This document shows positions 1-64,000 of a DNA stretch of 64,000 nucleotides, piece after piece; position 1 is the first letter of the stretch, and the number at the start of each line of letters is the position of its first letter. Location of the stretch: assembly GCF_034932065.1 (NCBI RefSeq), contig NZ_JAYGHP010000006.1, positions 124,001-188,000 on the forward strand, read 5' to 3'. The position numbers were made by a program, and so were the translations under genes. The notes under the pieces were generated by a model. It made no database searches. It was given only the letters and a program-made list of their open reading frames with translations, and had not been told where the DNA came from. This DNA is from Crocosphaera sp. UHCC 0190 (GTDB lineage Bacteria > Cyanobacteriota > Cyanobacteriia > Cyanobacteriales > Microcystaceae).

Positions 1-1137
1 AATTCCCACTAAAATGAAGGGAAACCAATCAATCACCTGAGAAAAGGCCATCGTGGCCAAAGTGGAACCACTGATATTTTCTCCTACTCTATCCCCATAT
101 ATTCCCGTCGTCAAAATTACTAAAGCGGTCAAATTACAAATCAGAATGGTGTCAATAAATGGCTCTAAAATCGCCACAATTCCCTCTCGGATTGGTTCTT
201 TAGTTTTAGCGACGGCATGGGCGATCGCCGCTGAACCCAACCCGGCCCCATTAGAAAAGGCACTACGTCGAATCCCCTGAACGAAAATCCCAATCATGCC
301 CCCTTCTACTCCCGAAGGGGAAAAGGCTCCCTGAAATACTAACCCAAAGGCCGCCGGAATTGCTGTTAGATTGACCCCTAAGACCCACAAACAAGCCAAA
401 AGATAAATTCCTACCATCAAGGGAACTAACTTGCTTGTCACCACCCCAATGCGGCTAATGCCCCCAATAATTACCAAGCCAACCAACAGAGCAACGAGCA
501 AACCAAAGGCCCAATCATAATCTTTCATCCCAGGCACTACCGCCGCTAAAGCAGCAAAAGATTGATTGGCCTGAAACATATTGCCTCCCCCTACGGCTGA
601 GCCTAAACCAGCGAGACTGTAAAAAATGGCCAGGCCTTGACCAAGTTTGGCCTGGCCCAATTCTTGCAACCCTTGGGAGAGGTAATACATCGGGCCGCCA
701 ATGATTGTGCCATCGGGGTAAACGATGCGATATTTGACCCCTAGGGTACATTCCACAAATTTACTGGACATTCCCAAAAATCCTGCCACCGTCATCCAAA
801 AGACCGCTCCTGGCCCCCCTAATTGAATGGCAATGGCAACTCCGGCAATATTTCCCAATCCAACACTGGCCGATAGGGCCGTGGCCAAAGCCTGAAAGGA
901 AGACACTTCCCCCAGCCCTTCCTCTTGAGTTAGTTCGTACTTACCCAAGGCAATCTCTAGGGCGTGTTTAAACCCTCGAATATTAATTAACCCCATGCGT
1001 AGGGTAAAAAAAATTCCCCCAGCCAGCAACCACAGGATAATCAGAGGAAAGCCACCTATATCGAAAAAAAGCACCTGTTCAATCAGGGTAACAAGACTGG
1101 AAAACAGGCGATCAATATTATCAAGGAATTGATTCAC
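1..1137 (-). CDS. Sodium:alanine symporter family (AGCS) transporter, partial (C-terminus outside window)
   Basis: Integral membrane symporter expected to import small neutral amino acids (alanine, glycine) with sodium. The visible 379 residues start at a GTG (1135-1137) and run off the left edge, so the C-terminus is missing. The family signature is clear near residue 296: an NGAGLGSAAIAHAVAKT stretch followed by KEPIREG. An SASVGLGNIAG stretch near residue 95 is also typical. Several hydrophobic helices can be read, beginning with one at about residues 25-40. Only 4 bp separate it from the upstream CPP1-like gene on the same strand, so they may be co-transcribed. No strong ribosome-binding site precedes the GTG, so the exact start is uncertain. 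The substrate is inferred from the family only. Confidence 0.9.
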   Translation of the reverse strand, partial: MNQFLDNIDRLFSSLVTLIEQVLFFDIGGFPLIILWLLAGGIFFTLRMGLINIRGFKHALEIALGKYELTQEEGLGEVSSFQALATALSASVGLGNIAGVAIAIQLGGPGAVFWMTVAGFLGMSSKFVECTLGVKYRIVYPDGTIIGGPMYYLSQGLQELGQAKLGQGLAIFYSLAGLGSAVGGGNMFQANQSFAALAAVVPGMKDYDWAFGLLVALLVGLVIIGGISRIGVVTSKLVPLMVGIYLLACLWVLGVNLTAIPAAFGLVFQGAFSPSGVEGGMIGIFVQGIRRSAFSNGAGLGSAAIAHAVAKTKEPIREGIVAILEPFIDTILICNLTALVILTTGIYGDRVGENISGSTLATMAFSQVIDWFPFILVGI

Positions 1138-1141
1138 AGGG

Positions 1142-1762
1142 TTAACGAAGGAAGCTACTGCTCAACCAAAAGACAAAAAACACAACAATACTAATCAAGG
1201 ATTGATGGGTTCCACCGATTAGATTAGACCCCTGTAATAATTGGGCGATTCCCATACCTAATCCTACTCCCAACAGTAACCCCACCAGGGTGATTAGGAG
1301 AGCGCGGCCAAATTTATTTTCTTTGCGGTTTAGAAAGTAAAGATTTGTAAAGACTCCCAAGGCAAGCAGTAGGGGTAACAAAGAGGACTGATCTGAGGAA
1401 AACCCTGCTAAGAGAGCTAACCCTAGAAAGATCCCTGTGGGCCAAACAAGTTCCTTAGAGGAAGGGGTATCAATAAACCTTTGTAACCAAGGAGGGGAAT
1501 TATTAAGAGATAGGGAGGGGAGACTAGGGGGAACTTCCACTTTGCGGTCTGGAAAACGAATGCGATCGGGGACTTTGATTCTACCTTCTTGGCGCATTCT
1601 GAGGCGTTCCATAATAATCGCATCATAAGCGGCTTCGATACTTTCCACCACCTTAACGTCGTCCCGATACTCTTGACTTAAACGATTTTTGGCTTCCTGG
1701 ATCTCCTCAAAGGAAGCTGCCTCAGTAATGCCCAGTTTTTCGTAGGGAGTTTGCTCGCTCAT
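1142..1762 (-). CDS. CPP1-like family membrane protein (J-like domain plus four membrane segments)
   Basis: Resembles the cyanobacterial and plastid CPP1-like family (chaperone-like protein of protochlorophyllide oxidoreductase; DUF3353). The first ~60 residues form a degenerate J-like helical domain (PYEKLGITEAASFEEIQEAK) without the HPD tripeptide of true DnaJ proteins. A basic, proline-rich linker follows, then four hydrophobic segments at about residues 107-121, 127-144, 152-174 and 187-204. Plant homologues stabilise the chlorophyll-synthesis enzyme POR; that role here is inference. An AGGAGG ribosome-binding site stands just before the ATG, which fixes the start. The symporter gene follows after 4 bp. 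Confidence 0.8.
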   Translation of the reverse strand: MSEQTPYEKLGITEAASFEEIQEAKNRLSQEYRDDVKVVESIEAAYDAIIMERLRMRQEGRIKVPDRIRFPDRKVEVPPSLPSLSLNNSPPWLQRFIDTPSSKELVWPTGIFLGLALLAGFSSDQSSLLPLLLALGVFTNLYFLNRKENKFGRALLITLVGLLLGVGLGMGIAQLLQGSNLIGGTHQSLISIVVFFVFWLSSSFLR

Positions 1763-1965
1763 CTAAAACCTCCTGCCATAATTTCCCTCGTTAAATCACT
1801 GGATAATGAATCGGTTAATGAATTTTAAGGGGATTTACCAAAATTCTTAATTCTTGGCTTATCTTTATGCTTGAGTTCGTCAACCGAAATAGTGATTTTG
1901 ACCTCGATTATAGCCTTACTCCAGTTAGTTTAGCTTGAGAACTGCAAAAGATTTCAGAATGATTC

Positions 1966-2247
1966 TTATCCTTGTTGAGAACTGTTACTTTTTGTCTTAT
2001 CTACGTTTTGAGAGGAAGTCTCAGTCCCTTGATTTTCTTCTAGTTCTGCTTTCATTGTCACAGATTCTTCGATTTGTTGGGCTTCCCGTTTAAATTCATT
2101 CTCGAACTCTTTAGACGCATCTTGAAAACCGCGAATGGCCTTACCAAGACTGCGACCAATTTCGGGCAGTTTTTTGGGGCCAAACACTAAGAGCGCAATC
2201 ACCAAGATTAACGCCATTTCAGGCAATCCAATGCCAAAAACATTCAT
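1966..2247 (-). CDS. tatA: Sec-independent protein translocase subunit TatA/E
   Basis: Pore-forming subunit of the twin-arginine export system of the plasma or thylakoid membrane, which moves folded proteins. The 93-residue protein has the family layout: a short N-terminus, one membrane helix at residues 6-21 (PEMALILVIALLVFG), the FGPKKLPEIGRSLG hinge, an amphipathic helix, and a charged glutamine- and serine-rich tail. The frame is open 29 codons further upstream, but the ATG at 2245-2247 gives the conserved N-terminus (MNVFGIGLPEMA). It sits next to psbH on the same strand. A lipoprotein with a twin-arginine signal is encoded about 1.8 kb away and may be a client. Confidence 0.93.
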   Translation of the reverse strand: MNVFGIGLPEMALILVIALLVFGPKKLPEIGRSLGKAIRGFQDASKEFENEFKREAQQIEESVTMKAELEENQGTETSSQNVDKTKSNSSQQG

Positions 2248-2441
2248 AATTGCTCCTGATATTGATCTAATAATCCTATTTATCGGATTTTTGTGTAGAT
2301 GAGAGGCAAAAAAACCCGGATAAACCGGGGTCAATGTAATTGTTTGTCTGTTTTAGGGAAGGTCATCAATTATCATCATCATGGTATTCCTGACAGAAGC
2401 AGATAAGACCAAAACCTGATAACTGATGACAGACAAGGGTA

Positions 2442-2636
2442 TTAACCACCCCAATTTACACTAAACCCATCGAGTAATAGGGACGAGTTGTAAATTTGCA
2501 GAATGATTAACAAAAAGACCAAGAATAATCCCATGAAAACTCCCATCAGAGGGGTGGTTCCCCATCCAGGTACGACCTTTCCGTACTCAGAGTTCAGAGG
2601 TCTGAGTACATCTCCTAACCAAGTGCGTTGTGCCAT
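2442..2636 (-). CDS. psbH: Photosystem II reaction centre protein H
   Basis: Small single-span subunit of photosystem II, 64 residues, the usual cyanobacterial length. It starts [20 protein letters not shown], has one membrane helix at about residues 29-46 ([19 protein letters not shown]), and ends in the conserved [12 protein letters not shown]-type tail. It supports the Q-B site and bicarbonate region and helps assemble CP47. The frame is open further upstream, but the ATG at 2634-2636 matches the family start. psbN lies divergently 84 bp away, the arrangement conserved in cyanobacteria and related to that of chloroplasts. Confidence 0.97.
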
Positions 2637-2720
2637 AAGTTTGTAATCGTTGTCTCTAAATTTAGATGCTTTGACATTTGTCATATTATAAGAGAATCGG
2701 TATCATCTTCAAAAAATCCT
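2637..2720. promoter_or_regulatory. Divergent psbH/psbN promoter region
   Basis: This 84-bp gap separates the start codons of psbH (minus) and psbN (plus), so it must hold at least the proximal promoter and leader of both, unless one is expressed from further away. It is AT-rich. I did not find a convincing -35/-10 pair for either gene, so only its position supports the call. Confidence 0.5.
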
Positions 2721-2852
2721 ATGGAACCTGCAACTGTTTTAAGTATCGCTATTGGCTCAATCCTTCTTTTAATCACGGGTTTCGCCGTTTATACCGCTTT
2801 TGGCCCTCCTTCTGCTCAATTGAGTGATCCCTTTGAAGATCACGAAGATTAA
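2721..2852 (+). CDS. psbN: Photosystem II biogenesis protein PsbN
   Basis: A 43-residue membrane protein that is needed for photosystem II assembly and repair in plastids and is not a stable subunit. It begins [20 protein letters not shown] and has one hydrophobic helix at residues 5-27. The tail is conserved: [20 protein letters not shown]. The ATG at 2721 matches the family start although the frame is open upstream. It is transcribed away from psbH. Confidence 0.97.
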
Positions 2853-2941
2853 GCTGACGGTGTGTGATCGTTAGGTTTGTCAATGTTGGGTTGTCTTGAT
2901 TGATTAACCCAACCACGAATAAAAGTAAAAAGTAATTAAAA

Positions 2942-3385
2942 ATGTTTAAAGTGATTTGTTATGGGAAAAAGGCAACAATTTTCATGGGATTAATCATGAC
3001 TTTGGCCAGTCTAACGCCCCTGAAAGCAATGGCACAATCGTCAATCAATCCCCTCGAAGGAGAATGGATTAAGTTAAGTTGTGATGGGGAACCTGGTATG
3101 AGTTTAACCCCTGATAAACAGGAAAAAATTAGGGCAGCTTTAGCTGAGAATGAACAACTGCAAAGTTTATTTGGAGAATTCGCCACACAAAGGTTAACGG
3201 GTAGTTTGTTGGATGGTTTTCTGGCAATGGCGCAGTATAGTTTAGGACAGTTTCGCCGTGAGTCTGAAGGAAAATCTATGGCCTTATTAACCTTGTTTTT
3301 TGATGACAAAACCTTAGACATGGTGTCTAAAGAAGTTAAGGCACAATGGCAACAGGAAATGCAACAAGCTTGTTCAAATCAGTAG
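2942..3385 (+). CDS. Secreted protein of unknown function
   Basis: I do not recognise this 147-residue protein. It has a signal peptide: a basic start (MFKVICYGKKA), a hydrophobic core at about residues 12-25, and a probable AMA-Q cleavage near residue 32. The mature part is about 115 residues, mostly predicted helical and charged, with two cysteines (near residues 47 and 144) that could form a disulphide. An extracytoplasmic location is inferred from this. It stands alone between psbN and the hicAB pair. Confidence 0.6.
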   Translation: MFKVICYGKKATIFMGLIMTLASLTPLKAMAQSSINPLEGEWIKLSCDGEPGMSLTPDKQEKIRAALAENEQLQSLFGEFATQRLTGSLLDGFLAMAQYSLGQFRRESEGKSMALLTLFFDDKTLDMVSKEVKAQWQQEMQQACSNQ

Positions 3386-3474
3386 GTTTTTTACTTGATC
3401 TTCACGAATCTTTTGGCACCCATTTGGGAACTTTGTTTCTGTTTTTTGTTTACAGTTCAATTTTTATCAAGAAT

Positions 3475-3684
3475 TTATAATTGACTTACTTCAGGAATAG
3501 ATTCTCCTTCAATTTGCCAAGATTCTAAATACATTTCGATTACTTCTTCACCGTTACGAATTGCTTCTTCACGGGTTTTTCCATGAGTACAAGGCATGAA
3601 AACAAGCTCAGCAAACTCTGGAATTGTTACTAGAAAAAGCTGATCTTCATCAGACCACTGAATGATCATACTATATTGACTCAT
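3475..3684 (-). CDS. hicB: HicB-type antitoxin
   Basis: A 69-residue protein with the partial RNase-H-like fold of HicB antitoxins. The pattern YSMIIQWSDEDQLFLVTIPEF, then G-TREEAIRNGEEVIEMYLESW, is diagnostic. HicB binds and blocks the HicA ribonuclease and usually represses the operon. No C-terminal DNA-binding domain is present, so this is the short form. Its ATG overlaps the hicA stop by one base (TAATG), which implies translational coupling in the usual toxin-first order. Confidence 0.88.
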   Translation of the reverse strand: MSQYSMIIQWSDEDQLFLVTIPEFAELVFMPCTHGKTREEAIRNGEEVIEMYLESWQIEGESIPEVSQL

Positions 3685-3905
3685 TAATTGTTATCCTTCC
3701 TTATTTCTTCTAATTTAGCTAATAATGCTGTTAGCTGTTTTTCCAGATAAGGTGGTACATCGTCTCCATCTTTACCTGAAATGGTTAATGTTTTCCTCAA
3801 CAGAGGATGTCGCCAACGTTCATGACTCCCTTTCCCACGCTTGGGTAAATAAATAAAGCCGTACCGTGCAATCTGAGTTTTCAACTCTCGAATTTTCCTG
3901 GGCAT
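3684..3905 (-). CDS. hicA: HicA-type toxin (mRNA interferase)
   Basis: A 73-residue protein with a double-stranded-RNA-binding-like fold. It starts MPRKIRELKTQIARYGF, and the catalytic His lies in GKGSHERWRHP, a typical HicA motif. It cuts mRNA and slows growth when HicB is lost. The frame is open 15 codons upstream to 3950, but the ATG at 3903-3905 gives the standard N-terminus. It overlaps hicB by one base. The pair is probably a stabilising or stress module. Confidence 0.88.
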   Translation of the reverse strand: MPRKIRELKTQIARYGFIYLPKRGKGSHERWRHPLLRKTLTISGKDGDDVPPYLEKQLTALLAKLEEIRKDNN

Positions 3906-4003
3906 GGATATTCTATGATACTCTATTCTATTGTCTGACTCAACAACCATAAATAGATAATAACTGCTACCTTTAATAAAAAACTTATAATTACATCCCC
4001 AAT

Positions 4004-5356
4004 ATGATGAAACGCCGTAACTTTATCAAATACACTAGCCTAGGCATCGCGGGTTTAGGATTCACCGCTTGCAGCAATTTCGATATATTTTCCCCCAACA
4101 AGGCACAAAAAAATCTCGATCTCGGTTCTCTCGAAAAGTCTAACCTAACTCTCGGATTTGTTGCTACTCAAGATGCTGCCCCCCTAATTATTGCCCAGGA
4201 AAAGGGGCTTTTTGAGCGTTATGGCTTAACTGTCACCCTGAAGCGTTACGATACCTGGGAAGCGGTGCAAAAAGACCTCTTAGAATGGCGTTCTGATGCG
4301 GCACAACTTCCCTATTCCTTCCCCATGATGGCACAGTTAGGGGAAAAGAAAGCTCCCTTAATCTCTTTGATGAATCTTAACCTGAATGGGAGTGCGATCG
4401 CCTTAAACCAAAAAGCTTGGGAAGCGGGAATTCGTCCCTCGGTGGATTATTTTAATTTTGCTGATTTTGAAGGAGGAGTGCGAAACTATCTGAGAAATCG
4501 GGGAAAATCTGCTAAGTTTGCTGTAGATTCTAATTTTTCGATGGATGCTTATTTAACTCGTTATTGGTTGTCTGCGTTGGGAATAATGCCGGATGCTGAA
4601 GTGGAATTAGTGGAATTTCCGGCTTCTCAGATGGTTTATAAACTACAAGCAGGTATGATTGAAGGTGATAGTGTTTCTGCTCCCTGGAATCAACAAACGG
4701 TCTTAAATAAGTCAGGATTTATTACTCATATTAGTCGGGATATTTGGCAAGGACATCCTAACAAAATCTTAGCCACTATGGATGGTTGGACAAGAAAAAA
4801 TCCCACAACAACAAGGGCATTAATGGCGGCATTAATTGAGGCTTGTCAATATTGCGATCGCCCTAATAATTATACAGAAGTTGCCGAAATTTTAGCCCAG
4901 CCTAACTATTTAAACTTAGATGCTAGTCTTATTCAACCAACTTTAGAAGGGAAATATTCTTACAGCAGTCAAGTTTCGGAAAAATATCAACAAAGTATTC
5001 CTGATTTTACGATTTTTCATCATCGGGAAGCTGCCTATTTAAAGAATAATGATCATGCCAATTATCCTTGGCGTTCCCATGCAGTTTGGATGTTAACTCA
5101 AATGGTTCGTTGGCATCAATTAGATAGTTCTGATTATCCTAAAGATGCGGATAAACTGTTAGATAAAATTTATCCAGTTACTTTCTATGAAGAGGTGGCC
5201 AAAGGGTTAAAAATTCCCCTGCCAAGTGATAACATGAAACAGGAACCAGTCACAGCTTTTATTGATGGCAGAGCATTTGATCCGAGTCAACCTGTCGCTT
5301 ATTTGAATCAGTTTCCTATTCGTGCGAGTCGTCCTCAATTTTTCGGCTTCGCTTAA
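4004..5356 (+). CDS. CmpA/NrtA-like ABC transporter substrate-binding lipoprotein
   Basis: A periplasmic solute-binding lipoprotein of the nitrate/bicarbonate-binding family. The signal has a twin-arginine pair (KRRNFIK, residues 3-9) and a lipobox ending FTAC, with the lipidated cysteine at residue 23. Such signals can direct Tat export, and tatA lies nearby. The mature part shows the family pattern: LGFVATQDAAPLIIAQEKGLFERYG, then SLMNLNLNGSAIALN and SAPWNQQ. Length is 450 residues, similar to CmpA and NrtA. No permease or ATPase gene is adjacent, so it is an orphan component. Nitrate, nitrite, bicarbonate or another small anion is possible; the ligand cannot be read from sequence. Confidence 0.85.
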   Translation: MMKRRNFIKYTSLGIAGLGFTACSNFDIFSPNKAQKNLDLGSLEKSNLTLGFVATQDAAPLIIAQEKGLFERYGLTVTLKRYDTWEAVQKDLLEWRSDAAQLPYSFPMMAQLGEKKAPLISLMNLNLNGSAIALNQKAWEAGIRPSVDYFNFADFEGGVRNYLRNRGKSAKFAVDSNFSMDAYLTRYWLSALGIMPDAEVELVEFPASQMVYKLQAGMIEGDSVSAPWNQQTVLNKSGFITHISRDIWQGHPNKILATMDGWTRKNPTTTRALMAALIEACQYCDRPNNYTEVAEILAQPNYLNLDASLIQPTLEGKYSYSSQVSEKYQQSIPDFTIFHHREAAYLKNNDHANYPWRSHAVWMLTQMVRWHQLDSSDYPKDADKLLDKIYPVTFYEEVAKGLKIPLPSDNMKQEPVTAFIDGRAFDPSQPVAYLNQFPIRASRPQFFGFA

Positions 5357-5401
5357 CTCCCTAGGAGCAAGCAGCCATCATCGGTATAAACTTAATAATA
5401 T

Positions 5402-5440
5402 AGCCTCTCAAATTTGTCAATGTAGAGAGGCTTTTTCTCT
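5402..5440 (+). terminator. Rho-independent terminator
   Basis: A perfect 8-bp stem, AGCCTCTC (5402-5409) with GAGAGGCT (5425-5432), and a 15-nt loop are followed by a run of five T. It lies 46 bp after the stop of the substrate-binding lipoprotein gene and before the convergent ABC1 kinase gene. Confidence 0.8.
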
Positions 5441-5484
5441 ATGCTGCTTTTCCTATAATACCGATATTAACCGTAATTGGTAAA

Positions 5485-7167
5485 TTATTTTTCAATTAAC
5501 TTATCTATTTTTTCTTGAATCATTAATGTAAATAATGATTTGAATAACAACAAACAAAATAATCCTGCAAACCCGAAACAAACTAGGGATAATTTAAGAT
5601 AAATAGTTGTCATTAAGATGGAAGCAGACAGTAATAAAAACCCGGTTAAACAAGTATAAATTAAACTCTTAATTCCTAAATTAATACGCTTTAATATTCT
5701 CTCACTTTCCAATGATCGAATGCGAAATTGTAATTCTCCTCTGTCTATTCTTTCCTCTAAACGCTTCAAAAACTTTTCCGATGTATTCGGTTTAATTAAG
5801 GTACTTTTGATCAGATCTTTTGCTTGCCTTGCTAAAGCAGTCACCAAACTTCCCCGACTACCACTTAAGGCTAAACTTTTGACAAAAGGTTGACTCGCTT
5901 CTAATAAATTATATTGGGGATCTAAGGCCCGTGCAATACCATCCAAAGTTGTCAAAGATTTGAGGATAAATGTCATTTGTGGAGGTAAACGAAAAGGTTG
6001 ACTTTTGAACATTAAATATACTTCATCACTAATTTGTTCAAAGGCCCGAACATCTACAGGTTTATCTCGAAAATTATCTAAGAGAAACGCCACAATTCGC
6101 TTCACTGGGGTCATATCATTTAAAGGTTCAATTAACTCCATATAAACCAAGGTTTCAATCACTTTGTCTGTATCTTTTTTTAAGACAGCAAAAAAGGTTT
6201 GTATCATCTGATCTTTAGCAAAGGTTTTGACTTCGGCCATGGTGCCAAAATCATAAAATATCAAGTCTCCCCTTTGACTCACTGCCATATTACCAGGATG
6301 GGGATCGGATTGAAAAAATCCATCTAATAAGAGTTGTTTTAAATAAGAACAAATTCCTAATTGAATAATCCGGTCTAAGTTAATGTTATTCGCTTCTAAA
6401 GCAGCACGATCATCAATTTTAATCCCTGGTAAATATTCTAAGGTTAACACTTTCTTTGTGCTATACTTCCAGTAAACTTTAGGGACGATAATTTGAGAAT
6501 AACCTCTAAAATTATTGCGAAATCTTTCGGCATTTTTCCCTTCATGAATATAATCTATTTCTTGGAATAAAAGCCCAAAAAACTCCTCATAAATTGCCTC
6601 TAAATCATACTTTTTAAAATCAGAAAAGTAACGAGTCAGAAAACGAATTAAACGATGAACTACTTCAAAATCTAAATTAAAAATTCTTTCTAACCCAGGT
6701 CGCTGTACTTTGACAACCACTTCCTCCCCTGTATATAATATAGCTCGGTGAACTTGTCCCAAACTAGCTGAGGCTAAAGGGTCGCTTTCAAAGGATTCAA
6801 ATAAATCATAAACAGGTTTACCTAATTCTGCTTCAATAACTGCGATCGCTTCTTCAGAACTAAAGGGAGGCACTCGATCTTGAAGTTGACTTAATTCTTG
6901 GATATATTCTAAGGGAATTAAATCAGCACGAGTTGACAAAGACTGCCCAATTTTAATAAATGTTGGCCCTAATTGTAGCAAATTTTTAACTAGCCATTTT
7001 GCCCGTTTATGTCTTTGTCGAGATGAATTATTTCTTAGCAGTTTATCCCAAAAGAAGCCTAACAGAAATTGTAGCGTAATGGTAGAAATTTCCCATTGTC
7101 TTGTTAGGGGAGAATTATTGGAACGTTGCCAGCGCAGCGACTGAGACGATGCACTTTTCGTAAGCAT
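5485..7167 (-). CDS. ABC1/UbiB/AarF family atypical kinase
   Basis: Atypical protein-kinase-like ATPase of the ABC1K (UbiB/ADCK) family, linked in plastids and bacteria to prenylquinone metabolism. The family motifs are intact: KxGQ at residues 72-75 (FIKIGQSLSTR), the alanine-rich loop SASLGQVHRA near 133-142, VKVQRP with lysine 153, the catalytic SDPHPGN (Asp288, Asn293) and DFG at 306-308. Two hydrophobic segments at about 505-527 and 530-553 anchor the C-terminus. It follows the degenerate histidine kinase gene by 6 bp, so they form an operon. Cyanobacteria carry several paralogues, so no gene name is given. Confidence 0.93.
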   Translation of the reverse strand: MLTKSASSQSLRWQRSNNSPLTRQWEISTITLQFLLGFFWDKLLRNNSSRQRHKRAKWLVKNLLQLGPTFIKIGQSLSTRADLIPLEYIQELSQLQDRVPPFSSEEAIAVIEAELGKPVYDLFESFESDPLASASLGQVHRAILYTGEEVVVKVQRPGLERIFNLDFEVVHRLIRFLTRYFSDFKKYDLEAIYEEFFGLLFQEIDYIHEGKNAERFRNNFRGYSQIIVPKVYWKYSTKKVLTLEYLPGIKIDDRAALEANNINLDRIIQLGICSYLKQLLLDGFFQSDPHPGNMAVSQRGDLIFYDFGTMAEVKTFAKDQMIQTFFAVLKKDTDKVIETLVYMELIEPLNDMTPVKRIVAFLLDNFRDKPVDVRAFEQISDEVYLMFKSQPFRLPPQMTFILKSLTTLDGIARALDPQYNLLEASQPFVKSLALSGSRGSLVTALARQAKDLIKSTLIKPNTSEKFLKRLEERIDRGELQFRIRSLESERILKRINLGIKSLIYTCLTGFLLLSASILMTTIYLKLSLVCFGFAGLFCLLLFKSLFTLMIQEKIDKLIEK

Positions 7168-7173
7168 AAAACC

Positions 7174-8577
7174 TTAGGATTGCTGTGAGGATAAAGACTG
7201 AGGGAGAATCAGTCTAAAGATAATTTTACAATGTTCAGGGGTATCTGTGGGGACACAATCAACTTTAATGGTTCCCTTGAGAAGTTTAACCCGATCTTTA
7301 ATAATGCTTAAACCGAGTCCAATACCAGGAATAGCGGTATCAATAACAATTTGTTCACGATAAAAAGGATCAAAAAGATAAGTCAAATTTTTCTGAGAAA
7401 TACAGTGACTAATATTAGCAATACTTATAATGATTTTAGGATCATGAATAGAATTTTCTTGATTAATGATGAGAGATACAGTAGAATCAGATAGAGAAAA
7501 TTTACCGGCATTGATTAACAATTCCTGTAATACGATTCTTAAATGTTCCTCATCTGTATAAATTTCTCTCAAAGTTGTCTGGGAATTTTCTGGCTGTAAC
7601 TTTTTTTCAAACTCAACCAGTAAATTAAGAGATATTCGCTTATCTTCTTGCCATTTACTACGATAAGGGGTGACAATTTCATTAATAAGAGTCTCTAGGT
7701 TAAGTAATCTTGGAGTCAGGGTAAATGTCTGAGATTTGAGATTTTTAAGTTGCAGAATTTTTTCATTGATTTCATTCAGTTTTTCCCATTGTTCTTCTAA
7801 AATATCTAATCGTTTTTGTAAGTCATCTGGTGATAATTCTCGCTTGCGTAACATGGTAATTCCCATCTTGAGTATCGCCAATGGATTACGAGTTTGATCG
7901 CTCATACTCGTAATCATATTATAAATGAGTTGTTTGTTCCATTCTAACTGTCTTTCTAATTGTTTCCTGGTTGTTTCCCACCAAAGTCTAAGGATAGGGT
8001 TTTCTTCTAATAATTGAGGAATATTACTCAAAGAAAAATTAGAATCTCGGACTGATAAATTATCATTAGATAAGTTTAATTGAATTAAATGACAGGCGAT
8101 CGCTACAATATCTGCAACTTCTTTAAAAAGTTTTTTATCTGTTTGAGTCCAGGTATAATCTTGGGTTTTTCCTAGTAAAATGATGCCATTATGATTCCCT
8201 TGAAAATTCGTTGCTATTCCCAGTAAAGATTGTACATTTATTTCCTCAAACAAGCTACAGTTTAGTCTTGAATTATGATTTTGAGGACTATTAATTGATT
8301 GAATTTTTGAATCATTTAGTATTTTAGTAATTGCAGGTTGAGACATTAATTCTAAAATAATTTGAGAGGAAATTGTTAGTTGAGTTTCTTTTAAAAATGC
8401 CTTATAATTGAGAGGGTTTAACTCATCAATACCAATAATAATAAGACAAAAATCTACAGAAAAATTCTTGACAATAACCTTGGTAATTTCTTCTAAGATG
8501 ATCGAGGAATCTGATGAATTTGAAATTGTTTGGATCAGGATTTTTCCTAGTTGCTTAGATTTTAAAGAATTGGGCAT
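7174..8577 (-). CDS. GAF-domain histidine-kinase-like protein, phosphoacceptor His replaced
   Basis: A two-component-kinase relative with three parts: a GAF-like sensor at about residues 20-165, a dimerisation helix pair at about 205-280, and a HATPase domain at about 295-460. The H-box reads SDQTRNPLAIL. Aspartate 227 takes the place of the histidine that is normally phosphorylated. The N-box is kept (ELLINAGKFS, Asn356). The G1 box lacks DxGxG (IANISHC, about 386-392), while the F and G2 boxes remain (LFDPFYR; GIGLGLSI). It may bind ATP weakly or act as a scaffold, but is unlikely to autophosphorylate. It sits 6 bp upstream of the ABC1 kinase, with no response regulator nearby. Confidence 0.8.
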   Translation of the reverse strand: MPNSLKSKQLGKILIQTISNSSDSSIILEEITKVIVKNFSVDFCLIIIGIDELNPLNYKAFLKETQLTISSQIILELMSQPAITKILNDSKIQSINSPQNHNSRLNCSLFEEINVQSLLGIATNFQGNHNGIILLGKTQDYTWTQTDKKLFKEVADIVAIACHLIQLNLSNDNLSVRDSNFSLSNIPQLLEENPILRLWWETTRKQLERQLEWNKQLIYNMITSMSDQTRNPLAILKMGITMLRKRELSPDDLQKRLDILEEQWEKLNEINEKILQLKNLKSQTFTLTPRLLNLETLINEIVTPYRSKWQEDKRISLNLLVEFEKKLQPENSQTTLREIYTDEEHLRIVLQELLINAGKFSLSDSTVSLIINQENSIHDPKIIISIANISHCISQKNLTYLFDPFYREQIVIDTAIPGIGLGLSIIKDRVKLLKGTIKVDCVPTDTPEHCKIIFRLILPQSLSSQQS

Positions 8578-8843
8578 TTTACTGGCACTACTTTTTGAAA
8601 AGTTAGGGATAAATCAAATAATTTCTAAGACAATTATTTTGCTAATTTAATCAAAATAAAAACTATCTAAACTTAGACATTTTTATCTAAATTTTAGCTG
8701 CAAGGGATTCTTTCAGGATGATAGCATGAGCATTTACCAATATATAACCATCATCAATAATAACTGCTCAATATTCAACGGTAAATTCACGCAAGAAAAC
8801 GCAAAGAAATGTAACAAAAATTAGGCTTACTTAGGAGGTATTT
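8578..8843. other. Intergenic gap upstream of the histidine-kinase-like gene
   Basis: The gap separates the start of the kinase-like gene (leftward) from the stop of crtH (also leftward), so it should contain the promoter of the kinase/ABC1K operon. It is AT-rich. I see no small gene, clear terminator or repeat in it. Confidence 0.4.
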
Positions 8844-10364
8844 TTATAATCCTAAATCAACGGCAATGCGATGACTACAAGCAAAACCAGAAAAAGCGAC
8901 AGCATTTAACCCCTGACCAGGAAAGGTACTATCCCCAACACAGTATAAGCCAGGAATCGCAGTACGATTGAAAGGCATTCCTAGCAACCCTAGCAACTTG
9001 TGGCGAGGAATGGGCCCATAAGTCCCCTGATCTCGTCCCAAAAAGCGTCGGTGGGTGCGAGGGGTTCCTACTTCTTGATAGTCTAACCCCTCGATTAATC
9101 CAGGAAAAATCTTCTCTAACCGTTCAATTAAATGACTCGCAGCGACTTCTTTTTTCTGGTTATAAGCTTGGGGTGAAAGACCTTGCCATTCTGTCAGCCA
9201 ACTGGGGGTAAATGTATGAATAATATGATGATTTGGTGGGGCTAAACTAGGATCGAGTAGGGTAGGAATTGAGACAAAAATAGTTCCTTGTTCCTCTTCC
9301 ATGGTTTCCCAATTTTCTAATAAAATGTGATGACATTCCGTTCCTGGAGGTAAAACATCATCTTTGACTCCTAAATGTAAACTCAAAAAACTAGGAGATT
9401 GTTGATAGCGTTGCTGCCATTTTTGCTCAGTTTTTGGCATCGCTTCTTTGGGTAATAATTTTTCAAAGGTATCCCAACGAGTCGCATTAGAAACAATGCG
9501 TTTTGCTCGATATTCTTGACCATTGGCTAATTTAACTCCAACGGCTTTACCTTGTTCTATTAAAATATTAGTAACACGGGCTTTATATTGAATTTCTCCC
9601 CCTGCTTTTTCCAACCCTTCTACTAACTTTTGGGCAATGTTTCCTACCCCGCCTTTTGGATAATTAATACCCCCATAATGGCGATCTGAAAAGACCATTC
9701 CAGCATTGATCATGGGAGTTTTGTCAGCAGGAACCACTGACCAACAATAACATTCCATATCAATGAATTTTAAAAGTTGAGGATCGCTGATATAACGACG
9801 GGCAATATCTCCGGCATTTTGTGGTAAATATTTCACTAATCCTAAACAAGCCAAAGGATGTTGAAAAAATACTCTCATCAAGTATCCCAACTCTTCTAAG
9901 GATAGTAATTCCATCACATTGAGACAGTTAAAGACTTGCCAACATTCATCATAAAAGCGACGAATTCCAACTTTTTCCTGGGGAAATTTATCCGTTAATT
10001 CTTGGATAAATTTTTCATAATCTTTATGAACTTTGAGATCTAAACCGTCAGGTAAATGATAATGAATTTGGACAGGATCGGCAATGGTTTCTAAACCGAC
10101 ATTAACCGCCTCTAAAGCGCGAGTTAAAAGGTTGGTAGTGCCTTGAGTTCCAAAGCCAAAAATCATTGATGCCCCCACATCAAACCGATATCCTTCTCGT
10201 TCAAAATATCCGGCACTTCCCCCAGGAATTAAATACCGTTCCAAGACTAACACCTTGGCCCCCTTGGCAGCGAGTTGGGTGGCAGTGACTAACCCTCCCA
10301 TTCCTGAACCAATAATGATGACATCGTAGTTTTTCCTTGCGATCGCAGTTGCTGTCTCAGTCAT
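8844..10364 (-). CDS. crtH: Carotenoid isomerase (prolycopene to all-trans-lycopene)
   Basis: FAD-dependent CRTISO enzyme that converts poly-cis-lycopene, made by the plant-type desaturase route, to all-trans-lycopene in the membrane. The N-terminus carries the dinucleotide-binding motif [16 protein letters not shown] with [11 protein letters not shown] after it. The GASMIFGFG stretch is a CrtH hallmark. The C-terminal FAD segment reads [22 protein letters not shown]. Length (506 residues) fits cyanobacterial CrtH. CrtI desaturases and other CrtISO-like oxidases are related, but the motif set favours CrtH. pgsA lies directly upstream on the same strand. Confidence 0.93.
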
Positions 10365-10389
10365 ATTTGATCATGATTTCTTAACATTT

Positions 10390-10926
10390 CTAGTTTATCT
10401 TTTCTGGGGGAGTTACAGGAAGAAGATAGATAACGCCAGAAACTAAAGTTAAGATCACAGACAGCCAAAAGACTATCAGAGAAAGGGTTTCCCAGGTTGA
10501 GGGCAGAGGGGCGATCAATAACGCAATGGCGGTTATCTGACTGACTGTTTTTAGTTTACCCCAGAGATTCGCCCCTTGAATGGTGTTATTTCCCGTCAGT
10601 TTGGGGTTGACACGCCATCCGGCGATCGCAATTTCTCGGCTTAAAATTAAAAAGACACCCCAGGCCGGAACTTGTTGCCAAGGGATTAAACTTAATAAGG
10701 GGCCGAGTACCAATAATTTATCCACTAAAGGGTCAAGAAATTTGCCCAATTCCGTAACTTGGTTCAATTTTCGGGCTAAATATCCATCTACCCAGTCAGT
10801 GGAAGCAGCGACGAGAAAAATAGTTAAACTAATCCAACGATGGGAAACAGTTGGGTTTTCTAAGAAGTAGAAAAGAAAAGGCAGTCCCAATAAGCGAGAG
10901 ATAGTGATTATGTTAGGAAGATTCAT
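10390..10926 (-). CDS. pgsA: CDP-diacylglycerol-glycerol-3-phosphate 3-phosphatidyltransferase
   Basis: Membrane enzyme that makes phosphatidylglycerol phosphate from CDP-diacylglycerol and glycerol-3-phosphate, the first committed step to phosphatidylglycerol, which thylakoid photosystems need. The CDP-alcohol phosphotransferase motif is complete at residues 44-69: D-WV-DG-YL-AR, eight residues, G-KFL-D-PLV-D. Helices flank it through the 178-residue protein. The start (MNLPNIITISRL) is the usual one for PgsA. It lies 25 bp upstream of crtH on the same strand, so the two may share a transcript. Confidence 0.93.
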   Translation of the reverse strand: MNLPNIITISRLLGLPFLFYFLENPTVSHRWISLTIFLVAASTDWVDGYLARKLNQVTELGKFLDPLVDKLLVLGPLLSLIPWQQVPAWGVFLILSREIAIAGWRVNPKLTGNNTIQGANLWGKLKTVSQITAIALLIAPLPSTWETLSLIVFWLSVILTLVSGVIYLLPVTPPEKIN

Positions 10927-11002
10927 ACTTAAACCTAGAACAAAAATTAACTTTTTACCTAGAATTGATATTCTCCCATAAACTTAAGATAATATTTAAT
11001 TA

Positions 11003-11692
11003 TTAACAAGCACCCCGACAACTTAAAACCACAATAATTGTTTGAACAATTAATTTAAGATCGTAAACAACTGACCATTTCTCTTGATAATCTAAATCTA
11101 GCTTAACCACATTTTCAAAATTTATCACTGTAGATCGCCCATTCACCTGCCATTCTCCCGTTAACCCTGGCTTAACCTGTAGTCGTTGCCAATGATGAGG
11201 TTGATATTTTTCAACTTCATCAGGCGTTGGGGGACGAGTTCCCACTAAACTCATTTCTCCCGTTAAAACATTCCAAAATTGAGGAAATTCATCTAAACTG
11301 CTACGACGGAGAAATTTACCAATTTTAGTAATACGCGGATCTTTACTATTTTTAAAAATATGGCCCTTAGCTTCATTTTTAATTAAATGTTTTTGCTGAT
11401 CAGCATTAATAATCATTGAACGAAATTTCCAAATTTGAAATGGTTTACCTCGTAAACCGCAACGAGTTTGACGATATAAAATAGGGCCAGGATCATCAAA
11501 TTGAATAACAATAAAGATGGGAATTGCTAAAATAGCTGTTAAGATCAGTCCGATAATTGCCCCCATAATGTCAATCAGGCGTTTTGTCTTATTGTAAACA
11601 GAATGATGAACCTTGTTATCGATGAGTTGGCGATCGCCTAACCAGGGAAAGGGTAAGCCTTTCAGTAAAGATAGTTTAAATGTTTTACTCAC
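11003..11692 (-). CDS. Undecaprenyl-phosphate sugar phosphotransferase (WbaP/HepD-like)
   Basis: Bacterial sugar transferase that starts a lipid-linked glycan by moving a sugar-1-phosphate to undecaprenyl phosphate. One re-entrant or spanning helix lies at about residues 40-65. The catalytic domain follows: GPILYRQTRCGLRGKPFQIWKFRSM, then SLDEFPQFWNVLTGEMSLVGTRPP and KPGLTGEWQVNGRS. Only the catalytic half of larger WbaP proteins is present (229 residues). Products could be exopolysaccharide or the heterocyst-type polysaccharide; the sugar is not predictable. It is monocistronic here. Confidence 0.88.
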   Translation of the reverse strand: MSKTFKLSLLKGLPFPWLGDRQLIDNKVHHSVYNKTKRLIDIMGAIIGLILTAILAIPIFIVIQFDDPGPILYRQTRCGLRGKPFQIWKFRSMIINADQQKHLIKNEAKGHIFKNSKDPRITKIGKFLRRSSLDEFPQFWNVLTGEMSLVGTRPPTPDEVEKYQPHHWQRLQVKPGLTGEWQVNGRSTVINFENVVKLDLDYQEKWSVVYDLKLIVQTIIVVLSCRGAC

Positions 11693-11871
11693 AATGATTC
11701 AAAACCTAGTCAATCTTACCCTTAATGTTCCTCAGAATCTGGAAAAAGTAACAATCTATGGCAGAATTTCTTAAGAAAGGCTATACAATAAAAAAACGTA
11801 ACAAATTTCCGTAAATTCTCTCAAAAATTGCTTAGTTTCTGATCTATCCTGTGAGTGTAAAGAATTAAACC

Positions 11872-12471
11872 ATGAAACACCTTTTAGCCAGTTTAATCCT
11901 GTTAGAAATTATCAGTCTTCCTAGGGTTAATTTAGCCCATCAGATCGAATCAAATTCAGTAATTAATCAGAAACAAACCCATAAAAATGTTAAGGAATCC
12001 ATTCAGATTGCCTTACCAGATTTCACCTTAGTTTCTCTCAATTCAGGAGGAATGACATCAGGAGATTTTATTAATTTGAATGAAAAAAGTTTGATTATTG
12101 CCTTTGGGGGTTTTACGAAAGGAATTCCTCTCTCAGAGATTAAAAGCATTAAATTTGAATCAGGGGTTTTAATCCCCCTGAATAATACGGTGATTTGTCA
12201 ACCACGGGAGCCAAATTGTCGAAAATTTCCCGCAAAAGCTCGCCCCAGAGAAGGGCAACAAACTTGGTCAGATATCCCTGTAACCGCTTTGAGTTTAGTT
12301 CCTGGAGCCAAAACAGCCTTATTAAACCTACAAGATATTGTAAGCGATGAAGCCTGGCAAAATTTAATCAATCAATCTCAAGACATGGTATATATTATCG
12401 ATCAAATTGACATCGCAGAATCAGGCAGTCAACTAACCATTAAAGCCACCCCTATTGCTCGAAAAAAGTAA
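11872..12471 (+). CDS. Secreted or periplasmic protein of unknown function
   Basis: I do not recognise this 199-residue protein. A signal peptide is visible: MKHLLASLILLEIISL with a likely cleavage after NLA near residue 22. The mature part reads like a beta-rich domain with FTLVSLNSGGMTSGDFINL and a later DIPVTALSLVPGAKTALLNL stretch. Two cysteines about 8 residues apart (CQPREPNC) could pair. It precedes the ABC-F gene by 41 bp on the same strand, which may reflect co-transcription rather than shared function. Confidence 0.6.
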   Translation: MKHLLASLILLEIISLPRVNLAHQIESNSVINQKQTHKNVKESIQIALPDFTLVSLNSGGMTSGDFINLNEKSLIIAFGGFTKGIPLSEIKSIKFESGVLIPLNNTVICQPREPNCRKFPAKARPREGQQTWSDIPVTALSLVPGAKTALLNLQDIVSDEAWQNLINQSQDMVYIIDQIDIAESGSQLTIKATPIARKK

Positions 12472-12512
12472 TTCGGATATAGTCATAGAAACAGACTCAT
12501 ACAATAAATTCA

Positions 12513-14213
12513 ATGCTACGACTGGAAAACATCAGTAAAATTTACCCGACAGCCGAAGTTCTCAAAAATGTCTCATGGGAAGTCAACCCAGGAGAGCGCA
12601 TTGGATTAGTAGGAGCCAATGGAGCCGGAAAATCAACCCAACTTAAAATTATCAAAGGAGACGTAGAGCCTACGTCGGGGAAAATTATTCGGCCTACCAG
12701 TTTACAAATTGGTTATCTCACCCAAGAATTTGAAGTTGAGCCAACCCGCACCGTTACCCAAGAATTTTGGACGGTGTTTACCCAAGCAAATCAAGTACAA
12801 GATGAATTAACCAAAGTACACCATTTGCTTGAAACAGCCGAAGGGGATGAATTAGATAAGTTAATTAAGAAATTAGACCGCTTTCAACGGGAATTTGAAG
12901 CCTTAGACGGCTATGGACTCGATGCAATTATCGGGAAAATGTTACCCGAAATGGGCTTTAAACTTGAAGATGGAGAACGTCTGGTTAGTGAGTTTAGTGG
13001 CGGTTGGCAAATGCGGATGAGTTTAGGAAAAATTCTCCTGCAAGAGCCTGATTTATTACTCTTAGATGAACCGACAAACCATCTTGATTTAGAAACAGTT
13101 GAGTGGTTAGAAAAGTATCTCAAAAATCTCAATATTCCGATGATTATTGTTTCTCATGAACGGGAATTTTTAGATCGCATTTGTACTAAAATTATTGAAA
13201 CGGAACGGGGAGTTTCGACTACTTACATCGGCAATTATTCAGATTACCTACAACAAAAATCCCTAAGTCGTGAGATTCAAGAAAACACTTATCAAAGGCA
13301 ACAGAAAGAACTAGAAAAACAACAAACCTTTGTTGATCGTTTCCGTGCCAGTGCAACCCGTAGTACCCAGGCAAAAAGCCGCGAAAAACAATTAGAAAAA
13401 ATTGAACTTGTCGAGGCTCCAATTTCCGGCCCGAAAACCCTAAGATTTGAGTTTCCTCCTGCTCCCAAAAGTGGACGAGAGGTAGTAATCATTAAAAATT
13501 TAGCTCATGTTTATAATGAAGCGATCCTATTTTTAGGAGCTAATTTATTAGTTGAAAAGGGCGATCGCATTGCTTTATTAGGGCCCAATGGGGCAGGAAA
13601 ATCCACCTTACTCCGTTTAATGATGGGGACAGAAAAACCCACGGAAGGAACGATTGAATTCGGCAAACATAATGTTATCCCTGGTTATTTTGAGCAAAAC
13701 CAAGCGGAAGCCTTAGATTTATCTAAAACCGTTATGGATACGATTCATGATGAGGTTCCTGACTGGAAAAATGTGGAAGTAAGGTCATTATTAGGTCAAT
13801 TTTTGTTTAGTGGTGATACGGTTTTCAAGAAAGTTGAAGGGTTAAGTGGAGGGGAAAAAGCCCGCCTTGCCTTAGTTAAAATGTTACTGGAACCCGCTAA
13901 TTTATTGATTCTGGATGAGCCAACAAACCATCTTGATATTCCTGCAAAAGAAATGCTTGAAGAAGCTTTATCGAAATATGATGGCACTCTTTTGTTTGTG
14001 TCCCATGATCGTTATTTCATCTCCCAAGTTGCCAATAAAATTGTGGAAATTCGAGACGGTGAATTAATCGTTTATCCAGGCAATTATCATTATTATCTCG
14101 AAAAATTAGAAGAGGAAAAACAAAAGGCTGAACAGGAGAGATTAGTGGCTGAAAAAGAGGCTAAAGCTGAGGCAAAACGGGCCAAAGAAAAGGCAAAGAA
14201 AAGTAAAAAATAA
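12513..14213 (+). CDS. ABC-F family ATPase (translation-type, no membrane domain)
   Basis: Soluble protein with two ATP-binding cassettes in tandem, of the ABC-F group that acts on ribosomes. The first cassette has Walker A GANGAGKST at residues 34-42, signature FSGGWQMR and Walker B LLLLDEPTNHLD near 181. The second has GPNGAGKST near 360, LSGGEKARLALVK, and LLILDEPTNHLD near 465. The linker holds the charged arm region (STQAKSREKQLEK) of ABC-F proteins. The C-terminus is a lysine/glutamate-rich coiled coil. Members relieve stalled ribosomes or confer antibiotic protection; which applies here is unknown. Confidence 0.93.
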   Translation: MLRLENISKIYPTAEVLKNVSWEVNPGERIGLVGANGAGKSTQLKIIKGDVEPTSGKIIRPTSLQIGYLTQEFEVEPTRTVTQEFWTVFTQANQVQDELTKVHHLLETAEGDELDKLIKKLDRFQREFEALDGYGLDAIIGKMLPEMGFKLEDGERLVSEFSGGWQMRMSLGKILLQEPDLLLLDEPTNHLDLETVEWLEKYLKNLNIPMIIVSHEREFLDRICTKIIETERGVSTTYIGNYSDYLQQKSLSREIQENTYQRQQKELEKQQTFVDRFRASATRSTQAKSREKQLEKIELVEAPISGPKTLRFEFPPAPKSGREVVIIKNLAHVYNEAILFLGANLLVEKGDRIALLGPNGAGKSTLLRLMMGTEKPTEGTIEFGKHNVIPGYFEQNQAEALDLSKTVMDTIHDEVPDWKNVEVRSLLGQFLFSGDTVFKKVEGLSGGEKARLALVKMLLEPANLLILDEPTNHLDIPAKEMLEEALSKYDGTLLFVSHDRYFISQVANKIVEIRDGELIVYPGNYHYYLEKLEEEKQKAEQERLVAEKEAKAEAKRAKEKAKKSKK

Positions 14214-14296
14214 TGTTTTTTTTGGGGCAAGCACAGGAGCATTGCCCCTAGGGATTATGGTTCTACCGAACTTGCCATGTAAAATTAATAAATGAA

Positions 14297-14409
14297 TACA
14301 GGCTAAAGCCTTATTCTATAAGCGCAAAGGCTGTCTACACAGCCTAATTTTAAGCCTGGGTAGCCAGGGTTAGTTCCTATAGCTTAACCCGATCGGGTTT
14401 AAGCCTGTA
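14297..14409. repeat. Intergenic multi-hairpin element with inverted ends
   Basis: A 113-bp segment bounded by TACAGGCT (14297-14304) and its complement within AAGCCTGTA (14401-14409). It contains AGGCTGT/ACAGCCT (14328-14345, 4-nt loop), CCTGG/CCAGG (14355-14368, 4-nt loop) and GCTTAACCC/GGGTTTAAGC (14382-14404, imperfect). The outer stem competes with the last hairpin. It could be a small mobile palindromic element or a structured RNA. It lies between the convergent ABC-F and egtB genes. Confidence 0.5.
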
Positions 14410-14458
14410 ATTTTTAATCGTTTTACATCCTAGGTTCGATAGAGCCGGGATTATTTAA

Positions 14459-15811
14459 TTAGGATTGATTTTGAACAATTCTAAACCCTGCGTGTTGATA
14501 AAAATTAGGACGGAACCAATTACGATAAAATCTTAAGGCTTCTGTTCCCTGTGTTACCCAAGCTCCTCCTAACATCATTTTATGGTTATTATCAAAAAAT
14601 GGAGCAGCATTATCTTCATATAAAAAGTGGGGTTTAAACCCTGGTAATGGATTAAACGTCTCCTCTAACCATTCCCAAACATTGCCCCGTAAATCCCAAA
14701 GTCCAGAAGCACTTTCTGCGGTTTTTAATAACCCGACAGGACTGGGTGAACCAAATTTTAAATTAAGATTATAATTATGAATCGTTTCTATCTCTAATGG
14801 GGTCTGATTTTCGATTGCTCCATAGGTGGCTAAATTCCATTCTGCTTCACTCATTAAGCGTGTTTTTGACCCCTTCCAGCGACAATAGGCCATGGCTTCA
14901 TAATAATTGACTTCTACGGGCCAATCTAAGGGTAATTCTAGATTATCAAACATCGCTCGATAGTGATAATTATTGTTTTCAATCTGCCAAAATTTGGGAT
15001 GTTTGACATTATTTTCTTGTTTCCATTGCCAAGATTTTTCATCCCAATATTCTTGATTTTCGTAACCATTACTATTGACAAATTCCTTAAATTCTGCATT
15101 CGTAATCAGAGATTGACTGGCAAAAAATGACTCAACATTAACAAAGCGATCGCCATATTCACTATCCCAACCATAAAGAGGAAAATCTTCAGATTTCCCT
15201 AGTTTAACTGTGCCACCTTGCACTAAAATCATCTTATTATCATTAGGAACACCCTGAGAAGGTGCATATTGCCAACCTTGAGGTTGTTTCAATTTTTCGA
15301 CAGGAAGTTGTCGAATTAACATAGAAGAAGTTTCAAAATGAATGCGTTGATGTTCTATGGCCATCATGAGTCCCCAAAGGGGATGATTTTGGTGAATGGG
15401 AAGGTTTAAAGGGGTATTCTTAATGACTTCTATAATGGTATGATAAGCTTGGTTACGATAGTCCCAAACTGTTTCTACTTTGGGCCAATTAATATTTGTG
15501 ATCGCTGCATTAAGTTGTTCTGCATTATCTGGATCAACCCCTAATTCAAAGAGTATTTCATAGTCAGGGTTAAGACGTTTTTCTAATAACCCAACACTGA
15601 TTAATTTGTTAATATAAAATACTGCTGAATGGCCTAAATAAAAAATTAATGGATTTCTTAAGGGATCGGGATTAATATAAAAAGTTTCTTCATTTTGAAT
15701 ACTTTTTAGCAGAATATCTTCTAATTGCCAAGTATTTTGAAAGTAAGTAAGAATTGTTTCTTCGGAACAATCATTCAGAACAAAAGGTAAGTTAGATTTG
15801 AGATTATTCAT
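14459..15811 (-). CDS. egtB: Iron-dependent sulfoxide synthase, EgtB of the OvoA-like type
   Basis: Non-haem iron enzyme expected to join cysteine to the imidazole of hercynine, using oxygen, in ergothioneine synthesis. The N-terminal DinB-like half supplies a three-histidine site: His61 (LGHSAVFYIN), His154 and His158 (EHQRIHFE). The C-terminal half is a formylglycine-enzyme-like fold, with GWDSEYGD, LMSEAEWNLATYG, GNVWEWLEE and the FRPNFYQHAGFR ending. The NPDPLRNPLIFYLGH segment looks more like OvoA, the histidine-cysteine ovothiol enzyme, than actinobacterial EgtB, but the OvoA methyltransferase domain is absent. The open frame reaches 15874 inside a palindrome; the ATG at 15811 is preferred. 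egtD is directly upstream. Confidence 0.85.
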   Translation of the reverse strand: MNNLKSNLPFVLNDCSEETILTYFQNTWQLEDILLKSIQNEETFYINPDPLRNPLIFYLGHSAVFYINKLISVGLLEKRLNPDYEILFELGVDPDNAEQLNAAITNINWPKVETVWDYRNQAYHTIIEVIKNTPLNLPIHQNHPLWGLMMAIEHQRIHFETSSMLIRQLPVEKLKQPQGWQYAPSQGVPNDNKMILVQGGTVKLGKSEDFPLYGWDSEYGDRFVNVESFFASQSLITNAEFKEFVNSNGYENQEYWDEKSWQWKQENNVKHPKFWQIENNNYHYRAMFDNLELPLDWPVEVNYYEAMAYCRWKGSKTRLMSEAEWNLATYGAIENQTPLEIETIHNYNLNLKFGSPSPVGLLKTAESASGLWDLRGNVWEWLEETFNPLPGFKPHFLYEDNAAPFFDNNHKMMLGGAWVTQGTEALRFYRNWFRPNFYQHAGFRIVQNQS

Positions 15812-15857
15812 TATTTTTCTTTGCATAAATTTAGTAACAATATTGATTGATTTCAAT

Positions 15858-15876
15858 GGGTGGGCATTGCCCACCC
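15858..15876. repeat. Perfect palindrome between egtD and egtB
   Basis: A 19-nt palindrome with arms GGGTGGGCA and TGCCCACCC around a single T. It lies 4 bp past the egtD stop and overlaps the upstream end of the egtB open frame. It could weaken read-through or stabilise an mRNA end. It resembles the hairpins at 22117 and 27126. Confidence 0.6.
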
Positions 15877-15880
15877 TACT

Positions 15881-16888
15881 TTATTTTATTACTTGACAGA
15901 GAATTAAACCAAACCAATTTTGAGGATCGGTAAATATTTTAATCGTTTTTAGTCCTTTAGTTTCAAGCTGTTTTTTCACTTGATTTAGATTAAATTTACG
16001 GGAAATTTCAGTCAAAATCATTTCATTTTTTTCTAGTTTAACTGTTAAGTCCAGATTTTTCAAGTTGACAACTTGTATTTGTTGAGAGATTAAATACATC
16101 TCAATTTGATTTTCTTCTGTATTATAAATTGCTTGATGAGCAAATAAATTGAGATCAAAATCTCCCTGATATTTTTGGTTTAAATGAGAGAGCATATTTA
16201 AGTTAAATGCTGCTGTTACCCCTTGACTATCATTATAAGCATCCTCTAAAATTGATTGAGGTTTTTGTAAATCAATTCCCAATAAAAAATAGTCCCCTAT
16301 TTCTAAAACTTCTGTGATTTTATTTAAGAAGTGATTGCAGTCAGACGGACTAAAGTTACCAATAGAACTGCCCAAGAAAAAAATCATTCGCCCTGGCAAA
16401 GAAGTAGCTTTTAATTGGGTTAAAGCTTGATTGTAAGTGCCGACTAACCCTTGAATTTGTAAACTAGGATAGTCTTTTTGTAATTGTATAGCACTATCTT
16501 TTAAAATACTTTCGCTAACATCAATTGGCACATATTTGCATAGTTCTTCTTGAGTTTGATAAGCATCTAATAAAAGGCGCGTTTTGGTCGAACTACCACT
16601 ACCTAATTCTACCAGTTCACAAGCTCCCGTAATCTGAGCAATTTCCTTCGCATATTCCTGTAAAATCCAAGCTTCTGTACGGGTTGGATAATATTCAGGT
16701 AACTCACAAATCTGCTCAAATAATTCTGAACCACGAGCATCATAGAAGTATTTTGATGGTAAAGTTTTTGGGCATTTAGTTAACCCATTCTTGACCTCTT
16801 GATCTTCTTGATTTTCTGTGTTATTGAGGGTTTCAAGGGTTGCCAAATAGGTGATTTCTAGTTGTCCTTTTGAGAGTTGGATTAACAT
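15881..16888 (-). CDS. egtD: L-histidine N-alpha-methyltransferase
   Basis: SAM-dependent enzyme that trimethylates histidine to hercynine, the first step of ergothioneine synthesis. The EgtD pattern is clear: LPSKYFYDARGSELFEQIC, LPEYYPTRTEAWIL, then the SAM-binding LVELGSGSSTKTRLLLDA near residue 93 and YVPIDVSESIL. A FFLGSSIGNFSP motif follows. Length is 335 residues, near the usual 320-330. It precedes egtB on the same strand, separated by the palindrome. Together the two genes cover the steps to the hercynine-cysteine sulfoxide; the EgtE-type lyase is not in the window. Confidence 0.92.
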   Translation of the reverse strand: MLIQLSKGQLEITYLATLETLNNTENQEDQEVKNGLTKCPKTLPSKYFYDARGSELFEQICELPEYYPTRTEAWILQEYAKEIAQITGACELVELGSGSSTKTRLLLDAYQTQEELCKYVPIDVSESILKDSAIQLQKDYPSLQIQGLVGTYNQALTQLKATSLPGRMIFFLGSSIGNFSPSDCNHFLNKITEVLEIGDYFLLGIDLQKPQSILEDAYNDSQGVTAAFNLNMLSHLNQKYQGDFDLNLFAHQAIYNTEENQIEMYLISQQIQVVNLKNLDLTVKLEKNEMILTEISRKFNLNQVKKQLETKGLKTIKIFTDPQNWFGLILCQVIK

Positions 16889-17251
16889 AGATTGCTTAGC
16901 CTGATTAAAATTTACTCATACCTTTTCATTTTAGGATGAAAGGGTAACAAGATTAACAGAAATTTTGAGGTAAATATTCTTTCAGCTATCTTTAAGCATC
17001 TCAGGGATTTTATCATAAAATATGTAACAGTTCTGACAAGAAACTTTAAAATTATTGATGATAGTCCACAAAAATCAACTTATTGAAGGATTCAAAAAAT
17101 CATAAATTGTGCTATGCACAAGGTTGACTATTTAAGCAAGATAACAACCTAAAAAAATTGCTATAATGAGCTTATCAAGGAAAACTTCAAAACAAAATAG
17201 ATAAACTGAAAAGAAACCAGAATACAGTAAAAAAGAATTAGGTCAACTATT
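16889..17251. promoter_or_regulatory. Divergent intergenic region between egtD and a hypothetical gene
   Basis: A 363-bp AT-rich gap between egtD (leftward) and the gene at 17252 (rightward), so it should hold both promoters. I found no small reading frame with a family signature, no tRNA and no strong hairpin. Individual promoter boxes cannot be assigned with confidence. Confidence 0.4.
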
Positions 17252-17815
17252 ATGATCAGTTTTGTTGAACTGCCAAGGGATGTCATTGCTCAAGTATTAA
17301 GAAATACTTTTACATTTTTTGATGAATTATCCCCTACTTATGAAGATGTAAAAGATCTAATTGATAAAGCTGTTCAAGTCATTGATACTAATGTAAATGC
17401 CCGTTGTCGTGAGGGAAGTTGTGATATTTCCATGAGTGATTTTACCTTAGCTTTAGAAGCTAAATCACTGGATTTTGTTGCCAGGGAATTTCTCTATCTT
17501 TTAGTAGGCATCTTATCTTTTGGAACCCCTCAAGAGAAATATGTTAAACATTGTTCAATTCGAGTGATTTTTCTGTCAAACAATAGTCGGGAGTGGCTAA
17601 AAAATCAACTAATTTATCGAGGCATTGAAGCTGAAAAGGCAGAAAAAATTGCTGAATGGACAATTAGGGCTGATTGTGTTTATCGGGTAGAAATGGAAGA
17701 AAGCGCACCCCAATGGTTAAAAGATGGCGGTTTAATTGTACTTCAAGTCCTTAAAAAGTTTATTTGTCAAGAACTTGATGCAGCAGGAACGCCCATTGTT
17801 TGTCAAATTAGTTAA
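17252..17815 (+). CDS. Protein of unknown function
   Basis: I do not recognise this 187-residue protein. It has no signal peptide and no clear membrane segment. It reads as a soluble, mixed helical protein beginning MISFVELPRDVIAQVLRNTF, with scattered cysteines (NARCREGSCDIS, VKHCS, RADCVY, FICQ, VCQIS) but no regular metal-binding spacing. Codon use looks like that of its neighbours, so I see no sign of transfer. A perfect palindrome follows 18 bp after the stop and may mark the transcript end. Confidence 0.65.
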   Translation: MISFVELPRDVIAQVLRNTFTFFDELSPTYEDVKDLIDKAVQVIDTNVNARCREGSCDISMSDFTLALEAKSLDFVAREFLYLLVGILSFGTPQEKYVKHCSIRVIFLSNNSREWLKNQLIYRGIEAEKAEKIAEWTIRADCVYRVEMEESAPQWLKDGGLIVLQVLKKFICQELDAAGTPIVCQIS

Positions 17816-17832
17816 TAATTAATCGTGGATAA

Positions 17833-17860
17833 GTAGGGGTAATTCATGAATTACCCCTAC
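17833..17860. repeat. 28-nt palindrome, family A (copy 1)
   Basis: Perfect inverted repeat with left arm GTAGGGGTAATTCA and its exact complement following directly. It shares GTAG ends and a TTCATGAA centre with copies at 46971, 53901 and 56265. It lies 18 bp after a stop codon. Confidence 0.8.
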
Positions 17861-17976
17861 AGAGAGGGGCAGTAAGTAAGTTCTGTTCACTTGAAAATAT
17901 TTTAAAAATTGGTTTACTTTTAGAGTAAAATTTTTACGATGAGAAAGAATTATCAAGAAGTTAAGGAAAAAGTCTA

Positions 17977-19407
17977 ATGAGTGATCAATTTGATTATGAT
18001 TTAATCATTATCGGTGCAGGAGTCGGGGGCCATGGTGCGGCTTTACACGCGGTTAAATGTGGACTGAAAACCGCGATCATCGAAGCGAAAGACATGGGAG
18101 GAACTTGTGTTAACCGAGGTTGTATTCCCTCAAAAGCCTTATTAGCAGCATCAGGAAGAGTTAGAGAATTACAAGATGCTCACCATCTTAACAGTTTAGG
18201 CATTGCCATCGGCGGGGTGCAATTTCAACGGGAAGCGATCGCGGATCATGCCACCAATTTAGTCAATAAAATTCGGGGTGATCTCACCAATAGTTTAAAA
18301 CGTCTCAAGGTAGAAACTATTCACGGTTGGGGAAAAGTGGTTGATAGTCAAAAAGTCAGCGTCTTAACTGATAATGGGGAAAAAATTATCACCGCCAAAG
18401 ATATTATGCTTTGTCCGGGATCAGTGCCTTTTGTGCCTCGCGGTGTTGAAATCGACCATAAAACGGTCTTTACCAGTGACGAAGCCGTAAAATTAGAAAC
18501 CTTACCCCAATGGATCGCTATCATTGGCAGTGGTTATATTGGCCTGGAATTTTCTGATATTTATACCGCATTAGGGTGTGAAGTCACCATGATTGAAGCC
18601 TTAGACACCTTAATGCCAGGATTTGATCCCGAAATCTCCAAAATTGCCGAACGAGTCTTAATTAAAACCCGTGATATTGAAACCTATTCCGGTGTTTTTG
18701 CCACAAAAATAACCCCAGGCGCACCCGTTACCATTGAATTAACGGATGCCAAAACCAAAGAAGTGATCGATGTTTTACAGGTAGACGCTTGTTTAGTCGC
18801 CACAGGGCGCATTCCTGCCACCAAAAATTTAGGCTTAGAAAACATTGGGGTTGAAACCAATCGCGGTTTTATCCCTGTCAATGACAAAATGGAAGTATTA
18901 CGGGATGGTCAACCTGTCCCCCATCTTTGGGCCGTCGGAGATGCAACCGGTAAAATGATGTTAGCCCATGCAGCATCAGGCCAAGGGGTGATCGCCATTG
19001 AGAATATTTGTGGACGGGAGAAAACCATAGACTATCGCAGTATTCCGGCCGCTGCTTTTACCCATCCTGAAATTAGCTATGTCGGTTTAACGGAACCCGC
19101 AGCCCTCGAATTAGGGGAAAAAGAGGGGTTTGAGGTTTCAAGCGTCAAAGCTTACTTTAAAGGCAATTCTAAAGCCCTTGCAGAAGGGGAAACCGATGGC
19201 ATTGCTAAGGTGATCTACCGCAAAGATAACGGGGAAGTCTTAGGGGTGCATATTATTGGCATCCATGCCTCAGACTTAATTCAAGAAGCCGCCAATGCGA
19301 TCGCCCAACGTCAAAGAGTGCAGAATTTAGCCTTTAATATCCATACTCACCCAACCCTCTCAGAAGTGTTAGATGAGGCTTATAAACGGGCTGATGTCGC
19401 TGTTTAA
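17977..19407 (+). CDS. lpdA: Dihydrolipoyl dehydrogenase
   Basis: FAD enzyme (E3) that reoxidises lipoamide in the pyruvate dehydrogenase complex and glycine cleavage system, passing electrons to NAD. The FAD motif [18 protein letters not shown] is at the N-terminus. The redox-active disulphide lies at Cys44 and Cys49 ([16 protein letters not shown]). The NAD motif is [15 protein letters not shown]. The second FAD motif is [17 protein letters not shown], and the active-site HPTLSE pair is at His458 and Glu463. The length of 476 residues is standard. An AAGGA ribosome-binding site lies 10-15 bases before the ATG. Confidence 0.95.
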
Positions 19408-19428
19408 GATTAATGAGGCGTGAACTAA

Positions 19429-19456
19429 CCCACCGCTACGGATCGGTATCGGTGGG
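19429..19456 (+). terminator. Hairpin after lpdA, possible terminator
   Basis: A 7-bp stem, CCCACCG (19429-19435) with CGGTGGG (19450-19456), lies 22 bp after the lpdA stop. No U-run follows (CTTCTGATC), so an intrinsic terminator is not assured. Confidence 0.45.
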
Positions 19457-19593
19457 GCTTCTGATCTGATGCCTTCTGCTAAAATGTCTTAACTGTGCTA
19501 CATCTAGGCATATAGCATGGTGATGTCCCCGTTTTTATGGAGAAACAGGACATAAATCCCTATCATGATTTATGTAATAGGAAAGGAAGACTC

Positions 19594-22110
19594 ATGGCCA
19601 AACAACAAACACTCTTAGGAACAGGTGAAATTATTCCAACCGCGTTACACGCAGAGATGCAACGTTCCTATTTAGAGTATGCCATGAGCGTCATTGTGGG
19701 ACGGGCCCTGCCAGATGTGCGGGATGGACTCAAACCCGTTCACCGTCGCATTCTCTACGCCATGCACGAGTTAGGATTAACCCCTGATCGCCCTTTTCGT
19801 AAATGCGCTCGTGTGGTGGGAGATGTCTTGGGAAAATATCATCCCCACGGCGATCAATCGGTGTATGATGCCTTGGTTCGCATGGTACAAGACTTTTCGA
19901 GTCGTTACCCTTTATTAGCGGGTCACGGAAATTTTGGCTCGGTGGATAATGATCCCCCTGCGGCCATGCGTTATACCGAAACCAGACTTTCTCCTATTGC
20001 CGATCAAGGAATGTTGAGTGAGATCAGCGAGGCGATCGTTGATTTTAGTAGCAATTTTGATAATTCTCAACAGGAACCCGTCGTTCTCCCGGCTCAATTA
20101 CCCATTTTATTACTCAATGGCTGTACTGGCATTGCTGTGGGAATGGCCACCAATATTCCGCCCCATAATTTAGGGGAAGTGGTAGATGGGTTAATTGCTT
20201 TGATTGATACTCCTGATCTATCTGATGAGAAATTATGGAAGATTATTCCTGGACCAGATTTTCCCACAGGGGGGGAAATTATCGAAACCCAGGGCATTCA
20301 AGAAGCTTATAGTAGTGGCAAAGGCATTATTCCTGTTCGGGGGGTGACACGCATTGAAACCCTCAACGTGGGACGACAACGACGCAAGGAACGAACGGCA
20401 ATTATCGTCACAGAATTGCCCTATCAGGTAAATAAGTCCGCTTGGATTGAAAAAATTGCCGATTTGGTTAACCAGGGACGGTTAGAGGGTATTGCCGATC
20501 TGCGGGATGAAAGCGATCGCACGGGAATGCGGGTGGTAATTGAATTAAAGCGGGATGCAACGACGAAAGGGGTTTTAAAAGCTTTATATAAACAAACGGC
20601 TTTACAAAGTAATTTTGGGGCAATTTTATTGGCCTTAGTTGATAACCAACCTCGTCAATTATCCCTCCGTCAATTATTAGAAGAATTTTTGAAGTTTCGG
20701 GAACAAACCTTAACCCGTCAATACCGTCACGAATTACAAGAATGTCAAAATCGCTTGCATCTTTTGGAGGGGTTATTAATTTCTCTGAATAATTTAGATG
20801 CCGTGATTGATATTTTACGAAATGCGGCGGATGGCACCACAGCAAAAGTGAGATTTCAAGCAGAATTAAATATTAGTGATGCTCAAGCTAACGGGATTTT
20901 AGCTATGCCCATGCGTCGTTTAACGGGGTTAGAACGGCAAAAATTACAGGCTGAATATGAGGCGTTACAAGGGAAAATCAATGAGTTAGAAACCCTACTA
21001 AATGATCGTCAAGAGTTATTGAAAGGGTTAAAAAAAGAACTGCGATCGCTGAAACGAAAATACGGAGATGCAAGACGCACCCGTATCATTAAACCCACTC
21101 CCACCAAAGGCAAAACAACCAAAGCAGAATCAGAAAAAACGGCAATAGATAAGGCTGAAAAATCCACTCCCAAACCTGAAAAATCTCAGCCCCAACCCAG
21201 TCAACCTTTAACCCTATTTACACCCCAAACTCCTCCTAAAGATGCCATTTTAGAAATGACTCATCAGGGAACAATTGCCTGGGGTTCTCCTAATAGTAAA
21301 GTTACTGAAAACAATAGACCTATTTATAGTGAACCCATTCAAGAGAGAGAACAATTTGTGGCAATAACTGATACAGGAAAAGCTTATCCTGTGGCGGTTC
21401 AAGATGTTCCTCCGATTGATATTCAATCTATTCCCTTACTGAGTTTATTACCCAAAAGCGCACAACGAGACGCGAAGAAAGTTGTGTCTGTTTTCTTCTT
21501 ACCAGAAACCACAGAAAATCAAGACTTATTATTACTGACACAACAGGGCAAAATTAAACGAATTAAACAGTCAGAATTAACCGAGTTAACCAATCGAGGT
21601 TTAGTCTTAATTAAACTCAAAGAAGGGGATTTTCTCAATTATATTTGTCCCACAACAGAAGGACAAGAAACAGCCATTGCTACCTCTGGGGGCCGTGTTT
21701 TACGGTTTCCTATTACTGATGAACAAATTCCCACTATGGGCCGTAATGCTCAAGGAAATCAAGCCCTTAAATTACGCTATAATGAGGCCATTGTTAGCTG
21801 TGTCACCCTCAATAGTAATCAAGTCCTTTTATTAGTCTCTCAATTGGGTTATGGTAAACGGTTAAGACTAACAGATTTAAGAATCACTAAATTGGGAGAT
21901 ATTGGCACTCAAGCTCTACAATTTACCCAGAAAAATGATAGTTTAGTCGGGATGATTTTAGCCAAAAAAGGCCAAGAATTTACCCTAATTACGACAAATC
22001 AACAAGCCTTAGTAATTCCATTTGATTCTATACCATTATGGGGCAAAGATGGGCCAGGCGATCGCTTAAACAAGCTACCGCAAAAAGAAACCATTTATGC
22101 CGTAATTTAG
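19594..22110 (+). CDS. Type IIA topoisomerase subunit A (GyrA/ParC-like)
   Basis: DNA-breaking subunit of a type II topoisomerase. The catalytic tyrosine is Tyr127 in [10 protein letters not shown], with Arg126 beside it. The N-terminus shows [21 protein letters not shown] and [15 protein letters not shown]. The quinolone-pocket position equal to E. coli GyrA Ser83 is Gln88. The C-terminal propeller repeats are recognisable ([26 protein letters not shown]), but I see no GyrA box (QRRGGKG-like), so it may be the ParC-like paralogue many cyanobacteria carry. A lysine/proline-rich linker lies at about 500-550. The frame is open from 19537; the ATG at 19594 follows AGGAAAGGA. Confidence 0.85.
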
Positions 22111-22116
22111 TAAGGG

Positions 22117-22141
22117 GTAGGGTGGGCAATACTCACCTTAC
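22117..22141. repeat. Imperfect hairpin between convergent genes
   Basis: A 25-nt inverted repeat with arms GTAGGGTGGG and TCACCTTAC-type, paired with G-T wobbles. It lies 6 bp after the topoisomerase stop and before the stop of the opposite gene. It resembles the elements at 15858 and 27126. Confidence 0.5.
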
Positions 22142-22147
22142 AAACTT

Positions 22148-23086
22148 TTATCTTTGATCAGATAAAATGATCTCATCTAAGGAGAAATCTATGTCATTTT
22201 TATGACGATTTGAGGCTAAATAATCATTGTCAAAGGAGTCTTTTAACCCTGTAATTAAATCATATTTAGGTTGCCAATTTAATTCAGTTAAAGCTTTATG
22301 AATATCCGCAAAAAAGTGCTGCATTCTTAAGGGAAAAGCTTTCTTTTTACCAAAGTCAAATTGTTTAGGATCATAATGAACAATCTTTACTTCATCAGAG
22401 GATTTACCGGCCGCAACCGCACAAGCGCGGGCCAACCCATCAAAGGTAACATAACGCTCCCCTGAAATATTATAAATTTGCCCGATCGCTTGTTGATTTC
22501 CTAACACAGAGGCCATAGATATTACTAAGTCTTGAACATGGCCAAATTGAGTAAAATGTAAGCCGTTACCAGGAATAAGAATGGGGCGATTTCTGACAAT
22601 TCTATCAAAAAACCAAGCCTCTAAATCATTATAATTTTGGGGGCCATAAATATAAGTAGGACGAATGGATGTCCAAGGAATTCCTGCTTTTTCTAAGTAA
22701 GTTTCTGTCTCAAATTTCCCTTTATGACGACTTTTAGGATCAACTTCATCCCCTTCAATATGGGGCATTTGATCGGATTTTAAATAAACCCCTGCTGAGC
22801 TAACATAAACAAAGTGTTTAATCTTATCTTTGAAGATTTCAACTAAAGGTTGAGTATCACTTAATTCCCGGCCATTGTTATCAAAAACAGCATCAAATTT
22901 TTCTGATCCTAACTTCTCTTTGAGTTGAGTTACATCAGTGCGATCGCCTTTAATTTGTTGAATACCTGGGACGGGTGCGGGTTTATTTCCTCGGTTAAAT
23001 AAGACCACCTCATGACCTTGTTTAACTAATTCTTTGGTCAAATAAACCCCAATAAAACGGGTTCCCCCCATGATGAGAATACGCAT
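22148..23086 (-). CDS. NAD-dependent epimerase-like RNA-binding protein, CSP41b type
   Basis: Short-chain dehydrogenase/reductase-fold protein close to chloroplast CSP41b. The NAD-binding start MRILIMGGTRFIGVYL, the SSAGVYLKSD segment, VDPKSRHKGKFETE, SIRPTYIYGPQNYN, ISGERYVTFDGLA, and HYDPKQFDFGKKKAFPLR are all shared with the plant protein. Plastid CSP41 proteins bind and stabilise photosynthetic and ribosomal RNAs rather than acting as sugar epimerases; the same role here is inference. At 312 residues it is full length. It is convergent with the topoisomerase gene. Confidence 0.88.
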   Translation of the reverse strand: MRILIMGGTRFIGVYLTKELVKQGHEVVLFNRGNKPAPVPGIQQIKGDRTDVTQLKEKLGSEKFDAVFDNNGRELSDTQPLVEIFKDKIKHFVYVSSAGVYLKSDQMPHIEGDEVDPKSRHKGKFETETYLEKAGIPWTSIRPTYIYGPQNYNDLEAWFFDRIVRNRPILIPGNGLHFTQFGHVQDLVISMASVLGNQQAIGQIYNISGERYVTFDGLARACAVAAGKSSDEVKIVHYDPKQFDFGKKKAFPLRMQHFFADIHKALTELNWQPKYDLITGLKDSFDNDYLASNRHKNDIDFSLDEIILSDQR

Positions 23087-23126
23087 GATTTCTTAAGCTC
23101 TCCTATTGTTATTTATTGCCTAAAAA

Positions 23127-23657
23127 TTAGGCCGCATCTTTCGGGGGTAGTTTCCGAATTTCTGAATAAAACGCCGTGCGACTGTAACCATTTGCTCCTT
23201 TAATTAAACTGGAACGGAGTCTTAAATTAGGACTAGCAAACCATAACCGTTCTTCAATGTGAATATTATCCCCTTCTAAAGTCAAGGTTAGGGCTTCATC
23301 TTGTCCTAAACTATAGTTTCCTGTTGATGAAGAAAGTTGAGCATTTATTCCCCGTAAAATTCGTCCTATTTGGGGGTTATTTTCATCAGGAACTATGATA
23401 ATAGTTGTGGTGCCACCTTGTTTGGCTTTTCCCCAGTCAACAGCGTTATCCCAACTGATTTTCTGTCCGATCATAGAATTGTTTGGTTTCAGCCCATACT
23501 GTTGACAAATAGCCATGACTTCTGTATGTTCAGCACTGAACAATTCTACGGTTAATTCTGATTTATGGCTCTCAGCTTTTTGCGCTTCAAATTGATAGCT
23601 ACTTCGCTGAGAAAACCATTGTCCTACACATAATTCTAAAAACGTTTGTATGTCCAT
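23127..23657 (-). CDS. Phycobiliprotein bilin lyase, CpcS/CpeS family
   Basis: Lipocalin-fold chaperone-like lyase that attaches a bilin to a conserved cysteine of phycobiliproteins. The family signs are MDIQTFLELCVGQWFSQRSSY at the start, the KSELTVELF segment, and ERLWFASPNLRLRSSLIK with AFYSEIRKLP near the end. It has 176 residues, within the usual range. Whether it is the CpcS, CpcU or CpeS form cannot be settled by eye. It lies 71 bp downstream of an NblB-like HEAT gene on the same strand, so both may serve phycobilisome turnover. Confidence 0.85.
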   Translation of the reverse strand: MDIQTFLELCVGQWFSQRSSYQFEAQKAESHKSELTVELFSAEHTEVMAICQQYGLKPNNSMIGQKISWDNAVDWGKAKQGGTTTIIIVPDENNPQIGRILRGINAQLSSSTGNYSLGQDEALTLTLEGDNIHIEERLWFASPNLRLRSSLIKGANGYSRTAFYSEIRKLPPKDAA

Positions 23658-23728
23658 GAATACTTGGTTTTTGTTCTCGGTTCAATTAATAAAGTGGCGA
23701 ACAGACAAACCCAATTGTACCATGAGAA

Positions 23729-24412
23729 TTACACTAACTTCTCTGTCTCCCGTTCTAAGGATTGTAACGAAAATAGGGCGGCTTCACGCACTTGAGGATG
23801 TTCGTCTTTAGCCAAGAATTTCAGCGCGGACTTGCTTTTTTCGGTGTTTAAATTCCCTAATGCTTGGGCTAACCGTTGACGAATTAACCAGTCTTCTGAG
23901 TCTGCAAAGCGCAAAATATCATTCACCGCATCGATCGCTTTAATTTCCCCTAACGCTGCGATCGCCGCTTGTTTAACGACGGTTTCCTCACTGTCTAACG
24001 CTTGCAATAATAACTCTTGAGCGCGGATATCTCCTAAGTTGCCTAAAGAGACGGCAGCACTAAAGCGCACTAACCATTGAGTATCTTCATAAAATGCTCT
24101 TGACAGGGGTTCAAAGGCCCGTTGATCCCTTAAATATCCTAACGCACCTGCGGCATCAGCGCGAATGCCATAGTCGGGGTCATTCTCTAGGAGTTTAACA
24201 AGAATGGGGAAACATTCGTTTGTTTGTTTGACTCCCAAGGCGAAAACCGCCATTGATCGCACTTGTAGCATTTCATCGTCTAAGACTTTTTTGATCAGGG
24301 GGACAGCATCTTCTGCGGATACTTCTCGTAAGTAAGCAAGGGCCAATAGGCGATCGCGGGAATTTTCGCTTTCGAGTTGTACGGAAATTTGGTCTAAACT
24401 GAGCTTACTCAT
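23729..24412 (-). CDS. HEAT-repeat protein, NblB/bilin-lyase-like
   Basis: An all-helical protein of about seven HEAT (PBS-lyase-type) repeats, each near 30 residues: for example DAVPLIKKVLDDEMLQVRSMAVFALG and YGIRADAAGALGYLRDQRAFEPL. The family includes the CpcE/F lyases and NblB, which helps dismantle phycobilisomes during starvation. A short N-terminus and simple repeat array favour NblB-like proteins. The frame is open to 24433; the ATG at 24412 gives MSKLSLDQISVQL and is preferred, though no clear ribosome-binding site decides. The neighbouring bilin lyase gene supports a phycobilisome role. Confidence 0.75.
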   Translation of the reverse strand: MSKLSLDQISVQLESENSRDRLLALAYLREVSAEDAVPLIKKVLDDEMLQVRSMAVFALGVKQTNECFPILVKLLENDPDYGIRADAAGALGYLRDQRAFEPLSRAFYEDTQWLVRFSAAVSLGNLGDIRAQELLLQALDSEETVVKQAAIAALGEIKAIDAVNDILRFADSEDWLIRQRLAQALGNLNTEKSKSALKFLAKDEHPQVREAALFSLQSLERETEKLV

Positions 24413-24520
24413 TTTTGTAACATTTTTTAACAATTGACTATTTTCATTGTAATGATTTCTCGCAAAAAGATCATGGTGCGAGGGAGATGAGGGGATGATT
24501 AACCGCAGATGAGTGTAAGA

Positions 24521-25861
24521 TCAAGGTTTTTGCCAAACAGTAATACTTTTTCGCAATGCAGTGCGTCCAAATTTACCCATTTGTTGACTACTATTTCCTT
24601 TTCTTTGGGGCAAAATATAGATAGTAACGGGAGAAAAACCGATCTTTTCCGCTATTTCTGTAAAAAATGTATCAATCGGAATGATTTCACCACTATATTT
24701 TACCAGATCATTGACTAGAATAACATAGGCTCCTTGCTGACAAGTTCTATACATTTCTAAAATTACAAAAGTTAATTCAATTAAATAATTTTTAACCATT
24801 AAAAGAATACCTTTATTGTTAACTTCTCCTCGTTTCCATCTTGTTTCTAGAGCATTATTAATTTCTTCAAATACTTGATTAGTATTTAAGATTTTTTGAC
24901 AGAATAAAAATCTATTGTGTTGTTCTAAAGAACTATATAGATTTTCTAAACTTTCTAATTTTGAGCGATTTTCAACAGTACAGGATAATTGACTTTGACG
25001 GAGTTGACGAATTTCTATTTCATCAATTCCCAAGTAAGCTAATTCTAAAGCATAGGTTCTTGTATAATCATAACGATTACAATAAGGGGGTGAAGTAATC
25101 ACTCCAGAAAATTTTTCAGCTTCAATTTTAGGCAATAATTCTAAAACACTACCTTGCCGAAAATCTTGATAGCTTTTGTCATAGATAAAACTTCTGGTTT
25201 TGAGTGAATTTATATCATCAATAGTTATTTTTAAAACTTTCATGAAAGCTTCTTTGACGGTTGGCAAATCTCCTTTGTCAAAAAGCTTAATAGGCTTTTT
25301 TTCTTGCTGTAATCTTGTTTGATTTCTTTGCTTTATTTTATCAGATCTATAATCCCACCTTAAATATTGACCATCCTTTCTTGTATAGCTGATTTCTTCA
25401 AGAATACTCATTAACAACATCTTCAGTAAAATTCTTGTTTCTTGAGAAATATCAAGTATTGTAATTTGATGTGTATAAAACATTAAATCATTTTCTGTCT
25501 CTTGAGAAAAAGCAGATTGAGTAATTTTGAGATGAGGAAAATTCAGATCAACCTTTTGAGGTGTTTGAGTTTCAATTAGTTTTAAAATATTGTTTAATTC
25601 TTCTAAATTATATTTATTAATATTTGATTTTGCTTGCCAAATTAAATGACAAATAGGTAAAATTTCAAACCCAATGGCATTAATTCCTAAAGACTGAGCA
25701 ACTAATAAGGTTGTTCCTGAACCGCCAAAAGGTTCTAATAATGTATCATTAGATTGAATGCCAAATTTATTAATAAGATTTTTAACTAATTCTTCTGAAA
25801 ATCCTTCTTTATATCTAAACCATCCATGAATATTTTTTCCTTTATTTCCTTGATAACTCAC
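24521..25861 (-). CDS. DNA methyltransferase of a restriction-modification system (start unresolved)
   Basis: SAM-dependent DNA amino-methyltransferase. The SAM-binding motif FGGSGTT is at residues 45-51 and the catalytic SPPY is near residue 256, in the order motif I then IV. It should protect the site cut by the upstream endonuclease. The annotated start is a GTG with no ribosome-binding site, and it cuts into apparent coding sequence: the same frame stays open for 76 more codons, to 26089, without ATG, GTG or TTG. This points to an N-terminus fused by frameshift to the endonuclease gene. The base modified (N4-cytosine or N6-adenine) is not predictable. Confidence 0.85.
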   Translation of the reverse strand: MSYQGNKGKNIHGWFRYKEGFSEELVKNLINKFGIQSNDTLLEPFGGSGTTLLVAQSLGINAIGFEILPICHLIWQAKSNINKYNLEELNNILKLIETQTPQKVDLNFPHLKITQSAFSQETENDLMFYTHQITILDISQETRILLKMLLMSILEEISYTRKDGQYLRWDYRSDKIKQRNQTRLQQEKKPIKLFDKGDLPTVKEAFMKVLKITIDDINSLKTRSFIYDKSYQDFRQGSVLELLPKIEAEKFSGVITSPPYCNRYDYTRTYALELAYLGIDEIEIRQLRQSQLSCTVENRSKLESLENLYSSLEQHNRFLFCQKILNTNQVFEEINNALETRWKRGEVNNKGILLMVKNYLIELTFVILEMYRTCQQGAYVILVNDLVKYSGEIIPIDTFFTEIAEKIGFSPVTIYILPQRKGNSSQQMGKFGRTALRKSITVWQKP

Positions 25862-26067
25862 TATTTTACGATTATATTCATTAGTTTCTTTAAAAAGATA
25901 TGAATATTTATTTTCTAATAATAATCTTGCTTGATCAGAATAAATTTGATGATCAGAAAAATTAGAGATAATTACAGAAGATTTTGAGGGAGTATTATTA
26001 TTAAAAGGTAAGCTAAGCTGTAAAGGGACTATGGGTTGATTAGTTGTGACTGAACAATTAACTTTAA

Positions 26068-26089
26068 CTACTTTTTTTTTAGATCTATT
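26068..26089 (-). other. Candidate -1 frameshift site joining endonuclease and methyltransferase frames
   Basis: On the minus strand the endonuclease gene ends CTA-AAA-AAA-AAG-TAG, with nine A in a row. It contains the heptamer A-AAA-AAG in the zero frame (26071-26077), the efficient bacterial -1 slip sequence known from dnaX, directly before the UAG (26068-26070). A -1 slip continues without a stop to 24521. The product would have about 853 residues. Whether slipping occurs is inference. Confidence 0.5.
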
Positions 26090-27081
26090 TTAATGAATTT
26101 TAAAATATCGACTGCAAACTGCTGTCTAAACTCATCCTTAGAAACAATCTGAGTTAAATCATAAATATTGGTAACTAATTCATCACTTTTAAGTCTTTTA
26201 TTAACTTCTTGTGTAATACAATTTGCCAAAAATATTGTTATAACTTCTGGATTTAAACGTCTTGCTTCTTCAAAACTTTTTTTAGCTGCACCATATCTTT
26301 CTAATGCTCCAGCAGTGTCTTTGCCTCCTTTAACTTCTATGACGGCAACTAATTCTCCGTTAGCATTAAGAAAAGAAATATCCGGTTCACTAGAAAATAA
26401 AATACTTGTCTGATTTTTTAATCGAATACCTGATATTAAAGCAGTTTGCTCTATCAAATTATTTAATTGAGTATTTGAGTTCCCCTCTTTATAAATTGTC
26501 GAAACAATTAAATCCTGTTCTAATAAGGTACGAATAATTAATTTTCGAGTTAAAATCTCTGCTTCCTCTCCAATTTTATTATTCCAAGAACCTTGAATTT
26601 GTGCGCCAGCAGAAGCATACATCAGTGCATAAATGTCATCTTGTGTATATTCATTAGCACTTTCTATTATCAAGCTAGAATGGGAGTTATAAAGTTGGCA
26701 AAGAATCACTGATTTATCGGCTGATAATTTTTTACCTTCTTCTATACTTTTAATTGTAAATGCTAATTTATTCACCGCTTTTTGAGGAAGCATAGCAACG
26801 CTTCGATAATAAGCTGATAATTTAGATTGTTCTTGCAAAACTCTCGGATGTGCAAAAACCGCCATCTGAGGAATTTTACTTTTTTCTAAAATCATCCATG
26901 CTGTCTCAGAAACTCCCCAATTATTTTTTTGTTCCCAGTTATAAGTGTCAGCAATTTCTATGAGTTTAAATATTTCATCATGAAAATATTTGAACCCTAA
27001 ATCATATAACTTTCTATAAAAAAAAGTCGCTCTTAATCTATAATCTATTTGTAGAGATTCATGAAGAAAGTCTTGACTCAT
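26068..27081 (-). CDS. Type II-like restriction endonuclease, PD-(D/E)XK fold
   Basis: Probable DNA-cutting partner of the adjacent methyltransferase. A PD-(D/E)XK nuclease core is visible: Glu232-Pro-Asp234, twelve or so residues, then Glu249-Val-Lys251 (EPDISFLNANGELVAVIEVKGG), with an upstream helix holding GEEAE (171-175). The N-terminal half is helical and charged. It has some likeness to XcyI-type enzymes, which cut CCCGGG, but I am not sure of that subgroup. The protein has 337 residues and ends in KKK directly before UAG at the slip sequence. Linked methyltransferases are needed to protect the host. Confidence 0.75.
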   Translation of the reverse strand: MSQDFLHESLQIDYRLRATFFYRKLYDLGFKYFHDEIFKLIEIADTYNWEQKNNWGVSETAWMILEKSKIPQMAVFAHPRVLQEQSKLSAYYRSVAMLPQKAVNKLAFTIKSIEEGKKLSADKSVILCQLYNSHSSLIIESANEYTQDDIYALMYASAGAQIQGSWNNKIGEEAEILTRKLIIRTLLEQDLIVSTIYKEGNSNTQLNNLIEQTALISGIRLKNQTSILFSSEPDISFLNANGELVAVIEVKGGKDTAGALERYGAAKKSFEEARRLNPEVITIFLANCITQEVNKRLKSDELVTNIYDLTQIVSKDEFRQQFAVDILKFIKIDLKKK

Positions 27082-27125
27082 TAGGCAGATTTGATAATAG
27101 GAATTGTGGATAACTAAAGAATGCT

Positions 27126-27152
27126 AATAGGGTGAGTGTGACTCACCCTATT
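27126..27152. repeat. Perfect 12-bp hairpin downstream of oligopeptidase A
   Basis: Arms AATAGGGTGAGT (27126-27137) and ACTCACCCTATT (27141-27152) with a 3-nt loop. It lies just past the stop of the leftward oligopeptidase gene. No U-run follows on the minus strand. It may act as a terminator or mRNA 3' end. Confidence 0.65.
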
Positions 27153-27162
27153 CTAATTGATT

Positions 27163-29247
27163 TTATGCTACCTTTAATAAACCACTATGCCTTAACAATG
27201 GTTCCGTTTTGGGTTCCCTTCCTCGGAAAGCTTTAAACACTTCCATAGGGTGTAAACTTCCCCCTAATGCTAACACCGTATCTCGGAAACGTTTACCTGT
27301 TTCTGAAACCGCTTTTTCATCTTCTAACCCTGCTTCTTCAAAGGCCGAAAAAGCATCCGCACTTAACACTTCTGCCCACTTATAACTATAATAACCTGCT
27401 GCATAACCCCCCGCAAAAATATGACCAAAAGAACATAAAAATGCGTCTTCAGGTAACGGTTTCATGACGGTTGTTTTCTCAGCAATGCGTTCCCGAACTT
27501 GGGCCGGTGTTTCGTTTCCATTGGGTTGATAACGATGGTGTAATTCTAAGTCCAAGAAACTAAAATGTAGTTGCCGTAACATAGCCGAACCACTCATATA
27601 ATTACGAGCAGCAATTAACTTATTATAGTAATGTTCTGGTAGGGTTTCTCCCGTTTCATAATGCTTGGCCATGTTAAATAAAGTCGCTTTATCGTAACAC
27701 CAATTCTCCATAAATTGACTGGGCAATTCTACCGCATCCCATTCTACATTATTGATTCCTGATGCCCCAGGATAATCAACTTTTGTCAACATATGTTGTA
27801 ACCCATGACCGAATTCATGAAATAAGGTTGTTACTTCTTCAAAGGTCATTAAACTGGGTTTTCCATCAACAGGAGGGGTTTGATTACAAATTAAATAAGC
27901 AACGGGTAAACGGGTCGTAAATTGTTCTTCTAGGCGTATTTTTGCCCGTCCAATACAATCATTCATCCAGGCCCCTCCGCGCTTTTCTGCGGGACGACTA
28001 TAGGGGTCTAAATAAAAGTGTGCGATCGCTTCTCCTGCTTCATTATTGACCTGGAAATATCGTATATCTTCTTGCCAAACGGGTACCTCTCCATCTGCTG
28101 CAATAATTGTTACCCCAAAGATACGTTTTGCTAGGGTAAATAACCCGTCTAATACTTGAGGTAAAGGAAAATAAGGGCGTAATTCTTCGGCAGTAAAATT
28201 AAACAAGATTTCCCGTTGTTTTTCTGCCCAAAAACTTACATCCCAAGGCTGTAAATCCTCAGTTTTTGCAAAGGTTTTCAGGGTCTCTAAGTCTTTAACA
28301 GCAGCATCATAACTGACTTTTCTTAACTCTTCGAGTAAGGTTTCTACTGCTTCTACATTGGGGGCCATTTTACGGGCTAAACTCACCTCTGCATAGGTGT
28401 CATAACCTAATAATTGTGATTGTTCTTTCCGCAGTTCTAAGATACGCTCAATTAAAGGATTATTGTCCAATTCTCCCCTAGATGCACGGGAAATAGAGGC
28501 TTTATAAACCTTCTCCCTTAAGTCCTTTTGGGTGCTATATTTCATGAAGGGAATATAACTAGGATAATCTAAGGTTATTACCCAAGGGCCAGCTTCAGGG
28601 GTCGCTGTTTCTTCTCCTTCTGTACGGGCAGTTTGTGCGGCTAAACTGAGTAAACTTGCGGGCAAACCTTCGACTTCTTTTTCTGTCGTTAATTTTAGTT
28701 TAAAGGCTTTAGTTGCATCTAAAACATGGTTAGAAAATTTGGTAGAAAGGTCTGCCATTTCTAATTGAATTTGGTTGAATTTTTCCCGCTTTTCGTCCGT
28801 TAACCCAACTCCTGATAATTCTGCTTCTCTGATAGCTGTTTCAACAATGCGTTTTTGAGCATTTTCTAAGCTATCCCAAACAGAACTTTCTTTTAGGGTT
28901 TTAAAAGCTTGATAAAGGGGTTTACTTTGGCTTAGCTTGTTAATAAATTCCACAACTTGGGGTTGTACAGTTTCGTAAGCTTGCCGTAATTCAGGACTAT
29001 TTTTAACCCCCATTAAATGGCCGATAATTCCCCAAGTCCAAGTTAATTTTTCTTCGATTTCTGTTAGGGGTTCCACTAAACCTTCCCAACTGAGGATAAC
29101 AGATGCTTCAAGATGGGTTAATTTACTGTCTAACTCTGGCAGTAATTCTGTCATTGCTGGAATGACTTGTTCTGGTTTAATTTGGTCGAAGGGGGGAAGT
29201 CCTTTTCCTATTAGTAAGGGATTATGTGTTGAGGTTGTGATGGTCAT
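27163..29247 (-). CDS. prlC: Oligopeptidase A, M3 family zinc peptidase
   Basis: Cytosolic zinc oligopeptidase that degrades short peptides, including cleaved signal peptides. The zinc motif HEFGH is at residues 477-481, within TTLFHEFGHGLQHM, with the third ligand glutamate expected in NVEWDAVELPSQFMENW. The length of 694 residues fits PrlC/OpdA, and the ending FRGREPKTEPLLRHSGL is typical. It is transcribed as a single gene, separated from the restriction gene by a strong hairpin. Confidence 0.95.
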   Translation of the reverse strand: MTITTSTHNPLLIGKGLPPFDQIKPEQVIPAMTELLPELDSKLTHLEASVILSWEGLVEPLTEIEEKLTWTWGIIGHLMGVKNSPELRQAYETVQPQVVEFINKLSQSKPLYQAFKTLKESSVWDSLENAQKRIVETAIREAELSGVGLTDEKREKFNQIQLEMADLSTKFSNHVLDATKAFKLKLTTEKEVEGLPASLLSLAAQTARTEGEETATPEAGPWVITLDYPSYIPFMKYSTQKDLREKVYKASISRASRGELDNNPLIERILELRKEQSQLLGYDTYAEVSLARKMAPNVEAVETLLEELRKVSYDAAVKDLETLKTFAKTEDLQPWDVSFWAEKQREILFNFTAEELRPYFPLPQVLDGLFTLAKRIFGVTIIAADGEVPVWQEDIRYFQVNNEAGEAIAHFYLDPYSRPAEKRGGAWMNDCIGRAKIRLEEQFTTRLPVAYLICNQTPPVDGKPSLMTFEEVTTLFHEFGHGLQHMLTKVDYPGASGINNVEWDAVELPSQFMENWCYDKATLFNMAKHYETGETLPEHYYNKLIAARNYMSGSAMLRQLHFSFLDLELHHRYQPNGNETPAQVRERIAEKTTVMKPLPEDAFLCSFGHIFAGGYAAGYYSYKWAEVLSADAFSAFEEAGLEDEKAVSETGKRFRDTVLALGGSLHPMEVFKAFRGREPKTEPLLRHSGLLKVA

Positions 29248-29319
29248 AAGATGAGTGATAAGGAATCAAAAACGACAAAAGATAAGCTCAGATAAATGCC
29301 AATATTATATCATTTTTTT

Positions 29320-29352
29320 AAAATTGATTAACAGGCAAGATGCCTGTCCCAC
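29320..29352. repeat. REP-like repeat flanking the RAYT gene (left)
   Basis: AAAATTGATTA followed by the palindrome ACAGGCA-AGA-TGCCTGT (29331-29347) and CCCAC. It is a direct repeat of the element at 29974-30006, except that the three central bases are flipped (AGA versus TCT). Confidence 0.75.
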
Positions 29353-29359
29353 GGTTTAT

Positions 29360-29932
29360 CTAAAAAGTTTCCCATAAATAAGGATAATTTTCTGGAGTAT
29401 CTGAGAGATGAGCTTTAACAGGATTCAATTGAATATATTTCCAAGTATTCAAAAATTCTCTTCTGTTCCTGATTATGCGATCATATCGTTCATCTTGCCA
29501 AATTGTCCCAATATGTTTCATTACTTTAGGAATTTGTTTAGAACTATAGCTTTTAACACTATGTAAAATACTACTTAATGACCAACATTCTAGCTTATTT
29601 TGTGAAATCAGTACCCGTGGAACAGGCATCTTGCCTGTCTCAGATGTCTCAGATAAAATTGTTTTATCTATTTTGGGTAAAGGTTGAAGCAACCAATGAA
29701 CATGATCAGGCATAATAACAATAATAAAAGTCTGATACCTAGCATCTTTACAGTTGATACTTTGATCAAAAAACAAACAGCAATTTAGAACAATTTGTCT
29801 AGCATCAGTGCTTAATTTAAGTTTTTGCCAAGTCTTAAATGTCACAAAATATACTGAACCAGCTAATTCCCAATGGGGAAGATATCTTTGCTTAATGATT
29901 AATTGAGATGAATTTTGTAAAGGATTAGACAT
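29360..29932 (-). CDS. REP-associated tyrosine transposase (RAYT, TnpA-REP)
   Basis: Single-copy relative of IS200/IS605 transposases thought to mobilise REP palindromes. It has GSVYFVTFKTW near residues 25-35, the HUH metal motif at His77 and His79 (MPDHVHWLLQP), and tyrosine candidates in KSYSSKQIPK (Tyr129) and IWQDERYDRIIR (Tyr150). The C-terminus shows the family NPVKAHL stretch. Residues 100-106 (GKMPVPR) are encoded by a REP palindrome inside the reading frame. REP copies also flank the gene on both sides. It looks intact (190 residues), so it may be active. Confidence 0.9.
   Translation of the reverse strand: MSNPLQNSSQLIIKQRYLPHWELAGSVYFVTFKTWQKLKLSTDARQIVLNCCLFFDQSINCKDARYQTFIIVIMPDHVHWLLQPLPKIDKTILSETSETGKMPVPRVLISQNKLECWSLSSILHSVKSYSSKQIPKVMKHIGTIWQDERYDRIIRNRREFLNTWKYIQLNPVKAHLSDTPENYPYLWETF
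29622..29638. repeat. REP palindrome inside the RAYT reading frame
   Basis: ACAGGCA-TCT-TGCCTGT lies within the transposase gene and is read in frame, giving the residues around GKMPVPR. On the plus strand it is preceded by CCGTGG, matching the flank of the left REP copy read on the other strand. Confidence 0.8.
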
Positions 29933-29973
29933 CTAGAGGAAATTTAGATATTTGATGATTTATATTAGGAGCT

Positions 29974-30006
29974 AAAATTGATTAACAGGCATCTTGCCTG
30001 TACCAC
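29974..30006. repeat. REP-like repeat flanking the RAYT gene (right)
   Basis: AAAATTGATTA, then ACAGGCA-TCT-TGCCTGT (29985-30001) and ACCAC. Same orientation and flanks as the left copy, so the two bracket the RAYT gene as 33-bp direct repeats. Confidence 0.75.
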
Positions 30007-30013
30007 TTCTAAT

Positions 30014-31618
30014 TTAGAAAACTCTTTCTAAGGTTAAACTTTCCCCTGATTTTAATTGTTTTATTTGATCAGTTACATCTAACCAAGGTTGCAGTTGTCC
30101 CCGTTGAAAAGTGCGACTCATGACCACATAAATTGAGGTTTGATCACAACCTATTCCTGCATCAATAACCTGTTCCCAATTTCCTGATGTTGAGGTAAGT
30201 TCATCCGTAATTTTCCATTGTCCGTTTTCCCATAATAGGGTGCGAGAAAATTGAAAGGGAGCATCTTTTTTGCCCGTAATTAAAATCTTTTGCAGTAGTT
30301 TACGAATTAAGTTGGGAAAGAAACGCCCAAAACTATACATAACCACTCGTAAAATCATTAAATTGATGGTTGTCATTTGTTTCTGTTTTGCCCATCCTAA
30401 TGCTCCTTGAATGGTGATTTTATCTTCTTCAATCTCAACTTTATAGCGTTGACTGACTAAGTGGGCAACGGCATTTTTAATCTTGTTATTTTCTTTTACT
30501 TGTAAAGAAAACTGTGTATCCGAAACCAATAATTTATCATCTCTAAATAGTTTCAATACACCGCCTTTATTTAAGGCTAAATATAACTCTGTATTGTCCC
30601 TTCTATCAATTATTATTCCCCCTTCTTCTAATTGAAAACGTCCTGATGATCTCGGCTTAATTTCTGGTCTTGCTGAAACAAAATCTCGCCAAGCTAATAA
30701 ATAATTCCAGGTATGATGTCCAATGATATGATCATCAGCATAACAAGGAGCTAACCCATTTTTTAAACCCGTTAAAAATTGATCATTAATACTTAATGCT
30801 TCTGGCAACCATTTGCCTACTAATTCAAAGCCATGAGGAAAGAAATTATAAGTATTACGACTCGTATATTCTCCCCCGTATGAACCATCAGGATGCACAA
30901 ATTGAGAAGCTAAAATAACTGCTTTTGCAATGGCATCCTTAAGGCGATTATTGTCAGAATTAAATTCATAAATACGAGCTAAACATGATATAGTTAAAGT
31001 ATGATACCCTGGATCGCAACCTTCATATTCTTGAAACCAACCTTCAGGATTTTGCCAGGATAAAACCTGTTCTAATCTTCTCGTTTTTTGGTGATTCCAT
31101 TGATCAGTATTTAACAGTCGAGAAAGTAACTCTAAACATAGCACAATTAAAGCCTGATGATTTGTTAATCTCCCACTTTCTTGATGATGAGCTAACCAAT
31201 TAGCCCGTTTCACAAAAAAGTCAATTATCTGCTGATTATTTAAGCCCAATAATTGATAACTTTCCAGACAAGCAAGCAAAGAAAAAGCCGCCGCCCCTCC
31301 TGCTCTTTCAAAGGGAAAATAATCATCACAGGAACCGTCAGAATGCGCGCTTTTGGCAGCATATAAAATTCCCGCCTCTACCCAATCTTTAATAATCGGT
31401 TGTTGATAAAAAGGATTATTTGGGAGATTTGTATGATAAGCTAAAGCCAAAGGATAGACAAATTCTTGGGACATTCCACTAGGAAAATCAATGATTTTGT
31501 ATTGCCAAAAATTGCGATCAAAACAGCCATAGGTAGGACTGTGAGAGTTACGATCTAGTAAAGTTAAGAGCTTGGGAATTTGGGCGATCGCTTCAGTGGC
31601 AAAAAGATCTTTATTCAT
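30014..31618 (-). CDS. Alpha-toroid protein of unknown function, possible polysaccharide-active enzyme
   Basis: I do not recognise a named family. The first ~330 residues look like an alpha/alpha toroid, with repeated helical pairs and aromatic motifs (HSDGSCDDYFPFERAGGAAAFSLL; GCDPGYHTLTISCLARIYE; HPDGSYGGEYTSRNTYNFFPHG). The last ~200 are beta-rich (GRFQLEEGGIIIDRRDNTELYLALNKGG). This layout resembles heparinase II/III-type lyases and related enzymes, but a catalytic set cannot be assigned. There is no signal peptide, so a cytoplasmic or unusual location is likely. A molybdoenzyme gene lies 51 bp upstream on the same strand. Confidence 0.6.
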   Translation of the reverse strand: MNKDLFATEAIAQIPKLLTLLDRNSHSPTYGCFDRNFWQYKIIDFPSGMSQEFVYPLALAYHTNLPNNPFYQQPIIKDWVEAGILYAAKSAHSDGSCDDYFPFERAGGAAAFSLLACLESYQLLGLNNQQIIDFFVKRANWLAHHQESGRLTNHQALIVLCLELLSRLLNTDQWNHQKTRRLEQVLSWQNPEGWFQEYEGCDPGYHTLTISCLARIYEFNSDNNRLKDAIAKAVILASQFVHPDGSYGGEYTSRNTYNFFPHGFELVGKWLPEALSINDQFLTGLKNGLAPCYADDHIIGHHTWNYLLAWRDFVSARPEIKPRSSGRFQLEEGGIIIDRRDNTELYLALNKGGVLKLFRDDKLLVSDTQFSLQVKENNKIKNAVAHLVSQRYKVEIEEDKITIQGALGWAKQKQMTTINLMILRVVMYSFGRFFPNLIRKLLQKILITGKKDAPFQFSRTLLWENGQWKITDELTSTSGNWEQVIDAGIGCDQTSIYVVMSRTFQRGQLQPWLDVTDQIKQLKSGESLTLERVF

Positions 31619-31669
31619 TGATTTAAAGGTAGTAAAGCTTTAATATTATACCAATAGGTCAAGTTATTT

Positions 31670-33943
31670 TTACAACTCATCAACCTTATAAACTAAAACA
31701 GGAACCCGTTTATAAGCAGGAGTATGCGATCGCGGATCAATATGTGCTTTCATCAAAATATTAGCTTCAGGATAAAACATTAAAGCTGCACCTTGTTTAA
31801 TTGCACCACAAATTATCTCAATATTCTCTAAATGTCCCCCGTCTCCTTGCACTGTTACCCGTTGATGATTACTTAACCCTGCTTTTTCCACATCATCAGG
31901 GTGCATTAAAATACAATGACGGTGAGGCATTCCTCGATAGGGATCATCAGTGTGATAAACTACAGTATTATGTTGACGATAACTGCGCCCTGTAATTAAA
32001 GCAAGCACTATTCCAGAAAAGGGAACAGACACCCCAAAATCTTCGGGTTTAGGTAAACTAATCATAGGTAGGGGAGTCTCTTGCATCATTGCTTTTCCTG
32101 ATGCTGTCGGAAACTTTGGTTCTGTAAAAATGCGTCCTGAAATCGTAAATTCTTGTTTAGTTTCATCTATCTCCCCAATTTTTTCATAACCTGGGATGGT
32201 TTGAGAAATAAGTTGACGCACATATCGGGTGTCTTGTAATTTACGCCAATTTACGGGACTATCTCCCAGTAAACGATGGGCTAATTCTGTTATAAAATCG
32301 ACTTCTGAGACTAAATCTGCATCTTTTAAGTGAGTTTTCCCTGCATCATTAAAGCGCACAAAATTGTTACCAGATTCCACAGTGGTTTGGTGGGGATTTT
32401 CAAACCTGGTATAAACCGGAAGAATTAAAGTATTTTGTGACCCAAGGCCATGAAAATGACCTAAATTGGGTTTTGTAGATAGATAGATAACAGTTTCAAT
32501 GTTTCCTAAGGCCCGTTTTGCTTGGGTTAAATCGGGATTTGCTGCATAAAGATTACCCCCTAAACATAATAAAGTATCCACCTTCTTGTCATCTGCTGCA
32601 TCTATGAGTGATCGCGCGTCATACCCAGGAATAGAATTAAGCGATCGCCCTAACAACCTTTCCAATGCGTCTTGTATGTCTTGTCGCAGGTTGTTTGTCA
32701 CTCCCATTGATCCAAAACCTTGCACATTAGAATGGCCACGAATCGGCATTAATCCCGCCCCTAATTTTCCCACATTTGCGGTCATTAAGGCCGTATTCGC
32801 AATACTAAAAATGCTTTCCACTCCATTCACCTGTTGGGTTATCCCCATGGCCCAAGCAAAAACTACACCTTTTGCTTTACTGATAAGAGTAGCAGCAGTT
32901 TCAATGTCTGCTTGAGAAACACCACAAGTGTCTGTAATAGACTCCCAGGAAGTTGCTTGAGACTGTTGTAAGACAGTTTGCCAATTTTCGGTATAATTTT
33001 CGAGAAAATCTTGTTTAATTAAACCTCTTTCTATGAGAGACTTTTGTATACCGATAAACAAGGCCAGATCACTGCCAGGATGAGGTTTTAAGAATAAAGA
33101 AGCAATATCTGATCCTGAGATGAGAGACTTGACGGGAAACGCAGGAGACGCAAACTTAACTAACCCCACTTCTTCCACTGGGTTAATGACAATAACTGTC
33201 CCCCCGCGATCGCGTAATTTAATCAACTCATTCATTAACCGGGGATGGTTTGCGGGTGCATTAGAACCCACCAAAACCACACAATCTGACTCTTGTAAGC
33301 TTGCTAAACTAACAAAAGATGTAGCAGTCCCAAACACCGTTTTTAACCCCACTGCTGAGGCACGATGGCACAAATCAGAACAATCTGCTAAGTTATTAGA
33401 ACCCAGCGATCGCATCATCAGTTGTAACAAATAAGCGGCTTCGTTTGATGAACGTCCCGAACTATAAGACGCAAGGCGAGCAGCCGGTTTACGAAAGGAT
33501 ATTTCTACCAGATCATAGACTTCATTCCAGCTAATACGTTCATAATAAGACTTTCCTGCCCGTAAAATTACAGGAAAGCTTAAGCGTCCCAGTTTATCTG
33601 CTTCTTGTGAGGTGAATTTTTGTAATGCTTCGAGAGAATGCTGTTCAAAGACATGGGGTGTAATTCCTGGTTGAAGTTCGGCAGAAATTGCCTCAACACT
33701 TTTGACACAACGTTGTAAGGTTTCTCCGACTTCGTTAGTAAAACCCCCTTTTTGTCCTCCGGTTCCCCAAGCACAAGATAAACAAGCACTTTTGTGGAGT
33801 AGGGTTTGCCAGAGTTGGGGCCCCTCATGGGAAATAGTATGACGGGCCCAATCTTCGATTAATGGTAAACCACCCCCCATTTTTCGTCCAGGATTGGGTA
33901 ATTTGACCTTTTCTTCGGGTTGAACTTTGTTGCTATCTTCCAT
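31670..33943 (-). CDS. FdhF/YdeP-family molybdopterin oxidoreductase
   Basis: A 757-residue molybdopterin enzyme of the formate-dehydrogenase-like YdeP group. The molybdopterin domains read SYSSGRSSNEAAYLLQLMMR, GSNAPANHPRLM and RGHSNVQGFGSMG, with the dinucleotide-binding C-terminal domain (LITGRSYRQHNTVVYHT). The usual metal-ligand region is SDLCHRASAVGL, so a cysteine is available. Only a short CxxC (SACLSCAWG, near residue 53) stands at the N-terminus, not the four-cysteine FeS motif of classic FdhF. No sign of export is visible. The reaction is unknown; YdeP is linked to acid resistance in E. coli, which need not apply here. Confidence 0.85.
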   Translation of the reverse strand: MEDSNKVQPEEKVKLPNPGRKMGGGLPLIEDWARHTISHEGPQLWQTLLHKSACLSCAWGTGGQKGGFTNEVGETLQRCVKSVEAISAELQPGITPHVFEQHSLEALQKFTSQEADKLGRLSFPVILRAGKSYYERISWNEVYDLVEISFRKPAARLASYSSGRSSNEAAYLLQLMMRSLGSNNLADCSDLCHRASAVGLKTVFGTATSFVSLASLQESDCVVLVGSNAPANHPRLMNELIKLRDRGGTVIVINPVEEVGLVKFASPAFPVKSLISGSDIASLFLKPHPGSDLALFIGIQKSLIERGLIKQDFLENYTENWQTVLQQSQATSWESITDTCGVSQADIETAATLISKAKGVVFAWAMGITQQVNGVESIFSIANTALMTANVGKLGAGLMPIRGHSNVQGFGSMGVTNNLRQDIQDALERLLGRSLNSIPGYDARSLIDAADDKKVDTLLCLGGNLYAANPDLTQAKRALGNIETVIYLSTKPNLGHFHGLGSQNTLILPVYTRFENPHQTTVESGNNFVRFNDAGKTHLKDADLVSEVDFITELAHRLLGDSPVNWRKLQDTRYVRQLISQTIPGYEKIGEIDETKQEFTISGRIFTEPKFPTASGKAMMQETPLPMISLPKPEDFGVSVPFSGIVLALITGRSYRQHNTVVYHTDDPYRGMPHRHCILMHPDDVEKAGLSNHQRVTVQGDGGHLENIEIICGAIKQGAALMFYPEANILMKAHIDPRSHTPAYKRVPVLVYKVDEL

Positions 33944-34274
33944 GTTCCCTAAAACCTTGCTTACTCTTGAGAACGTTTATATTATTGCAGAAAACGGAGA
34001 ATTGATATACAATGCTGGAGTTGTATGCAATATTACTGGTGATGACTTGTGGAGTAAAATAAAACTCATCTTTCATCAATTTTATTATAAGTTTTTTTTA
34101 TCGTCACAGAGGAGAAATAACCCAAAAGTAGCCATTTTCTTTACTTTGTGATTCTATATTTTGAAGTTAACAAATTTAATGATGTTCGTGTCAGTTGTTT
34201 GTCTTAGTTTTTGACAACAATAATTCTGCGCGTTCACTTACCTAATCCTTCTAAAAACTAAGGAGCAATTCCTC
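33944..34274. promoter_or_regulatory. Divergent intergenic region with an NtcA-box-like sequence
   Basis: The 331-bp gap lies between the YdeP-type gene (leftward) and the protease gene (rightward). It contains GTA-N8-TAC at 34023-34036, the NtcA consensus, with TAAAAT (34055-34060) 18 bp later as a possible -10 box. The usual gap is about 22 bp, and such boxes occur by chance in a genome of this size. The AAGGAG ribosome-binding site of the protease starts at 34260. Confidence 0.35.
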
Positions 34275-37259
34275 ATGGCAATTCTTACTTCTTTATCTTC
34301 AATCGATATCCCGTTGGATAGTATTTTATCCGGTTATGAATGGTCAGTATCTAATGACCGAAAGATTACTTATAGCTTCTATGAAGATGACGTTTTTAAA
34401 GGGTCATATTATGGCACTGAGAAGAAGATCAAAGAAGTTAGTAATGCTGTAAAAGAAAACATAAGAGACATTTTTGGCTGGCTAGAAAATGTTATTGATA
34501 TTGACTTTGTAGAAGTTACAGAGACTGATACAAATACCTTTGGTCAAATCCGTTTTATGAATTCGAGTAGTCCAAATTATGCCTATGCTAATTTTCCCTA
34601 TAGTTTATCTGAAAAGATATCAGGAGACGTTTATTTTAATACCAAATATGATCGTTTAGGAGATACGAATGGTTTTCAACATGATCCTGGAAAGCATGGT
34701 TATCTAACCATTGTTCATGAATTAGGTCATGCGTTAGGATTACAACATACTTTCGACGGTGGCTTAGATGCGGCTTTAGATAATACAGATCACTCAGTAA
34801 TGACTTACAATTTTACTGGGAAATCTGCGGGAACTTATATGCCCCTTGATATTAAAGCATTACAGAGTTTATATGGGGCTAAAGACTATAATACTGGGGA
34901 CAATACTTATGTTTTTGGTAGTTACATTGATCAATTTACTGTTAACGGAATCTCACCCCTTATTACTAATAACAGAACCAAACAAACAATTTGGGATTCA
35001 GGGGGGAAGGATACCCTAGATTTTTCGGGATTAAATTATCAAAGTAGCGGATTTTCTCTCGACTTAAATCCTGGTGGTCTTCTTAGTATAACTTACACAA
35101 CTACGACGGATTATGCTACCGCGATCGCCTATGATGTGACGATAGAAAATGTGATAAATTCTAGCAGTAATGATACAATTTATCTAAATAGTGGTGCGAA
35201 TACCATTAGTGGATATCTGACCAGCAAAACCACAGGCAGTGATATTATTTACTATGGAGACAGTCAAGATACCTTAAAATTAGACTACAAATCCAAGGAA
35301 GTTACCAGTACCCAAAGTGGCCAAGATCTGATTTTGGGGTTAGGCAGTAATGGTTCAATTAAGTTAGTAAATTATTATCTTGATCCTGATAATCAGATCA
35401 ATATTATTTACAGTGATATTAATGTTAATGATAGTGGTATTCCAGATAGTAGCAATAACCAACTTATCATAGAATTGGACGGAACCACCCAAACAGGAAT
35501 TCTAGAATCCTATGGTAATGCTTCCGTTTACAATGGTAAAAGTTCCCCTCAAGATACCACCCAAGCAATTGTTACCTATTCCTCTGATGGTAACGAGGTG
35601 ACAATTGACAATAATGGATGGAAACAGTTTTCCCTTGATGATTATAATATTACGGCCAATACTGTCTTAACTTTTGAGTTTAAAAGTACCAAGAAAGGAG
35701 AAATTCAGGGGATTGGATTTGACAATGATGATGATGTTTTTAATAATACCAATGGTCTTTTTCAACTCTACGGTAGTCAAGACTGGGGAAATCAAGCCTT
35801 TAATGATTATAAATCCAGTGATGGTTGGAAAACCTATACTATCAAGGCGGGGAACTATATTAGCGGAACTTATGATCGTTTAGTTTTCATCAATGATGAT
35901 GATAAAAAAAGTGGCAATTCCAGTCAATTTCGTAATATTAAAGTTTACAACGTCGATGAATTGGCTATAACAGTTGACAAAAACACCCAAACAGGAATTC
36001 TAGAATCCTATGGTAATGCTTCCGTTTACAATGGTAAAAGTTCCCCTCAAGATACCACCCAAGCAATTGTTACCTATTCCTCTGATGGTAACGAGGTGAC
36101 AATTGACAATAATGGATGGAAACAGTTTTCCCTTGATGATTATAATATTACGGCCAATACTGTCTTAACTTTTGAGTTTAAAAGTAGCAAAGAAGGAGAA
36201 ATTCAGGGGATTGGTTTTGACAATAACGATGATGTTTTTGATAATACCAATGGTCTTTTTCAACTCTACGGTAGTCAAGACTGGGGAAATCAAGCCTTTA
36301 ATGATTATAAATCTAGTGATGGTTGGAAAACCTATACTATCAATGTGGGGAACTATATTAACGGAACTTATGATCGTTTAGTTTTCATCAATGATGATGA
36401 TAAAAACAGTGGCAATTCCAGTCAATTTCGTAATATTAAAGTTTATAACGCCAACGAATTGTCTGTCACAGTTAACGGAATCACTCAAACGACTTCTCTA
36501 CAATCCTATGGTAATGCTTCCGTTTACAATGGTAAAAGTTCCCCTCAAGATACCGCCAAAGCAATTGTTACCTATTCCTCTGATGGTAACGAGGTGAAAA
36601 TTGAGAATACTGGCTGGAAACATTTATACCTTAATAATTATAATATTACGGCTAATACTGTCTTAACTTTTGAGTTTAAAAGTACCAAGAAAGGAGAAAT
36701 TCAGGGAATTGGTTTTGACAATAACGATGATGTTTTTGATAATCCCGATGGTCTTTTTCAACTCTACGGTAGTCAAGACTGGGGAAATCAAGCCTTTAAT
36801 GATTATAAATCCAGTAATGATTGGAAAACCTATACTATCAATGTGGGAAACTATCTTAACGGAAATTATGATCGTTTAGTTTTCATCAATGATGATGATA
36901 AAAAAAGTGGCCATTCCAGTCAATTTCGTAATATTAAAATCAATGAAAGTGGGGGTGAGAATATTCTGACAAACAAGACTTTACCAGAGATGGATTTAAC
37001 AGGTATTGCCAGAAATCAACCATTAGTTGGACTACAAGAATTAGTTGAGCAAGCAAAGGAAACCCCACCAACAGATACTTTGGACTTAGGGAATAAAACT
37101 CAGACCGAGTATAATCAGAATATATTGGCAAGTTTAGCCGCTATTGCGGGGTTGAATAATTCACAATCTGATGTCATCCTAGATCATAACTGTCAAACAT
37201 CTTTGGATGCAATTTCTGCGGGACAAAATGGCGATACCAGTAATCATATTTTGATCTAA
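34275..37259 (+). CDS. Serralysin-like M10 metalloprotease with three tandem jelly-roll repeats
   Basis: Secreted zinc protease. The site HELGHALGLQH is at residues 148-158 and the Met-turn SVMTYN near 174-179. No signal peptide is present, which fits type I secretion by a C-terminal signal; a region after ~210 with TIYLNSGANTISGYLTSKTTGSD resembles the M10 C-terminal beta-roll. Three repeats of 166 residues follow (about 400-895), each with GDSTKKGEIQGIGFDN-type and LFQLYGSQDWGNQAF segments and acidic FINDDDK loops that may bind calcium. Similar repeats occur in carbohydrate-active secreted enzymes, so glycan binding is plausible. The start follows AAGGAG. Confidence 0.85.
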   Translation: MAILTSLSSIDIPLDSILSGYEWSVSNDRKITYSFYEDDVFKGSYYGTEKKIKEVSNAVKENIRDIFGWLENVIDIDFVEVTETDTNTFGQIRFMNSSSPNYAYANFPYSLSEKISGDVYFNTKYDRLGDTNGFQHDPGKHGYLTIVHELGHALGLQHTFDGGLDAALDNTDHSVMTYNFTGKSAGTYMPLDIKALQSLYGAKDYNTGDNTYVFGSYIDQFTVNGISPLITNNRTKQTIWDSGGKDTLDFSGLNYQSSGFSLDLNPGGLLSITYTTTTDYATAIAYDVTIENVINSSSNDTIYLNSGANTISGYLTSKTTGSDIIYYGDSQDTLKLDYKSKEVTSTQSGQDLILGLGSNGSIKLVNYYLDPDNQINIIYSDINVNDSGIPDSSNNQLIIELDGTTQTGILESYGNASVYNGKSSPQDTTQAIVTYSSDGNEVTIDNNGWKQFSLDDYNITANTVLTFEFKSTKKGEIQGIGFDNDDDVFNNTNGLFQLYGSQDWGNQAFNDYKSSDGWKTYTIKAGNYISGTYDRLVFINDDDKKSGNSSQFRNIKVYNVDELAITVDKNTQTGILESYGNASVYNGKSSPQDTTQAIVTYSSDGNEVTIDNNGWKQFSLDDYNITANTVLTFEFKSSKEGEIQGIGFDNNDDVFDNTNGLFQLYGSQDWGNQAFNDYKSSDGWKTYTINVGNYINGTYDRLVFINDDDKNSGNSSQFRNIKVYNANELSVTVNGITQTTSLQSYGNASVYNGKSSPQDTAKAIVTYSSDGNEVKIENTGWKHLYLNNYNITANTVLTFEFKSTKKGEIQGIGFDNNDDVFDNPDGLFQLYGSQDWGNQAFNDYKSSNDWKTYTINVGNYLNGNYDRLVFINDDDKKSGHSSQFRNIKINESGGENILTNKTLPEMDLTGIARNQPLVGLQELVEQAKETPPTDTLDLGNKTQTEYNQNILASLAAIAGLNNSQSDVILDHNCQTSLDAISAGQNGDTSNHILI
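35476..36950 (+). repeat. Three tandem 498-bp coding repeats in the protease gene
   Basis: The segment CCTATGGTAATGCTTCCG recurs at 35509, 36007 and 36505, exactly 498 bp apart. Repeats 1 and 2 are almost identical at DNA level. Repeat 3 differs at more sites. Each encodes one 166-residue domain, so the array stays in frame. The near-identity suggests recent duplication or gene conversion. Confidence 0.9.
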
Positions 37260-37272
37260 AATCCTCTCAATA

Positions 37273-38145
37273 CTAAGGATTACAATATTGACAATAAGTG
37301 GGATCAGCCGTTTTTATCCCATTAGGAAACAATTTTTCTTCTACAAAATTACACCGTTGACAATGATAAATATGTAATAAAATTGATTCTGTTGGAAAGG
37401 AACATAAACCACAGGGTAAACCTGGTTTACTGTCTTTAATATTAAACCCAGGACAAGCACATTTAGGACATTGTTGATAAATAGTTTTTACCAAATTTTT
37501 GGTTGCTTGTTCAATCACTTTCATGCGTTTTGGGTTAACCATTGCTCGCATATCTGTTTCAATATGAACAGTTTTATTTTGTGATTCTTTCAAAGCATTT
37601 TCTACAATCTCAATTAATTGATTTTGAACAGTAATTCCTTTATAAATATGTTGTTTTTCGGTAGTATCAGAAGTTAACATCACCACTAAACCATGTTCAG
37701 GAAAACCTACTTTTTCGGCAAATTCTAAGGCTTCTCGTACACTTTTTATTTTTTGATGAGCATGATTAGTTTCTAAGGATAATTCTTGTCCAATAATCTC
37801 TAAATTATGCTCTAAATCTAATAATAAAACAATTTCTCGATCGCAGGAAACAAAAGGAAAAGCAGGATGAGGTATAAAACTGCCTTCACTGGCGATAGCT
37901 AAGGTTTCTCCTGTCATTTCTAAGGCTTTTTGTGCTTTATATCTTGCGGCTTCAATTTGTGTCCCTAACCGTTGAATATCGCGGGTAAATGTACCAAATT
38001 TATCGGTATTAAACTGCTCAGGTACTTGAATATTAACCCCTAATTCTGCTTCAAGAATAGGAGCAATCACCTTTTCTTTTTGGTGCATTGTTGCTACAAT
38101 TAAATTGCGATTATTAAACCAATATCTAATGGACTCTTGCTGCAT
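37273..38145 (-). CDS. DUF6671-like protein with C-terminal zinc ribbon
   Basis: A 290-residue protein of unknown function, probably the DUF6671 family. The N-terminal part is an alpha/beta domain with NRNLIVATMHQKEKVIAP and ALAIASEGSFIPHP, DREIVLLLD. The C-terminus carries a cysteine-rich segment with four CxxC-type pairs (CPKCACPGF, CGLC, CQRC, CQYC) that should bind one or two zinc ions. The frame is open to 38187, but the ATG at 38145 follows an AGGAG site. It is convergent with the protease gene. I infer no pathway. Confidence 0.7.
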   Translation of the reverse strand: MQQESIRYWFNNRNLIVATMHQKEKVIAPILEAELGVNIQVPEQFNTDKFGTFTRDIQRLGTQIEAARYKAQKALEMTGETLAIASEGSFIPHPAFPFVSCDREIVLLLDLEHNLEIIGQELSLETNHAHQKIKSVREALEFAEKVGFPEHGLVVMLTSDTTEKQHIYKGITVQNQLIEIVENALKESQNKTVHIETDMRAMVNPKRMKVIEQATKNLVKTIYQQCPKCACPGFNIKDSKPGLPCGLCSFPTESILLHIYHCQRCNFVEEKLFPNGIKTADPTYCQYCNP

Positions 38146-38275
38146 TTTATCTCCTATTTTATATAATAAATAAAAACAGAATATCATTGTTATAAAGGCA
38201 GGGCGGGTTGCTTTAAGTTATGTCTGAGAAGCACAGAATTTTCTTAAAAAACCACTCCTATAAGTTTAGGCGAGA

Positions 38276-39229
38276 TTATTTATTCAAATCTTGACGACGT
38301 AATCTTAACTGAATATCTTCTAACAATTTACGATTGACTGCCATTAAATCAGCAATTAAGCCAAACATCCATAATTGAAAACCAATTAGGATTAAAATAG
38401 CCGCTAAAATCAAACTAGGAACCCTTGCTTTTTCAGGACTATTACCAAACACCCCCAAATATAATAATAACCAACGTAAACAAAGTAAAAAGCCAACACT
38501 AAAGGGAAAACTCCCCAGAATAGTAAAAAACCGGAGAGGTTTATAGGCCATAAAAATGCGAACAATGGTTAAAATTGAGCGACGAATATAAGCAGGAATA
38601 CTTTTAACCAAGCGAGAGGGGCGTAAAAATTCATTAGTACGAATGGGAACCGAAGTAATTAACATTCCCTTTTGTCCCGCTTGAATAATTGTTTCTAATG
38701 TATAAGTATATTCACTAAAAACATTCATTTGTAAAGCTGCATTACGACTGATGGCACGAAACCCACTCGGTGCATCAGGAATATTAGTATTACTGGCAAT
38801 TCTTACTACCCAACTGCCCAATTTTTGCAGAAACTTTTTCGCGGGAGAAAAATGTTTAATATCTTGAATTGGACGGGAACCAATGACAATTTCTGCCTCT
38901 CCCCTTAAGATAGGTTCAACTAATTTAGGAATATCTGCGGCACAATATTGATTATCTGCATCCGTATTGACAATAATATCGGCCCCTTGTTTTAAACAAG
39001 CTTCAATACCCGCCATAAACCCCTTAGCTAACCCTTGATTATGGTCAAAATTAACGATATGATCAACCCCACAAGCTTTGGCCACTGCAACAGTTTGATC
39101 GAGACTACCATCATTAATAATTAACCATTCTACCTGGTCAATCCCTGGTATTTGACGAGGCAATTCAGATAAGGTTAATCCGAGGGTTGCTTCTTCGTTA
39201 TAACAAGGAATTTGAATAATTAGTTTCAT
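38276..39229 (-). CDS. Glycosyltransferase family 2, dolichyl-phosphate-mannose-synthase-like
   Basis: GT-A-fold enzyme that transfers a sugar from a nucleotide to a lipid carrier, with two C-terminal membrane helices. The N-terminus reads IIQIPCYNEEATLGLTL and the metal/nucleotide motifs are NDGSLDQT and NTDADNQY. The hydrophobic segments lie at about residues 233-262 and 270-295. It is followed after 11 bp by a gene for a multispan membrane protein, suggesting a lipid-linked sugar donor and its user. The glycan is unknown. Confidence 0.88.
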   Translation of the reverse strand: MKLIIQIPCYNEEATLGLTLSELPRQIPGIDQVEWLIINDGSLDQTVAVAKACGVDHIVNFDHNQGLAKGFMAGIEACLKQGADIIVNTDADNQYCAADIPKLVEPILRGEAEIVIGSRPIQDIKHFSPAKKFLQKLGSWVVRIASNTNIPDAPSGFRAISRNAALQMNVFSEYTYTLETIIQAGQKGMLITSVPIRTNEFLRPSRLVKSIPAYIRRSILTIVRIFMAYKPLRFFTILGSFPFSVGFLLCLRWLLLYLGVFGNSPEKARVPSLILAAILILIGFQLWMFGLIADLMAVNRKLLEDIQLRLRRQDLNK

Positions 39230-39240
39230 GGAATTAATCC

Positions 39241-40740
39241 TTATCCATTTTCTTCATTGTCCATTATCCATTGTTCTTGGTCAATAGTTTGTAACCAACC
39301 CCAACGTAATATCCAAATTCCTAAAATAATTAGCAGAAGGGCCACAAAAAAACCCACCCAGATTGGAATTCCCGCCGCCGGAAGAACCCACCACCAAACC
39401 GCCACAATTTTGAGTAAATCTGAATTAACAATATCTCCTGCACCTGGGGGGCCTCCCACATTATTAAGCACATCTTGAACATTATTACTAAAAGCATCCC
39501 CTAATTGATTAAAAGCAGCAGCCCAACCATTAAATAAAGGAGAAACTAAAGGATTACCCCATAAGTCTAAAACAGCGAGTAGCTGAGCCGTGCCTTGACT
39601 TTCCATTTCGGCAAAATAACGTTGATAATAAGCCACTAAAGTCGGGGCATTAAAAAACAAACCCAAGAAAGTTAATCCTAACAATAAATCCCAGCGTTTC
39701 TTAGGAATTAAAGCCGTTAAAGCTAACAAACCAGGTAACACCGGAACCAGAAATCTTGGCCCCCAATTCCAACCCCGAAACGCCCAAAAAGCATGAAGTA
39801 CCCAATAGGCTAAAAATACTCCGGCAACTAACCAAGTTTCTAGGGGTTTGATGCGTAAACCTCGACGAAATCCCCAAATTGCTAAAATAGTGGGGGGACA
39901 ATACCAAAACAAGCCCCCTCCTGTCCCTGGACTTAAGAGCAGACCAATTAACCGTTCAGGCATTCCTGTTAATTGAAACCTTTCACTATCCTGGCCAGTA
40001 GTAAAGAAACTTTCAAACCGCAAAAAATTATAACAAAGATATAAAAATACACCGCCAGCCGTTCCAATTATCGGCCCCAGAATTATCCGCCAAGGATACT
40101 TTTTCAAGAAAAAATAAGCTGAAAAAATCGGCCCCAAAATAATTCCTGCGGGTTTAGCCAGAATAGAAATTCCTGACAAGATACTGGCCCCTGCGTGTTC
40201 CCGGTAATCATTGCCCATACCCCAATACAACATTAAAGCTGTGACAAAAGCCAGTACAGGTTCCGCAAAAAACTCCCGTGAATAAACAAGGGCAATCGTC
40301 CCAAAAGCAAAGGCTAAGGCAGCCAAATAAGCCCCCTTTTTACTACTACCTAATCGTAAGGCAATTAACGCCACTAAAGAGGCTGTGATGGCAGTTAAAA
40401 TTACTGATAAAAGTAAGGCGCAAACTGTGGCAGCATAGCGAGTCGGAACATTAAATAAAGTGCCTAAAAATAAGCCAATTGCCACAAAGGGGGCTGCTAA
40501 AATCGAGATTAAAGGGTAACGCATAGCAAAGGTTTGTCCTCCCCTTCCCACAATTCCTGCTGCCCCTTCAGGCAGTGCAAAACTCCCTTTGGTGACTAAA
40601 GAATGGGATACCCAAAACATTTCTGTGCCATCAATTCCCCAAATACCAGGTTTGAGAAAGGCTAAATAAATGAGTCCAATACCAACCCCTAGGGCGATAC
40701 TCATCTTAAAAATTTGTCGATTTGATGTTTCTTGATTCAT
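39241..40740 (-). CDS. Multispan membrane protein, GT39/GT-C-like
   Basis: About 500 residues with roughly 11-13 membrane helices, in the layout of GT-C glycosyltransferases that use lipid-linked sugars. The first loop has a DGTEMFWVSHSL motif, where GT-C enzymes place a catalytic acidic residue, so Asp near residue 38 is a candidate. FAMRYPLISILAAP and REFFAEPVLAF are further family-like segments. The frame is open to 40788 through a GTGGGAGG microsatellite; the ATG at 40740 is the likely start. The GT2 gene follows within 11 bp. Enzyme activity is inferred from the fold only. Confidence 0.7.
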   Translation of the reverse strand: MNQETSNRQIFKMSIALGVGIGLIYLAFLKPGIWGIDGTEMFWVSHSLVTKGSFALPEGAAGIVGRGGQTFAMRYPLISILAAPFVAIGLFLGTLFNVPTRYAATVCALLLSVILTAITASLVALIALRLGSSKKGAYLAALAFAFGTIALVYSREFFAEPVLAFVTALMLYWGMGNDYREHAGASILSGISILAKPAGIILGPIFSAYFFLKKYPWRIILGPIIGTAGGVFLYLCYNFLRFESFFTTGQDSERFQLTGMPERLIGLLLSPGTGGGLFWYCPPTILAIWGFRRGLRIKPLETWLVAGVFLAYWVLHAFWAFRGWNWGPRFLVPVLPGLLALTALIPKKRWDLLLGLTFLGLFFNAPTLVAYYQRYFAEMESQGTAQLLAVLDLWGNPLVSPLFNGWAAAFNQLGDAFSNNVQDVLNNVGGPPGAGDIVNSDLLKIVAVWWWVLPAAGIPIWVGFFVALLLIILGIWILRWGWLQTIDQEQWIMDNEENG

Positions 40741-40750
40741 AGGGGAACGT

Positions 40751-40786
40751 TTAGGAAGTGTGGGAGGTGTGGGAAGTGTGGGAGGC
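40751..40786. repeat. GGGAAGTGT/GGGAGGTGT microsatellite
   Basis: Short tandem units of GTGGGA(A/G)GT type, four or so copies, lie just upstream of the membrane-protein gene. They make the reading frame appear longer than the real gene. Confidence 0.7.
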
Positions 40787-40874
40787 AATTATTACTACTT
40801 ACTTCCTCCTTTTTAGCAGTGTCTACAATGGGTCAGCCTTTGAATGTGTATGCCATTGTTCCCTCCTGCCGAAT

Positions 40875-42539
40875 TCAAGGTTGAGTAGGACGATTAATTG
40901 TCCAAAAAGGAAAAGTTTGACTAGGGTTAATAGTAACGCCATTGACTCCATTTTGGGCAAACGCATATTCTTTGGTTTGCCAGAGGGGAATATAGGGGAC
41001 ATCTTCAGCGAGAATTGTTTGGATTTCTGCGAAGATTTTCTGGCGTTTTTGGGGATCGGATTCTTGGCGTTGTTGAGCAATTAATTGATTAATTTGTTCA
41101 TTGTAATAAAAAGAACCTTGGGCTTGGGAACCCCCTTCAGTGCAACCTTTTTCCGAGGAACCTTTGGCACAGTCTAGGAAGGGATAAATATAATTATCTG
41201 CATCTAAAAAGTCGGGATACCAGTTAGAAAGGGTTGATTGATATAAGCCTTGGCTCAAATTTTTAAAGAAGGCTGCTGAGGCAATACTATTGGGTTCAAA
41301 TTTCAACATTCCCCCCAAATCTCGATCAGCTAAATTTTTGAGAATGGCGGCCACTTGACTAGCATTAACGGAACCGGAAGTGTGCCAAATTTCAACGGTA
41401 GCGGGATTTTGGGCGGAAAACCCGGCATCTTTAAGCAACTTTTGGGCTTCTTCTTTGTTGTTATCCCCATAACGATCTTTAAAGACGGGTTTAGATGCTT
41501 CAAAAGTCGTAGGAATCAGACTATATAAGGGTTCGCCTTGACCTTTTAAAATACGATCATTGAGTAATTTACGATCCATAACAGAGGCGATCGCTTGACG
41601 GACGGGTTTTTGTTTGACAAATTCTGCATTAACATTTAAGGACATAAAAGCAGTAGCCGTTCCTGGGGTTTCGATCACTTGTCCTTTCCCTGCGGTTGCG
41701 TCTTTCTGTAACTGTTCTATTTGTTCAGCAGTTAAAGATTGATAGGCCACATCAACAGCTTGAGTGCGAAAGGCATTGAAGAGGTTAGCGGGGTTAGTAG
41801 GATAAATTTGGAGGTCAACTCCTTTATTTTTCGGTTTTTCTCCCCAATAGTTCTCAAAAGCCTCTAATTGAACGGAATCACTGCTAAATTTAGTTAACTT
41901 ATAAGGGCCAGTACCAATGAGATTATCGGGTTTAAACTTGCCTTGGCCTATCTCATAAGCTTGAGGAGACACGGCACAAGCACCAGGAAAGGCTAGAAGG
42001 GCAGGGAAAGCGGAGAAAGGTTCTTTTAGGGTAATAGTCAGTTCAGAGTCTCCTGTCGCCTTTACTGTGTCGATAGTGTCAGCTAACAGGAAGGAAGGTT
42101 TACCCCCATTTTTCATAAACCGTTCTAAAGAAAAGGCCATGGCCTCGGCATTAAAAGGGGTTCCATCATGAAAGGTAACACCTTGTTTGAGGGGAATGGT
42201 ATAGGTTAGCCCATCCGCACTCACTTTAGGCATTTCTGTGGCTAATTGGGGCTTTAAATTGGTGGTTCCCAGTTCGTAGGTGTAGAGGGTATCACTGAGA
42301 TTATAAATTACCATAAGTCCCGCCATTTCGTAGCTATCGGCGGGGTCAATGGTACGGGGTTGGGAAATTGTGCCAATGGTAATGCGATCGCTTTTCGTCT
42401 GAGAGGTGGGGGGTGGGGTTGTGTTTTGTTGTTGGTTACAAGCAACCGTTAGCACAAAACAAAGGCTAAACAGTGTGATAAAAGTTCCTATCTGACGTAA
42501 TCTTAATCGTTTCCAAGGCCAAGAAAACCCGTTAATCAT
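40875..42539 (-). CDS. Peptide/nickel-type ABC transporter substrate-binding lipoprotein
   Basis: Periplasmic lipoprotein of solute-binding family 5 (DppA/OppA/NikA). A basic start, a hydrophobic stretch and a lipobox with Cys34 (LTVACN) precede a threonine/proline-rich linker. The mature fold is typical: RTIDPADSYEMAGLMVIYNL, YTIPLKQGVTFHDGTPFNAEAM, and GTGPYKLTKF. The length of 554 residues fits dipeptide-binding proteins. No permease or ATPase gene adjoins, so it is an orphan in this window. The ligand may be peptides, nickel or another small molecule. Confidence 0.9.
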   Translation of the reverse strand: MINGFSWPWKRLRLRQIGTFITLFSLCFVLTVACNQQQNTTPPPTSQTKSDRITIGTISQPRTIDPADSYEMAGLMVIYNLSDTLYTYELGTTNLKPQLATEMPKVSADGLTYTIPLKQGVTFHDGTPFNAEAMAFSLERFMKNGGKPSFLLADTIDTVKATGDSELTITLKEPFSAFPALLAFPGACAVSPQAYEIGQGKFKPDNLIGTGPYKLTKFSSDSVQLEAFENYWGEKPKNKGVDLQIYPTNPANLFNAFRTQAVDVAYQSLTAEQIEQLQKDATAGKGQVIETPGTATAFMSLNVNAEFVKQKPVRQAIASVMDRKLLNDRILKGQGEPLYSLIPTTFEASKPVFKDRYGDNNKEEAQKLLKDAGFSAQNPATVEIWHTSGSVNASQVAAILKNLADRDLGGMLKFEPNSIASAAFFKNLSQGLYQSTLSNWYPDFLDADNYIYPFLDCAKGSSEKGCTEGGSQAQGSFYYNEQINQLIAQQRQESDPQKRQKIFAEIQTILAEDVPYIPLWQTKEYAFAQNGVNGVTINPSQTFPFWTINRPTQP

Positions 42540-42706
42540 CGTATTCTATCGTTAGGGTACACGCTACTTTTTGCTGACTGACTAAAACAGTATAAGGTTT
42601 CTAGGGAATTTTGACTCCTGTGTTAATTGAGGGAGAAAACATGGGAATACTGAATTCAGACGATTAAATCACAATTGTTATACGGGACTTTAGGGAAACT
42701 GTAAGT

Positions 42707-45115
42707 ATGTCTGACTCAGTTAATTCTACTAATGGAAAACTGGACTATTCTTTGTTGTTACTGACTCATTTAATTTCTGCTGATCAGCAGATTCATAATA
42801 AGGAGTTACAATATTTACAGCAAATCGAAAATTCTCTGATGATAGACCCATTGACAAGGGAAGAAAAGGAGAAGATTTTATCTCAAGATGAAACGATGTT
42901 ATCGGTTGAAGCGGTAGCGAAACAAGTATTAAAAAGTCAACGAGATCGCTTGCTCAAACAATTATTAACTCTTACTCATATTGATGAGTTCTATTCGCCT
43001 CTAGAACATCAGATGATTGAGAAAATAGGAAAAATATGGGGGTTGGATGAGCTAAAAATACAATATTTACTTGATAGTTATTCTTCTCAGTTTTCTCATC
43101 AAGTATTTTCTGAAGATAGAACAGATTTAAAAGGCATCTTAGGGAATGATCCAGCTTATCATAAGGCCCTCGATCAATGTGCTGAAATTGCCAAAGAAGA
43201 TTATAAATTTACTAAATCAGCCTTAAAGCAAACTCAAACCATTCTTGAACAGTTAAGACAGGGAATAAAAAGACAGCTTAAGTCTCATCAAAGTTATGAT
43301 GAGCGAGGACAAGGAACAACTGAAAAGGAAGTAATTAAACAATTAGAAGGAACTGAAGAATTATTAAATAATGAAATTATCAAAGCAACGAATCAAGTTG
43401 TTGAGTCTCTCCATGCAAAAGAACGGGCCCTTAAATATTTTACCATAGCTTTTATGGGCAGAACTAAGGCCGGTAAAAGTACCCTTCATGCCATTATGAC
43501 TGGGGAAGGTTGGGAGGGAATAGGAGTGGGTAAACAGCGTACAACTCGTTTAAATCGTGTCTATGAATGGCAAAATATTCGGATTATTGATACTCCTGGA
43601 ATTGGCGCACCTGGGGGTAAAAGTGATGAAGAAATTGCTCAAACTGTTATTGATGAAGCTGATGTTATTTGTTATGTTGTCACCAATGATAGTATTCAAG
43701 AAACAGAATTTCAGTTTCTCCAACAGTTAAAAGAAAAGGCAAAACCTCTGATTGTTTTACTCAATATTAAACACAATTTACGAGATGATCGACGGTTACA
43801 ACATTTTCTACAAAATCCTGATAAAGTTTTTGCTAAAGAGGGAAAAAATGGCTTAGAAGGACATATTTCAAGAATTCGCCGCTATGCAAAAGAGCATTAT
43901 AGTAATGATTATTTTCCTATTATTCCTGTCATGTTATTAGCGGCGCAAATATCTCAGGAAACTTATGATAAGAAGTAACAAGAAGCACTGTTAAAAGCGA
44001 GTCAAATAGACAAATTTTTTACAGCTATTCGTGAATCAGTGATTGAGTATGGAGTTATCAGGCGATCGCAGACTTTATTAGGCTCAACTGTGGGAAGTAT
44101 TGAACAACCAAATCAATGGGTAAATCAACAATTACAAGCTTATCAAAAACAGATTAAGATTATCACAAGTCAGTCAAAAACTATTGAAAGAGATCTGAAC
44201 AAATCTCAGAAAGATACTAGGAATTTTTTACAACAACGAATTGAAGAAATTTTTCAAAAAGCATTTGAAGTAATTCCTTCTTTTGCCGAAAATTATTGGG
44301 ATGCTGATCAAAATAAATTACAGAAAGAATGGGAAAGAAAACTGAATGAAATTAAATTTGATCAACAACTCAAAAATGTTTATCAACAAGCTAATCAAAA
44401 ATTCAATCAAGAGGTTAAAGAAACATTAGAAGAAATTGGACAGGAATTAAAAATTATTGCTAACTTAAAAGGTAATAAATTTCAATTAAATCAACAAGAT
44501 TCTGAAACTTTTACGAAAGATTTATTAAAAATAGGAGGAGGTGTATTAGGAGTAGCAGGTACAGTAATCGCATTATTTATTCCTCCTGTTGGTATTATTA
44601 TGGGAATTGGTGGTGCTTTGATTAATTTATCCGGTGGATGGTTTAAATCGAGAGATCAGAAAAGAAAAGAAGCTGTACAAAATATCCGTATTGCTTTAGA
44701 AAGTCAACTTAAATCACAACAGGAAGACATGATTAAACAATCGCAAAATGAGTTTGATGATAGCTGTTCTGATATTGTAAAAAAAATCAATAATTACTTC
44801 CAATCTTTAAAGCAAGCATTAGAAGAAATTGATGCACAATTTCAACAAGCAAGTAACAATTTAGAAAAACCTTATGATTTTCTAAATCGTGCTTATGGTA
44901 AACGAATTATTGATTATTGTCTAAAAGAATATCAACCTTTAACTGAAGCTAATATCAACACAGATTTAGCTAAGTTTGAACGAATATTTGGTAATAAAAT
45001 AGAAATTAAAACCAAAAAATTTTTTGATTTTAAAATTAGCCAATCTAAACTTGAACAAATTTTACAAGAAGAAATTACCATCACCACTTTAACTGGAGAA
45101 TCATTACTAATGTGA
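42707..45115 (+). pseudogene. Dynamin-like GTPase with TerB-like N-terminus, interrupted by one in-frame stop
   Basis: A large GTPase split into 423 and 358 residues by TAA at 43976-43978; 20 codons between the halves are open in the same frame, so it was one protein of about 802 residues. Residues 10-140 resemble a TerB-like helical domain. The G domain has P-loop GRTKAGKST (251-259), RTTR as switch I, and DTPG (295-298). The G4 position reads NIKH rather than NKxD. The second half has a coiled coil, a hydrophobic hairpin (GGGVLGVAGTVIALFIPPVG) and another coiled coil, the layout of membrane-remodelling bacterial dynamins. A second dynamin-like gene follows in 98 bp. Confidence 0.8.
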
Positions 45116-45213
45116 TTTGATTTCTTGTTTTTTCTTCTTTAAATTTTAACTTAACTCAAGCTTTTCCCTAACCAAAATCACTCACTTTCTATTCACTAAC
45201 TGAGGAAAATTCC

Positions 45214-46941
45214 ATGACTGCTAATTCAACTTTTAAAGCTGCTGCGATCGCTCATCATTTTGAGACAACAATCACTAAATTTCGTGACCTCTTAAATACT
45301 ACAAATCAAGTAGAAATCAAACAAAAACTTGATCAAGAATTAAAACAACATCAAGAACAAAGTTTTCTAACTGTTGCTTTTGTGGGACAATATAGCGCAG
45401 GTAAATCTACCATTATTTCTGCATTGACGGGACGACGAGACATTAAAATTGATGCTGATATTGCTACAGATAAAACCACATCCTATGATTGGAATGGGAT
45501 TAAAGTAATTGATACTCCTGGACTTTTTACAGACCGCAAAGATCACGATCAAATTACTTATGAAGCTATTCATAAAGCAGATTTATTGATTTTTTGCCTC
45601 ACTTATATGCTGTTTGATTCTATCACAGTAGAAAACTTTAAAAAATTAGCTTATGATCAAGGATATGCGTGGAAAATGATGCTTGTCATCAATAAAATGT
45701 CAGATGAAGCAGGAGACGAACAAGAAAAAATAACCAACTATAGTCAAAGTTTAGCAGAAGCATTGAAACCCAATTCCCTTGATAAGTTTCCTGTCTGTTT
45801 TATTGATGCAAAAGACTATTGTGATGGAATTGATGAAAAAGATGATTTGAGTTTAGAAATTAGTCGTTTTTCTACCTTTATTGATCAATTAAATAACTTT
45901 GTACAAGATAAAGGTTCCCTTGCTCGTTTTGATACCCCCGTCAGAATTTCTCTTAGTTATGTTGATGAACTACAATTACAGTTAATGCGAGACTCTGATG
46001 AAGATTCTGCCTTTTTTCAAATTCTTGATCAATTATCTCGTAAAGTTGGCAAAGAGCGCAATAATTTACGCACTCAAGTACAAAGTATTATTCTAAGACT
46101 GACATCAGTGATTTGTACTGAAGGCAATAACTTAGCAGCCGCAGTTGGAGATGAAAATTTTGAAACTTTAAACTTACAAGCTGAATTAAATGTTCAGAAA
46201 TACTACGAAAAAGCAGAAAGTGAATTACAAGAAACTTTTGAGAATGCCATTCAAGAAATTCGTGATGCAGTCAAGGAACTATTAGAATCTGACTTAGCTC
46301 AAACCTTTTTTACTTACCTCGAAAATACTTTCTCTCTCAATCAAAAAAATCCTAATAATGGGATTAATGTTCAACAACTCAAAAATCAATTCAAGGGTCT
46401 AGAAATAATTGCCATAACCGCAGGAATTAAACTCTCACAAATGGCAACTCGAAGCTTTATGAATACTGCTAAGTCAGGATTCCTTCGTGGAATAGATGTA
46501 GCAGGAGGTGAACTACATCAAGGAGTTTTAGCCGTCGGAAAATTTGTCGGATTTAAGTTTAAACCTTGGCAAGCTGTGGGGGTTGCCAAAAATATTGGCA
46601 ATGCTGCTAAATTTCTTGGCCCAGTTTTAGGAATTGTTGCTTTAGGAATGGATGTCTTAGAAATGCAGCAAGAAATGCAACGAGAAAAACAAATGTCTGA
46701 TTATCGTCGTGAGATTACCAGTACCTTTCAATCTGTTGCTAAAGACTTAGAACATCAAATCCAAAACCAACTCCATGAATTTGAGCAACAAGTTTATCAT
46801 GAAATAGAGAAACAAATTAACCAAGTCCGTCAACAACAAGAAGAAGCAGTATCTACTTCTAATGTAAATGTTAAACAATTAACAGCAATTCGCCAAGAAT
46901 TTAACTCAATTTTACAGGAAATTAGTGACACAGTGAGTTAA
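45214..46941 (+). CDS. Dynamin-like GTPase, partner of the upstream gene
   Basis: A 575-residue intact GTPase of the bacterial dynamin family. The P-loop GQYSAGKST begins at residue 58, TTS in switch I is near 88, DTPGLF starts at 100, and NKMSD is the G4 region. Long helices follow, with a hydrophobic segment (AAKFLGPVLGIVALGMD, about 465-482) between coiled coils, probably the membrane-inserting paddle. Pairs of unequal dynamin-like proteins act together in other bacteria, where some remodel membranes or give phage resistance. That function here is inference. It is preceded by GAGGAAA ahead of the ATG. Confidence 0.85.
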   Translation: MTANSTFKAAAIAHHFETTITKFRDLLNTTNQVEIKQKLDQELKQHQEQSFLTVAFVGQYSAGKSTIISALTGRRDIKIDADIATDKTTSYDWNGIKVIDTPGLFTDRKDHDQITYEAIHKADLLIFCLTYMLFDSITVENFKKLAYDQGYAWKMMLVINKMSDEAGDEQEKITNYSQSLAEALKPNSLDKFPVCFIDAKDYCDGIDEKDDLSLEISRFSTFIDQLNNFVQDKGSLARFDTPVRISLSYVDELQLQLMRDSDEDSAFFQILDQLSRKVGKERNNLRTQVQSIILRLTSVICTEGNNLAAAVGDENFETLNLQAELNVQKYYEKAESELQETFENAIQEIRDAVKELLESDLAQTFFTYLENTFSLNQKNPNNGINVQQLKNQFKGLEIIAITAGIKLSQMATRSFMNTAKSGFLRGIDVAGGELHQGVLAVGKFVGFKFKPWQAVGVAKNIGNAAKFLGPVLGIVALGMDVLEMQQEMQREKQMSDYRREITSTFQSVAKDLEHQIQNQLHEFEQQVYHEIEKQINQVRQQQEEAVSTSNVNVKQLTAIRQEFNSILQEISDTVS

Positions 46942-46970
46942 CCGTTAATAACATTAGCCAAGTTAAAAAT

Positions 46971-46998
46971 GTAGAGACGTTTCATGAAACGTCTCTAC
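46971..46998. repeat. 28-nt palindrome, family A (copy 2)
   Basis: Perfect inverted repeat with left arm GTAGAGACGTTTCA. It keeps the GTAG ends and the TTCATGAA centre of the family but changes the middle bases on both arms. It lies 29 bp after the second dynamin gene. Confidence 0.85.
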
Positions 46999-47083
46999 TA
47001 CAACATGATAAAAATTTATGTTTGAGCGTTTAATTTACTGTCAATTTTAGCTAGAATAACTGTAAGTATAGAAAATCGTGGCC

Positions 47084-47332
47084 ATGACACAAACAATCAC
47101 CCCAGAACAAACTTTATTAGAACAATTTAAAACCCTCACCCCTCAACAGCAACAGGAAGTGATTAACTTTATTGAGTTTTTGCAGTTCAAAGCTGAAAAA
47201 TCAGAAACTCATCAAGAAGAAAAACAAATTTCCGCTTTAGAGTCAGCAGGGGACTTAGTAGGATGTCTTGACAGTGGAAAGGGAGATTTATCTTTAAAAA
47301 AGAAAGAATTTAAAAAGAAAACTTTAAAATAA
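47084..47332 (+). CDS. Antitoxin of a PIN-domain toxin pair (DUF2281-like)
   Basis: A small 82-residue acidic-then-basic protein placed 1 bp upstream of a PIN toxin gene. The N-terminus, LEQFKTLTPQQQQEVINFIEFLQ, is the helical pattern of DUF2281-type antitoxins. The tail is charged and lysine-rich. A GTG two codons upstream is another possible start. The role as antitoxin follows mainly from gene order. Confidence 0.75.
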   Translation: MTQTITPEQTLLEQFKTLTPQQQQEVINFIEFLQFKAEKSETHQEEKQISALESAGDLVGCLDSGKGDLSLKKKEFKKKTLK

Positions 47333-47333
47333 T

Positions 47334-47750
47334 ATGCAAAGTAAAATTATTCTAGATACGGGAGTTTTAGTGGCTATTCTCGACAAAAGTGATGATTTTC
47401 ATCCTTGGGCAGTTCAACAATGGGAAAATCTTGCTAAACCTTTATTAACTTGTGAAGCAGTTATTACCGAATCTTGTTTTATTTTACAGGATGTTTATGG
47501 CGGTGAAGACGCAATTATGAAATTAATTGAACGTGGAACAATTACTATTGATTTTTGTTTGAATACAGAAATTAAATCGATTCGAGAATTAATGAACCGT
47601 TATCAATCTGTCCCCATGTCTTTCGCTGATGCTTGTTTAGTGAGAATGAGCGAATTAATTAACAACAGTATTATTTTAACCTTAGATAGTGACTTTTATA
47701 TTTATCGTAAGCATAGAAAAGAAACAATTAATTTAATAATTCCTAATTAA
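47334..47750 (+). CDS. vapC: PIN-domain toxin (VapC-like ribonuclease)
   Basis: A 138-residue ribonuclease of the PIN family that would cut RNA when its antitoxin is lost. The acidic metal ligands are in place: Asp8 (ILDTGVLVAIL), Glu near 46 (VITESCF), Asp near 99 (MSFADACLV), and Asp in TLDSDF near 118. It starts 1 bp after the antitoxin stop, so the two are translated together. The vapC name denotes the family, not a proven RNA target. Confidence 0.85.
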   Translation: MQSKIILDTGVLVAILDKSDDFHPWAVQQWENLAKPLLTCEAVITESCFILQDVYGGEDAIMKLIERGTITIDFCLNTEIKSIRELMNRYQSVPMSFADACLVRMSELINNSIILTLDSDFYIYRKHRKETINLIIPN

Positions 47751-47892
47751 TTTAAGAATCAATTAATCTAATCATTCCCAAACCAAACCCTTTAATCAAT
47801 CTATAGACAACTCCTAACTTAGTAAGCCCAAAGGGTTTATTATTTCAGAAAAAAATTCTACCATAGAGAACGTAAACCTTATTATTGGCATT

Positions 47893-48138
47893 ATGGACAT
47901 CACCGCCTTACTTTCCCAAGACACCCTCTTAGTTGCCCTCCTCTACCTAAGTTTAAGTGTTCTCTACTTGCTGGTAATGCCTGGATTAGTTTATTTTTAC
48001 CTCAATAGTCGCTGGTATGTGGTTAGTTCCTTTGAACGGGCCTTTATGTACTTCCTGATGTTCTTCTTCTTCCCTGGAATGCTTCTATTAAGTCCATTTT
48101 TGAATTTTCGCCCCAAACGTCGTCAATTAAACCCCTAA
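47893..48138 (+). CDS. ndhL: NAD(P)H-quinone oxidoreductase subunit L
   Basis: An 81-residue membrane subunit of the cyanobacterial NDH-1 complex, which carries cyclic electron flow and CO2 uptake. Two hydrophobic segments at about residues 14-38 and 46-68, with the conserved [21 protein letters not shown] between them, identify NdhL. The C-terminus ends [13 protein letters not shown]3007 and trpA genes follow on the same strand, an order found in many cyanobacteria. Confidence 0.95.
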
Positions 48139-48147
48139 AACACTATC

Positions 48148-48447
48148 ATGAGACGTATTGATGTCATTGCCATTAGTTTAGGGATATTCGTGGCAGGAGG
48201 GGTCATTTACCTGTTTTTTCAAGCAGTCGGACTTGATAACCTCTCCGCAGGTATCTGGAGTCAAGCATTATTAGTCGCAGGTGTTCTTGGTTGGACGCTT
48301 ACCTATCTATTTCGGGTAATGACTAAAAATATGACTTACAATCAACAACTGAAAGACTATGAAGATGCAGTCCTGCAAAAACGACTCGATGAAATGACCC
48401 CCGAAGAACTGGAAAAACTGCAAAAAGAGATCGAACAAGAACAATAA
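48148..48447 (+). CDS. DUF3007 family membrane protein
   Basis: A 99-residue protein with two hydrophobic segments at about residues 6-26 and 38-57, then a charged helix with a TPEELEKLQKEIEQ ending. This is the DUF3007 family of cyanobacteria and plastids. It starts 9 bp after ndhL. The neighbourhood suggests a link to NDH-1, but its biochemical role is not known to me. Confidence 0.88.
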   Translation: MRRIDVIAISLGIFVAGGVIYLFFQAVGLDNLSAGIWSQALLVAGVLGWTLTYLFRVMTKNMTYNQQLKDYEDAVLQKRLDEMTPEELEKLQKEIEQEQ

Positions 48448-48520
48448 ATCTTAAGGATGGGGGAATGGGGCCAAACTCAGGTTAAATTGATAATTGATCA
48501 TTGACCTTGAATAATTACTA

Positions 48521-49315
48521 ATGACATCGGTTTCTGAGTGTTTTCAATCCCTACGCGATCGCGGACAATGCGCCCTCATTCCCTTTATTACTGCAGGTGA
48601 TCCCGATCTCGAAACAACGGCTAAGGCCTTGCGTCTTCTGGATGCGTCAGGAGCCGATATAATCGAATTAGGGGTTCCTTATTCCGATCCTTTGGCAGAT
48701 GGCCCCGTCATTCAAGCGGCCGCTACCCGTGCCTTAGGTCGAGGAGTAACCTTAGAAGATGTCTTAACCCTGGTCAAAGACGTACAACCAGATATTAAAG
48801 CCCCGATCATTCTCTTTACTTACTATAACCCTATTTTTTATCGGGGAATTGAAGCCTTTTTACAGCAAATTAAAGCTGCTGGAGTCCAAGGGTTAGTCGT
48901 GCCAGATCTCCCCCTAGAAGAAGCTGAAACCCTCCTTAAACCCGCCTCAGAGATAGGAATAGAAGTCACCCTCTTAGTCGCCCCTACCAGTCCCCTAGAA
49001 CGTATTCAAGCGATCGCCCTTCAGTCCCAAGGATTTATTTATTTAGTCAGTGTCACAGGTGTAACCGGAATGCGGACTCAAGTGGCCACCAGGGTCGAAG
49101 AATTAATCGTTAGTCTTCGCAGCGTTACCGATAAACCCATTGGGGTTGGATTTGGCATTTCTGAGCCGCAACACGCCTTACAGGTCAAGAATTGGGGGGC
49201 TGATGCGGTAATTGTCGGTAGTGCTTGCGTAAAACGGTTAGCCCAAGGAACCCCCGAAGAAGGGTTAAAAGCGGTGGCTGAATTTTGTCAGAGTTTGAAA
49301 CAAGCAATTAATTAG
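48521..49315 (+). CDS. trpA: Tryptophan synthase alpha chain
   Basis: Cleaves indole-3-glycerol phosphate to indole and glyceraldehyde-3-phosphate, in complex with TrpB. The TIM-barrel signature [20 protein letters not shown] holds the catalytic glutamate and aspartate. [16 protein letters not shown] and [12 protein letters not shown] follow, with phosphate-binding [10 protein letters not shown] and IVGSACV. Length is 264 residues, as usual. Its stop overlaps the stop of the opposite gene by 4 bp, so the two transcripts can meet. Confidence 0.96.
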
Positions 49316-49797
49316 TTGTTTGGTGGGTTTTCTAGGGGAATTGTCCCCCTGATTTCATAAAAATAATCTGTTCCCATTACAGCGACTAACAGTTCCGCGA
49401 TTTGTGTTCCGGCCGCTGCTTCTGATACCTCAGCAAAACCATATTTATCTGAGATTTCCCAATTTTTGGCAGTTGGGGAACGTCGGCACTTAAATCGGCC
49501 TAATCCATAGGCAATTTCAGGAGAAGAATGATAACCATTGACTTGGCCATTCTTGTTTGATTGCTGACAAAGTTCACGAATTTCTGGGTACAGATGCACC
49601 GGGATAGAAGTCACATCCCCACGACGCAATAACCAATGGAAGAAGAGTTGCCAATGCCAAGGAAGCCCCAAGGCTAAAAAACAGATAAAAACTAACACAA
49701 GTAGGGAAGTTCCCCCAAGCCAGTAAACCGATTTTAGCTGGCTTTGTCGTTGCTTTTGCTGAAGTTTTTCGCTTAAATCCAGGTGTTTAAGTGTCAT
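49312..49797 (-). CDS. Membrane-anchored protein of unknown function
   Basis: I do not recognise this 161-residue protein. A charged N-terminus ([16 protein letters not shown]) precedes one hydrophobic segment at about residues 28-46 ([18 protein letters not shown]). The remaining ~110 residues lie on the far side and contain [37 protein letters not shown]. It may be a single-pass envelope or thylakoid protein. It is convergent with trpA, with the stop codons overlapping. Confidence 0.65.
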
Positions 49798-49973
49798 TAA
49801 CCTTGCTGTGGGTTAGCTTATGAGGAATAAGTCTTTCCATTGTAGAAACCTCTGGTTAAAAAATGACCAAGAGACCACATCCCTCATTTGAAAACCCACT
49901 GGTCAGAGATCCCCCATTAGCATTACACTAGAAGTTTGCAAAATGATGTTGACGTGGATTATTGAAAGTAGCT

Positions 49974-50699
49974 GTGGGAAAAATTATCATTGCGGGTAAC
50001 TGGAAAATGCACAAAACCCAGGCCGAGGCCCTGGAGTTTTTGACGGTATTAAAATCCAAGCTAGAAGATACGGACGAAGCGCGGGAAGTAGTCCTCTGTG
50101 TTCCCTTCACCGTCTTAAGTATCCTCTCTAAAAGTCTCCATGGGGGACTGGTTCGCTTGGGGGCCCAAAACATCCACTGGGAAGACCAAGGGGCCTATAC
50201 GGGAGAGATTTCTGGGGCTATGTTAACAGAATTGAGTGTTGATTATGTTGTTGTTGGTCACAGTGAACGCCGTCAATATTTTGGGGAAACGGACGAAACT
50301 GCGAATTTACGGGTCATAGCCGCTCAACGTCATGGGTTAAACCCGATTCTTTGTGTGGGAGAAACGAAACAGCAACGGGACGCAGGGGAAGCAGAAAGCG
50401 TCATCATTAACCAGTTGAAACGAGGTTTAGTTGATGTGGACCAGAGCAAGTTAGTCATTGCTTATGAACCGATCTGGGCCATTGGGACGGGTGATACTTG
50501 CGAAGCATCAGAAGCTAATCGCATTATTGGGATTATTCGGGATCAATTATCGAATAAAAATGTAACAATTCAATATGGTGGTTCTGTTAAACCTGATAAT
50601 ATTGATGAGATTATGGCTCAATCAGAAATTGATGGGGTTCTCGTTGGAGGTGCGAGTTTAGATCCAGTGGGATTTGCTCGTATTATTAATTATCAATAG
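49974..50699 (+). CDS. tpiA: Triosephosphate isomerase
   Basis: Interconverts dihydroxyacetone phosphate and glyceraldehyde-3-phosphate in the Calvin cycle and glycolysis. The motifs are complete: AGNWKMHKT with the substrate-binding lysine, VVVGHSERR with the catalytic histidine, [11 protein letters not shown] with the catalytic glutamate, and the phosphate loop YGGSVKPDN. The frame is open from TTG at 49962, but GTG at 49974 gives [12 protein letters not shown], matching the family start, so it is preferred. folP lies 67 bp downstream on the same strand. Confidence 0.95.
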
Positions 50700-50766
50700 C
50701 CTTGAGAATGGTAGGGGTCAACATCAGTTGGCCTTTATTTTTTTGTTTTTAATTGATAATTGAAAA

Positions 50767-51606
50767 ATGCACAATTTAATGATTCGTGGTCATTGTTTTG
50801 AGTGGGGAAAACGCACTTATTTAATGGGAATTTTAAATGTTACCCCTGATAGTTTTAGTGATGGGGGTGAATTTAATAGCCTAGAAACCGCTTTAAATCA
50901 AGCTGAAACGATGATTAATGTAGGGGTAGATATTATTGATATTGGGGGACAATCTACCCGGCCTGGTGCAGAAGAAATTTCCTTGGAAGAAGAGTTAAAT
51001 CGGGTAATTCCTGTTATTAAAGTTTTGCGTAAAACCCGTTTGATTCCTATTTCTATTGATACCACAAGAGCAGCAGTTGCAAAGGCTGCAGTTGAAGCAG
51101 GAGCGGATATTGTTAATGATATTTCTGGGGGAACTTTCGATAATAAAATGTTTTCTACTGTAGCAAGTTTAGATGTTCCTTTAATTTTAATGCACATTCG
51201 GGGAACTCCTAAAACAATGCAAAATAATACTAATTATCAGGACTTGCTTGCTGAGATTTATCAATGGTTACAAACTCAACTAGAGAAAGCCATAAAAATT
51301 GGAATAGATCAACGTAAATTAATTATTGATCCTGGTATTGGTTTTGCTAAAAACCACCAACAAAATATCGAATTATTACGGCATTTATCTGAATTTAAAG
51401 AGTTACAATGCCCGGTTTTAGTTGGGGTTTCTCGTAAGAGTTTTCTTGGACACATTCTACAACAAAATGACCCTAAAAAACGAGTCTGGGGAACAGCGGC
51501 CGCTTGTTGTGCTGCGATCGCGGGACAAGCTGACATCCTACGGGTTCATGATGTCAAAGAAATCAGGGATTTGATCCAGGTAGCGGATGCAATTTGGCGC
51601 AGTTGA
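50767..51606 (+). CDS. folP: Dihydropteroate synthase
   Basis: Joins p-aminobenzoate to 6-hydroxymethyl-dihydropterin diphosphate in folate synthesis; the target of sulfonamides. The family motifs are MGILNVTPDSFSDGG, DIGGQSTRPGAEEI, ISIDTTRAAVA, VNDISGG, LIIDPGIGFAK and the substrate-binding VGVSRKSF. The length of 279 residues is standard. It forms a cluster with tpiA and ends before a clear terminator. Confidence 0.96.
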   Translation: MHNLMIRGHCFEWGKRTYLMGILNVTPDSFSDGGEFNSLETALNQAETMINVGVDIIDIGGQSTRPGAEEISLEEELNRVIPVIKVLRKTRLIPISIDTTRAAVAKAAVEAGADIVNDISGGTFDNKMFSTVASLDVPLILMHIRGTPKTMQNNTNYQDLLAEIYQWLQTQLEKAIKIGIDQRKLIIDPGIGFAKNHQQNIELLRHLSEFKELQCPVLVGVSRKSFLGHILQQNDPKKRVWGTAAACCAAIAGQADILRVHDVKEIRDLIQVADAIWRS

Positions 51607-51611
51607 GTATT

Positions 51612-51656
51612 TATAGCATGAAAAGCTTAATTATGCTATATTTTTCTGTTTTTTTA
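51612..51656 (+). terminator. Rho-independent terminator of folP
   Basis: An 8-bp stem, TATAGCAT (51612-51619) with ATGCTATA (51633-51640), is followed by TTTTTCTG and then seven T. It starts 5 bp after the folP stop. Confidence 0.8.
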
Positions 51657-51841
51657 GAATTTCTATTGATTGAGTGTATAGAAAAAAACAACTTTTTTTA
51701 AATTCAGGGAAAATATAAATAAATTGCTATGTTTTGGGTTTTTTGTTTCCCTTTAGCCATTATAGTTTAAAAGGTGCTGAGTGACCCCCACCTACTTTAA
51801 ATTCTATTCAAAAGATTAAACCGTCAAACAGGAGTAATTTA

Positions 51842-53887
51842 ATGGAAAAAATCAAGATAGAAAAAGCGACGACAAAACCAACAGAATCTTTAAAAAAGCT
51901 AGATATTTTTAAGGCTTGGACAATAGAAGATAGTGAGAATTTATATCGAATTAATGAGTGGGGAAATCCCTATTTTTCGATTAATGCTGCGGGTCATATT
52001 ATGGTTTCTCCTCAAGGCGAACGCGGCAGTGCTTTAGATTTATATCATCTCATTGAAGGGTTACGTCAACGCAATATTGGTTTACCTTTATTGATTCGTT
52101 TTTCTGATATTCTAGCAGATCGTCTCGAACGATTACAAGCCTGTTTTAATCGCTCAATTGCTCGTTACAATTATGCCAATGTTTATCGGGGTGTTTATCC
52201 AATTAAATGTAATCAGCATCGCCATATTATTGAAGCTATTGTTAACTCTGGGAAGCCCTATAAATTAGGCTTAGAAGCAGGTTCTAAACCAGAATTGATG
52301 ATTGCTTTGGCCACATTAGATCCCCAAGAAAATACACAAAATGATCCCGCTTTATTGATTTGTAATGGATATAAAGATCGAGAATATTTAGAAACGGCTT
52401 TATTAGGGAAGCGTTTGGGCCATTATCCTATTATTGTCATTGAACAGTTAAAAGAACTGTATTTAACCCTAAAAATTAGTCGTAATTTAAACATTAAACC
52501 CATTTTAGGGGTTCGGGTTAAATTGTGTACAAAAGGATCGGGACGTTGGGGAAATTCAACAGGCGATCGCGCTAAATTTGGCTTAACTATTCCTGAAATT
52601 TTAACAGTTATTAAGCATTTACAAGCTCTAGAAATGTTGGACTGTTTACAGTTGTTACATTTTCATATTGGTTCTCAAATTGCTTCCATTGGTGTGATTA
52701 AAAATGCCATGCGTGAAGCCTCACAAATCTATGTACAATTAGCCCAAGCTGGCGCGAATATGAAATATTTAGATGTGGGGGGTGGCTTAGCCGTTGATTA
52801 TGATGGTTCTAAAACGAATTTTTATGCGTCTAAGAACTACAATATGCAAAATTATGCTAATGATATTGTTGCTGCCATACAAGAAGCTTGTGATGGGGCA
52901 AATATTGCCGTTCCTACCTTAATTACTGAAAGTGGACGGGCTATGGCAGCACATCATTCTATCCTAGTTTTTGATGTGTTAAGTACCCATGATGTCTCTA
53001 CCACCCCACCTCCTGCAATGGAAGAGAAAGAAAACTTAATTATTCGTAATCTTTGGGAAACTTATGAATCCATTAGCCTCAAAAATTACCAAGAAACTTA
53101 TCATGATGCTTTACAATTTAAAGAGGAAGCCATTAGTCTATTTAACTTTGGCTATTTAACCTTACAAGAAAGGGCGAGGGCTGAACAATTATATTGGGCT
53201 TGTTGTGGCAAAATAATGAGTCTTATTTGTCATCAAGATTATGTTCCCGATGATCTTGAAGATTTAGAAAAAATATTGGCATCGATTTATTATGTAAATC
53301 TCTCTGTTTTTCAATCAGCACCGGATTCTTGGGCCATTGATCAACTCTTTCCTATTATGCCAATTCATCGCTTAGAAGAAGAACCTAAACAACGAGGAAT
53401 TTTAGCTGATTTAACTTGTGATAGTGATGGTAAAATTGACCAGTTTATTGATCGAGAGGATGTTAAATCCGTTTTGGAATTGCATTCATTAAACATCAAA
53501 GAAATTCCTGAATTGCAACCCCAAGCTCCTGAACTATCAAGCTGTTTAAGTATTGCAGAACCCTATTATTTGGGTATGTTCTTAATTGGAGCTTATCAAG
53601 AAATAATGGGTAACTTCCACAATCTTTTTGGGGATATTAATGTAGTTCATATTAGCATGAATCCCAAAGGTTATCAAATTGAACATATTGTTAAAGGAGA
53701 TACAATCAAGCAGGTTTTAGGTTATGTTCAATATGATGGAGATGATTTATTAGAAGCCATCCGCAGACAAACAGAACAAGGGTTACAAGACAACAAAATC
53801 ACCTTAGAAGAATCGCAACAGCTATTAAAAGATTATGAGGATAGTTTGACTCATTACACTTATTTAGTGGCAGATGAAATCTTTTAG
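51842..53887 (+). CDS. speA: Biosynthetic arginine decarboxylase
   Basis: PLP enzyme that makes agmatine from arginine, the entry step to polyamines. The cofactor-binding lysine is in YRGVYPIKCNQHRH. Later motifs are GLEAGSKPELMIAL, LHFHIGSQIASI, YLDVGGGLAVDYDG and TESGRAMAAHHS. The length of 681 residues is like other SpeA proteins. The 235-bp gap to folP holds a terminator and presumably its own promoter. A GGAG ribosome-binding site precedes the ATG. Confidence 0.95.
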   Translation: MEKIKIEKATTKPTESLKKLDIFKAWTIEDSENLYRINEWGNPYFSINAAGHIMVSPQGERGSALDLYHLIEGLRQRNIGLPLLIRFSDILADRLERLQACFNRSIARYNYANVYRGVYPIKCNQHRHIIEAIVNSGKPYKLGLEAGSKPELMIALATLDPQENTQNDPALLICNGYKDREYLETALLGKRLGHYPIIVIEQLKELYLTLKISRNLNIKPILGVRVKLCTKGSGRWGNSTGDRAKFGLTIPEILTVIKHLQALEMLDCLQLLHFHIGSQIASIGVIKNAMREASQIYVQLAQAGANMKYLDVGGGLAVDYDGSKTNFYASKNYNMQNYANDIVAAIQEACDGANIAVPTLITESGRAMAAHHSILVFDVLSTHDVSTTPPPAMEEKENLIIRNLWETYESISLKNYQETYHDALQFKEEAISLFNFGYLTLQERARAEQLYWACCGKIMSLICHQDYVPDDLEDLEKILASIYYVNLSVFQSAPDSWAIDQLFPIMPIHRLEEEPKQRGILADLTCDSDGKIDQFIDREDVKSVLELHSLNIKEIPELQPQAPELSSCLSIAEPYYLGMFLIGAYQEIMGNFHNLFGDINVVHISMNPKGYQIEHIVKGDTIKQVLGYVQYDGDDLLEAIRRQTEQGLQDNKITLEESQQLLKDYEDSLTHYTYLVADEIF

Positions 53888-53900
53888 TTAGGTTACGGAT

Positions 53901-53928
53901 GTAGGGGCGATTCATGAATTGCCTCTAC
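53901..53928. repeat. 28-nt palindrome, family A (copy 3)
   Basis: Left arm GTAGGGGCGATTCA and right arm TGAATTGCCTCTAC pair fully in RNA with two G-U wobbles. It lies 13 bp after the speA stop and 30 bp before the convergent yebC stop. Confidence 0.8.
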
Positions 53929-53957
53929 ATAATTTTTGTTCAGGGCTATTTCATTCT

Positions 53958-54716
53958 TTAGACTAATATTAATTCTTCTGCTATCTCAAAATTTGCTGTC
54001 ACATTCTGCACATCATCTAAAGATTCTAAAGCATCCATTAACCGGAGTAAAAATTTTGCTTGATCTGGATCATTTATTTCTATATTATTATTAGGAATCC
54101 ATCGTAATTCTGCTTCTGTTACGTTAAAATTCTTGTCTTTTAAACTCTGGGTTAATATATCTAAATTTGATACAGACGTAAACACTTCTGCTCCTATCTC
54201 TTCCTCATCTGCAAATAATTCATAACTGTCTGCTTCCCCTTCCAGGGAAGCTTCTAATAGGGACTCTTCATTAATTTTGCCTTCTAATCTTACCACCCCT
54301 TTTTGGTCAAACATCCAACTCACACAACCCGTTTCTCCTAAATTTCCCCCATTTTTATTAAAGGCTGAACGTAAGTCTGCAGCAGTGCGATTTCTATTGT
54401 CAGTAAAGGCTTCTATCAGAATAGCAACTCCCCCTGAGCCATAGCCTTCATAGCGGATTTCTTCATAGATAGTATCATCATTTTCATAGGTTCCTGCCCC
54501 TTTAGCAATCGCCCGTTCAATATTATCATTGGGAATACCAGCAGCTTTGGCTTTTTCTATGGCAGTGCGTAGTTGAAAGTTGCCTGTGGGGTCAGGAATT
54601 CCATGTCTGGCGGCAACAATAATGCCACGGGATAATTGAGCGAAAGTTTTGCCTTTTTTCGCGTCTACTCTTTCTTTTTGGCGTTTAATATTAGCCCACT
54701 TACTATGTCCTGCCAT
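53958..54716 (-). CDS. yebC: YebC/PmpR family translation or transcription factor
   Basis: A 252-residue protein, family start [25 protein letters not shown]. Further family parts are [31 protein letters not shown] and [22 protein letters not shown]. YebC-type proteins help ribosomes through polyproline runs, and some were described as DNA-binding regulators. The family is near universal, so this is core. It lies 43 bp downstream of the helicase gene on the same strand. Confidence 0.95.
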
Positions 54717-54759
54717 TGCGATTATTCTAACGGGTTGACTTAATCATATTTTACTATAT

Positions 54760-56229
54760 TTAGAGTTGATATTGCTCTTGAATCACCATTAACTTTTGGC
54801 TGGCTTCTGCGGAATTTTGGGCTGTTTTAGCAAATTCCATAAACCGTTTTAATTCTTTTCGTAATAGGTTTCGCTCTACTTCCCAGGTTTGACGATCTAA
54901 ATTGGGTGGCATAACTATCATATCATAAATAATGGCTTGTTTTTTATTAGGATGGGGTCGTAAAACTCGGCCTCTTCGCTGTATAAATTGGTGGGGGTTT
55001 CCCGTACTAGCTAAAATCACGGCTTGTTGGATTTCTGGAATGTCTACCCCTTCATCTAAACAACGAATTGCTACTAACCCTTGTAAGTCTCCTCTCTCAA
55101 ATTGTTGGCGAATTTTTTCCCGTTCTTCTAATGGTGTTTCTGCGGTATAAGTATTGACACGATAGCCTAATTCTACACCTAAAATTCGGGTAACGGCTTC
55201 AATTTGTCTTTGATAATTAAGGGTTCCATTGTCTAAATAACCATCCCCACAATAAAAAAGTGTATGTTTGGTTTCTCTGCGAGTTTGCATCAAGTCTCGT
55301 AGGGCGGTTAATTTATTTTCTGCTGTCCCAATTAACCGCGATCGCTGCATTAAAAGTGCAGTTAAATTTTCATTGTTTCTCATACTATCATTTTTTCCTA
55401 ATGCCCAACCAATTCTTTGGGTCAATTTCGCATAGGTAAAGGCTTCTGATTCTGTTAATTCTACAAAGATGGGATAATATAAATAAGAGACTAGGGCTTT
55501 CTTTTTAATGGCATCTGACAGAGTAAATTCCGGTTTAATAACGTCTCCAAAGTAATTTAATAAAGCATCGGTTCCTTCTTCATCAAAGTATCTTTCTGGA
55601 GTAGCAGATAAAGCTAATCTTAAGCCAATATTTCGAGGTAAACTTATTTCAAAACGAGGGGAACCTAAATGATGAGCTTCATCACCAACAATTAAGGTTT
55701 TATCGGGAAAAAATTTTACTTGAGATTGAAAACCTTGATTAATCAAAGTAGAATTAGTGGTTATAATTGTTAAAAATAATTTATTTTGAGTTTGAATATT
55801 ATATAATTCTACTGACAGTTTACTTTGCCAATTATGAACATTTTCAAAGGCTAAAATTGGCTTAAGATTGAATTTCTGACATTCCCTTTCCCACTGAATG
55901 ACTAAATGACGATAGGGACAAACCACTAATAAAACTTGTAGTCCAATTTTTTCATATAATTCGGTGGTAATGGCTAAAGCAGTAATAGTTTTACCACTTC
56001 CTGTTGCCATTTTTAGCGTTCCCCTTCCCTTATTTTTAAACCAATTAATGACGGCTTCTTTTTGATAGTCTCTTAATTGCATTGATGCTGGAATTTTAGG
56101 AATTCCACTAGGAGAAACTTGATAAAAACTGCTTTTCTCCGCAACTCGATAATGACGCGATCGCTTTTCATATTCTTTAACTAATTTATCCCAATCAATC
56201 GTTAAATTTATTAGGTTATATTCGTCCAT
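54760..56229 (-). CDS. SF2 DEAH-type helicase, XPB/restriction-like
   Basis: A 489-residue superfamily 2 DNA-dependent ATPase. The motifs are Walker A MATGSGKT (residues 74-81), Walker B VGDEAHH near 184, SATPER in motif III, and QRRGRVLRP in motif VI with HQFIQRRG. CLDEGVDIPE is motif V. It resembles XPB/RAD25-like and Type III restriction helicases, but carries no nuclease domain. No methyltransferase is beside it. Its function (repair or other) is unknown to me. Confidence 0.88.
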   Translation of the reverse strand: MDEYNLINLTIDWDKLVKEYEKRSRHYRVAEKSSFYQVSPSGIPKIPASMQLRDYQKEAVINWFKNKGRGTLKMATGSGKTITALAITTELYEKIGLQVLLVVCPYRHLVIQWERECQKFNLKPILAFENVHNWQSKLSVELYNIQTQNKLFLTIITTNSTLINQGFQSQVKFFPDKTLIVGDEAHHLGSPRFEISLPRNIGLRLALSATPERYFDEEGTDALLNYFGDVIKPEFTLSDAIKKKALVSYLYYPIFVELTESEAFTYAKLTQRIGWALGKNDSMRNNENLTALLMQRSRLIGTAENKLTALRDLMQTRRETKHTLFYCGDGYLDNGTLNYQRQIEAVTRILGVELGYRVNTYTAETPLEEREKIRQQFERGDLQGLVAIRCLDEGVDIPEIQQAVILASTGNPHQFIQRRGRVLRPHPNKKQAIIYDMIVMPPNLDRQTWEVERNLLRKELKRFMEFAKTAQNSAEASQKLMVIQEQYQL

Positions 56230-56264
56230 ATTATAGGTATTATTATAATTAAATTTTGACTAAT

Positions 56265-56292
56265 GTAGAGGCCATTCATGAATTGCCTCTAC
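56265..56292. repeat. 28-nt palindrome, family A (copy 4)
   Basis: Left arm GTAGAGGCCATTCA and right arm TGAATTGCCTCTAC pair except at one position. It lies 35 bp upstream of the helicase start. Confidence 0.75.
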
Positions 56293-56300
56293 CCCTTAAT

Positions 56301-56345
56301 GTAACACAGACTTCCAGTCTGTCACAAGCGTCTTAATTGTGTTAC
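56301..56345. repeat. Nested inverted repeat downstream of the holin-like gene
   Basis: The hairpin ACAGACT-TCC-AGTCTGT (56306-56322) lies within an outer pair GTAACAC (56301-56307) and GTGTTAC (56339-56345). It sits 21 bp past the stop of the leftward holin-like gene. The inner hairpin resembles the REP palindromes by the RAYT gene in layout but not in sequence. Confidence 0.55.
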
Positions 56346-56365
56346 AAAAACATCTCTACAACTGA

Positions 56366-56713
56366 TTAATTTACCCCTCCCACAACCCTCATTAATAAAC
56401 CATTGACAATACTCAGAAAAACTGAGCCAAACATAGCACTCCAAAAACCATAGCGTAAGCGAAAACCTTGCACTAAAGCAGCAGCTAAACCAAAGACAAT
56501 GGCATTAATAACAAATAAAAATAACCCTAATGTTATAATGGTTAAGGGAATGGTTAAAAACACTAAAACTGGTTTAACTAAAGCGTTTAAAATTCCAAAA
56601 ACAATCGCTGCAACTAATGCTTTCCAAAAATCATCCACTTCAACGCCAATGGGTAATTGAGCAATAATTAATAAACTGATAGCAGTGACGAGCCAAGCAA
56701 TTAATAAATCCAT
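56366..56713 (-). CDS. Phage-holin-4-like (DUF) membrane protein
   Basis: A 115-residue protein with about four hydrophobic segments, MDLLIAWLVTAISLLIIAQLPIGV at the start and ALVAAIVFGILNALVKPVLVFLTIPLTIITLGLFLFVINAIVFG in the middle. This is the common family annotated as holin superfamily IV. In cyanobacteria it is chromosomal, not prophage, so a lysis role should not be assumed. It lies between the helicase and proA genes. Confidence 0.8.
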   Translation of the reverse strand: MDLLIAWLVTAISLLIIAQLPIGVEVDDFWKALVAAIVFGILNALVKPVLVFLTIPLTIITLGLFLFVINAIVFGLAAALVQGFRLRYGFWSAMFGSVFLSIVNGLLMRVVGGVN

Positions 56714-56747
56714 GATACTATCTCCTCAAACAGAAGTTTAACCCTTA

Positions 56748-58058
56748 TTATAATGGTAAATCTTTATGAGTAAAGGATTTGGCATTTTCACCGGAATAAG
56801 TGGCTGCAATGTGACCATTTCCTGTTATTTTATACTTATAAGTCACCAACCCTTCTAATCCGACAGGGCCTCTTGGGGGCATTTTTTGGGTACTAATTCC
56901 TACCTCGGCCCCAAACCCATAACGAAACCCATCAGCAAAACGGGTTGAACAGTTATGATAGACTCCCGCAGCATCAATTTGGTTCATGAATATTTGAGCA
57001 TTATTACTATCTTCAGTCACAATAGCATCGGTATGTTTTGAACCATAAATATTGATGTGATTAATAGCTTTTTCTAAGGAGTCTACTATCTTAATTGATA
57101 AGATTAAATCACTATACTCTGTTTTCCAGTCTTCTTCCGTTGCGGGTGTAATATTAAGATATTTTAGAGTGAGTTGATCTCCTCTTAATTCGACTTGGTG
57201 GGTTGCCAAAGCTTTGGCTATTTGTGGTAAAAATTCTGGGGCAATATCTTGATGCACTAATAGGGTTTCTATAGCATTACAAGCAGCAGGATATTGAGTT
57301 TTAGAATCAACTGTGATAGAAATTGCCTTTTCTAATTCGGCTTTTTTATCGATATATAAGTGACAAATTCCATCCGCATGACCTAACACGGGAATATTAG
57401 TATTTTCTTGAATAAATTCAACAAATTCATTTGATCCTCTGGGGATAATTAGATCTACATAATCATCTAATTTTAAAAGGCTATGAATTTCTTCACGGGT
57501 GGTTAATAATTGTACTGCATCAGGATTAATTTTAGTATTACTTAAAGCTTCTCGAATCACCTTAACTAAAGTTTGACAAGAATTAATTGCCTCTTTACCG
57601 CCTTTTAATATGACCCCGTTCCCCGATTTTATCGCTAAACTGGTAATCTGAATTAAAGCTTCGGGACGGGCTTCAAAAATAATTCCTAAGACTCCTAAAG
57701 GGCAGCTTATCCGTTTTAAAATCAAACCCTCATCTAATTCTCTGTGCAGGGAAATACTACCCAGAGGATCAGTTAATTTGATAACATCTCTAACCCCTTT
57801 TATCGTGGCGTTTAGTTTAGTTTTACCGAGTTTTAAACGGTTATACAAAGGTTTAGGAATCCCGGCGGTTTCTGCGGCTTGACAGTCAGTTTCATTGGCT
57901 TGAATAATTTCCTGATAATTGCTTTCTAAAGCTTGGGCGATCGCTTCTATGGCTTGGTTGCGATCGCTTGTTGAAAGTAGGCCCAATTGACGGGCAGCTT
58001 CACGGGTTTTTTGAGCAATTTCTGTTAAAGATAATGATTGAGAAGGAGTGACTACCAT
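56748..58058 (-). CDS. proA: Glutamate-5-semialdehyde dehydrogenase
   Basis: Reduces gamma-glutamyl phosphate to glutamate-5-semialdehyde in proline synthesis, using NADPH. The catalytic cysteine is in [14 protein letters not shown] near residue 262. Other family parts are [34 protein letters not shown] and [26 protein letters not shown]. The length of 436 residues fits. The proB kinase is not in the window. Confidence 0.95.
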
Positions 58059-58276
58059 CGGTCATTAAGATAGTTATTTTTGTGATTTATTAATTGTAAC
58101 AAGTGACGTTAATTATTGATTTATTTTGCAGACATTCTTAACAAGTAAGATAATTATCATGATTGAATTAGCGATTGGGGAAAAATGTGACAATAAAGGC
58201 TATGATAGTCACTAAAGAATCTTGATGACTTGATCTTTAGTTCTCAACAATAGAATTAAAGCAAATTCAAAAAATA

Positions 58277-60805
58277 TTGGCGATGGCTGCTTCCGATTTG
58301 ATTACCTGGCTAAAAGAACGCACCACCCTGGCTTTATTGAGTACAGAGGTGCTAGAGGCGATCGCGCTTCAGATGAAATTAATTACCATTGAAGCTTCAC
58401 AAACCCTAGCGGTAGAAGGAACTTCCCCCGAAGGACTATATATTCTCAAATCTGGACGGATTCAAAGTTACGGCAAAGTCAGACCAGAGGTTGGCTTACT
58501 CCCAGGGAAAGTGATTAACTTGAGAGCCTTAATTTTAGAGCAATCCGCATCAGAAACCCTCAAAACACTGACTGAGTGCGAATTATGGTGGATTGCCACC
58601 CCCGATTTTAAATCATTGCTGGAGCAATATCCAGACATCACTCAAGCTTTCTCCCAACAATTGGCGAAAGAGGTAGAACAATTGTCTGCTGCCTTGAGTT
58701 TTGAACAGGAACGACAGACCATTTTACGTCCCTATTTAGTCCCCAAAGTGAAGCGGGGGGTGATTGGCAAAAGTCGCTATGCTGTTAAATTGCGCTCCCA
58801 GATTCAATGTATGGCAGATAATCGCCAACCTGTGTTGATTTTTGGCGAAGCGGGCTTACAAAAAGACAATCTGGCGGCCTTAATCCATTTTAGTTCCCCT
58901 TTCCGTCGAGAGCCAATTATCCAAGTCAATTGTTCCCAATTGCAAGGGCGTGGTGCCGAGCTATTCGGACGAACAGGAGGAAAATTAAGCTTGCTCGAAG
59001 CATTAGGGGAAGGAACGATTATTTTAACCAATCTTCAAGAACTGACACCAGAATTATTAAAATCCATTGCCGAATTACTCTCCACGGGAACCTATCAACC
59101 TGTCAGCCGCCAAGGAGAGGCTCAAGGGACTCGCAAAACGAGTCAGGCGCGAATCATCATCATTTCTGAGAAAAAGCTCCCCAGCATTGATGGACTGGTG
59201 AAAAATATTATTAAAGTTCCCCCCCTGCGAGTCCGCAAAACCGACATCGAGGACTCAGTTAATTACTACATTAGTTTAATTTGTCGGGGGAGGGGCATTG
59301 CCAAAGTAAGTCTGAGTGATGAAGCATTACGGAGGCTGCAAGCTTATGATTTTCCCAATAACTTAAGAGAACTCGAAAATCTCATTCAACGGGCGATTGT
59401 ACAGTTACAAGGGTATCCAGAGATTACCGAAGAAATTATCTGGCCATCCCAAAGCAAAAAACAGCAATTTCGCTTCAATCTTCTCAATGCCTATCCTAGT
59501 TTGCGTCACTTTTTGCGGAGTGAATGGTATCCTGAACGCCTAAATTATGGTTTTACCCTGACTGTCTTTGCTGCGGTCAATATTATCCTCTTTGTCGGGC
59601 CGCAAACGCGAGAGCAAAACTTTGCTTTAAATCTTTTTTGGGCCTGGTGGTGGCCCCTGGTATTAATTGGATTTCCCTTTGTGGGACGGCTTTGGTGTGC
59701 TGTTTGTCCCTTTATGATTTATGGAGAAGTTACTCAAAAAATCTCCCTTTGGTTATTTCCGCGACAACTCCAAAAATGGCCCCGTCAAGCGGCTGAAAAA
59801 TCCGGTGGTTGGTTTTTATGGGGTTTATTTACCTTAATTCTCTTGTGGGAAGAACTCTGGGATTTAAAAAATACCGCCTATCTTTCTTCTTGTTTGTTGC
59901 TTTTGATTACCGCAGGAGCGATGATTTGTTCAACTATTTTTGAACGCCGCTTTTGGTGTCGTTATTTATGCCCGATTGGTGGCATGAATGGACTGTTTGC
60001 CAAACTGTCAATGACAGAATTACGAGCGCAACAGGGAACTTGTTCTGCCGAGTGTAGCACCTATCAATGTTATAAAGGCGGCCCGCAAAAAGGAGAAGGC
60101 TTAGAAACGGAGGGTTGCCCCTTATATTCCCATCCGGCCCAACTTGTAGAAAATCGAGATTGTGTGTTATGTATGACCTGTTTAAAAGCCTGTCCTCATC
60201 GTTCTGTGGAGTTGAATTTACGCCCTCCTGGAATTGAATTATGGACAACCCATGTTCCTCGAACTCATGAAGTTGCTTTGCTGTTTCTTTTATTAGATGC
60301 TATTTTTTTACATCGTTTACCCCAGGTGCAAGCTCAATTGGGAATTTCTGGGGATTTAAATCGATTTGGGATACATTTGGCCATGGCGGTTCTGGCCTTG
60401 AGTCTGCCTGTCCTATTCCCTGTAATAATCCATCAAATGATGAGAGTTTTCGTGAAGTTTCAATCAAACCTCAAAATTCGCTCTTTTAAGGAATTAGCCT
60501 ATGGCTATTTGCCCTTAGTCTTAGCGGGAAATTTGGCTTATTATTTACAAATGGGACTAGGGGAAGCGGGCAGAATTTTACCCTTAACCTTAGCTAACTT
60601 TGGGTTTTCAGGAGAAGGGTTGCCTATTTTTGTTGCCCATCCTGCGGTAATTGCTTTCTTACAATCCACCCTTTTAATTTTTGGTGTGCTTTTGTCGATT
60701 GTTTTGACGCAAAAAATCGCTAAACTGCCTTTTCGATACTTACTTTTTCAACATTTATGTACGGCAATTTTTGCATTTTGTTTAGGGAAAATCATTCTTA
60801 CTTAA
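58277..60805 (+). CDS. Fusion of cNMP-binding-like, degenerate sigma54-activator AAA and membrane polyferredoxin domains
   Basis: An 842-residue protein with three parts. Residues ~20-140 are a cyclic-nucleotide-binding-like beta barrel (SPEGLYILKSGRIQSYG). Residues ~155-390 follow sigma54-activator AAA proteins (VIGKSRYAVKLR; AELFGR; PNNLRELENLIQRAI), but Walker A reads GEAGLQKD (190-197), Walker B lost its acidic pair (GTIILTNLQEL), and GAFTGA is absent. Cyanobacteria lack sigma54. From ~420 there are about 8-10 membrane helices with NapH/NosR-like cysteines: Cys474 and 477 (CxxCP), Cys561 and 565, Cys589, 593, 598, and a [4Fe-4S] set at 629, 632, 635, 639. A redox sensor or electron carrier controlled by ligand is plausible. 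Confidence 0.85.
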   Translation: MAMAASDLITWLKERTTLALLSTEVLEAIALQMKLITIEASQTLAVEGTSPEGLYILKSGRIQSYGKVRPEVGLLPGKVINLRALILEQSASETLKTLTECELWWIATPDFKSLLEQYPDITQAFSQQLAKEVEQLSAALSFEQERQTILRPYLVPKVKRGVIGKSRYAVKLRSQIQCMADNRQPVLIFGEAGLQKDNLAALIHFSSPFRREPIIQVNCSQLQGRGAELFGRTGGKLSLLEALGEGTIILTNLQELTPELLKSIAELLSTGTYQPVSRQGEAQGTRKTSQARIIIISEKKLPSIDGLVKNIIKVPPLRVRKTDIEDSVNYYISLICRGRGIAKVSLSDEALRRLQAYDFPNNLRELENLIQRAIVQLQGYPEITEEIIWPSQSKKQQFRFNLLNAYPSLRHFLRSEWYPERLNYGFTLTVFAAVNIILFVGPQTREQNFALNLFWAWWWPLVLIGFPFVGRLWCAVCPFMIYGEVTQKISLWLFPRQLQKWPRQAAEKSGGWFLWGLFTLILLWEELWDLKNTAYLSSCLLLLITAGAMICSTIFERRFWCRYLCPIGGMNGLFAKLSMTELRAQQGTCSAECSTYQCYKGGPQKGEGLETEGCPLYSHPAQLVENRDCVLCMTCLKACPHRSVELNLRPPGIELWTTHVPRTHEVALLFLLLDAIFLHRLPQVQAQLGISGDLNRFGIHLAMAVLALSLPVLFPVIIHQMMRVFVKFQSNLKIRSFKELAYGYLPLVLAGNLAYYLQMGLGEAGRILPLTLANFGFSGEGLPIFVAHPAVIAFLQSTLLIFGVLLSIVLTQKIAKLPFRYLLFQHLCTAIFAFCLGKIILT

Positions 60806-60902
60806 CAAAAATTTCTGGTTCTGGAGTTAAGGAAAAATAAATCATTTTTGACTCTCAAGTTAATCGCTCTAATAACGTTTAATATGGTTTAAGGGAGCTT
60901 AG

Positions 60903-60937
60903 CCCTGGTAGCGATGTTCTCCCTTATAATACCAGGG
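60903..60937 (+). other. 5' leader hairpin ahead of the methyltransferase gene
   Basis: A perfect 8-bp stem, CCCTGGTA (60903-60910) with TACCAGGG (60930-60937), has a 19-nt loop and lies 27 bp before the start codon. It may be a regulatory leader or the end of the upstream transcript; no U-run follows. Confidence 0.4.
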
Positions 60938-60964
60938 TGCAAAAATTTACCCTCAAGGACAATT

Positions 60965-61849
60965 ATGGAAATTGCAGCAACTACTATTGATAAAGTTTTG
61001 ACCGATTTAGCCGCACAACCTAATCCTCGTTGGACAAATTTAGATCTCGACAAACAAAGAAAACAGATTCAAGCTGAATTAAACTCTTGTGGCCCCAAAG
61101 ATGGCATGATGCGAGTCATGACAAGAATGCCCTTTCAGGAAGCACCAGATTTAGGAAACATTGATTGGGAATCAGAATTAGCAACTTTTCAACCCATTGA
61201 ATATCCTCAATATTACTGTCAGCCTTTTCATAGTGTTTTAGGAGGATGGTTGTCAGAAATTGCCGCAGTTGGTAATCGAGTTGCAATGGAAGCGGTTTTA
61301 GAAAATGCCCATCCACAAAAATCATTGGGAGTAAGAGAAGAAATCGCCCAATTATTTCCTGAAAATGCTCGCCATATTTTAGACTTGGGAGCAGGAGTTT
61401 CAGATGATGGAGCAGCTATTGCTCGTCGTCTTCCGAATGCTACGGTAACGGCTTGGGAGGTTTCTCCTTTCATGATTATTGTCGGCCGCCTTCAACAAAA
61501 GGATATTCCCAATCTACATTGGAAACATGGTTTAGTAGAAAAAACTGACTTGCCAGATAATTCAGTTGATGGGATCAATATGACTTATCTTCTCCATGAA
61601 TGTCCTGATGAAATTAAGCAATTAATCCTAGCGGAATGCTGGCGCATTCTCTCTCCAGGTGGTTTGCTTGTCGTCACAGATTCACTCCCTGGCGACTTGT
61701 ATTCATACAGAGGCTTTTTTGAACCCTATAAAGAGCAATGGCTCAAAATTGACCCAGATAAATTACTTCAAGAAACAGGCTTCATCAATATTAAAGCTTA
61801 TCAGTTTGCCTATTCTACTTGGACTCGTGTTGGGAGTAAACCTATCTAA
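60965..61849 (+). CDS. Class I SAM-dependent methyltransferase
   Basis: A 294-residue methyltransferase with a Rossmann core in its second half: ILDLGAGVSDDGAAIARRL holds the SAM motif, then TVTAWEVSPFMI, and the post-motifs DNSVDGINMTYLLHE and LSPGGLLVVTDSLPG. The first ~120 residues are an extra helical domain that may bind the substrate. The frame is open to 60914, but the ATG at 60965 follows AAGGAC and is preferred. It stands 159 bp downstream of the polyferredoxin fusion on the same strand. The substrate is unknown. Confidence 0.8.
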   Translation: MEIAATTIDKVLTDLAAQPNPRWTNLDLDKQRKQIQAELNSCGPKDGMMRVMTRMPFQEAPDLGNIDWESELATFQPIEYPQYYCQPFHSVLGGWLSEIAAVGNRVAMEAVLENAHPQKSLGVREEIAQLFPENARHILDLGAGVSDDGAAIARRLPNATVTAWEVSPFMIIVGRLQQKDIPNLHWKHGLVEKTDLPDNSVDGINMTYLLHECPDEIKQLILAECWRILSPGGLLVVTDSLPGDLYSYRGFFEPYKEQWLKIDPDKLLQETGFINIKAYQFAYSTWTRVGSKPI

Positions 61850-61971
61850 AAACGAACAAAACTTGTAGGCCGATGCACTGCCTAAGATAGCTTCTAGATA
61901 AGAGTTTTAGTCTTTTGGTTGGCAGTGCCTCGCTCTACGTTTATTTATGTCCGACTACTTATTATCTGTCA

Positions 61972-63684
61972 TTAAACCCCAACATTAAAGAAAATAGTTG
62001 CACGACGAATTCCTTGTTCGCTGCCTTCACTACTTAAGGTAAAAGATCGGAGATTTTTTAATAAAGGTTTAACCCCAAATTCTACAACTCGCGCAATGGG
62101 TAACTTCTTCGTTAAAATTGGCTCACTTTCCTGCCAATTTACATAGAAATAACCGTCATTTTCTGGGGATAATCCTGCAATAATGTTCTGAAATTCTTCC
62201 GTATTAACTAACTTTAGAGAATCAGAAGAAATTGCCTGAGACATGGCTTCTACTGAGGTAGAAAAGATGACATAATCATCAATTTCTCCATAAACACCGC
62301 TAACTTGTGCTTCCAAACGGGCTAAACTATTTTTATCAGTTTTAACTGCCGTTCTTAGCTTTGTCCAAACCGTAACTGTCTGCCCTGACAAAGATAAATT
62401 ACCCGCACTATAACCCTTACTTTCTGCCAATTCATCAAATTGTTTTAACACCTCATTGATATCGACATCAGGAACTTTTTGAGCCACAAAAATCCAATCC
62501 GGTTCACCCCCATCATGATCAGGCACTAAGCCTAAACTAAATTCCCCTTGCACCCAAGGAAACACATCTTTAGTTAAATTCAATCCTAAAGGTTCTTGGA
62601 GATAGCTTATTGAACGATTTAAGACCTGTTGTAAGGGACTATCAATATCTAATCCTGTTTCAATTTGCTGCCATAATTGATTTAAGTCTGTTCCCGTTGC
62701 TGTTAATAAAGTCGTAGCTGGAAGATAAGCTAATGCTCCCACTGGGGCCGATAAAGCAGGGAGACGATCCCTTTCTCCTGAGACTCCAATTAAGGCAGTT
62801 TGGGCCACTAACCCCTCAGATTTGATGGAAAAGGCAATAGTTAGGGTTTGAGTGATTTCTGGTAATTCAGGAATAGGTAAATTAGCTAACCAAGCAGAAA
62901 GGGCCGGAAAGTTAGTATATACCAACCCAATTTTGGGATCAGTAATTGTCTTTAAAGCATCTTGATAACCCGTTGCATTTTTTAAGTTTAAATCAGGAAC
63001 CTGAACATTATTAATCGCTTGCCTTAGGACAGCAGGATCATTAGCAAAAAGTACCATATTTCCTACCACAGAACTCGCAGATAAGGGCGTATTTTGGGTC
63101 AGGTTAGGGTTACGTTGGTTGATTAAATTAACCCCTTTATAGGATTCAAAAATCAAGTCAGATGTTCCCGCGATCGCTTCCTTAGAATAGGCGGTTTGCA
63201 GGAATTCTTTAGCTAATTGTTGATCTTTAGTAGAAACTGCTAATAAATATCCTGGTTTAACTCCATTATCAGGATCATGATCGAAGTCCAAAGAAGTCAC
63301 CGCGAGGGTAATTTCTTCCCCTAACCAGGGTTGAATTTGAGTTTGATAATCTAATCCTGTTTTTGCTAAGAGCGTTTTTTCTAGGGTTAATAATTCTTGA
63401 TGCGATCGCCGTCGATTTTGAGGAGAAGCGATCAATCGAGCGAGAGAATCTAAGCGATCAGGATTCACTAACAAAGATACCATGACAGGGGCTTGTTTCG
63501 GCACAAAAATGGCTGCCGTGGGTTCTTTTGTAACCCCTCCCTGTAACAAGTTTAGGGGACTTTCCCTCAAGATCCAAGAGAGACTCCCACCCGCAAGGGA
63601 GAGAAGCAGAATAACGCTAAGGGTGAGGGTGATGAAAAAAGGACGAAACTTCACTGTTACCTGTAGGGAATGACTAACTACCAT
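61972..63684 (-). CDS. DUF3352-like exported or membrane-anchored protein
   Basis: A 570-residue protein of the cyanobacterial DUF3352 group. One hydrophobic segment at about residues 15-36 (PFFITLTLSVILLLSLAGGSLSW) is a signal anchor. The rest is soluble, with FVPKQAPVMVSLLVNPDRLDSL, ALAYLPATTLLTATGTDLNQLWQ and FPWVQGEFSLGLVPD. A cell-envelope or thylakoid-lumen location is inferred from the anchor. The function is not known to me. Confidence 0.8.
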   Translation of the reverse strand: MVVSHSLQVTVKFRPFFITLTLSVILLLSLAGGSLSWILRESPLNLLQGGVTKEPTAAIFVPKQAPVMVSLLVNPDRLDSLARLIASPQNRRRSHQELLTLEKTLLAKTGLDYQTQIQPWLGEEITLAVTSLDFDHDPDNGVKPGYLLAVSTKDQQLAKEFLQTAYSKEAIAGTSDLIFESYKGVNLINQRNPNLTQNTPLSASSVVGNMVLFANDPAVLRQAINNVQVPDLNLKNATGYQDALKTITDPKIGLVYTNFPALSAWLANLPIPELPEITQTLTIAFSIKSEGLVAQTALIGVSGERDRLPALSAPVGALAYLPATTLLTATGTDLNQLWQQIETGLDIDSPLQQVLNRSISYLQEPLGLNLTKDVFPWVQGEFSLGLVPDHDGGEPDWIFVAQKVPDVDINEVLKQFDELAESKGYSAGNLSLSGQTVTVWTKLRTAVKTDKNSLARLEAQVSGVYGEIDDYVIFSTSVEAMSQAISSDSLKLVNTEEFQNIIAGLSPENDGYFYVNWQESEPILTKKLPIARVVEFGVKPLLKNLRSFTLSSEGSEQGIRRATIFFNVGV

Positions 63685-63795
63685 TATTCATTGTGACATT
63701 CTGTGTCCGAAACCGAGAGAAGATTCTGGAAAAGATTTAAACTTAATAATCTGTTAAGGTATATTCTAATAATTCATTTTCCTGGTTGTAAAATT

Positions 63796-64000
63796 ATGTA
63801 TCAAGATCAATCCCTTCCAGTTATTACTGTTGAAGAACTCTCTACCCGTTTAGCTAATGACGGGACTGGGTTACAATTAATAGATGTGCGAGAACCCGAA
63901 GAAGTTGCAATCGCCTATATCGAAGGTTTTGAGGTACTTCCTCTTAGTCAATTTGCTCAATGGTCAGAAGAAATTGACAGCCGTTTTGATCCCAATAAAG
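63796..64000 (+). CDS. Rhodanese-like domain protein, partial (cut by window edge)
   Basis: Only the first 68 codons are visible. They start MYQDQSLPVITVEELSTRL and contain LIDVREPEEVAIAYIEGFEVLPLSQF, the N-terminal part of a rhodanese domain. The catalytic cysteine loop lies beyond the edge, so sulfurtransferase activity cannot be judged. It runs divergently from the DUF3352 gene. Confidence 0.85.
   Translation, partial: MYQDQSLPVITVEELSTRLANDGTGLQLIDVREPEEVAIAYIEGFEVLPLSQFAQWSEEIDSRFDPNK

Follow-up and report, generated by a model that had tools for sequence, protein, structure and literature searches.

A run of adenines and a missing methyltransferase start in a cyanobacterial XcyI-type restriction-modification operon: a candidate slippage site joining endonuclease to methyltransferase

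The DNA analysed here (the window, a 64,000-nucleotide stretch of a contig of Crocosphaera sp. UHCC 0190) carries on its minus strand a gene for an XcyI-family restriction endonuclease that runs directly into a DNA methyltransferase frame, the two being out of register and meeting at a run of nine A. The features concerned, as read from the sequence and from profile matches, are listed below in window coordinates.

26068 to 27081, minus strand: XcyI-family restriction endonuclease, 337 aa, the product of unslipped decoding
26329 to 26388, minus strand: intact catalytic motif of the endonuclease (EPD...EVK), of PD-(D/E)xK-like type
26072 to 26080, minus strand: run of nine A (A9), a putative slippage site for RNA polymerase and/or the ribosome
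26071 to 26077, minus strand: heptamer A-AAA-AAG in the endonuclease frame, with UAG (26068-26070) immediately 3'
24521 to 26089, minus strand: DNA methyltransferase frame, -1 to the endonuclease, open for 522 codons and entered after the A-run
26003 to 26020, minus strand: QLSLPF motif, 3-4 codons before which ordinary relatives of the same gene order start their methyltransferase
25859 to 25861, minus strand: first GTG of the methyltransferase frame
25709 to 25735, minus strand: methyltransferase motif I, EPFGGSGTT
25082 to 25093, minus strand: methyltransferase motif IV, SPPY

The endonuclease matches Pfam RE_XcyI (E=1.9e-16) and PADLOC REase_II, its score of 60.7 bits against the XcyI family profile (PF09571) lying well above the curated cutoff of 25. 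XcyI itself recognizes and cleaves C/CCGGG. By fold comparison, the best PDB match to a low-confidence predicted model is BsoBI (E=1.7e-5), and this match, together with the AvaI/BsoBI-type relatives described below, suggests a CYCGRG- or CCCGGG-like target site. The methyltransferase frame of the window matches Pfam N6_N4_Mtase (E=2.5e-11) and PADLOC MTase_II (E=3.7e-164), the latter profile spanning residues 42-522. All of these motifs, the endonuclease catalytic motif and methyltransferase motifs I and IV, recur in the relatives that were aligned, and the strain's own genome was found to hold no second methyltransferase gene closely similar to this one. Since both sets of catalytic motifs are intact and no close second methyltransferase is present, a strain making the free endonuclease alone should cut its own DNA; the templated product alone would be a cutter without this protector, and from this we infer that the methyltransferase frame is reached during expression. 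Elsewhere among cyanobacteria, XcyI-type endonuclease genes broken by stops or frameshifts were seen at five loci (L055, L061, L062, L063, and L078), in most of which a methyltransferase gene is still present nearby, as if the cutter were often lost.

Read on the minus strand from 27081 to 26068, the endonuclease gene ends in GAT CTA AAA AAA AAG TAG. An earlier note on this DNA had described the heptamer and stop at this point, a methyltransferase frame open in -1 from 26089 to 24521, and 76 codons free of ATG, GTG, and TTG before the first GTG, itself devoid of a ribosome-binding site, and the sequence bears out each of these: the GTG at 25861 lies 70 codons past the run, and the preceding TAATCGTAAAATA has no Shine-Dalgarno-like sequence. 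Entry into the methyltransferase frame after the run would give a predicted fusion of 853 residues (337+516). In the genome the pattern AAAAAAAAA occurs at 111 positions over 4.43 Mb with both strands counted, or about once per 80 kb of strand; a run of this kind would be expected by chance in a given junction of about 20 nt, on the correct strand, some 2-3 times in 10,000, and its position between endonuclease and methyltransferase is therefore unlikely to be accidental.

Relatives were sought in several hundred cyanobacterial genomes and by a scan of genome contigs. An endonuclease running into a methyltransferase was found at four loci in different genera, namely the window, a genome designated G002, Snowella sp. 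ULC335bin1, and Nostoc sp. FACHB-152, whose methyltransferases are 80% (G002), 58% (Snowella), and 60% (Nostoc) identical to that of the window. In every case the junction coincides exactly with an A-run, which is A9 for the window and for G002 but A10 for the other two loci, so that the run and the missing start, whose conservation the earlier note had wished to see examined, are retained in three relatives. The endonuclease tree (support 97/99) and the methyltransferase tree (100/99) each group these loci as a single clade, and the conservation is that of four loci of single origin. The G002 locus is syntenic with the window, the shared neighbours being the same M3 peptidase gene on the upstream side and, on the downstream side, HEAT-repeat and CpeS genes. 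The methyltransferases of G002 and Snowella lie in -1, and at both loci the endonuclease stop, as AAG TAG, comes right after the run. In Nostoc FACHB-152 a single uninterrupted frame of 856 codons leads from the endonuclease ATG through the methyltransferase, and one A fewer would produce AAG TGA; relative to Snowella this locus carries an additional T immediately ahead of the run, both runs being A10, and its templated fusion is equal in length to the slipped product predicted for Snowella (357+499 = 856).

Where gene order could be read in the remaining XcyI-type relatives, the methyltransferase comes first, and none of these has a run of nine or more A between the genes. Two further A9 runs were considered and rejected, one (L073) belonging to a methyltransferase-first locus, in which it falls at the 3' terminus of an endonuclease gene with no methyltransferase after it, the other (L054) downstream of the matched genes. 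No relatives were found in viral contigs. Phage records held one distant endonuclease relative and no methyltransferase relative, and plasmid records held one XcyI gene (Nostoc C057), next to which no methyltransferase is annotated, as well as four relatives of the methyltransferase, each less than 60% identical.

Systems of the AvaI/BsoBI family on Firmicute plasmids have the same gene order and provide a view of the start that has probably been lost. The Ligilactobacillus plasmid pLAC3, of L. acidipiscis, and a similar pair on pAFL-J5-2 of E. faecalis encode methyltransferases 45% and 48% identical, respectively, and share with the window a Q(I/L)SL sequence at the methyltransferase N-terminus, but there the methyltransferase has its own ATG (ATG-ATT-AAT-GAA-CAA-ATA-AGT, MINEQIS, in pLAC3) or TTG (TTG-ATT-GAG-CAG-CTT-TCG, MIEQLS, in pAFL-J5-2), and the longest A-run in that stretch is 6-7. 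The Snowella stretch aligned to these starts reads AAA-GTA-GAA-CAA-CTC-AAT (KVEQLN), and in the alignment with the Enterococcus methyltransferase the last AAA of the run occupies the position of the start codon; the run of Nostoc FACHB-152 is likewise at the position of the expected start. Relatives that possess a proper start and have no A-run, which, if close, the earlier note would have counted as evidence against its proposal, are encountered only at 45-48% identity or less, and all relatives at 58-80% identity keep the run.

The GTG at 25861 is rejected as the methyltransferase start. Among the three A-run relatives it is kept only in G002, the matching codon of Snowella being GTC and that of Nostoc GTA, and the first ATG, GTG, or TTG past the run falls at codon 70 in the window, at codon 44 in G002 (TTG), and at codon 96 in Snowella (TTG, at motif I). 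Most homologous methyltransferases begin 23-48 residues upstream of it, and it lies some 53 codons later than the start used by the Firmicute plasmid relatives; homologues beginning at the GTG-matching residue would have overturned the earlier note, and homologous methyltransferases begin well before it. In the model of the Nostoc fusion the first methyltransferase helix, predicted at residues 389-401, also precedes the residue that corresponds to the GTG.

The sequence from the run to the GTG bears the marks of translation in the methyltransferase frame. Substitutions there fall 10/8/18 on the three codon positions between the window and G002 and 19/9/28 between Snowella and Nostoc FACHB-152, and length differences are of whole codons only, which together argue that it is read in that frame; coding constraint is visible on both sides of the run. 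As is expected of genes with programmed transcriptional slippage, a conserved run of at least nine A (A9, A9, A10, and A10) sits beside a shifted frame that is under such constraint. By contrast, the pure AAA coding of the run lysines is weak evidence for selection, since 19 of the 29 lysine columns conserved in all four loci are all-AAA anyway.

The linker from the endonuclease core to the QLSLP motif is 65 nt in the window, 65 in Snowella, 66 in Nostoc FACHB-152, and 50 in G002 (coordinates 26020-26085 in the window, 4041-4137 in L034, and 4977-5075 in L033). An ungapped alignment of the linkers of the two sub-lineages gives 20 identities in 65, a chance value when compared with a shuffle mean of 19.6, and what the two have in common is the A-run together with its GT(A/G). 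In the window and G002 the run is close to the endonuclease end, with 17 and 12 residues, respectively, between it and the QLSL motif, but in Snowella and Nostoc FACHB-152 it adjoins the methyltransferase start. The difference could have come about by relocation of the run, by independent origin, or through indels that compensate each other. In the predicted model of the Nostoc fusion (mean pLDDT 66) the linker, residues 338-383, is disordered, with pLDDT under 50. The sequence Q(L/I)(S/N)L is common to the window, G002, Snowella, and Nostoc FACHB-152 and is also present at the methyltransferase N-termini of E. faecalis and L. acidipiscis. We take it to resemble the sliding-clamp binding peptide QL[SD]LF, and such a clamp-like motif could tie methylation to replication.

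The reading that we consider probable is that of a Type II operon, endonuclease first, in which the methyltransferase would have lost its start codon and ribosome-binding site and come to have a run of 9-10 A in their place. Templated decoding would end just past the run and yield free endonuclease, whereas slippage of RNA polymerase on the run (a net gain of one A by the mRNA, or a loss of two) would allow translation to continue into the methyltransferase and so produce a fusion of about 853 residues, to which ribosomal -1 slippage at A-AAA-AAG may contribute as well. The fusion and the accompanying unfused endonuclease were both proposed in the earlier note and are upheld here as the best reading of a locus that has kept the run and is missing the methyltransferase start. 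The analysis establishes the anatomy, its conservation within one clade, the lack of a start, and the coding constraint; we infer that slippage occurs, to what level, that it is mainly transcriptional, and that it has functional consequence: the slip rate would set the ratio of cutter to protector without a regulator, and all protector would come attached to a cutter. For Nostoc FACHB-152 the scheme would be inverted, the fusion being templated and slippage giving rise to the short endonuclease. On balance it also seems likely that the methyltransferase, having no start of its own, is made in the other three only as a slip-made extension of the endonuclease under the control of polymerase or ribosome slippage, and that selection has maintained the run even in the fused Nostoc gene and at opposite ends of the linker. 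The scheme is counter-intuitive with respect to entry into a new host, in which free cutter would be made with no free protector.

The principal alternative, in which programmed -1 ribosomal frameshifting of the dnaX type at A-AAA-AAG acts alone and RNA polymerase does not slip, is possible but rather unlikely. The heptamer stands in the endonuclease frame and is followed by a stop in the window, G002, and Snowella, and, given stimulators, it ranks with the most efficient of such motifs in E. coli (PMC4066793); the heptamer described in the earlier note is indeed present. However, an A-run followed by G, with the methyltransferase in -1, always contains A-AAA-AAG, so that the motif arises automatically and cannot discriminate between slippage of the ribosome and of the polymerase. 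The runs are moreover of 9-10 A though six A and a G suffice, and Nostoc FACHB-152 has kept its A10 even though the frames are already joined. The stimulators that the earlier note had suggested looking for were not found either: reading upstream of the run at the right distance revealed none of the Shine-Dalgarno-like elements GAGG, GGAG, AGGA, GGNGG, or AGGKG listed in PMC4066793, and folding of downstream stretches for stem-loops gave nothing better than shuffles (z 0.00 to -0.94). The dnaX-type mechanism is consequently the less supported part of the earlier note, and runs of at least nine A with no stimulator found favour RNA polymerase slippage over a ribosomal shift. In bacteria a run of nine A supports efficient transcriptional slippage, as in T. 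thermophilus dnaX (PMC5009743), and such slippage has been inferred on A8-A10 for IS elements of Nostoc PCC 7120 (PMC1088944).

Phase variation, by which replication slippage in the run would toggle between endonuclease alone and a permanent fusion, appears improbable. Long A-runs do mutate, uninterrupted alleles were taken by Baranov et al. as a hint of such variation (PMC1088944), and the open fusion of Nostoc FACHB-152, with its A10, is in one of four genomes the product that DNA-level slippage would yield; the permanent fusion that the earlier note expected from an indel in the homopolymer does therefore occur in nature, in this case with an extra T beside the run relative to Snowella. An A9-to-A10 change at an ancestral site with the extra T would give the same result. 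Nevertheless, Nostoc and Snowella both have A10 and differ by that T, and three of the four genomes (A-run genomes being represented by one per species) would be in the state of cutter without protector, which is expected to be harmful given the intact catalytic motifs. Separate translation of the methyltransferase, from the GTG at 25861 or from a non-canonical start such as the ATA 13 codons past the run in the window or the ATT at 7 codons in Snowella, is very unlikely: the loci share no start position and no ribosome-binding site, and a start at the GTG, itself GTC or GTA in the more distant relatives, would remove conserved sequence and the predicted helix. Least likely of all is that the shift reflects a sequencing error in DNA that is truly in frame, or a decaying pseudogene with a dead methyltransferase. 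Homopolymer runs are error-prone and degraded XcyI relatives exist in other cyanobacteria, but the same out-of-frame arrangement recurs in three separate assemblies, including the 80%-identical syntenic copy in G002, and changes are concentrated at third codon positions with the motifs intact.

Slippage between endonuclease and methyltransferase, the reading preferred here, can be compared with several characterized systems. Runs of 9-11 A in T. thermophilus dnaX and bacterial tssM likewise place at least nine A at a frame junction and give two products per gene, some homologues templating the long form and others making it by slippage, as would hold for Nostoc versus Snowella; in tssM slippage yields the longer product in Citrobacter but the shorter one in Yersinia (PMC4256274). 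These are not restriction systems, however, and slippage has been shown there experimentally whereas here it is proposed. The IS elements of Nostoc PCC 7120, from the same phylum, and of Deinococcus also use an A8-A10 run to join two frames, in their case the orfA and orfB of a transposase rather than a toxin and its protector. Type IIC/IIG enzymes such as MmeI and Eco57I resemble the fusion in having an N-terminal endonuclease and a C-terminal methyltransferase in one chain, but for the most part their methylases are of the gamma-class NPPY kind and their cleavage is at a distance, whereas the present system combines an XcyI-type endonuclease, an SPPY methylase (Pfam N6_N4_Mtase), and a putatively slip-made fusion alongside free endonuclease. 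As the motif is SPPY and a single polypeptide is templated only in Nostoc FACHB-152, the other three requiring slippage, the system is not classed as Type IIC/IIG. In engineered RM.Eco29kI, a laboratory gene fusion without frameshifting, an orthodox endonuclease and methyltransferase joined head-to-tail retain both activities (about 80% of the methyltransferase and a third of the endonuclease activity; PMC3039593), which makes a natural fusion plausible. Cyanobacterial XcyI-type systems with the methyltransferase first (endonuclease about 45% and methyltransferase about 40% identical) have no A9 between the genes, and their order precludes run-on from endonuclease into methyltransferase. No restriction-modification system with programmed slippage between the two genes was found in full-text searches of papers available without subscription.

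The balance between cutter and protector is a central regulatory problem of Type II systems, and the solutions to it include controller (C) proteins. If the proposal is correct, a slippage tract that replaces the methyltransferase start would be a new and minimal solution, and would represent a natural route from two-gene systems to single-chain (Type IIC-like) enzymes caught part-way, the stages being separate starts in Firmicute plasmids, slip-joined genes in three cyanobacteria, and an open fusion in one Nostoc. In annotation pipelines a methyltransferase of this kind would probably come out as a pseudogene or as a shortened protein starting at the GTG.

Two further elements were observed in the neighbourhood. 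In the gap that separates the endonuclease from the M3 peptidase gene lies a hairpin with a 12-bp stem (AATAGGGTGAGTCACACTCACCCTATT, 27126-27152, minus strand), to which a repeat in G002 is similar and which is likely the terminator of the M3 peptidase gene. At 29360-29932 on the minus strand is an open reading frame of 190 aa that contains MPDHVHWLL and presumably resembles a REP-associated (Y1-type) transposase.

Follow-up and report, generated by a model that had tools for sequence, protein, structure and literature searches.

What can the AAA domain of a sigma-54 activator be doing on a membrane redox protein in a cyanobacterium? The question is raised by a gene in a stretch of 64,000 nucleotides of Crocosphaera sp. 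UHCC 0190 (NCBI RefSeq assembly GCF_034932065.1, contig NZ_JAYGHP010000006.1, positions 124,001 to 188,000 of the forward strand), which is called the window here. A sequence-only reading had described the product as a cNMP-like barrel and an AAA region without ATPase motifs, fused to a membrane polyferredoxin, and had proposed that the AAA fold is reused as a ligand-gated scaffold. The interpretation that we favour, with a probability of about 0.6, is that the protein transfers electrons at the membrane and carries a pseudo-ATPase domain for regulation or docking, rather than acting as a transcription activator. The architecture is real and conserved, and apparently undescribed to date, no description of it having been found in searches of the open-access literature, nor in PMC5061849, PMC7555055, PMC3516471 and PMC1858693.

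Domain order and structure models

The open reading frame at 58277-60805 of the forward strand encodes 842 amino acids when read from a TTG codon. Since homologues align from residue 3, a product of 840 amino acids starting at the ATG at 58283 is most likely, and residues are numbered from this ATG unless the 842-aa numbering is stated. The features of the gene, in positions of the window, are the following:

58283..60805, forward strand: gene, ATG start, 840 aa (the TTG at 58277 gives the longest open reading frame)
58385..58630, forward strand: CRP-like (cNMP_binding) barrel without the cyclic-nucleotide cassette residues (Pfam PF00027, cassette columns)
58634..58735, forward strand: long helix between barrel and AAA domain (AlphaFold2, helix 118-151)
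58763..59179, forward strand: sigma-54-activator AAA domain, a putative pseudo-ATPase (Pfam PF00158, Foldseek, alignment with canonical bEBPs)
58844..58870, forward strand: former Walker A, GEAGLQKDN (GEPGLEKDN in the family; alignment)
58967..58984, forward strand: short GRTGGK turn at the position of the GAFTGA loop (alignment)
59012..59038, forward strand: former Walker B, GTIILTNLQ (LNN for LDE in the family; alignment)
59150..59173, forward strand: former sensor I strand, RIIIISEK, with Glu296 invariant in clades M and P (alignment)
59228..59449, forward strand: AAA_lid_14 lid, followed directly by the membrane part, without HTH (Pfam)
59696..59710, forward strand: CxxCP in the membrane core, residues 472-476 (alignment)
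59957..59974, forward strand: CxxxCP in the membrane core, Fer4_5, residues 559-564 (Pfam, alignment)
60041..60118, forward strand: first four-cysteine set, C587-x3-C-x4-C-x15-C612 (alignment)
60161..60193, forward strand: second four-cysteine set, C627-x2-C-x2-C-x3-C637, of ferredoxin type (alignment)
60239..60802, forward strand: C-terminal membrane helices, conserved, without solved relative (model of the membrane part, fold search)

Pfam matches above the cut-off were obtained for cNMP_binding (PF00027, E 3.8e-10), Sigma54_activat (PF00158, E 1.6e-11), AAA_lid_14 (E 1.2e-11) and Fer4_5 (E 2.1e-9, 37.6 bits against a cut-off of 22). The NCBIfam matches over the AAA part were to the sigma-54 activators NorR, TyrR, PspF and NifA, none of them near the curated cut-offs, and the NapH/MauN model matched residues 468-646 (842-aa numbering), well below its curated cut-off. 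Sensor barrel, long helix, AAA domain and lid are followed, in this order, by membrane helices, which occupy the slot where activators carry their DNA-binding domain; neither an HTH or other DNA-binding domain nor an FMN-binding domain (FMN_bind) was matched at E up to 1. The N-terminal half would represent an old sigma-54 activator, with sensor barrel and AAA module joined by a long coupling helix, in which the DNA-binding output domain appears to have been replaced by the membrane core.

The AlphaFold2 model, for which the window sequence and 49 relatives were used, had a pLDDT of 74.6 and a pTM of 0.48, with a pLDDT of about 30 in the Fe-S region. The Foldseek matches of the AAA domain were FlrC, VpsR (in second place), NtrC1 and NtrX, and the AAA part matched the sequence of the solved NifA with an E of 1e-17. 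Modelled alone, the membrane part reached a pTM of 0.73, its Fe-S region not being reliable. The fold search rendered no solved relative of this part (best E 1.2), and the profile search none of the membrane core beyond two weak ferredoxin-type matches.

Distribution and clades of the family

A member of the family (E <= 1e-50) was found in 261 of the 388 Cyanobacteriia genomes sampled, at most two candidates being scored per genome. In a sample of the phylum comprising 386 genomes, no listed match from outside the class spans the AAA part together with the membrane part; the out-of-class matches cover the AAA domain (ordinary activators), the barrel, or approximately residues 459-651. In that sample the gene is found in none of the 11 genomes of two genera (g3 and g5) of the window's own taxonomic family. 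The best 80 loci of a scan of genome contigs are all cyanobacterial by their record titles, and of 1,836 matching plasmid records just two reach a query coverage of at least 80%, both of them cyanobacterial. Two plasmid hits, from Pelobacter and Octadecabacter, were considered as fusions and discarded, since they are annotated as sigma-54 regulators and the gene concerned has no membrane core.

Three clades can be distinguished, namely M, which holds the gene of the window, P (taxonomic family f25, with small genomes and no barrel), and S. When the tree of the AAA domain is rooted with canonical activators, all from the same phylum, the family is supported with 100/100, clade S splits first (100/99) and M and P group together (100/98), clade M itself being weakly supported (64/77). 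A tree of the membrane core, which is unrooted, separates S and P too (100 each); proteins from Deinococcus and haloarchaea were rejected as its root, with long branches and a support of 20. A second match, mostly of clade M, is present in 33 of the 43 genomes read as clade S, and two clade S genes are located on plasmids, one of which is typed as conjugative.

Loss and replacement of the AAA motifs

Seven canonical activator AAA domains, taken from the same phylum but outside the class, served as the reference for the motifs of the window protein. The former Walker A keeps its Lys, the second Gly and the Ser/Thr being gone; Walker B has ILTN in place of DE, and the GAFTGA loop has become the short GRTGGK, with a gap in the alignment with the canonical domains. 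The losses that had been read from the sequence (Walker A GxGK, the Walker B acidic pair and GAFTGA) are therefore all borne out by the alignment. The arginine-finger helix and sensor I, not listed at that time, are also gone in the window: sensor I has SEK in place of ATN, and the arginine-finger segment (FRxDLYYRL, with two fingers) is absent in the 24 members that were aligned with the seven canonical domains, the finger and sensor positions being assigned after PspF and NtrC1.

An alignment of homologues had been proposed as a check on the motif losses and the cysteines, and both turned out to be conserved across 172 member rows, 168 of them distinct (117 from clade M, 10 from P and 45 from S), drawn from two sets of genomes that overlap. 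A GAFTGA-like string is found in 0 of the 172 rows and the catalytic Glu of Walker B in 0 of the 169 rows that could be scored. The statement that normal sigma-54 activation is impossible here is also supported: no RpoN domain was found in the genome to which the window belongs, and among the 388 Cyanobacteriia genomes it was detected in one, on a short ORF of ca. 200 aa. With RpoN, GAFTGA, the catalytic Glu and an HTH all absent, ordinary sigma-54 activation can for practical purposes be ruled out. With bEBPs such as NtrC1, PspF, FlrC and NifA the window protein shares the AAA fold, the lid and the order of sensor and AAA domain, but it differs from them in the absence of GAFTGA, arginine fingers, catalytic Glu, HTH and Walker A, and its genome lacks RpoN, so that a sigma-54 activator by function was discarded in spite of fold and lid. 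Relatives of this widespread cyanobacterial protein are annotated as nitrogen assimilation regulatory protein or cyclic nucleotide-binding protein, although it is unable to act as a sigma-54 activator.

Another reading is that of a membrane-anchored transcription regulator acting with the sigma-70 RNA polymerase, as TyrR, HupR and VpsR do. According to PMC3162934, bEBPs of the VpsR/TyrR/HupR type have a defective GAFTGA and are not sigma-54 dependent, GAFTGA-less bEBPs that act with sigma-70 being known, and the closest folds of our domain are those of bEBP AAA domains, with VpsR second. However, those proteins are DNA-binding regulators, whereas here a membrane redox core follows the common AAA domain, with membrane helices at the position of the HTH and no DNA-binding match at E up to 1, and we regard such a regulator as unlikely.

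In clade M, the P-loop Lys is present in 117 of 117 rows, all of which have Asp at the Ser/Thr position, and the second Gly in just 10; the Walker B Asp is replaced by Asn in 114 of 117 rows (the window itself carries Thr), the Walker B Glu is replaced by Asn in all 117, and Glu296, at sensor I, is found in all 117 as well. K194, D195 and E296 occur jointly in 117/117 rows of clade M and in the 9/9 scorable rows of clade P (126/126), and the Walker A consensus GxxxxGK[ST] in 0/117 and 0/9, respectively. Although the window's clade has lost every ATPase motif, as could be expected if the AAA part were a neutral relic in decay, that possibility appears highly improbable in view of the fixation of these three residues in all 126 scorable rows, of an M-M identity of 62% in the AAA domain, and of the fact that this domain is never deleted from the intact members seen. 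The fixed K-D pair and the Glu at sensor I, equally conserved, argue rather for an ATPase that has been repurposed and not just eroded. Of the scaffold proposal, the reuse of the AAA domain is well supported, because none of the intact members seen has lost this fold from the redox core, and it is conserved with new residues; ligand gating is left as a hypothesis, the cyclic-nucleotide cassette being absent.

Homologues with intact motifs, which would have indicated ordinary regulator function, were sought too. Clade S does have an intact Walker A (GxGK[ST] in 42 of 43 rows), yet GAFTGA and the catalytic Glu are missing from it as well, the position of the latter being occupied, in 43 rows, by Asn (38), Gln (4) or His (1). 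On the basis of the motif pattern and the rooted AAA tree, the simplest order of events would be that the ancestor of the family had already given up GAFTGA, arginine fingers and catalytic Glu, the P-loop consensus disappearing later, in M+P. With those three elements lost, the ancestor could at most have bound a nucleotide, without hydrolysing it. The AAA module of clade S may still bind ATP, hydrolysis being unlikely without catalytic Glu and fingers. The three surviving clades would in this way display the stepwise loss of the motor of an AAA activator fused to a redox core. In clade M the nucleotide site seems to have been rebuilt, with K-D in the P-loop, Asn-Asn for Asp-Glu and a Glu at sensor I, into a pseudo-ATPase that could serve as a regulatory or docking domain; it may be speculated that the gain of Asp for Thr in the P-loop, matched by that of Asn for Asp in Walker B, could relocate a metal ligand.

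The barrel has the fold of CRP/FNR-type domains and their place before a long helix, and the cNMP-like domain noticed earlier is confirmed by Pfam as a fold, but not as a cyclic-nucleotide site, since it lacks the Gly-Glu and the Arg of the cassette. A pattern resembling the phosphate-binding cassette GE...R is found in 3/112 rows of clade M and 0/42 of clade S, and the position of the cassette Glu is Leu in 106/117 rows of clade M (5 gaps). A cAMP receptor was ruled out because Gly-Glu and Arg are not conserved.

Redox core and gene neighbourhoods

All 12 motif cysteines are invariant in 117/117 rows of clade M; they are also conserved in the 44/44 scorable rows of clade S, save one substitution at C475, and in the 9-10 scorable rows of clade P, with one substitution at C612. 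The CxxCP of the membrane part had been seen before; the description needed amendment as to the four-cysteine sets, which are two and not one, and the second Cys-Pro motif, which is a CxxxCP. The mean pairwise identity within clade M is 91% for the Fe-S part, 81% for the first membrane part, 67% for the lid, 62% for both the AAA domain and the C-terminal membrane part, and 48% for the barrel. Identity peaks in the Fe-S and CxxCP parts, which makes the redox core the portion of the protein under the strongest constraint.

The core would be of the NapH/NosR/CcoG type, with transmembrane helices bearing CxxCP and CxxxCP, and a C-terminal helical membrane domain in addition. Membrane helices with two Cys-Pro motifs are shared with NapH, MauN, NosR and RdhC (PceC), the E value for the NapH family being 5e-13, and two four-Cys sets are found in NapH and NosR as in the window protein. 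PMC5928378 describes a membrane module common to NapH, NosR and RdhC, with two CX3CP motifs whose cysteines could form disulphides or be iron ligands, which is left undecided, and proposes for the module in NapH the uptake of electrons from quinol; PMC8238504 treats NapH-like proteins as an electron-transfer module that recurs in many systems. By comparison with NapH and NosR, the first motif of the window protein is CxxCP instead of Cx3CP, the spacing of the first cluster set is irregular (x3, x4, x15), there are extra C-terminal membrane helices, AAA and barrel are fused to the core, and the FMN-binding domain is missing. An ordinary NapH, NosR or CcoG was discarded on the basis of the score (49.1 vs 213.05 bits for NapH), the missing FMN domain and the absence of partner genes, no nap, nos or rdh genes having been seen near the gene of the window. 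Standalone proteins annotated as "4Fe-4S binding protein" from Deinococcus ficus and from haloarchaeal plasmids have the same core and some of the C-terminal helices (25-29% identity), without AAA or barrel, the first cluster set being reduced or missing in the haloarchaeal ones.

The two cytoplasmic four-cysteine sets are predicted to hold, most likely, two [4Fe-4S] clusters, and by analogy with NapH electrons would most likely be exchanged with a cytosolic partner, the quinone pool or thiols of the membrane being at the other end. It is also possible, if less probable, that the protein is mainly a redox sensor, in which the core would detect the state of the quinone pool, oxygen or sulphide, and AAA domain and barrel would bind and control a cytosolic protein. 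None of the intact members seen has a core devoid of a regulator fold, identity in AAA and lid is high (62-67%), and the clade S gene sits among stress-type genes. On the other hand, the barrel is missing in 5/117 rows of clade M and in all rows of clade P, conservation is higher in the core (81-91% identity) than in the supposed output domain, and no partner gene was found.

The genes around clade S differ from those around clades M and P. In 30 of 46 clade S loci (two of the 46 corresponding to the same plasmid), cysK lies downstream, always on the same strand, with 23 gaps or overlaps of less than 150 nt as measured between open frames; its identity was supported in the three loci checked by NCBIfam TIGR01139, well above the cut-off. 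Among the 127 M/P control loci, cysK was near four within the stretches examined, which are longer on average for the M loci of the best-80 set (18.6 kb vs 14.2 kb). The clade S islands further include genes for rhodanese (11), Rieske protein (PetC, 10), YgaP-type proteins (10), the NMO family (9), DUF3365 (7), TauE (5) and the metallo-beta-lactamase fold (5), each with 0/127 in the controls, and two related loci contain genes for CCG, a pyridine-nucleotide oxidoreductase and a dicluster ferredoxin, Hdr-like in look. Variants of heme oxygenase, HemN and D1 are associated with low oxygen. Photosystem II D1 was found in 7/45 clade S loci vs 1/127 controls, cytochrome bd-type clusters in 5/45 vs 0/127, heme oxygenase in 4/45 vs 0/127, and HemN in 4/45 vs 2/127 (one genome counted twice). 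At least one of CysK, rhodanese, YgaP and the low-oxygen set is present in 38/45 clade S loci vs 7/127 controls. This linkage suggests that clade S takes part in redox control connected with reduced sulphur or anoxia.

The same genes could be taken to mean that the whole family donates electrons to sulphide, persulphide or sulphite metabolism, together with cysteine synthase and rhodanese-type proteins. The proximity of cysK and the rhodanese, YgaP, TauE, metallo-beta-lactamase and Hdr-like genes of the S islands would fit, but cysK occurs in so few of the M/P stretches, rhodanese in none, and 16 of the 46 clade S stretches themselves show no cysK (several end soon after the gene), so that we consider a family-wide role of this kind rather doubtful. 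No conserved neighbourhood exists among the 127 M/P loci (46 plus 81, the window included), and because of this a link to sulphur or anoxia would extend to the window's clade only by analogy with its sister clade S. Returning to an electron-transfer protein with a pseudo-ATPase domain, a more specific version can be offered tentatively, namely a novel membrane redox switch of most cyanobacteria, gated by a nucleotide or ligand, in which the rebuilt P-loop would bind a nucleotide or dinucleotide without hydrolysing it and would gate electrons through the NapH-like core, the metal ligand having possibly moved from Walker B to the P-loop, and clade S would be an ATP-binding version tuned to sulphide or anoxia. 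Through clade S, the family may constitute an unrecognised part of how oxygenic photosynthesis is balanced with anoxia and sulphide.

In the window, the gene is followed by an adjacent methyltransferase gene (Pfam), and the other flanking ORF is presumably a proA-like gene, to judge by its sequence. The methyltransferase, suggested earlier as a co-occurring gene, was dropped as a partner, a homologue being found within 10 kb of 0/80 best-listed relatives. Nitrogen control by NtcA was not convincing either, with a box upstream of 8/77 clade M genes vs 79/1127 control ORFs and none in the upstream region of the window gene. RND pumps and HlyD genes are near some clade M loci too and are not specific. 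LtrA was observed near 16 of the 80 best-listed loci, in a Nostocales-type synteny.

Sigma-54-related proteins among and outside the Cyanobacteriia

A match to the sigma-54 DNA-binding domain (62 bits) was detected in a short ORF of ca. 200 aa in one of the 388 Cyanobacteriia genomes sampled (G123), and this ORF could possibly be an rpoN remnant or a transferred rpoN fragment. Three relatives from family f38, which belongs to the same phylum as the window but lies outside the class Cyanobacteriia, each encode a single protein built with a tandem pair of complete sigma-54 AAA domains, both of which have a GAFTGA-type loop. To our knowledge, such a pair within one protein is unusual among activators.

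Sigma-54-related features (coordinates within each locus)
L252:1459-2067, short ORF with sigma-54 DNA-binding-domain match, genome G123
L060:1090-3111, protein with two sigma-54 AAA domains
L061:5698-7656, protein with two sigma-54 AAA domains
L062:5776-8073, protein with two sigma-54 AAA domains

Surroundings of clade S genes and split family members

Two cyanobacterial plasmids, one of them typed as conjugative, carry clade S genes with cysK adjoining, and genes for Rieske, D1, DsrE and rhodanese proteins are found beside them in one or other plasmid. These surroundings look like a mobile island tuned to sulphide or low oxygen. Upstream of the clade S genes of loci L046 and L047, an operon-like row encodes two CCG proteins, a pyridine-nucleotide oxidoreductase, a dicluster ferredoxin and a DUF4405 protein, resembling heterodisulphide-reductase-type sulphur oxidation.

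Clade S features
L183 (AP018309.1), plasmid-borne clade S gene
L184 (NZ_CP112877.1), plasmid-borne clade S gene
L046, about 1000-5700, operon-like row

Some P- and S-clade members (L058, L059 and L049) are each broken across two frames, which may reflect a frameshift, a pseudogene or a sequencing error.

Clade M neighbours and a candidate orthologue

Synechocystis slr0593 may be the orthologue of the window gene at 58283-60805 (+), and we consider it a candidate. The published account gives slr0593 as annotated 'cAMP binding membrane protein', with transcript levels that fall in iron deprivation (PMC3516471). Downstream of clade M genes, an LtrA-family membrane protein is encoded in several Nostocales-type genomes, and an LtrA-family gene is nearby in 16 of the 80 named loci (the best 80 relatives).

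LtrA-family feature
L170:12706-13935, LtrA-family membrane protein
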